From a virus: 21,363 bases of DNA. The stretch is from IMG/VR virus record IMGVR_UViG_3300024516_000008, positions 1 through 21,363 of that record; one strand, written 5' to 3'. The position numbers and the translations under genes were made by a program. This document shows, piece after piece, positions 1 to 21,363 of the stretch (positions within the stretch are counted from its first letter, which is position 1; each line of letters opens with the position of its first letter). The notes beneath the pieces are model-generated. The model was not told where the DNA came from. It was given only the letters and a program-made list of their open reading frames with translations, and did no database searches.

Positions 1-703
1 AGTCGAACGTGAAGAGATTGTCAGTTCCACCACTCAGGTCGTAGGTAGCAGCCGAGTTACCAACTGCCCGACCCTCGGACTCTGCCAGGATCAGGTCAGG
101 GATACCTTGGTCAACACCATGAACCTCGCCAGTAGCGCCGCCGCCACCGATACGGTCATTCGGGAAGAAGTCCCGCACGTCGATGTCAGCAGTAGAGCCA
201 GCCGGAGCACGGGTGTCGATCTCGCGAATGCGAATGCCAGTTCCCTTCTCCTGAATCTTGGTCTCGCGACCTGTGAGCGGGTTAGTCTCCGTAGCTGCTC
301 CACCGACCTGAACGGCGAAGTTGATTCCGGCAACTTGGTCAATCAGATCGAAAGGCTCCTTGATGACCTGACGAACGTTGACCGTCTGCAAGTTGAAGGA
401 GGGGGGAGTGACGAAGCCACTGCCCGGTCCAGCATAACCAGCAATCAGGCTAGTCCAGCGAGAAGCACTAATAAGCTTTGCAACTACAGTGCTGTCGGTC
501 TTGCCTACGTTGCCAATGGTCTCAGCGTTTCCGCCTTCAGTTCGGCGTCGCTTGATGTCGATGCCGGTTGTTTCCGCAAGCGGAAGCAAACCCTCTTCAA
601 TCTGTTTGATAAACTTCGGCAAGCGGGACTTGCCATTTGCGTAGCCCTCGTAAATCTCTTCATAGGTGAGATCTGTTCGGGCGTTCAGTGTAAGGGTACC
701 CAT
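1..703 (-). CDS. Putative virion structural protein, 3' end beyond the left edge
   Basis: The minus strand is open from an ATG at 703 to the left edge, giving at least 234 codons with no stop. The start is supported by a good ribosome binding site, TAGGAG, 8 bases upstream. The product begins MGTLTLNARTDLTYEEIYEG. It has a mixed first part and then a Gly/Thr/Asp-rich, probably beta-rich part (for example GGGGATGEV near residue 190) of the kind common in phage capsid or tail proteins. I do not recognise the family. It lies downstream of the zinc-knuckle protein on the same strand, with a 112-base gap that holds a hairpin. The strong ribosome binding site suggests high expression. A structural role is inference. 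Plus-strand frames over this stretch are shadows. Confidence 0.8.
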   Translation of the reverse strand, partial: MGTLTLNARTDLTYEEIYEGYANGKSRLPKFIKQIEEGLLPLAETTGIDIKRRRTEGGNAETIGNVGKTDSTVVAKLISASRWTSLIAGYAGPGSGFVTPPSFNLQTVNVRQVIKEPFDLIDQVAGINFAVQVGGAATETNPLTGRETKIQEKGTGIRIREIDTRAPAGSTADIDVRDFFPNDRIGGGGATGEVHGVDQGIPDLILAESEGRAVGNSAATYDLSGGTDNLFTFD

Positions 704-783
704 TCGATTTTCTCCTAGAACGCTTCTGGACCATCGCCAGCAGCGCTGTTCTTAGGGTTATTCTACAGCAAAACAGCATCCGC

Positions 784-802
784 TGAGGCCCGCGTGGCCT
801 CA
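784..802 (-). terminator. Hairpin between two minus-strand genes, possible terminator or processing site
   Basis: TGAGGCC (784-790) and GGCCTCA (796-802) form a perfect 7-bp stem with a 5-base loop, 13 bases past the stop of the upstream minus gene. Read on the minus strand it is followed after about 10 bases by TTTT, which is not a tight U-tract. It could attenuate transcription or mark an mRNA processing point. The rest of the 704-815 gap holds only the ribosome binding site of the next gene. Confidence 0.35.
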
Positions 803-815
803 CCCTATAGATAAC

Positions 816-1793
816 CTATGTGGCTCCTATAGGAACGTTTACATATGGTTCGAAAGTTTGAACGAGCCGAAGAGTGGTATCGTGACTTGTCAGGATGTTT
901 AGGGGCCTATTTGGACTAGCATCCACGACTTTCCACAGTTCTTGATCTCGGCAGCGGAATAGGAAGTCCTCAACACCAATTCTAGGCATAGTGTTGTCAA
1001 AATAGGCCGTGATCGTTTGCCAGCTATCGTATATACCGAATTCCGCTAAGGTAATACTTTCTCTGTCCCTGGGAATATTTACCCGAACTAGCAGATCCGG
1101 GATTAGCTTGGCTCGTAGGAAAAACTGGGAGAAAATGGGATTGGCATCAGCCAGAGTCTTTCGGCTGAACTCGAATCGGAAAACTAGCTTCTGCTGGGAT
1201 ATCCGGGCGTTGAGAGAAGCGTTGGTAACTTTTACGAAGTCCGTTTCTGAAGTGGTTCTCACGAACGCTATGATGCTGTTGTTTTCTGTGAGGCTAGTGG
1301 TTCTGACCACCAAATTCCAGAAATCCACTTCTCCAAGATTTTGTCGAATATCCACATTGACTTCGATGAACCCCGTCAAGGCAGAATTGTCTAGACCGAT
1401 CAATACAGGTCTAGCGTCTAGTTCGAACAGGGGACGAACATTCACAGTTCTGAGACTGGGGTGTGTCACATCAATCGTGAAGTCTACGGTCCCGAATTTA
1501 GTGTAGCCACCAACAATGCCGGTACCGTGGCATATCTGACACAATCCATCGGGAGACGACTCAACTATGAAGCAGGAGCATCTCCGGCCACTGAGCTTGC
1601 GCTGGAAGAATAGAGTGTCTACTCGGTCAACTGCCAGAGCATCCCGGGCGCGAGACTGGATTCTTGGCACGAGGTCCAGAAGAGCAACTTCGTGTGGAAA
1701 GTCCTCTTTAAATTGAGTTTTGTCGAATACATGGTCAACTCGATCCCGCTGAGTAGCGTTTAACGAGCGGACAGGATTAGCCCTTCTGAGCAT
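816..1793 (-). CDS. Zinc-knuckle protein, probable virion component
   Basis: This is a 325-aa protein of unknown function. An ATG at 1799 is only 1 base from the AGGGAGG ribosome binding site (1801-1807), whereas the ATG at 1793 is 7 bases away, so I place the start at 1793. Residues about 72-97 hold Cys-x-Cys, then Cys-x-x-Cys followed by HGTGIVGGY, which resembles a DnaJ-type CxxCxGxG zinc-binding motif. The remainder is beta-rich with many short charged strands. Virion proteins of large myoviruses often carry a CxxCxGTG-type element, so a neck, baseplate or tail role is plausible but not shown. It is divergent from the gene at 1835 and co-directional with the partial gene at 703, with which it probably forms a transcript. 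Confidence 0.75.
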   Translation of the reverse strand: MLRRANPVRSLNATQRDRVDHVFDKTQFKEDFPHEVALLDLVPRIQSRARDALAVDRVDTLFFQRKLSGRRCSCFIVESSPDGLCQICHGTGIVGGYTKFGTVDFTIDVTHPSLRTVNVRPLFELDARPVLIGLDNSALTGFIEVNVDIRQNLGEVDFWNLVVRTTSLTENNSIIAFVRTTSETDFVKVTNASLNARISQQKLVFRFEFSRKTLADANPIFSQFFLRAKLIPDLLVRVNIPRDRESITLAEFGIYDSWQTITAYFDNTMPRIGVEDFLFRCRDQELWKVVDASPNRPLNILTSHDTTLRLVQTFEPYVNVPIGAT

Positions 1794-1834
1794 GTGCATT
1801 CCTCCCTTTTAGACATAACGGTTATCTCTGGAAT

Positions 1835-2260
1835 ATGGCCTCTGATCGCGACGATTACAAGAAAGCTACATTCTTCCGGGAGGATGAAGCCGTAGATCTC
1901 TCGGAGCGTACTAGTCCTTCCCCGGCTGACTGGTTCGGTGGTGGCGGCCAAAAGTTCAAGGGTCTGCCTGCTCTCTCAGATGACGAGGAAACTGAATACG
2001 ACGGCTGGAGGCAATTCTTTCGCCGGGGCAGTCCGGGCACGGCTGATCCTATAGAATACGCTCATCCGTTATCAAATCCTCTACTTCCACCGGGGACGTT
2101 GGACGATAGTAGTATAAAGTACAAGGATGAGGAGAGCGACGTGCGCTCTCTAATCTATGTTCTTGAACAGGCGGCTGAAGTCTTTGAGGCAGAGGGCCAC
2201 ATTGACTTAGCTGCTGAATGTGAACGTTTGTGCGAACTGGCGCTAACAGAGGACAAATAA
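1835..2260 (+). CDS. Hypothetical acidic protein with C-terminal helical motif
   Basis: This 141-aa protein is not recognised. The N-terminal two thirds are polar and probably disordered, with a GGGG run near residue 36 and many Asp, Glu, Pro and Ser residues. The last 40 residues form amphipathic helices (VLEQAAEVFEAEGHIDLAAE). That pattern of helix, Gly, then an Ala-rich helix resembles short helical hairpins found at the ends of other phage proteins here, for example the protein at 20628. There is no strong ribosome binding site before the ATG, only GGA 4 bases upstream, so the start is less certain. The stop overlaps the next start (TAATG at 2258-2262), which indicates translational coupling with the lipoprotein. 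Confidence 0.65.
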   Translation: MASDRDDYKKATFFREDEAVDLSERTSPSPADWFGGGGQKFKGLPALSDDEETEYDGWRQFFRRGSPGTADPIEYAHPLSNPLLPPGTLDDSSIKYKDEESDVRSLIYVLEQAAEVFEAEGHIDLAAECERLCELALTEDK

Positions 2261-2646
2261 TGAATCGTAAACTATTATCAACAGTTGTGGTCACAGTTGC
2301 ATTCTTTCTGTCTGGATGCGTGACCTATAGTGGTTCGACTCTGCGGAGTCTGGCAGATCGAAACTTGGCCGCATCCGAGGTGACTACTGAGATGTGTCGC
2401 GATTTTGCTACGGCTTCTCAGGCAGCTATTACTGGAGATGACAAGGCTTGGCCCCTTTTGGGTAAAGCAGCAGAGCTGAAGGGCCTTTCCGTAGGGTTAA
2501 GCAAGCATAGCATTCAATGCTTTTCTGCCGTTGAGCGCCTCAATCGGGAAGCGAATCCCATGAGTGACTTCAATCATGGCTCCCTACTTCAGATCTTCAA
2601 GCGCTCTTGGGGCAATTCCAAGGTATTGGCTGGAAATGCAGACTAG
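2260..2646 (+). CDS. Phage lipoprotein (lipobox LSGC)
   Basis: This 128-aa protein carries a classical lipoprotein signal peptide: basic MNRK, a hydrophobic core to residue 17, then the lipobox L-S-G-C with Cys20 as the lipidation site. The mature part of about 108 residues is helical and polar, with two more cysteines that could form a disulfide outside the cytoplasm. The chosen ATG at 2260 overlaps the previous stop and has AGAGGA 6 bases upstream. An in-frame ATG at 2230 would add ten residues and spoil the signal peptide. Phage lipoproteins include outer-membrane spanins and superinfection-exclusion proteins. This one is longer than a typical outer spanin and has no proline-rich linker, so neither role can be assigned. 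Confidence 0.75.
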   Translation: MNRKLLSTVVVTVAFFLSGCVTYSGSTLRSLADRNLAASEVTTEMCRDFATASQAAITGDDKAWPLLGKAAELKGLSVGLSKHSIQCFSAVERLNREANPMSDFNHGSLLQIFKRSWGNSKVLAGNAD

Positions 2647-2648
2647 TC

Positions 2649-3137
2649 ATGAAATGGCTGAAAGTAATACTACAAGTGCTCTGGGCGATTCTCACGAATC
2701 CCAGAGACAAGAAACCTGAAACGGAGACTGACATGAGTATTGATTTTGACAGCATCAAGGAAGCTGCCAAAGAGGCACTGGAAGACGCTGGCTATCAGGA
2801 TGAGCTAGATGATCTTCTTGATGAGTACAAGGATCTCTTCGTCGATGAGGCTAAGGGCTATCTGAAAGCCATTGTCTCTACATTCAAGGGTGACGACTAT
2901 GACCCTAAAAAGTATGCCGAGTTCATATCTACTCTAGATGATGACCAGCTTATTGCTGAGGCAGGGTCCACGGCAGACGACATTGCTGGCTTGGTAGCAA
3001 CGTACAACAAGAAGAGGCAGTTCGTGAAGGATCTCAAGGGTAGCGCTTCTTCTGTCGCCCGAAAGGCGCTGGTTGCTGGCCTTGCCTCGTTTGTTGGCCC
3101 AGTAGCAGGTCCCCTCTCAGGGCTCCTGAATCTCTAG
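2649..3137 (+). CDS. Hypothetical protein with N-terminal membrane segment
   Basis: From the ATG at 2649 this is a 162-aa protein. It begins MKWLKVILQVLWAIL, which could be a single membrane-spanning or membrane-anchoring helix. A highly acidic helical middle follows, and then a hydrophobic Ala/Gly/Pro-rich C-terminus (residues about 139-162) that could also enter a membrane. An internal ATG at 2733 (residue 29) has CGGAG 7 bases upstream and would give a soluble 134-aa form, whereas the 2649 start has only a weak site. Both forms may be made. It follows the lipoprotein by 2 bases, so the two may act together at the envelope. A holin or spanin-like role is a guess only. Confidence 0.65.
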   Translation: MKWLKVILQVLWAILTNPRDKKPETETDMSIDFDSIKEAAKEALEDAGYQDELDDLLDEYKDLFVDEAKGYLKAIVSTFKGDDYDPKKYAEFISTLDDDQLIAEAGSTADDIAGLVATYNKKRQFVKDLKGSASSVARKALVAGLASFVGPVAGPLSGLLNL

Positions 3138-3667
3138 TTCTTAGGGGCCTTCCCAACATGAGGGTAACGTCGAAGGCGGCGGACTTTCTTCAATAGTTTA
3201 CCCTCTTCACCTAGCTCCTTCTCCATCGCGTATACCGCGATACCTAAGGCATCTGCTTCGTGGATGCTGAGATGGGGGAAGTGAACTTTCATTCCTTTGC
3301 TTCTTGGAAGTTCACCATATCTCTTAGCGATGTAGGTCTTCCATTGAGCCGAAGTGACCAGATGCGTAGGAATCCCCTTGCTAGCGTTCACGACCCCAAT
3401 TACACCGAGCATGATGTTGATGAACTCACCCACGGCTCCCTGCTGGACTCCGGGTCTAGCCATAAATCGCTCCGCCAAGACACAATCCGGCTCCACTTCG
3501 GTCAGGAATTTGAAGTAGTCGTCTCGAAATGCCTTCACTTCCTCAGTGAAGTCCTCCCACAAAAGAGAACGAATCGGCCTGAGATATCTGGTTTCCAGAA
3601 CCTTGCGATCCTCCATTACGGCAGCCGCAAAGTTCAGTTTTCCTGGGTCTAAGGTAATGATCTTCAT
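3134..3667 (-). CDS. RuvC-like Holliday junction resolvase
   Basis: This 177-aa protein has the RuvC/RNase H-fold signature. It begins with LDPGKLNFA, carrying the first catalytic Asp7. Glu66 lies in the strand motif VLAERF, and His136/Asp139 are in SIHEADALGIAVY. This D-E-H-D set with its spacing matches bacterial RuvC proteins in which the third metal ligand is His. Length also fits. The enzyme would cut four-way and other branched DNA, clearing replicated phage DNA before packaging, as T4 gp49 does with an unrelated fold. It is the only minus-strand gene inside the long plus-strand block. No clear ribosome binding site precedes the ATG. Its stop shares the CTAG at 3134-3137 with the stop of the convergent gene. 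Confidence 0.85.
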   Translation of the reverse strand: MKIITLDPGKLNFAAAVMEDRKVLETRYLRPIRSLLWEDFTEEVKAFRDDYFKFLTEVEPDCVLAERFMARPGVQQGAVGEFINIMLGVIGVVNASKGIPTHLVTSAQWKTYIAKRYGELPRSKGMKVHFPHLSIHEADALGIAVYAMEKELGEEGKLLKKVRRLRRYPHVGKAPKN

Positions 3668-3697
3668 CTATTCGAGAAATAAGACTAAAGTGGAGAT

Positions 3698-4297
3698 ATG
3701 CCAAAGAAATCAATGACTTCCGAGTTGAGCGAGATTCTGGAAAGTCTGCCCCATTTGTCTTCGGGGGAGCTGGAAGTGGCTCTGGAAAGGCTGGGGATTC
3801 TTGGTGTAGAAGTTCCAGAAGGACCGATAAGACGCCCCGGTATCTCTTGTCCTATTATGCAACTTCCTATCGTAACCCCTTGTAATCTGGTCAAATGTTC
3901 TTACCATATTGAGAACGAATGGTCCCGAAATTGCTTGCTGGAGTACATGGATAGCCAGGACAGCGAGTCGTTAGCCGTTGAGGAGATTGCGTTTCTGTAC
4001 CAGGCGAGCCCAAAGCGGGTGGAAGAGACCATCTCTAGGGGCATGGCGGAATTGCGAGAAACCTCAATGAAAACGCTGGGTTTCAGTGGAGACTTTCACA
4101 AACCTTCCGCGCCAGAAATTCGAGCTAACGTAGATGAGGAGGAAAGTTTCGAGATCTCTCATATAACGTTAGCGCCACCTTTCATGGAAAAGGCCAATGA
4201 AGCCCTAGAATCTGCTGTTCCGGCTGAGACGGTATTTAGGCATCCGGCCATCAAAATTCTTGGGGTCCTTGATCGTATAATTAGCGAACTAGAATGA
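3698..4297 (+). CDS. Sigma-region-4-like HTH protein with a four-cysteine motif
   Basis: This 199-aa protein has two recognisable parts. Residues 51-79 contain four cysteines spaced Cys-x10-Cys-x4-Cys-x11-Cys, possibly a zinc or Fe-S site, in a segment with CSYHIENEWSRNCLLEYM. Residues about 93-120 (VEEIAFLYQASPKRVEETIS) look like the helix-turn-helix of sigma-70 region 4. The C-terminal 70 residues are acidic and unassigned. No region 2 core-binding domain is visible, so it is not a full sigma factor; a late-gene transcription regulator is the best guess. GGAG lies only 2 bases before the ATG at 3698, so the exact start is uncertain, and an ATG at 3713 is also possible. It is divergent from the RuvC gene across 30 bases. 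Confidence 0.7.
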   Translation: MPKKSMTSELSEILESLPHLSSGELEVALERLGILGVEVPEGPIRRPGISCPIMQLPIVTPCNLVKCSYHIENEWSRNCLLEYMDSQDSESLAVEEIAFLYQASPKRVEETISRGMAELRETSMKTLGFSGDFHKPSAPEIRANVDEEESFEISHITLAPPFMEKANEALESAVPAETVFRHPAIKILGVLDRIISELE

Positions 4298-4382
4298 AAA
4301 ACACCTTATTATCTATGGAGTAAGAGCATTGTCCTGACATGTCACGCCTAGCGAGGCATGGGTATTGCTTAGGAGAAACGGC

Positions 4383-5186
4383 ATGGCTTTCAATCCTAAC
4401 ACTGGTGCGGATCGCGAACAGCGAATGCTCTCTCGAATGAGAGAGAAAATGTCCAGCAAGGTGGGTCACCGGGCTGACATCTATCTGGGCGATTTCCGCA
4501 GAATTAATCAAATCACGGCGCAGATACTACTTGGCTATGATGATAGATTTGGCGTACTGACTGGCAACCATATTTCAGAGTTTATGGTAAAGAGCTTTAA
4601 AGGCCAGATTGTACCCCAGATGGCAACGGCTAAAGTCCACAAGGATATCGAAGCTGTTTCGGTTGTTGCGGAGATTTACCGCCCCACCCGCCGACTGGAT
4701 GAATCCGAGAATATGACCTGCATCGCCAGCACTCTCTATGTTGATTCCGATATGGGAGAGACCTGGGAAGTTATGGGCGATGAGGAGGCCAAGTATCTAG
4801 CTCGTGTCATGAAGGATGACATTGGAGCTATTCTTCAAGAGCGACGGAATCGAATGACTTCTAAGTACACTGGTAAGGTCTGTCTCGCCAATGCCCTTTC
4901 GGCTGGAATCAATCAGGTTGAAGACGGCGCTCTAGTTCGCTTCTACTGGAACGGCAAAGTTCTACAGGGCGAAGTCACCCAGGTTCAGGAGCACGGCGTG
5001 AAGATTAATGCCGAAGACGGCGGTTCGTTCACCGTGCCGCGCGAGTCGGTAGTTGAGATACTTCGTTGGTCGGCGAAAACTGAGAGCAATCTCAAAGATT
5101 CCCTAGGTCGGTACTTCTCAGAAGCTTACGGCTTCGACGATTACGGACAGCAGCTCACGCGAGACCTGAACGGCAAGTTCCGCTAA
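4383..5186 (+). CDS. Hypothetical protein with SH3/Tudor-like C-terminal segment
   Basis: This 267-aa protein is not recognised. The ATG at 4383 has a strong AGGAGAAA ribosome binding site at 4371-4378; a TTG six codons upstream is less likely. Residues about 1-165 look like a mixed alpha/beta domain. Around residues 180-215 there is a strand pattern, LVRFYWNGKVLQGEVTQVQE followed by a short beta hairpin, which is typical of small SH3-like or Tudor-like barrels. The C-terminus is polar. The 85-base gap before it contains only a weak GCCT/AGGC hairpin and may carry a promoter that I cannot define. It begins a run of seven plus-strand genes ending with the portal, so a role in late gene expression, packaging or assembly is likely. 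Confidence 0.7.
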   Translation: MAFNPNTGADREQRMLSRMREKMSSKVGHRADIYLGDFRRINQITAQILLGYDDRFGVLTGNHISEFMVKSFKGQIVPQMATAKVHKDIEAVSVVAEIYRPTRRLDESENMTCIASTLYVDSDMGETWEVMGDEEAKYLARVMKDDIGAILQERRNRMTSKYTGKVCLANALSAGINQVEDGALVRFYWNGKVLQGEVTQVQEHGVKINAEDGGSFTVPRESVVEILRWSAKTESNLKDSLGRYFSEAYGFDDYGQQLTRDLNGKFR

Positions 5187-5207
5187 TTCGCGCTGAGGGA
5201 GAAAGTA

Positions 5208-5810
5208 ATGCCCCAGCGCGCTCTGCCGAAGCCGCCGAAGCTGCCTAAACTACCTCGTGTAGAAGAACCACCGCAGCTCTCTTCTCCTCCAAAAGTTGAG
5301 TTGCCCCCTAAGCCAGATCGCAGCGATCAAAAGCTAGGCTTGCGGCCTAAGGTTGATCGAGGGCTGCGAGACCAGACTAGCGGTCCTTTCATTTCCCCTT
5401 ACATGCATCATCTAAAAATGGACCCAAGCCGCCAACGCAGGGAAGATACGGAGCAGTTTGAGCAGATCCGGGAACTGAGGGAAAAGAGGCGGGAGATCAA
5501 CGAAGAGATTCGTGAACTACGCAATCAAGATACGCGCATCAATCCCTACAATGTTAACCGTCATGTCGAGGAAACAGCAGATCAAATGATCTCTGATCTT
5601 CGAAACATGGGGCAATCTCGATGGAGTGGAAATCTAACTGGGTTCCGAGAATATACACCACTGTACAACATTTTCAAGGATCAGTTCAACATAGCAGAGG
5701 AAGATAAATCTGACGGGGAGCGTAGCGGAAATCTTTCTGGATACTACGGTTACTCGCCCCTGCACAATACTTTCCGGGATCAGTTCGGTGTTTCAGAGGA
5801 AGAGGAATAG
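5208..5810 (+). CDS. Proline-rich coiled-coil protein with a duplicated C-terminal motif
   Basis: This 200-aa protein has a modular layout. Residues 1-50 are proline- and lysine-rich and surely unstructured. Residues about 72-110 are strongly charged and predicted coiled coil (FEQIRELREKRREINEEIRE). Residues 140-165 and 173-198 are two copies of the motif SGNL-(S/T)-G-(F/Y)-x2-Y-(S/T)-PL-x-N-x-F-(K/R)-DQF, followed by an acidic end. The ATG has GAGGGAGAAA upstream. The layout of disordered arm, oligomerising helix and tandem short motifs suggests an adaptor or scaffold-like protein that binds a repeated partner site. Its target is unknown. It sits three genes before the large terminase. Confidence 0.7.
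   Translation: MPQRALPKPPKLPKLPRVEEPPQLSSPPKVELPPKPDRSDQKLGLRPKVDRGLRDQTSGPFISPYMHHLKMDPSRQRREDTEQFEQIRELREKRREINEEIRELRNQDTRINPYNVNRHVEETADQMISDLRNMGQSRWSGNLTGFREYTPLYNIFKDQFNIAEEDKSDGERSGNLSGYYGYSPLHNTFRDQFGVSEEEE
5625..5801 (+). repeat. Two-copy 26-aa protein motif, 99-bp period
   Basis: Copies at 5625-5702 and 5724-5801 encode related 26-residue segments, with about 15 identical positions including SGNL, PL, N, F, DQF and EE. The DNA is more diverged than the protein, so this is an old duplication kept for its protein sequence. Confidence 0.7.
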
Positions 5811-6158
5811 ATGGTCGTTTTCCAGGCCAAAGAGGATGTAGCTAACAGGCGCAGAGTAGTCCTCAATGGACGGATAGTGACTATTATCGACATCTCTGGG
5901 CGCGAAGCTAAAATTGCTGAAGACGGGCAATGGTATAAGCATTCTGAGTTCCACCCCCTTGTCAAAGAAGACATCCAAGTCGAACATATCAATGCCGTAA
6001 TAGACAAGATTGCTGGGAAGCCTATTGCTACCCTGAAACTCCTTGACACGGGGCTTCAATTCGTGTTGGAAGACAATACTAGGGTAGATGTACGGTATGG
6101 TGCTAGTGAAGAGCTAAATATCATAGTGTATGATTCGAACGGAGAGAGAGTTCTGTAA
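5811..6158 (+). CDS. Hypothetical small beta-rich protein
   Basis: This 115-aa protein is not recognised. Alternating hydrophobic strands (RVVLNGRIVTIIDISGREAK near residue 14) and the similar strand pattern at the C-terminus suggest two small beta domains or one beta sandwich. No cysteines, membrane segment or signal peptide are seen. The ATG directly follows the stop of the previous gene, and GAGGAAGAGGA within that gene's end supplies the ribosome binding site. Its own stop overlaps the next start (TAATG). It is therefore translated as part of the packaging operon, just before the small-terminase candidate. Confidence 0.7.
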   Translation: MVVFQAKEDVANRRRVVLNGRIVTIIDISGREAKIAEDGQWYKHSEFHPLVKEDIQVEHINAVIDKIAGKPIATLKLLDTGLQFVLEDNTRVDVRYGASEELNIIVYDSNGERVL

Positions 6159-6853
6159 TGCCAAAGTCCAAGAAAATGTCGCGTCGTGAAGACGCTTCTG
6201 CCAGCCGAGGCACTCGGGATTATGAGGTTGATGATGAGACGGCATCCGAAGCACTATTGCAATCCATGACGACGCGCGGCCGTAAGGTCGAGGAACAAGA
6301 CGCCGCCAACGATGATCCTTTCACTGATGAGGATGGAGATCTTCATGTAGTTCCTACTTATTCAGACTTATCCATTTTGATGGATGATGCTTCTTTAGAA
6401 ACCCTGCCATCGAAAGAGATCTTACTCCGTAACCTGAAAGTTACACTTCGAGCCATTGAAATGGCAGAGATCGCATATCATGCTCTTCCAAAACAAGGAA
6501 CGGCTACTGCTCTAACACAGATGCAAAATATGGCGAAGGAGCTGATAGAGGCCATCGAAGCACGACAAGATCCTGAAGTGCTTCAATTAGCCATAATGGA
6601 AACAGTCGTTAAGCCAATGGTGTTAGAGTTCGTCAAGGTCTTAACTTCAGAGGCCGAACGCAAGCGAGCTGCTCTTATGGCCATCATTCCACCAGAAAGT
6701 GCTGGAGTCGTGGCACATGAAATGAAAGATCTCCTGAAGGGAGTAACTCAGGGATGCGATGAAGCTTTTGATGATTGCGTTCGTAGGTTAGAGGAACTAC
6801 TTGGAGCTAAGATCAAGGGAACTGCCGGAGTAGCCCGATCCAGGAAGAAATAA
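6158..6853 (+). CDS. Small terminase subunit candidate
   Basis: This 231-aa protein lies directly upstream of the large terminase and overlaps its start by TAATG, which is the usual place for the small, DNA-recognising subunit. Residues 1-65 are charged and disordered. Residues about 80-220 are all helical, with a long acidic/amphipathic core and a basic tail ending SRKK. Small terminase subunits are helical oligomers of about this size, often with an N-terminal HTH, but no clear HTH is visible here. The call therefore rests mainly on position. A different packaging cofactor cannot be excluded. The two Cys at residues about 200 and 207 are not in a zinc motif. Confidence 0.5.
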   Translation: MPKSKKMSRREDASASRGTRDYEVDDETASEALLQSMTTRGRKVEEQDAANDDPFTDEDGDLHVVPTYSDLSILMDDASLETLPSKEILLRNLKVTLRAIEMAEIAYHALPKQGTATALTQMQNMAKELIEAIEARQDPEVLQLAIMETVVKPMVLEFVKVLTSEAERKRAALMAIIPPESAGVVAHEMKDLLKGVTQGCDEAFDDCVRRLEELLGAKIKGTAGVARSRKK

Positions 6854-8838
6854 TGTCTGAAACAGAATGGTCACCTTCCAGCTTAATTTCCCAAGCATTG
6901 GCTTCGGATCTAGACCCCGGTGTCTTTTCCCTCATCAATGAGGGCGACATTTCCAAGGCTCCTAACTTTTTAGATTTTTGCTTGAATAAGAAATTTCTGA
7001 ATGTTATTCCATATCCTAGACAAATCGAAGCGGGCTTGTCATTCTTCGAGGAATATTGTCCAGATTGTACAAATCCAGAATGGCTACATGGAAATGAGGA
7101 GAAAGTCTTAGATCTATTCGATCAACCAATCTCCGAAATCTTGGAAAACATCCAACTTTTAGAATTCGGCAGATGCCAGAAGTGCGGCAAAAACAAGAAT
7201 GATTTCGCTAAGAGCGGGCAATTTCACGCTCCTTACGAACTAGCTGGATGTGCGGGGCAGAGATCCGGTAAATCCGCCTTGGTTGCTATGATTGCCGCGT
7301 ATCACTTGCACCGGTATCTCGTAATCCCAGATCCTATTCGTTTCTTTGGACTTTTGCCCTCTTCCCAGCTCTATATGAGCATGACGGCTGTATCCGCGAT
7401 GCAGGCAGAAGCCCTGTTGTGGATTCCCTTCAAGGAATATGTAGATGAAGCTCCTTGGTTCCGGGAATATCATAATTTGCTACATGACACCGGAGAACGG
7501 CTCGGTACTGAGCTGATGCATAGACCAAAAACTTTCTTGGTATACAAACACAAGCGCATTGCCTGCATGTATGAAGCTCCCAACAAGCGGCGTCTTCGAG
7601 GTAAAACCAGATTCTTCACAGCAATCGACGAGATCGGATGGATGGAAGCGGACGCTACGAAGCAATCTGTGACTCTATCTGCCGACGAAATTTCGGCGGC
7701 GCTCGATAACTCTCTGCGCACGTTGAGATCAAAAGCTGAAAAGAAGCGTCTCGCTGGAATGTGGAATTGCCCGGATGGCATTGCATGCAATATTTCAAGT
7801 CCTTCCGCCAAAGATGACAAGATCATGCGTAATGTTCGCTCTGCCCGCACAAACAAGCGCATTTATGCCTATCACTATCCTACTTGGGAAGCCAATCCTG
7901 AAATCAGTCGAGAAAGTTTACAACCAGAATATGACAAAAGTAGGATGGTAGCTGAGCGAGACTTTGGTGCTATTCCACCTCTCGCTAATGATCCATTCAT
8001 TGACAACCCTAACTGTATTGATTTGATGATCCGAGAAGCCCATAAGCACAATCTGATACAGGTAAAAATTGAATACGATACTGACGAATTTGGCAACATC
8101 ACCAAATATGCCAAAGTCAATGTCCCCATGATTGACAAGCGAAAGCCGCGAATGCTTCTTTGTGATGCTGGCGAGAAAAGGAATCATTTCGCGGTGATGC
8201 TAATGACCTGGGATTCAAAGATGAATCGAGCACGGGTAGACTACGTATTCGATGTGAGCCCGGAAGAGGGAATTCCTATCAATTTTGCGCTGATGTGGGA
8301 ACATTGCTTCCGACCGCTGTGTGAGGGCCTTCTCATCCGTCACATGTTCTCTGATACATGGAATAGCACCGAACTAGTTCAGCGCCTCCGACAATTCAAA
8401 GTGATTTCCGAGCAAGTTACTCTAAAGTTCGCAGATTTCGTGGAAGTAGCCGCTCGTCTGGGAGCTGGGGAACTGATTCTCCCGAAACCGGAGCTACCTA
8501 TCGAAGAACTTCGCCTAACCTACGAAAATCCCACAGAATATGTAAAGGGTAAACCCGTTCTATCGCTGATTTTACAAATGCTGACTGTCCGGCAGGTGGG
8601 GCGCAGAATTACCAAACCTATAAATGGCGACGATGATATGTTCCGGGCTTTGTGTCTGGGTATGTCTCAGATCGTCCGCCCAGAGCTAAAAAGGATATAT
8701 GCGGTAGACGCGGCTGGAGGGTCAGCGGGTAATCTTGGGGTTATCTTCTCTAAGAGCGCCGGATCTGCCGTAATTGACCAAAATAAGACGACTAACAGTG
8801 CGGTTTTGAAGACAGTTAAGGGCTACCGGGGCCATTAG
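6853..8838 (+). CDS. terL: Terminase large subunit (packaging ATPase and nuclease)
   Basis: This 661-aa protein is the motor that pumps DNA into the prohead and cuts it. Residues 132-141 hold a Walker A motif (AGQRSGKS, Lys140). The Walker B is FFTAIDE, with Asp259 and Glu260. The RNase H-like nuclease has Asp438 (MLLCDAGEK), Asp501 (MFSDTWNS) and the acidic NGDDDMF at 592-597. Before the ATPase core, CPDC (69-72) and CQKC (108-111) form a likely zinc-binding insertion that short terminases lack. Length is usual for large myovirus terminases. The ATG overlaps the preceding stop. The 102-aa zinc protein follows after 11 bases, and the portal comes next. Confidence 0.95.
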   Translation: MSETEWSPSSLISQALASDLDPGVFSLINEGDISKAPNFLDFCLNKKFLNVIPYPRQIEAGLSFFEEYCPDCTNPEWLHGNEEKVLDLFDQPISEILENIQLLEFGRCQKCGKNKNDFAKSGQFHAPYELAGCAGQRSGKSALVAMIAAYHLHRYLVIPDPIRFFGLLPSSQLYMSMTAVSAMQAEALLWIPFKEYVDEAPWFREYHNLLHDTGERLGTELMHRPKTFLVYKHKRIACMYEAPNKRRLRGKTRFFTAIDEIGWMEADATKQSVTLSADEISAALDNSLRTLRSKAEKKRLAGMWNCPDGIACNISSPSAKDDKIMRNVRSARTNKRIYAYHYPTWEANPEISRESLQPEYDKSRMVAERDFGAIPPLANDPFIDNPNCIDLMIREAHKHNLIQVKIEYDTDEFGNITKYAKVNVPMIDKRKPRMLLCDAGEKRNHFAVMLMTWDSKMNRARVDYVFDVSPEEGIPINFALMWEHCFRPLCEGLLIRHMFSDTWNSTELVQRLRQFKVISEQVTLKFADFVEVAARLGAGELILPKPELPIEELRLTYENPTEYVKGKPVLSLILQMLTVRQVGRRITKPINGDDDMFRALCLGMSQIVRPELKRIYAVDAAGGSAGNLGVIFSKSAGSAVIDQNKTTNSAVLKTVKGYRGH

Positions 8839-8849
8839 AGGGGATTTCT

Positions 8850-9158
8850 ATGGATATCGTGTCAAAGGTAGTCGAAAGACTAAAGTTGTCAAAGGAAGCC
8901 GCCACCAAGCTCCGCAGTACGGCCAGTCTGGCCGGGGCAGAGTCGGAACAGCAGGTAGAGGCGGTACTAGCGGGTATTCAGAGAGGCGAGAAAAACGTTG
9001 CTAATGCTAGACAGGCACTTTCTGTCACGGTTGATTATCCGCAAAGAGTTGATGAATGCCCTGTTTGTTTTGCCCACATGCAGCCTGTGACTCTGGCGGG
9101 ACATAGAGAAGCATTTTTCTGCCCTATTCATAACGTTGTCATGCCTTCAATCGAGTAA
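8850..9158 (+). CDS. Small zinc-binding protein between terminase and portal
   Basis: This is a 102-aa protein. Residues 1-60 are helical and polar. The C-terminal 40 residues carry CPVC (70-73), a His at 85 and CPIH (91-94), which should fold as a zinc ribbon of CxxC...CxxH type. AGGGG lies 6 bases before the ATG, a good start. The helical arm plus zinc ribbon could bind DNA or the terminase, but I do not recognise a family. Its location between terL and portal makes a packaging accessory likely by context only. Confidence 0.75.
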   Translation: MDIVSKVVERLKLSKEAATKLRSTASLAGAESEQQVEAVLAGIQRGEKNVANARQALSVTVDYPQRVDECPVCFAHMQPVTLAGHREAFFCPIHNVVMPSIE

Positions 9159-9163
9159 ATCCT

Positions 9164-11218
9164 ATGTTCTTCAAATTTGGAAAGCAACGAACCGGAAGCG
9201 CCTACAACCTCCATCGAAACAATAGATCGAAAATAGGAAAAACGGTTACAACCAAAACGGTTACAGCTAGCTTAGGTAGCAGCGGTACTGGCGGCAGCGG
9301 TGGAGGAGGCAGTGGGTTTTCTGGAAGTGGCACAGGAGCCAATACTTTTGGGGGCCAATACAACGTATCTAGGTTTAATCCAGTCCATGACCATCTAGAA
9401 ATCGGGTCGATCATTGAAGATTGGATGCCTCGCGATCAAGCGGGCCTAAGTCAACTATGGCGATTGATCTATCTACGGGATGCTATTGTCGGACCTGCCG
9501 TCGATTTATACAGCAATCTACCCTATAGTGAATGTCGTCTGAGCGGCATAGAAGATCCAGCCATCATGCGTGTGTATCAGGACACAATGGAGAGACTTGA
9601 TATAGTCACTATGATGCCTGAGCTAGTTCGAGAGTTTCTGATGATTGGGCGTTTTTGTGCTTCTCTGATCTTTGACGGAAAGCTTGGCACCTTTACAGAT
9701 TGGACAGTCCACGACCCGGACTTTCTTCGAATTGAGCCAATCCCCGTTCGTGGGATAGACCCAAAGATAGACTTAATTGCCTCCCCCGCTCTAAAGAATT
9801 TTCTTCATTCCCAAGATGAACGAGATTTAGCAGTAAAGGATGGGCTTCCTCCAGAATATTTCGAGGAGTTTGAGAAGCATGGTACCTACAAGCTAAACCC
9901 TCTCAGTACCATATTTGTGCCTAGAAGGGCAAATCCTTACGATTACGTTGGCACTTCTTTTCTGACCCGAATCGTGAGCTTCTGGGCATTGGAGAAGTCC
10001 TTGGTCGAGAGCACTGTGACCAATGCGCGCAGGCGCACGAGAGCTATTACTCACGTCAAGGCAGGTATCGAAAACGTCTGGGAGCCTACAGAGGAAGAGC
10101 TAGAGGCAATTTCAGGCTTGTTCATCCAAGCTGACGAAGATCCCGTGGGAGCAGTAGTTACCACTCGAACAGGCGTGGAAACTTCCGAAGTAAAGTCAGG
10201 GGCCGACTTCTGGAAACTGTCGGACGAGTGGGCATTCCTGACTGAAGGTAAGATGAGAGCCCTCGGTATCTCTGACGCTTTCCTCAGTGGAGATGCCACC
10301 TACAATAACATGGAGACGGCTCTGTCAGTCTTTATGGAGACCCTCCGTACTCTCCGTGCCTACATGGATCGGAGAGTTTTCTACGAAAAGATCTTTGCCA
10401 CTCTAGCTCGGGTTCATGGATTCATCAAACCAGATGCGAGGAGCAAAGGTCCCGGTATGCTTAGTCGTACCCTAGACTATCGAAAAGCGATGAAGATTCC
10501 CCGGGAAGACCTTCTCATGCCCAAGATAGTGTGGGATAAGAAACTTCAACCAGAGGGGGATATGAACTTCCTTGAGATGTTGCGTACTGCCGATGAGGCA
10601 GGCGTACCTGTCACTTTGAAGCAATGGGCCACTGGAGCCGGTCTCAATCTAGAAGAAATGATGGAGGAGCTAGAAGAAGATTCTACGTACAGGAAGAAGA
10701 TCGGTGAGTGGCGCAAGCAATTCACTGGCGATGCTGCTATGGAGCAAGAGGTAATGTCCGGGGAGGGCTTGCGAGCTATTCCAGTCTGGGATAGAAACAA
10801 TAATTTCGTATCTCTCTCTTCCACAGAAGCACTTGATGTTCTGGAGCATTTCCTTGGTTCCAAGGAGAATATGTTGAAGTTGACCAGTTCAAATGAAACG
10901 ATGCGCATTGTCAGTTCTTTGCTGGATGGGGATGCTATTAAGACTGAGCTAATGGCTTACCTTCTGAGACGCCTGGGAGTTAACACTCCTCTGCCTATTC
11001 CAGAGAGAACCATTGCGGCCATTTCGGAGCACGTCACCAAGATCGGGTCAGAAACGGACTCTGGAGTAGTGAAGAAAGCCGTCATGAATGAATTCCAAAT
11101 CCTAGCAAGAATCACATCTTCGGGGATTTCAAATGACCGAAAACTGGCTCTTGTGAAGGGAGCAGCCAAGCATCAGGATATGAGTGCCTTTACTCCTAAG
11201 GCTGTCACTGGGGTATAG
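9164..11218 (+). CDS. Portal protein
   Basis: This 684-aa protein lies two genes after terL and has the make-up of a phage portal, the dodecameric ring through which DNA enters and leaves the head. From about residue 90 it reads like the portal core: WRLIYLRDAIVGPAVDLYSN, then helices with the stretch LVREFLMIGRFCASLIFDG near residue 150 and a long mixed body with an acidic helical C-terminus. Residues 1-37 are basic, and 38-58 are a pure Gly/Ser/Thr linker, which is unusual for a portal. The ribosome binding site before the ATG is weak (only GAGTAAAT), so translation may depend on the upstream gene 5 bases away. The identification rests on overall pattern and position, not on one motif. Confidence 0.85.
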   Translation: MFFKFGKQRTGSAYNLHRNNRSKIGKTVTTKTVTASLGSSGTGGSGGGGSGFSGSGTGANTFGGQYNVSRFNPVHDHLEIGSIIEDWMPRDQAGLSQLWRLIYLRDAIVGPAVDLYSNLPYSECRLSGIEDPAIMRVYQDTMERLDIVTMMPELVREFLMIGRFCASLIFDGKLGTFTDWTVHDPDFLRIEPIPVRGIDPKIDLIASPALKNFLHSQDERDLAVKDGLPPEYFEEFEKHGTYKLNPLSTIFVPRRANPYDYVGTSFLTRIVSFWALEKSLVESTVTNARRRTRAITHVKAGIENVWEPTEEELEAISGLFIQADEDPVGAVVTTRTGVETSEVKSGADFWKLSDEWAFLTEGKMRALGISDAFLSGDATYNNMETALSVFMETLRTLRAYMDRRVFYEKIFATLARVHGFIKPDARSKGPGMLSRTLDYRKAMKIPREDLLMPKIVWDKKLQPEGDMNFLEMLRTADEAGVPVTLKQWATGAGLNLEEMMEELEEDSTYRKKIGEWRKQFTGDAAMEQEVMSGEGLRAIPVWDRNNNFVSLSSTEALDVLEHFLGSKENMLKLTSSNETMRIVSSLLDGDAIKTELMAYLLRRLGVNTPLPIPERTIAAISEHVTKIGSETDSGVVKKAVMNEFQILARITSSGISNDRKLALVKGAAKHQDMSAFTPKAVTGV

Positions 11219-11219
11219 C

Positions 11220-12203
11220 GTGCATCAGGGAATGCCACATAAGTACCAATTTTCCAACATAGCGCCAGAATTGAGCGTTGCCATGTTCGAGAATCATTGG
11301 AAACTATACGAGGGATATGTCCTGAAGCTAAATGAGACTATGAAGCAGTTGTCAAATCCTTATGACCCCGAGTTAGTAAGGAAGGCCAGCCCTGCTTCGG
11401 GAAAACTTCGTGAGCTGGAGACAGCTAAATCCTTTTTGAATAATGCTGTTTTGCTGCATGAGCTGTTTTTTGAGAATGTCATTTTACCGGATAACAGTGC
11501 TCCGATGGCTCCTGGCCCTCAAACAATGTCGCTTATTCAGCGAGATTTTCCTCACGTAAAGGCTTCCGATTTTTGGGACACTATCATCAAACCAACGTCT
11601 AAGGCTGCTCGTGGATGGTGCATTGTGGGAGTTAATATGCTCCAATCTAATATGGATGTCGCCATGCTAGATTCCCATGAGGGCATAATTCCGCTTGGTT
11701 TGTATCCTGTGCTTATCATTGATATGTACGAACACTCCTATTCTGAGCAATATGGCATTGATAGAGGCACTTACTTGGATCATCTGAAGCGCAGCATTAA
11801 CTGGTCCATTGTCGAGCATAGGCTTGCTACTGTCATGAGTGCATCGGAAATGATGCGAATCTCCATACCAGAAGAGGCAGAGGAATACATTCGGCAGCAA
11901 TTTACGGATAAGTCCGACATAGAATTCGGCTTCCCAGATGAGGACGACTTTCCAGATCCGCAACCTGAGAGCACCGGTTTGGACCATAGAAACGAGTTGT
12001 CTATACAACCAAATCCTAGGGCACACAGTGCGGTAGAAGATAAGGTAACTAAAGCCGATCTAGAAGATGCTTATAACCAGATCACGCATCTATCCCGAGT
12101 CTCTTTTAGTTCAACAGATGACATGTTTGACAAAGTAGTGAGAGGCAGAAGCCCAAGATTCCGAGATGAACTATGGGCTATGATGCAAGAGGGTCCTGAG
12201 TAA
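11220..12203 (+). CDS. Fe/Mn superoxide dismutase-like protein with C-terminal extension
   Basis: Counted from the ATG at 11232 (323 aa), residues 5-200 follow the Fe/Mn superoxide dismutase fold in order. An N-terminal helix reads MFENHWKLYEGYV. Helix NNAVLLHELFF carries the second metal ligand, His76. RGW occurs at 128-130. SHEG lies at 148-151, where archaeal and mycobacterial enzymes have an active-site His. PVLIIDMYEHSYSEQY supplies the last two ligands, Asp164 and His168, and SINWSIVEHR closes the domain. The first ligand is doubtful: His22 is 7 rather than 8 residues before the Tyr, and Asn21 sits in its place. A polar 120-residue tail has no counterpart in the enzyme family. The start may be GTG 11220, with GGGG 6 bases upstream, or ATG 11232. 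The product may be an active enzyme or a structural protein using the fold. Confidence 0.8.
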   Translation: MHQGMPHKYQFSNIAPELSVAMFENHWKLYEGYVLKLNETMKQLSNPYDPELVRKASPASGKLRELETAKSFLNNAVLLHELFFENVILPDNSAPMAPGPQTMSLIQRDFPHVKASDFWDTIIKPTSKAARGWCIVGVNMLQSNMDVAMLDSHEGIIPLGLYPVLIIDMYEHSYSEQYGIDRGTYLDHLKRSINWSIVEHRLATVMSASEMMRISIPEEAEEYIRQQFTDKSDIEFGFPDEDDFPDPQPESTGLDHRNELSIQPNPRAHSAVEDKVTKADLEDAYNQITHLSRVSFSSTDDMFDKVVRGRSPRFRDELWAMMQEGPE

Positions 12204-13144
12204 TGAGCTTTCAAAAAATCAATCAACTTGCGGGCGCAGCTATCGTTCATGGCTTTGTTGACGAGATCGTCGAATTAAATGAAGTCCTGGCTTTTGATCT
12301 CAGATTCAATCTACGCCATCCAAAAATCCAGGCTATCTACATGCTGGAAACTCCCATCAACGGGTGCCATTTTGAAGTTGTCAAGAGAGACGGCAGTAGG
12401 CATCATGTTGGCGGAGATATAGCTGGCAGAATTCTAGGCGAGGAAAAGGCGTATATGTCTAACCTTGAGCAGATTGCTACTCAGGCCAAGGAGCAAGCTG
12501 GGCTCATTAAGCAATTCTGTCGCAAATGTGATCTGTTCAGCAAGATCTATCCCGAGGAGTATCAGGAGCAGCAGCTCAAGGATCGCCAGAAGGCTATGGA
12601 AGAAGATTACCTCAACCGAGCTGGCGGCGTCATGTCACGTCTTGCAAATGCTGATAAGACACTTGCTGATGAACCCCCCAAGGTCTCTTTGCCAGCCGCG
12701 AATCCTATCTCTGCGGCTGTTTCTAGTCGAATTCGGGCCAAACTGCGAACAAACTGCGAAATCCAGTATGCAGTGGCCCAGGGGCATCTCCCAAGTTGGA
12801 TCGAGTTTCTGCGCGACAAGAGCGGCCAAGTTCTGGGAGAGAAGGAAATTTGGACCGAAACAGACCCGACCGGAGTCCTGCGTTTTGAAGCTAGGGGAGG
12901 TAAAATCATCCTCAGTCGAGACGGAACGGAGGTAGGAGCATGGGATTCCTATGAATCCGCTCACAAATTCCTCCGTTTGGGGGCAAATTCGCTTCCCAAT
13001 CCTGTTCTTCCGCTAACCAAAAATTCCTACGAGAGAACTGTTGAAGCCATACCTGCTGATGAGGCACTGTTGAGACCTACTATTCGGGCTCAGGTAACAG
13101 CTAGCATCTGTGATCCTAAGCTATGGGATTTCCTAAACGAATAG
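12203..13144 (+). CDS. Hypothetical protein of the capsid assembly module
   Basis: This 313-aa protein is not recognised. Its start overlaps the previous stop (TAATG), so it is coupled to the dismutase-like gene. The N-terminal 75 residues look like a mixed alpha/beta unit. Residues 80-150 are a charged, probably coiled-coil helix with one CRKC at about 106-109. Residues 185-300 form a second, beta-containing unit. A single CxxC could bind metal only as a dimer or with more distant residues. It is followed after 39 bases by the protease gene. The position between portal and protease suggests a head protein, but nothing in the sequence names it. Confidence 0.7.
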   Translation: MSFQKINQLAGAAIVHGFVDEIVELNEVLAFDLRFNLRHPKIQAIYMLETPINGCHFEVVKRDGSRHHVGGDIAGRILGEEKAYMSNLEQIATQAKEQAGLIKQFCRKCDLFSKIYPEEYQEQQLKDRQKAMEEDYLNRAGGVMSRLANADKTLADEPPKVSLPAANPISAAVSSRIRAKLRTNCEIQYAVAQGHLPSWIEFLRDKSGQVLGEKEIWTETDPTGVLRFEARGGKIILSRDGTEVGAWDSYESAHKFLRLGANSLPNPVLPLTKNSYERTVEAIPADEALLRPTIRAQVTASICDPKLWDFLNE

Positions 13145-13183
13145 TCATTATCTCTCAGATAGGCCAATTCAGGAGGGAAAACG

Positions 13184-13909
13184 GTGCCTCATAAGGTCTA
13201 TGGATCTGTTGCCAGATCAGCTCACGTCATAGAAGCGAGCAAACACAGCTACGGGTACACGCGCAACAAGACTAAGGCAAGCATTCTTGAAACAAAGAGT
13301 GCTTTCTCGGACTATAAGCGCGATATTGATGTGTCTTGGCTGGCGGCTGCGGCCGAGACCTATCAGATCAGCCCGGACATCCGTGACTACATCATCGTAG
13401 ATATTCCCTCCGTCACGGTAGATATCCCTAATCGAAATTTGCAGTCTTTTCCCTATGAAGAAGTATCTTTTTTCGATAACATGCAGGGTAGCCTAGTCTA
13501 TCAAACATTCAACGGCCGACCTACACATGTTGACCACCAGAATCAAAATCCCCTGGAGGCTAAGGGCACTCATTTTGATTCAACTCTTCAGTTTGTACCT
13601 GCCTACAATGTCTGGAAGATCAGAACTCTAGCGGGTTTTGATCGAACCAAGGATACCAAGCTCGCTGCCGATATCTTGAGCGGCCGTAGAAATGGGTATT
13701 CTATGGGCGCGCTAGTTCAGAATTTTGTTTGTTCTAACTGCGGCCAGGTAGAGGTAATCAAGAATCCTTGCCGTTGCATGGCTATGGGCAAGGGATCTAT
13801 AGTAGACGGCAGACTTGTATACCAGATATGCGCTGGTGTTCAATTCTTCGAGCAGTCTTCCGTTGAAGACCCGGCAGATCCTACGGCTCTGTCGAATGCG
13901 GTGTACTAA
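13184..13909 (+). CDS. Prohead (capsid maturation) protease
   Basis: This 241-aa protein has the pattern of phage head-maturation serine proteases of the T4 gp21/HK97 type. The likely catalytic His lies in GRPTHVDHQNQNPLEAKG (His115 or His118) and the Ser in GYSMG (Ser173). The closing segment FFEQSSVEDPADPTAL near residues 221-236 is typical of the family. After the Ser, CSNC (183-186) and CRC (196-198) give a probable zinc site, as in many proteases of large phages. The start is GTG at 13184 with an excellent AGGAGGGA site at 13171-13178. It would cut scaffold, capsid and other head proteins after assembly. Its stop overlaps the next start. Confidence 0.88.
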   Translation: MPHKVYGSVARSAHVIEASKHSYGYTRNKTKASILETKSAFSDYKRDIDVSWLAAAAETYQISPDIRDYIIVDIPSVTVDIPNRNLQSFPYEEVSFFDNMQGSLVYQTFNGRPTHVDHQNQNPLEAKGTHFDSTLQFVPAYNVWKIRTLAGFDRTKDTKLAADILSGRRNGYSMGALVQNFVCSNCGQVEVIKNPCRCMAMGKGSIVDGRLVYQICAGVQFFEQSSVEDPADPTALSNAVY

Positions 13910-15558
13910 TGCCCTGGAAGAGCAAAAAGCAGCAGCGTTGGGGCCACGGCAAGGGCGGCAAGAAGGCTGGATTTTCCACAGAGAAAATTGAGGAATGGGA
14001 TGACAAGACGAATTTCGAATCTCTTCCTGAGGAAGCATTGATTGACGAGGCCGCTACTAAGGATGACGTAAAGAGCCTGAAAAAGCTATCCAGAGAGCAC
14101 AACATGGGAATGCGCTCTGGAGGATTCCATAGTCCTCCAAAGGGCAAGAAACAATATACTCGAAAAGAGAAGCACAAGGAACAATCAAAGAGCGAGTCAC
14201 TAACGCCCACTGATGAGACGTATCGCCGGTACAGCTTCCCCATCGCAAAGCTGGTTGCGGGTCTGAACTGGTCTACATGGGAGCAAGAAACTCATAGCGA
14301 AGAAGGCTACGTGCCTGCTTGGGGTTTCCATTCCGTGGTGGACAGAGGTGTAGACCCACACGAAAAGCATGAGGGTGCTAGGAAGATAGAGCAGGCCCCT
14401 AGCCCGCTCCCGGCGTCTGGATCGGGGACGAAGCTGCATAAAGCCTATGCCCTAAACTGGGCTACAGAGGGCCGTCCCTGCGGAGATGAGGAAAAGTACC
14501 CGGAGAAATGTGGTCCCGGGGAGGGTCCCGAAGATACAGAGCCGGACTATCCCGACGTATCCACTCCAGAGAAAAAGCGAGCATGGGACGAATCCGTTGA
14601 CCGATATGTAGGCGGACCAGAACAAGGGGAACCCTCATCCCCAGAAGAAGAGGCGACACAGCGATACCAGTTCGGGATGCTCTCAAGCCACTTAACTCAA
14701 TATGACCAACGTTTGGCAAAAAGAGAAAGCCACCCCAATATTTATCGTATTGGTCATTTTCTGAAGGCTGCTCAGGATATGGAAAAGGCCGTAAAAAGTG
14801 GGCAAGATATGGAGAGCGCATTTGCTGATTCATTCACGCCCTCCGGCCCAATGGAAACGATAGCGAAGAAACTGGGACTAGGGATGGCAGTACAGAGAGG
14901 CGAGTGGGTGAAAGCAGATCCTCCTAATCCAGACGCCCATCCCCGCGACCGATGGAAGAAGCCACGACAGAAGGCAGCACCAGAGGGCGGTGCTCAGCGT
15001 TCAGATCTGGATATAGAGAAAAATCAGATGATGATGGACCCTAATCTCCACCCGCAAGAGCGCGAGGACTATCTGAAGAATTATGAGCAAGAGAAGAGCC
15101 GACTTGGCGGACAGGTCTGGTCCTCAACTCTGAATTGGGAAGTCCTTGCCTACGGCCACGGTGGATATCACTACAATCCGCACGTTTCTAAGCCTGTTGC
15201 TTTAGAGCCGATTGGTGAAGAAGGTGGCTATCATTACTTCGGGCCGCCGCCCGACGGTGGGTTCTCCTACGGGCTCTATACAGACGGAACTAATACCATT
15301 GCAGCTCAAAGAGCAGCCCAAGTGTACAGTCCAATCACCGGCGCTCCCATGAAATACGCCGGAGATGCTTCCTACGACTTGGTAAAACAGGCACTTTCTG
15401 GCTCTAAGTTCCCGAATTTACTGCATTCTTGCGGTTCTTGTGCCTATGCCTACGTAACTTCCGCAGATTACTTGAAAAATCTGAATTGTCCTGCTTGTGG
15501 CTCAACTTCCGAGTATGGAAATGCTATGATGCGAGGACGAAGAGCAGCAAAAAAGTAG
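13909..15558 (+). CDS. Large hypothetical protein with C-terminal zinc ribbon, probable head protein
   Basis: This 549-aa protein has no recognised family over its length. The N-terminus, KSKKQQRWGH followed at residues 30-41 by W...TNFESLPE, matches a short motif seen at the ends of many small phage proteins (SKxQQRxM ... SLPE). Residues 66-105 and 200-250 are polar and likely disordered. LNW occurs three times, at 119-121, 182-184 and 408-410, each after a short hydrophobic run. Residues 508-511 (CGSC) and 527-530 (CPAC) form a zinc ribbon. It lies between the protease and the scaffold-position gene, so an internal head protein or protease substrate is plausible. It starts at a TAATG overlap with the protease gene. 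Confidence 0.7.
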   Translation: MPWKSKKQQRWGHGKGGKKAGFSTEKIEEWDDKTNFESLPEEALIDEAATKDDVKSLKKLSREHNMGMRSGGFHSPPKGKKQYTRKEKHKEQSKSESLTPTDETYRRYSFPIAKLVAGLNWSTWEQETHSEEGYVPAWGFHSVVDRGVDPHEKHEGARKIEQAPSPLPASGSGTKLHKAYALNWATEGRPCGDEEKYPEKCGPGEGPEDTEPDYPDVSTPEKKRAWDESVDRYVGGPEQGEPSSPEEEATQRYQFGMLSSHLTQYDQRLAKRESHPNIYRIGHFLKAAQDMEKAVKSGQDMESAFADSFTPSGPMETIAKKLGLGMAVQRGEWVKADPPNPDAHPRDRWKKPRQKAAPEGGAQRSDLDIEKNQMMMDPNLHPQEREDYLKNYEQEKSRLGGQVWSSTLNWEVLAYGHGGYHYNPHVSKPVALEPIGEEGGYHYFGPPPDGGFSYGLYTDGTNTIAAQRAAQVYSPITGAPMKYAGDASYDLVKQALSGSKFPNLLHSCGSCAYAYVTSADYLKNLNCPACGSTSEYGNAMMRGRRAAKK

Positions 15559-15602
15559 GCTTCATTTAGTCTATAAGGTGTTATTTATCAAATAGCAGCA
15601 AA

Positions 15603-15702
15603 ACTCGCCTGTCATACGCAGGCTCAGGTGCGAGTCCATTGTCTTTTTTGAAGTAGCGGTCCTGAGCCCATAGACATACATCCGATGAGGAAAAAGACAA
15701 TG
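15603..15702 (+). promoter_or_regulatory. Switch-like mRNA leader covering the start of the scaffold-position gene
   Basis: Three helices can form in this 141-base leader. Helix A is ACTCGC (15603-15608) with GCGAGT (15630-15635), enclosing CCTG/CAGG. Helix B is GGCTCAGG (15621-15628) with CCTGAGCC (15661-15668). Helix C is CATTGTCTTTTT (15637-15648) with AAAAAGACAATG (15691-15702), which includes the whole ATG. B crosses both A and C, so A with C (start hidden) and B (start free) look like alternatives, or a complex pseudoknot forms. The rest of the leader, 15559-15602, is AT-rich and could hold a promoter. No known riboswitch class is recognised. Confidence 0.55.
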
Positions 15703-18177
15703 ACTATCAAGATTGACAAAGTACGAAAAGCTCTTAGGCAGATCACAGCCGGTGATCCCGGCGAACTTGATCCCGCTGTTCCACCCCACGGCGGAACTCA
15801 CGATACAGACATTGATATCGCGGACTACGTGGTAAAACTTGTCGATACGAATTCTCCCGACACGCCGGATCTAGAAACCCGTGCTTATGAAGGCGGAACT
15901 GAGGAAGACGGCACTGCCGATACTCCTCCCTACGATGGCGAGTCCAGCGTAGATGGTATTCCCGTCATTCCTGACACGATGGCGGCTAAGACCAATCGTG
16001 GCTCGACCCCGCTTGGTGGTCCTATTGGTGGCGACCCGCAGCCCGCAACTTCGGCCGCTGGCGACGACGCTGGCGACGCTCAGAAGAACAAGGGCGGCGG
16101 CGGACCTGTGGTACAGCTTCCTGACACGATGCAGGATGAAGTATCCGTGGCCCCGGATGATCCTCACGCCTCAGTAGCCCTGACGACACATGATCTCGTT
16201 GATCTCCGCTCTATCATGGGCGAGAAGGCCGAGACCAATGTGGGGAAGGCAGTAAGAGTTCTTCAGTGGCTTGACCGCAACAAGAGGAACCCGAAGAGGG
16301 AAGCTGTAGAGGCAGGGCTTGATAAGTGGAATCCAAATAAAGAGCAGTCTCTTGAGGCTCAGGCTCGATATGGTTTTGCTTACCTGCACACTGACTCTGC
16401 GGCTGATTCGAAGAATGCCGAGAGGACCCAGAAGGTTCTGTCTTGGCTCAAGAGCTTCCTGACAGGCCGTAAGCTAAAGGTCGCTGCTGACTTCCTCAAG
16501 AGTGCGGAAGCAAAGAGCGATCCTGAGCTGGCCAAGCAGGTATCCGTCTGGTACAAGGTAAATGCAGTAGAGCTAGGCCCAGGTCTTCCGACAAGCGAAG
16601 AAGTAGGCATTGATGACATCACACTCTATGGCCCTCAGGATGATTCCCCGAGTCATAAGCCTGCTGCGGCAGATGATGGCTTCACGGAGCCGAAGGTCGT
16701 TAGTCTTGATGACGTTCCGTTCAAGGACCCGGAGAGGCATCCAGCCGAAGCCGGTAACGAGGTAGACGAGCAGTCTGGTTCGCCTGCCCAGGATGCTAAT
16801 GCCGTAGATAGCGACTCGTTCAGCGCCAAGGGTGATGATCGGGCAAAGGAGTCTAATTTGCCGACAGCAAAGACTGTAGAAGGTTATGGTCATGGCTATG
16901 CTGATGAAATCGCTGCTCCCCCGGTCCCGGGTCTGCCTGAGGCACCCCCGGAAATGCCGCTTCCGCCTGAAGAGCCTCTTCCTGGCCTTCCTGGCGAGCC
17001 TGTGGCACCTGGCCTGGAGGGACTTCCGGGTGGAGAGCCTGGACTTCCGGGTGGAGAGCTTGGACTTCCGGGTGGAGAGCTTGGACTTCCGGGTGGAGAG
17101 CCTGGACTTCCTGGCGAATTGCCGCCTGAGATGCCCGGACTTCCTCCGGTTCTACCTGAGGATAACGGCGGGATGCCCGGTCTAGAGCCGGAACTGCCCG
17201 CCGAGGGTCAGGGCATGCCCCCAATGGGTGGCGGCGGAGCGCCCGGTGGCGGCGGCGGTCTTGCCCCTGCTGCTGGACCTGACCAGGGACTAGAACAGAG
17301 CCTAGAAGAATGGCTAGCAGAGGAACTGAGAGAGCCAGTGCACCAAGATCCAGCAGAATCCGCACACATAGAAATGCTGTCCAATTTCGATGACGTTGGT
17401 CCGATTCTTTCCTCTGATATTGTCATGTCTCTATATGGCGAAAGTCAGGAGAATCCTCACTGGAACATCGACATCAAGGGTCGTCCTGTTGCCCGTGTTG
17501 AGCTAAGTGACCAGCCGAAGCCAGAAGAAGTACGCTCGACGTTCCTCTCTGGTCCTTACGCTGAGAACATTGCTCAGGCGATGGAGAAGGTTGGTGTAAG
17601 CGAGGTTCTCAAGGCGATCAATGCGAAGCCTTATGCTGCACGAATCGAAGTTGGCGCGCTTGCCAAGAAGATTGAAGCTAAGATGACGGAAGCTTACGAG
17701 CAGAAGTTTGCCGAGAAGGTAGGCGAGCTGCGAGATCGCTTCCTAACGGCAGCCAAGATCGCACTTGCAGGCTACAACAATAACTTCTTCCGTGGTGAAG
17801 ATCACGCTCTAAAGGCTGCGCTCTGGAGTGAGCTGAAGAGACTGGGTGTCCGAGATGCATCGAAGGCCATTGAAAGTGGTTTCGATGAGGGATCGGTTCC
17901 ATTCTTTGAAGCAATTCTGAGCAAGGCTGAGGAACTCATGGACCTGCCTGACGAAGCACGAGATGCTATCGCCAAGGCGATTCCTGAGAGTAATGCTCTT
18001 GTGGCAGCGGGTGCTGACACCGGGAGCGAGTTGCCCAATCACGAGACTCTAGCCTCGAAGCTGGAGCAGGGAAATGTCCCATTCGAGAATGCAAGCCCGA
18101 ATGTAACAGCTTCCCGCTCTGACTTGCGAGACGGTCTTCGAGAGAGGGTCAAACTATCAACGTTCCGGTCCAGCTAA
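15700..18177 (+). CDS. Scaffold-position head protein with collagen-like segment
   Basis: This 825-aa protein lies between the protease and the capsid genes, where scaffold or internal core proteins are found. The start at 15700 has GAGG 9 bases upstream; an ATG at 15685 overlaps that site and is rejected. Residues 1-160 are acidic, Gly/Pro-rich and disordered. About 170-300 is helical. About 405-527 is Gly/Pro-rich with a collagen-like GLPGGE run. About 540-770 is a helical domain (LTAAKIALAGYNNNFFRGED near 685). The disordered, acidic and helical composition fits a scaffold or a large internal head protein that is cut by the protease. The collagen-like middle is unusual for a scaffold. Expression is probably controlled by the structured leader in front. 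Confidence 0.7.
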   Translation: MTIKIDKVRKALRQITAGDPGELDPAVPPHGGTHDTDIDIADYVVKLVDTNSPDTPDLETRAYEGGTEEDGTADTPPYDGESSVDGIPVIPDTMAAKTNRGSTPLGGPIGGDPQPATSAAGDDAGDAQKNKGGGGPVVQLPDTMQDEVSVAPDDPHASVALTTHDLVDLRSIMGEKAETNVGKAVRVLQWLDRNKRNPKREAVEAGLDKWNPNKEQSLEAQARYGFAYLHTDSAADSKNAERTQKVLSWLKSFLTGRKLKVAADFLKSAEAKSDPELAKQVSVWYKVNAVELGPGLPTSEEVGIDDITLYGPQDDSPSHKPAAADDGFTEPKVVSLDDVPFKDPERHPAEAGNEVDEQSGSPAQDANAVDSDSFSAKGDDRAKESNLPTAKTVEGYGHGYADEIAAPPVPGLPEAPPEMPLPPEEPLPGLPGEPVAPGLEGLPGGEPGLPGGELGLPGGELGLPGGEPGLPGELPPEMPGLPPVLPEDNGGMPGLEPELPAEGQGMPPMGGGGAPGGGGGLAPAAGPDQGLEQSLEEWLAEELREPVHQDPAESAHIEMLSNFDDVGPILSSDIVMSLYGESQENPHWNIDIKGRPVARVELSDQPKPEEVRSTFLSGPYAENIAQAMEKVGVSEVLKAINAKPYAARIEVGALAKKIEAKMTEAYEQKFAEKVGELRDRFLTAAKIALAGYNNNFFRGEDHALKAALWSELKRLGVRDASKAIESGFDEGSVPFFEAILSKAEELMDLPDEARDAIAKAIPESNALVAAGADTGSELPNHETLASKLEQGNVPFENASPNVTASRSDLRDGLRERVKLSTFRSS
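17020..17103 (+). repeat. Four tandem 21-bp repeats encoding a GLPGGE(P/L) heptad
   Basis: Units at 17020-17040, 17041-17061, 17062-17082 and 17083-17103 share GGACTTCCGGGTGGAGAGC and differ only by CCT or CTT at the end. A degenerate fifth unit begins at 17104. The near identity of the DNA points to recent slippage or unequal exchange, so copy number may vary between relatives. The unit encodes G-L-P-G-G-E-P/L, which is collagen-flavoured but has a seven-residue period and so is not a true Gly-x-y repeat. Confidence 0.9.
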
Positions 18178-18202
18178 GTAGCTAGACCACAAGGAGATAA
18201 AA

Positions 18203-18961
18203 ATGTCCTACGATCTAAAAAGATCACACTTCTCGATCATTCTAGAGAAGAAGGTTTCAACCGGGTCGGTTGTAACCGAGGAAGGTGTAATTTTGGTAGC
18301 TGTCCTCGATCCCACTACCGGTGAGGAAGTTGTTCAACTTGCCGCCGGTACAAGTGGTGAGGTAACCGCCGGTTTCGCTATTCGCGATAACGCCGACAAT
18401 GCTACCACTTCAGTAGTCGAAGAGGGTACGGTTCCCTCGTCTGGAACACTTGAGATCCAGCTTGATAACAACAACCTCGTTGCCAGTTCCGCTGGTGACG
18501 GTGCTACCTCTCAGTTGCGCGTCGTGGCTTCCACATCTGGCGCACTGACACTAGTCGATGGTTCGACCCCATCGAGCGGTGAGGTTGCGAATGAGCCGGT
18601 AACGGGTCTTCTGACCTTCAACTCGGCTCAGTCTGGTGAGGACGTAGTGGTCACGTACCGCTTCAATCTCACTGTTGCTGAATCTAGACTGCTGTTCTTC
18701 CAGCGTAACATCAACAATGAGTCAGGTGCCCTATTCGGTCAAACTGGTGTCGGTCATGGTCATGGTGAGATCTTCACCGATCAGTTCGATGCTACGGTTG
18801 ACTGGAGTGTAGCTGGTCAGGGCCAGTGGACCGGTGCCGATGGTCAAATTGTTGGCGCGGGTCCGGGTGCTCGCCTTGATTCACGGGTAGTTTCCGTTCC
18901 TAACGTGAACAATCCGCTTCTAGGCATCGCATTCGATATTGGTGGACGCGCAGGCGTCTAA
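18203..18961 (+). CDS. Putative capsid decoration or head fibre protein
   Basis: This 252-aa protein is rich in Gly, Ser, Thr and Val with alternating strand patterns throughout (for example GEVTAGFAIRD, TSQLRVVAST and DVVVTYRFNLTV), so it is almost certainly beta-sandwich or beta-fibre in structure. No catalytic motifs, cysteines or signal peptide are seen. The ATG has a strong AAGGAG site 7 bases upstream. It lies between the scaffold-position gene and the major capsid gene and is followed by a strong terminator. That place and composition fit a capsid decoration protein, as small beta-rich proteins commonly do next to phage capsid genes, but no family is recognised. Confidence 0.65.
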   Translation: MSYDLKRSHFSIILEKKVSTGSVVTEEGVILVAVLDPTTGEEVVQLAAGTSGEVTAGFAIRDNADNATTSVVEEGTVPSSGTLEIQLDNNNLVASSAGDGATSQLRVVASTSGALTLVDGSTPSSGEVANEPVTGLLTFNSAQSGEDVVVTYRFNLTVAESRLLFFQRNINNESGALFGQTGVGHGHGEIFTDQFDATVDWSVAGQGQWTGADGQIVGAGPGARLDSRVVSVPNVNNPLLGIAFDIGGRAGV

Positions 18962-18975
18962 GTAGCGTAAGCTAG

Positions 18976-19004
18976 CGGGAGCGGGTGAAAGCCCGCTCCC
19001 GTTT
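18976..19004 (+). terminator. Rho-independent terminator upstream of the major capsid gene
   Basis: CGGGAGCGGG (18976-18985) and CCCGCTCCCG (18992-19001) form a perfect 10-bp GC-rich stem with the loop TGAAAG, followed by TTTCTC. It starts 14 bases after the stop of the decoration-protein gene. The U-tract is short, so termination may be partial. Confidence 0.75.
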
Positions 19005-19007
19005 CTC

Positions 19008-19019
19008 AAATTCGAATTT
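19008..19019. promoter_or_regulatory. Perfect 12-bp palindrome AAATTCGAATTT, possible operator
   Basis: This palindrome lies between the terminator and the structured RNA of the capsid leader. A dyad of this size at a probable promoter region could bind a dimeric regulator, but no protein or promoter can be matched to it. It may also arise by chance in an AT-rich stretch. Confidence 0.3.
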
Positions 19020-19021
19020 CA

Positions 19022-19094
19022 CCTCGTTTTGAGCAACGAGGCCGCGTTATCTCGGTTTACCTGAAACGCTCAAGGTGCAACGGACGAAAGTCCG
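19022..19094 (+). ncRNA. Pseudoknot-capable structured RNA in the major capsid leader
   Basis: CCTCGTT (19022-19028) pairs with AACGAGG (19035-19041), closing the loop TTGAGC (19029-19034). The whole loop is complementary to GCTCAA (19068-19073), so a pseudoknot can form, most easily if the top two T-A pairs open. Between them GTTT (19055-19058) can pair with AAAC (19064-19067). CGGAC-GAAA-GTCCG (19081-19094) then forms a stem with a GNRA tetraloop. The order of stems matches no ribozyme or riboswitch that I can recall. It may be a 5' leader element controlling capsid translation or stability, or the 5' part of a separate small RNA. Confidence 0.55.
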
Positions 19095-19139
19095 GTAGAT
19101 TTACGATTGAAAACCTTAGACTATAGAGGAGAAATCACA

Positions 19140-20276
19140 ATGTCTAAGAATCCTTATCTTGCTCGCCCGGCATATGTCGGCCGGGGTGGGGATGCTCTGG
19201 TTGATGGCGGCGTTAAGGCGTCCAAAGTCAGCCCGCGAACTGGCACCTTGGTACAGTCAAGCACTGAGTCCCTCGTTTCTGGTAAAGGCGAGATTAACGC
19301 AGGAAGTAAGCGAGAGCTTATGACCGCAATTGGCGCTCTTCAGCGAATGGTCGCTACGGGTGAGGTCCGAAAGGTCGATCCCAACGAGCAGTACGGTGAT
19401 ATCGTTACTGCCCGACGCGAGCTGGTCGAAGCCGCTTACGCCGACAAGAACGGCGAAGGTTGGCAGGTACTTGGCGAGGTCATCGGTGAAGAGATTTGGG
19501 AAACCCTCGGTCGCGAGGGCTTTGCCCGTAAGACTCTTCTCATCAAGCCGCTTGGAAAGGGTGAGACTGGTAGATTGCGCGTAAGGCGGAAGGATGTTAT
19601 CTCGTTCTTTGTAACGAGTGACCCTAACGTTATTGCGTCGCAGGTTCGCCAGTTCTACATCTATCCGCCCGAGTTCTACTTGATCGCGCATATCACGATC
19701 GAGGACAAGGAAATCGAGCAGGCTAGTGGCGATCTTCTTGATGACAAGTATCAGGACGGTCTTGAGCAGATCATGGTCCGTGAGGACGAGACTTGGCGCA
19801 GGCTAATCAATGCTGCGGCAGGTGCCTCCAATGACCTGTTCCTGTTCAACACCTTCACGCCGACGGTATTCTCGACGATGCGTACACAGATCGCACGTTG
19901 GGGTATCCCGGTAACTGGTGCTATCATCGCTTTCGATCTCTGGGATGACATCATTGCTGACACTGAGTTCAGCACTTGGTTCGATCCGGTATCGAAGCAT
20001 GAGATCGTGCTTGAAGGTTCTCTTGGAAGCATTCTCGGTGTGAACCTTATCACCGACGCTTTCCGTCATGATACGTTGAGAGTTCTGGAGGCCGGAGAAG
20101 TTTACTTCTTGGGCGCTCCTCAGACCCTCGGCGGCATCACGCAGCGGAAGGAACTCGCAACTGAGAGCATCAACAAGTACAACCAGGGCAAGCCGGAGCG
20201 TGGTTGGTTCATGGAGACAATCGAAGGAATGTCGATCGTGAACAGCCGTGCGGTTACGAGAGGTAACCGGGTCTAA
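19140..20276 (+). CDS. Major capsid protein (HK97-type fold)
   Basis: This 378-aa protein has the features of an HK97-fold capsid protein. A charged N-terminal arm covers about residues 1-75. A spine-helix region (YGDIVTARRELVEAAYADKN) is followed by a mixed body with repeated strand-turn elements. The C-terminal part binds IARWGIPVTGAIIAFDLWDD to LGSILGVNLITDAF, as in the A-domain of this fold. The start at 19140 has an excellent AGAGGAGAAA site (19125-19134); a TTG at 19107 is rejected. It is bracketed by hairpins at 18976 and 20310, so it is probably a single-gene unit suited to very high expression. It would be processed by the protease encoded at 13184. Confidence 0.85.
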   Translation: MSKNPYLARPAYVGRGGDALVDGGVKASKVSPRTGTLVQSSTESLVSGKGEINAGSKRELMTAIGALQRMVATGEVRKVDPNEQYGDIVTARRELVEAAYADKNGEGWQVLGEVIGEEIWETLGREGFARKTLLIKPLGKGETGRLRVRRKDVISFFVTSDPNVIASQVRQFYIYPPEFYLIAHITIEDKEIEQASGDLLDDKYQDGLEQIMVREDETWRRLINAAAGASNDLFLFNTFTPTVFSTMRTQIARWGIPVTGAIIAFDLWDDIIADTEFSTWFDPVSKHEIVLEGSLGSILGVNLITDAFRHDTLRVLEAGEVYFLGAPQTLGGITQRKELATESINKYNQGKPERGWFMETIEGMSIVNSRAVTRGNRV

Positions 20277-20309
20277 TTGACCTTCCCCTGGCCCTTATCG
20301 GGCCTAATT

Positions 20310-20359
20310 CGGTAAGGGCGGGGGGACATGGCTCTGCTATGTCCCCCCTTCCTTTACCG
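20310..20359 (+). terminator. Strong terminator after the major capsid gene
   Basis: GGGGGGACAT (20320-20329) and ATGTCCCCCC (20339-20348) form a perfect 10-bp stem, followed by TTCCTTT. Outside it, CGGTAAGG (20310-20317) pairs with CCTTTACCG (20351-20359) with one bulge, giving a two-part hairpin. A smaller GGCCC/GGGCC hairpin lies just before it at 20290-20304. Together they fill most of the gap after the capsid stop. Confidence 0.8.
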
Positions 20360-20364
20360 GATCT

Positions 20365-20378
20365 CCCCGATGGGGTGA
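20365..20378 (+). promoter_or_regulatory. Small hairpin masking a ribosome binding site
   Basis: CCCC (20365-20368) can pair with GGGG (20372-20375) over a 3-base loop. The GGGG is part of GGGGTGA, the only ribosome binding site for the ATG at 20382, so this short hairpin may lower translation of the following gene. A 4-bp stem is weak evidence. Confidence 0.35.
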
Positions 20379-20381
20379 CCA

Positions 20382-20618
20382 ATGAAGAAGTTCAATTGGG
20401 CCGTCACAGCGGCAGGTTTTGGTCAGTCAGGAAGATCTCATCGACTGCAAATCGAGGAAGCCGAAGACAAAATGTCAGAAGCTATCGAACTACTCAAGCA
20501 GGCTAGACATTCTGGGTCACCGGAAGTAAACATAGCTGAAATTGACGAGATTTTGCAGGAAATATCGAGTTCTTTGGACAAGATCAGAAAACTCCGCAAC
20601 GACATGAGACAATCCTAG
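20382..20618 (+). CDS. Small helical protein after the capsid gene
   Basis: This 78-aa protein is not recognised. After a short N-terminal segment with two glycines, residues 20-76 form two amphipathic helices with a coiled-coil character (EEAEDKMSEAIELLKQAR and IDEILQEISSSLDKIRKL). It has no cysteines and no membrane segment. The ATG is preceded by GGGGTGA, which lies in a small hairpin. It lies 9 bases before the next small helical gene and downstream of the capsid terminator, so it may be expressed at lower level than the capsid protein. A head assembly or tail-joining helper is possible by position only. Confidence 0.65.
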   Translation: MKKFNWAVTAAGFGQSGRSHRLQIEEAEDKMSEAIELLKQARHSGSPEVNIAEIDEILQEISSSLDKIRKLRNDMRQS

Positions 20619-20627
20619 GAGAATTCA

Positions 20628-20954
20628 ATGACTCGTGCACGAAGACTTCTTACTCTTGCCTATAAAGCTCACCAGCGCGGCGAGACAGAGATCGCTTCCC
20701 GTATTTCAATTTTGGCTTTCACTGAGCCCGATGCTGCTTCCCTATTTGAAGAGATCAACTCTGGAACAGAGATCCTCGACGAACAGGAGCAAACTGTGCG
20801 AAATGCTGAGGCAATTTTGAGGCAGGCTGAAGCTACCACCGATGGTAGTATCTTTACTATAGAGGGTATAGAAAAGCTTTTGGTCATCGCCCAAAAAGTT
20901 CACACAGTGGGCTACCCAAAGGTGGCAAAGTCTATCGCTCGCGCCGCTAGCTAA
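20628..20954 (+). CDS. Small all-helical protein
   Basis: This 108-aa protein is not recognised. It is entirely helical. The first 40 residues, LLTLAYKAHQRGETEIASRI, repeat a pattern of helix, short Gly turn and Ala-rich helix that returns at the C-terminus as LLVIAQKVHTVGYPKVAKSI. The two halves look like an internal duplication of a helical hairpin of about 20 residues. A related hairpin ends the protein at 1835. Such hairpins could be docking units for a shared partner. The ATG has AGGAG 6 bases upstream. It precedes the collagen-like gene. Confidence 0.65.
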   Translation: MTRARRLLTLAYKAHQRGETEIASRISILAFTEPDAASLFEEINSGTEILDEQEQTVRNAEAILRQAEATTDGSIFTIEGIEKLLVIAQKVHTVGYPKVAKSIARAAS

Positions 20955-20981
20955 TCGGCCCTCTCAACTGGGAGATTCTAA

Positions 20982-21363
20982 ATGGCCGATCCAATTGGCA
21001 GCGTAGGCGGAACATTTGGCGAAGGCCCGGGGCGCGTCCCCGGCGAGCGTATATTTCAAGCAGTAGACACGCTCGCACGCCTAGCTATAATCGAGACAGC
21101 AGATGATAGGCAGATCATTCTCGTTGAAGAGAATGGTTTGCTTTACCGTATGGACCGGCAGGAAACGACTGCCGGTGCTAACGAAGTTTCTGCGCCTAAT
21201 GGTGGCGTATGGAAGCTTGTCAGTTTTGATGGCATTCAAGGCAACACTGGTCCCACTGGTCCCGGTGGCGGACCTATCGGCCCCCAGGGCGAGACTGGAC
21301 TTACAGGCACTCCCGGCGGTCTAGGTTCTCAAGGTCTACAGGGTGAGACTGGAGCCGAAGGTG
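20982..21363 (+). CDS. Collagen-like fibre protein, 3' end beyond the right edge
   Basis: From the ATG at 20982, with GGGAG 7 bases upstream, the frame stays open to the right edge for 127 codons. Residues 1-85 form an N-terminal head domain starting MADPIGSVGGTFGEGPG, with ILVEENGLLYRMDR and GVWKLVSFDG. From about residue 86 it turns into Gly-x-y repeats (GNTGPTGP, GPQGETGLTG, GSQGLQGETG). Phage collagen-like proteins of this layout are usually trimeric head or tail fibres, with the N-terminal part attaching to the virion. Placement after the capsid genes favours a head fibre, but a tail fibre is possible. Confidence 0.8.
   Translation, partial: MADPIGSVGGTFGEGPGRVPGERIFQAVDTLARLAIIETADDRQIILVEENGLLYRMDRQETTAGANEVSAPNGGVWKLVSFDGIQGNTGPTGPGGGPIGPQGETGLTGTPGGLGSQGLQGETGAEG

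Follow-up and report, generated by a model that had tools for sequence, protein, structure and literature searches.

A superoxide dismutase gene in the head cassette of a large tailed phage

The window analysed here, a 21.4 kb virus record taken over its whole length of 21,363 nucleotides, carries on its plus strand a head cassette in which a gene of the superoxide dismutase (SOD) family lies between the genes for the portal protein and the head maturation protease. A head-gene context had been assigned in the original prediction, and phrog matches for the terminase, portal, maturation protease, virion structural protein and major head protein now identify the cassette by family. The genes and features discussed below are as follows.

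6853..8838, plus strand: terminase large subunit (phrog_17415, 1.4e-140)
9164..11218, plus strand: portal protein (phrog_16240, 5.6e-125)
11232..12203, plus strand: SOD gene, 323 amino acids plus stop, with an alternative GTG start at 11220
11232..11873, plus strand: SOD core domain, residues 1-214 (AF2 pLDDT 94.1; Foldseek to 1coj, TM 0.85)
11295..11297, plus strand: His22 ligand codon, invariant among 46 phage SODs
11457..11459, plus strand: His76 ligand codon, invariant among 46 phage SODs
11721..11735, plus strand: Asp164 and His168 ligand codons (DMYEH), with Glu167; D, E and H invariant
11874..12200, plus strand: clade-specific C-terminal tail of about 110 residues, 48-78% identical within the clade
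12203..13144, plus strand: orfX, 313 amino acids, its start overlapping the SOD stop; 61-86% identity in the clade
13184..13909, plus strand: head maturation protease (phrog_18299, 6.9e-57)
18203..18961, plus strand: virion structural protein (phrog_16710, 3.8e-23)
19107..20276, plus strand: major head protein (phrog_2522, 2e-62), an open reading frame from TTG in which a later ATG may be the true start

The reading frame that holds the SOD gene is open across 11184-12203, with GTG 11220 and ATG 11232 as plausible starts. Relatives in the clade begin at approximately the position of the ATG, from which residues are numbered throughout, placing the Asp164 codon at 11721-11723 and the His168 codon at 11733-11735. 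At the 3' end of the gene, the sequence TAATG (12201-12205) overlaps the SOD stop with the start of orfX, for which Pfam and phrog matches gave no clear family. Farther downstream, an 830-residue protein (window 15685-18177) contains collagen-like GLPGGE repeats, and its C-terminus matches phrog_20988 (ATPase, 1.3e-20). Counts of promoter- and terminator-like sites lay near the shuffled means.

The SOD pattern noticed earlier in this gene product is borne out by both family searches and structure prediction. Pfam Sod_Fe_C matches the product at 7.9e-12 (45.6 bits; cut-off 20.9), and the match to Sod_Fe_N (0.0099) falls under its own cut-off. The best sequence relative in the PDB is the Fe-SOD of Aquifex pyrophilus, 1coj (phmmer, 1.4e-22), to which a profile of five orthologues also matched at 1.7e-25. 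An AF2 model of the 214-residue core, computed with an alignment of 45 phage SODs, reached a pLDDT of 94.1 and a pTM of 0.89 and contains the two-domain SOD fold (an alpha hairpin plus an alpha/beta domain); modelling of the full protein with the five orthologues only gave a poor result (pLDDT 41.5). In a Foldseek search of the PDB, the core model retrieved 1coj first (TM 0.85/0.86), then archaeal and other Fe/Mn SODs, with 257 chains at E <= 0.001 and only SODs among the matches listed; in BFVD, the only two matches at E <= 0.001 were uncultured-phage proteins called superoxide dismutase. The original prediction had staked its reading on a two-domain fold and a SOD family match, and both were obtained. 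That the gene product contains a real Fe/Mn SOD domain is nearly certain, and chance similarity to SODs is ruled out by the E-values and the fold match.

Four candidate metal ligands, His22, His76, Asp164 and His168, are invariant in the five orthologues. When 46 diverse phage SODs are aligned, no column is invariant other than these four and those of Gly128, Trp129, Glu167 and Tyr170, all of them positions conserved in SODs. The last three ligands are those named in the original prediction, which had described the first ligand helix as off by one residue (Asn21 His22). The position preceding His22 is occupied by Asn in the window, by Asp in the orthologues, and by Ala, Ser, Thr, Val or others in further phage SODs; because this column varies and His22 does not, His22 is taken as the first ligand and Asn21 is rejected. 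What the earlier description had captured is a helix 1 that lacks one residue relative to cellular SODs (H-x-x-L-Y-x-x-Y vs H-x3-H-x3-Y), a shortening common to the window SOD and a large family of phage SODs. These residues support a full Fe/Mn ligand set, His, His, Asp, His, through which one Fe or Mn would be bound. A SOD dimer is also probable, given that the interface residues of the WEHAY motif, Glu167 and Tyr170, are kept and are invariant in the 46 phage SODs. Around the metal site, the gateway His30 is replaced in the window clade; Tyr29, equivalent to position 34 by one register, is conserved in at least 90% of phage SODs and is Ala or Ser in two clade members (L003, L015), which also have Asp in place of His149; and the Trp of DxWEH is replaced by Tyr, Ser or His in the window clade. 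With such variation at the gateway and in the second sphere, some clade members could have weak activity or none.

Every IMG/VR contig found with a window-type SOD or protease (28-267 kb) was assigned to the clade, and the order portal-SOD-orfX-protease is present in six of six contigs, namely the window and L001, L002, L003, L004 and L015; L003 and L004 are nearly identical, leaving five distinct sequences. The patterns used recovered no relative of the window-type SOD from the genome collection. An artefact, either chance similarity or a mis-assembly that joined a cellular SOD to a phage contig, would have only the fragment nature of the record in its favour and is exceedingly improbable in the face of the E-values, the model and fold match, the recurrence of the same arrangement in five other contigs derived from different samples, and the failure to find any close cellular relative of the window SOD.

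Comparisons beyond the clade indicate how the gene came to its present place. The portal is 33-38% identical to portals of PaBG-like jumbo phages, and seven named PaBG-like records contain no SOD anywhere, including 3' of the portal; the phage that hosts the SOD gene would be a distant relative of PaBG and Sarumanvirus. In nearer outgroups (portal 40-42%), the protease follows the portal directly or is separated from it by genes of varied size, and none of the outgroups with related portal and protease has a SOD between the two. Genes that occupy this slot in outgroups, such as L163:7698-8708, L152:7773-8486 and L204:7748-8236, bear no similarity to the SOD or to orfX. Because genes of various sizes are held there, the portal-protease gap may be a site tolerant of insertion. 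Since the SOD is present in all clade contigs and absent from the outgroups, we regard it as a clade-specific gain that was kept, and the sequences are best read as recording an insertion in the head cassette. Other features also distinguish the cassettes of relatives: their portals are 1124-1592 residues long and look to be split by intein-like segments (CVTGDTLLSTDKGF, CVSGDTLVQTDKG; L001:1213-5991, L002:1251-6005, L015:4619-7993), the window portal being uninterrupted, and proteins resembling GIY-YIG homing endonucleases (YVLTSPSGKQYVGQT; L001:9980-10627, L003:9471-10181) are encoded in the structural cassette near the counterpart of the window gene at 13909-15558.

Within the clade the SODs are 55-81% identical, and in the set of 46 phage SODs identity outside the clade is 17-32%. 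Orthologue comparisons give pN of 0.12-0.28 and pS of 0.74-0.96 for the core, with corresponding values of 0.14-0.35 and 0.72-0.98 for the tail; pN is thus several-fold under pS in the SOD gene, which denotes purifying selection, given here without an exact ratio because synonymous sites are near saturation. The C-terminal extension anticipated in the original prediction is present, at about 110 residues in place of the 120 proposed, and among all collected loci searched it has no relative outside the window clade. We propose that it serves as a targeting or attachment part. These findings bear on the choice that the prediction had left between an enzyme and a SOD fold reused structurally in the head. 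In the second case the protein would be a non-enzymatic component of head structure or assembly, for instance one associated with the portal or core. The location between portal and protease, the extra conserved tail and the variable gateway and second-sphere residues could all be accommodated by such reuse, yet the four ligands are invariant across the divergence of both the clade and the 46 phage SODs, which a purely structural role would not require unless the metal were kept for stability, and close outgroups build their heads without a SOD. Structural reuse is, in our judgement, quite improbable. Because only the ligands and SOD-conserved residues are invariant, a metal-binding, probably catalytic protein is favoured, and the residue pattern makes it highly likely that the window SOD binds metal and is probably active, in which case it would dismutate superoxide.

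Where such an enzyme might act can be approached through other phage SODs; SOD relatives were detected by a scan in at least 464 viral contigs. In T4, L/I-x-E is the motif after which the prohead protease cuts, and internal proteins rely on N-terminal capsid targeting sequences (PMC9026906). In a leader-bearing family (L034-L062, L064 and L065; e.g. L048:3875-4588, L064:3800-4528, L059:3785-4747), 21 non-redundant short-helix SODs (drawn from within L034-L065) have a leader of 33-76 residues, and in 20 of the 21 the site [LIV]xE|[ASG] lies precisely 23 residues ahead of the ligand His; when the leaders were shuffled and sites counted in a 17-residue window, the mean was 1.4 and the maximum 6. 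Among 18 members of a group with the canonical helix, 16 have [LIV]xE ahead of the SOD domain, mostly 27-29 residues N-terminal to the His (shuffled mean 9.3, maximum 14). Several canonical-helix SODs (L072, L074, L076, L095, L069, L113, L077, L103) start with a sequence like MKLMSILTEAK or have I/L-x-E just before the domain, and their N-termini resemble T4 capsid targeting sequences. Of 20 contigs tested, 8 encode a T4-type prohead protease of the S77 family, four large contigs of the leader-bearing family among them; gp23 is encoded in all eight, and in several it has a matching site around residues 55-60. This combination of leader and protease suggests that the SODs may be packaged in T4-like heads, a proposal that draws on leader and protease because the neighbouring genes in the loci read show no clear head-gene families. 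Phage SODs also occur in a third form, in which the domain is embedded within proteins of 360-712 residues with an N-terminal domain of ~165 residues (L073, L108, L112, L086 and relatives); in L084, such a gene has a helicase gene on one side and a phrog_211-matching gene on the other.

Proteins of the window clade have no N-terminal leader and start at the SOD domain, their protease is of the phrog_18299 type instead of S77, and Peptidase_S77 (PF03420) had no match in three large window-clade contigs (G012, G013 and G014). Because leader and S77 protease are absent, packaging in this clade is argued from gene position and the extra tail. It is here that a further explanation must be weighed, namely that an active SOD works free in the infected cell as the product of an auxiliary metabolic gene co-transcribed with head genes by chance. 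Precedent comes from PA5oct, MIJ3 and relatives, and Vibrio phage 2.275.O, whose SOD genes lie among metabolic genes, and the absence of a prohead-protease leader from the window clade and the presence of other genes in the portal-protease gap of outgroups are in keeping with it. However, the head-cassette position and tight stop-start overlap are fixed in all members found, the conserved clade tail is not needed by SODs of known structure, and related phage SODs bear leaders that resemble head-targeting sequences; a free enzyme is accordingly deemed possible but unlikely. The PA5oct protein, gp223 (L025:7938-8486), is annotated as hypothetical, although it is a SOD by Pfam with all four ligands, and its record bears the note ESI-MS/MS.

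On balance we lean towards a true Fe/Mn SOD of a phage-adapted branch, encoded within the head cassette of a large tailed phage. On this reading the protein is most likely built into the head, probably targeted there by the clade-specific C-terminal tail. That the window SOD is present in the virion is probable by analogy with phage SODs carrying protease sites, taken together with the gene position and its conservation in six contigs. An enzyme so placed would shield the DNA and protein inside the particle, or the cell just infected, against superoxide. Tentatively, and with rather less confidence, head packaging of Fe/Mn SOD might be a recurrent strategy of large tailed phages that arises by two routes, a cleavable capsid-targeting leader in the T4-like family and a C-terminal tail combined with the portal-protease slot in the window clade; if so, the packaged SOD would protect the stored genome or be injected to damp an oxidative response that the host mounts early. 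To our knowledge, where phage SOD genes have been catalogued at all, it has been as stray metabolic genes. The head-cassette SOD and the phage family with protease-site SODs point instead to virions carrying an antioxidant enzyme; that some phages may do so inside their particles bears on oxidative stress as a barrier to infection, or on a need of virions for protection in storage.

Phage SODs as such are already known; as far as the literature could be searched, none has been described that is fixed between portal and protease and bears a clade-specific tail, and no account of a phage-packaged Fe/Mn SOD was found in the open literature. In a tree of 48 phage SODs and only six cellular SODs, all plasmid-encoded, the window clade (support 100/99) forms a group (89/91) with three long-branched phage SODs and the leader-bearing family, and this group adjoins the SODs of chromate operons. 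Because cellular sampling is thin, we treat the phage-only grouping as tentative and claim no phage-only origin.

The Aquifex pyrophilus Fe-SOD 1coj shares with the window protein the fold (TM 0.85), the four ligands, the LHELxF motif, the His of a D-x-H motif ahead of the third ligand, and DxYEH, but is a cellular enzyme whose helix 1 is one residue longer with a gateway His and which lacks the C-terminal tail. The nearest cellular branch in this small tree comprises chromate-operon SODs of the ChrC type, encoded on plasmids (L026, L027, L032) and taken as ChrC-like from a reading of their operons; ChrC and ChrF of TnOtChr were reported as SODs (PMC4779226). They have LHE[LI]YF and DMY[EK]H in common with the window SOD, but differ in identity (about 26-30%), canonical helix length and chromate resistance context. 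The leader-bearing phage family has the same short helix, H-x-x-L-Y-x-x-Y, and the same eight invariant residues, but carries a leader with a T4-type protease site instead of a C-terminal tail and is not beside portal or protease in the loci read. PA5oct gp223, MIJ3 SodB and the SOD of Vibrio phage 2.275.O are likewise phage-encoded Fe/Mn SODs with four ligands, whereas their length (182-189 residues), metabolic-gene surroundings, lack of a tail and separate tree branch set them apart. Finally, PBCV-1 packages an active Cu/Zn SOD in its virion (PMC7019647); this protein, A245R, belongs to an algal virus and is unrelated in fold and metal, but as a virus-encoded, packaged SOD it exemplifies how the window SOD may work.

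Follow-up and report, generated by a model that had tools for sequence, protein, structure and literature searches.

A scaffold-like gene in the head region of a large tailed phage

A set ratio of scaffold to capsid protein is required for building a phage head. To our knowledge, the mechanism that adjusts scaffold output to assembly is unresolved in P22 and other classic phages. Could the RNA ahead of a scaffold-like gene contribute to this balance? Here, we addressed this question in a 21.4-kb virus record (IMGVR_UViG_3300024516_000008), the whole 21,363 nucleotides of which are referred to as the window. It spans the head region of a large tailed phage, with genes for the terminase, portal, prohead protease, a 549-aa protein, an 825-aa protein, a structural protein and the major capsid protein, in the same order as in large phages such as PaBG and BcepSauron, where capsid identity is ~33–35%. 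At the 3' end of the window, a collagen-like Gly-X-Y repeat protein starts (20982–21362).

The structured leader described below lies directly 5' of the gene for the 825-aa protein, which is sited between the prohead protease and major capsid genes. Residues 401–530 of this protein consist for 54% of Pro and Gly. Its position, acidity and disorder agree with a scaffold, and from position and composition we infer that it is a prohead core or scaffold-like protein. The structure prediction was too poor for use (pLDDT 38). The sole PHROG match, phrog_20988, covers the C-terminal part (residues 572–774) and is labelled 'ATPase'. As the Walker A motif is absent from the protein and its four aligned relatives, this label is probably wrong. 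Given this putative function, gene order and composition make it plausible that the dose of the 825-aa protein relative to the capsid protein matters.

The leader contains an RNA pseudoknot conserved among relatives

With the 825-aa protein and the capsid protein, we retrieved five viral contigs of the same clade, in which these proteins are 60–64% and 89–91% identical to those of the window, respectively; the upstream 549-aa protein retrieved no relatives when used as query. Two of the five contigs have identical leaders, which leaves five distinct leaders including that of the window. These represent a single clade of large tailed phages, with L004 and L005 close to each other, and the element precedes the same gene in all of them. 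In L005, the entire leader (5851–5985) is free of stop codons and in frame with the gene, where a GTG at 5851 opens an 860-aa frame; this open leader frame is absent in the other leaders and is probably incidental. A 5.3-kb contig under a Candidatus Omnitrophota MAG (L045, JAQUAP010000069.1) encodes a capsid protein 54% identical to that of the window, and may come from a phage, either one that infects this bacterium or one whose contig was binned with it.

A sequence-only reading of the window had pointed to three complementary pairs in this leader: a 6-bp helix (P1), an 8-bp helix (P2) and a 12-bp helix that covers the start codon (helix C). The coordinates of all three are exact (Table 1), the start codon is right (GAGG lies upstream and the relatives' starts align), and P2 indeed crosses both P1 and helix C. 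That reading left a choice between structures that exclude each other and a pseudoknot, and for P1 and P2 the relatives point to the latter. Across the five leaders, the 14 pairs of P1 and P2 are standard pairs in 70/70 alignment cells, and three of them have changed on both sides (U-A/C-G and G-C/A-U in P1, A-U/G-C in P2). In a control where the partner was slid by 1–3 columns, pairing fell to 10–50% with zero double changes. P1 contains G-U pairs in four leaders, and the P2 arms stay paired although their spacing ranges from 32 to 80 nt, which argues that the fold acts as RNA and not as DNA. As just one invariant U joins the two helices, they should stack as an H-type pseudoknot. Judged from this alignment, P1 and P2 thus form an H-type pseudoknot in the mRNA leader that is conserved as RNA. 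The compensatory changes that the sequence-only reading had proposed as a check are found in P2, and in P1 as well. P2 has a single covariation event because the leaders are few (five, one clade) and L004 and L005 are close.

The conservation profile follows this fold. The P2 5' arm is 93% identical, versus ~52% for the flanks. Most arms, the loop ends and the tail after P2 are 80–93% identical, with values of 70% for the P1 5' arm and 76% for the P0 3' arm (see below), and conservation is ~52% in the upstream flank, the middle of loop L3 and the run-up to the start.

A further helix, P0, tentatively extends the fold on its 5' side. This 4-bp helix, GCAG/CUGC (3' arm CTGT in the window), is pairable in 5/5 leaders with one G-U pair, and a fifth pair, broken in two leaders, is swapped A-U/U-A in the other three. 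Together, P0, P1 and P2 comprise 19 pairs that are 97.9% paired, with four double-changed pairs. P0 probably crosses and interlocks with P1, which would tentatively make the element a double pseudoknot. Two other helices were considered. The hairpin GCCTG/CAGGC (15607–15611/15617–15621), a candidate for a conserved upstream hairpin, is broken in 2/5 leaders without covariation and was rejected. An extended P1 (RCCUG/CRGGU) is pairable throughout without double change and was retained as a possible alternative.

Table 1. Coordinates of the leader features, the downstream gene and the capsid leader. Positions are those of the window unless a contig is named.
Feature	Sequence	Position	Strand	Remarks
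A+T-rich element	TTATTTATCA / TTATNTATA	15581..15590	+	few bases 5' of the structured RNA; relatives have TTATATCTA, TTATATATA or TTATCTATA
P0 5' arm	GCAG	15595..15598	+	pairs with 15609–15612; tentative
P1 5' arm	ACTCGC	15603..15608	+	6/6 pairs kept in 5/5 leaders; two pairs changed on both sides; G-U in several leaders
P0 3' arm	CTGT	15609..15612	+	directly adjoins P1 5' arm
P2 5' arm	GGCTCAGG	15621..15628	+	8/8 pairs kept in 5/5 leaders; one pair A-U in three, G-C in two
Single-base junction	U	15629	+	joins P2 5' arm to P1 3' arm; invariant
P1 3' arm	GCGAGT	15630..15635	+	pairs with 15603–15608
Loop L3		15636..15660	+	25 nt in the window, 30–73 nt in relatives; middle free
L3 conserved ends	CCATT, GCGGT	15636–15640, 15656–15660	+	from the conservation profile
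Helix C 5' arm	CATTGTCTTTTT	15637..15648	+	within L3; perfect reverse complement of 15691–15702
P2 3' arm	CCTGAGCC	15661..15668	+	pairs with 15621–15628
Tail after P2	CATAGA	15669..15674	+	90% identical; CAGAGA in two relatives
Shine-Dalgarno-like	GAGG	15687..15690	+	aligns with GAGG or AAGG in relatives
Helix C 3' arm	AAAAAGACAATG	15691..15702	+	spacer plus start codon
Start codon, 825-aa gene		15700–15702	+	GAGG at 15687–15690; aligned with relatives' starts
825-aa gene		15700..18177	+	downstream of the leader; acidic, Pro/Gly-rich, mostly disordered or helical protein
Capsid leader RNA		19025–19085; L002 9085–9152; L003 9126–9230; L004 9119–9191; L005 9270–9342		

Loop L3 may mask the start region

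Next to the pseudoknot, the window holds the 12-bp complementarity between L3 and the start codon. Perfect 12-nt inverted repeats with arms at most 60 nt apart are expected 0.095 times per shuffled window, and the window has exactly one. Pairing between L3 and the start region is predicted at -18.8 kcal/mol in the window (p 0.001 versus shuffled L3) and at -9.6 to -13.7 kcal/mol in the relatives (p 0.03–0.48), where the ribosome-binding site pairs with other L3 bases than in the window. Swapped combinations of L3 and ribosome-binding site between phages score as well as matched ones, so helix C shows no covariation. The helix C of the sequence-only reading is thus not conserved pair by pair in the relatives.

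A looser form of the switch fared better. In each phage, L3 prefers its own ribosome-binding site to most others in the genome, as 0/12, 1/47, 11/30, 7/55 and 5/50 of those other sites score as well. L3 opens with an invariant CCAT, which complements the AUGG start of the relatives. With the pseudoknot formed, the predicted accessibility of the start codon is 0.00, 0.03, 0.23, 0.13 and 0.00 in the five leaders. The start is masked more strongly by its own L3 than by shuffled L3 in each of the five leaders, if weakly so in three (p 0.003, 0.09, 0.10, 0.17 and <0.003). Combining the four relatives by Fisher's method, by hand, gives ~p 0.002, or a marginal ~0.04 without one of the two close relatives. 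These predictions are suggestive, though not decisive, of an L3 that masks the start region and its ribosome-binding site. As P1/P2 and helix C have no bases in common, they are not mutually exclusive, contrary to the other half of the choice described above, and any gating of L3 by the knot would be steric or protein-mediated.

A candidate translational operator

The knotted leader RNA probably controls the amount of 825-aa protein that is made. As to how, we favour, at a probability of roughly 0.45, a cis-acting translational operator of a prohead core or scaffold-like gene, in which the knot, masking by L3 and a putative trans-acting factor act together. Its core would be the H-type pseudoknot of P1 (6 bp) and P2 (8 bp), probably stacked and probably interlocked with P0. 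Right after P1, L3 begins with a conserved CCAU(U), complementary to the AUG(G) of the start. By default, L3 would tend to lower initiation by pairing with the start region, its Shine-Dalgarno sequence and the spacer. A trans-acting factor could recognise the near-invariant P2 and loop bases, the likeliest candidates being the 825-aa protein itself or a further head protein. By shifting the L3 balance, such a factor would set how much 825-aa protein is made relative to capsid protein. In this scheme, the factor, the direction of control and the feedback are conjectural.

Known systems provide parallels. The scaffolding protein gp8 of phage P22 is autoregulated post-transcriptionally, and we know of no operator RNA structure for P22 gene 8. 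The leader described here may likewise match scaffold gene output to capsid assembly, although this phage and its protein are unrelated to P22 and gp8, and feedback here is putative. In the case of ribosomal protein S15, the start region is located inside the knot and the ribosome is trapped. Unlike in that bacterial ribosomal gene, the knot here ends ahead of the initiation site, with the 3' end of P2 18 nt before the Shine-Dalgarno sequence. The S15 knot, in the leader of Escherichia coli rpsO, serves as a translational operator for autogenous control (PMC3014915).

The closest parallel in layout is T4 gene 32, whose product gp32 binds a leader pseudoknot that is followed by an unstructured A+U-rich start region, over which the protein spreads (PMC3014915, PMC535899). 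Like the gene 32 operators of T4, T2 and RB69, the leader places an H-type pseudoknot with two stems ahead of a start region rich in A. Unlike in T4, the region after P2 (15669–15702) is A-rich without UUAAA repeats and is pairable with L3, the stems are 6 and 8 bp with a possible third interlocked helix and a long, start-complementary L3, and the gene appears prohead core or scaffold-like and does not encode a single-stranded DNA-binding protein. As both the UUAAA-repeat start region and the single-stranded DNA-binding gene are lacking, the leader is not a member of the T4 gene 32 type. In our best reading, it would work like that pseudoknot, through an analogous, putative protein binding. 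A 2010 review considered T4 gene 32 perhaps the sole viral pseudoknot that serves translational autoregulation (PMC3014915). The leader described here is a further candidate, in a different class of gene.

The T4 parallel also raises the alternative that the pseudoknot alone is the operator. A bound protein would then spread to or occlude the ribosome-binding site as gp32 does (PMC3014915, PMC535899), and the complementarity between L3 and the start would be incidental, arising from a pyrimidine-rich loop and a purine-rich start. This agrees with the far better support for P1/P2 than for L3 pairing, with the unconserved middle of L3 and with its length of 25–73 nt. The invariant CCAT that complements the relatives' start, the masking that on average exceeds that of shuffled L3 in 5/5 leaders and the lack of the T4 operator's UUAAA repeats speak against it. 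We regard a pseudoknot-only operator as possible but somewhat doubtful, and an operator that includes L3 masking as the preferred reading.

An A+T-rich element and a stabilising role

Upstream of the knot lies a conserved A+T-rich element that may be a promoter -10 region or a part of the leader. In each of four related genomes (~100 kb, or all 78 kb of one record), it is intergenic solely at this leader. A repeated late-promoter role was rejected, as among the close matches, essentially just this one is both intergenic and before a gene. In the window, the -10-like element (15581–15590) ends 4–5 nt ahead of P0 (15594/15595), so that a transcript could begin at the knot. The knot might then stabilise the mRNA as a 5'-terminal or processing element, by blocking 5'-end-dependent decay or positioning an RNase cut, with no translational switch. 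T4 gene 32 provides a precedent for processing beside a knot, with an RNase E cut at -71 (PMC3014915). Against a stabilising role, the A+T-rich element has no sigma-70-like promoter match, and the conserved bases reach into the loop ends and the CATAGA tail, beyond what a simple stem needs. We consider this explanation unlikely relative to the translational operator.

The element occurs once per genome in one phage clade

Several riboswitch classes are laid out as compact H-type knots with conserved loop bases near a ribosome-binding site. A small-molecule riboswitch whose aptamer is an H-type pseudoknot would share this general layout with the leader, and would be expected to recur before different genes or in different lineages; no such recurrence was found. 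A covariance model built from the leaders finds one copy per genome in the five genomes and no further match at E ≤ 10 in 11 records. It has no match in the whole records of the more distant phages PaBG, GR11A, Peetri, BcepSauron, Afa-NA1 and PhiXhv-12. Rfam 15 yielded no leader match at the gathering score, and none at E up to 10 for the window or up to 5 for L004. In L041, a relative by its capsid protein (45%), the gap before the counterpart gene is short. The element is confined to the leader of one gene, once per genome, in one phage clade. With a structural gene downstream, no linked metabolic gene and no Rfam match, a riboswitch is improbable.

Several candidates from wider searches were rejected. 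An exact-motif match, L010, lies within a coding gene and is due to chance. A relaxed pattern scan of viral contigs gave 33 matches, four of which are the already known clade. Among the other 29, a correctly spaced 6-bp P1 and a non-coding context never occur together, and nearly all of these matches are located within long reading frames, including the best of them by covariance model (L079, 25 bits), which lies within a 543-codon frame and has no P1. By eye, the leader faintly resembles the anticodon and T arms of tRNA-Asp, and a tRNA or tRNA-like remnant was rejected since ARAGORN found no tRNA in it and Rfam nothing.

On the basis of one sequence, the pseudoknot is unremarkable, as 0.475 arrangements of a 6-bp and an 8-bp helix of this H-type are expected per shuffled window; with z = -0.88, the leader's folding energy is in the normal range. 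It is the conservation and covariation in relatives that set it above chance. A DNA-level element, such as protein-binding inverted repeats or promoter architecture, or pure chance is thus highly improbable, given the double changes, the G-U pairs, the kept pairing across P2 spacings and the single match that the covariance model gives in each of the five genomes, with no other at E ≤ 10 in 11 records.

A second structured leader precedes the capsid gene

The leader of the major capsid gene contains a second conserved pseudoknotted RNA, common to the five phages, with 9 pairs that are 100% paired (Table 1). It consists of a hairpin CCTCG/CGAGG, in which two pairs have changed on both sides, and a loop GAGC that pairs with a downstream GCTC. 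Its motif AGGCYGNNTTATCNNGG occurs once per genome, and it has no Rfam match at the gathering score. The motif that the two leaders have in common (GCTCA-GGTG) is not significant (p 0.18–0.87).

In an extended scheme, the interlocked P0-P1-P2 fold would be a double-knotted operator through which the scaffold or core protein sets its own dose versus capsid, with L3 hiding the start, and the capsid leader would be recognised by this protein or by a partner from the head, forming a two-leader circuit. We regard this full circuit as speculative and, as a whole, unlikely. A conserved knot at a scaffold-like gene, next to a second structured leader at the capsid gene, provides a small, cloneable RNA with which the matching of scaffold output to assembly can be tested.

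At ~18975–19008 in the window, and at the same place in L002–L005, the capsid leader is preceded by a strong, G+C-rich hairpin with a short run rich in T after it; the arm sequences of the hairpin differ between the phages. This hairpin is terminator-like or may be a processing site, even though high expression is required of the capsid gene that follows.
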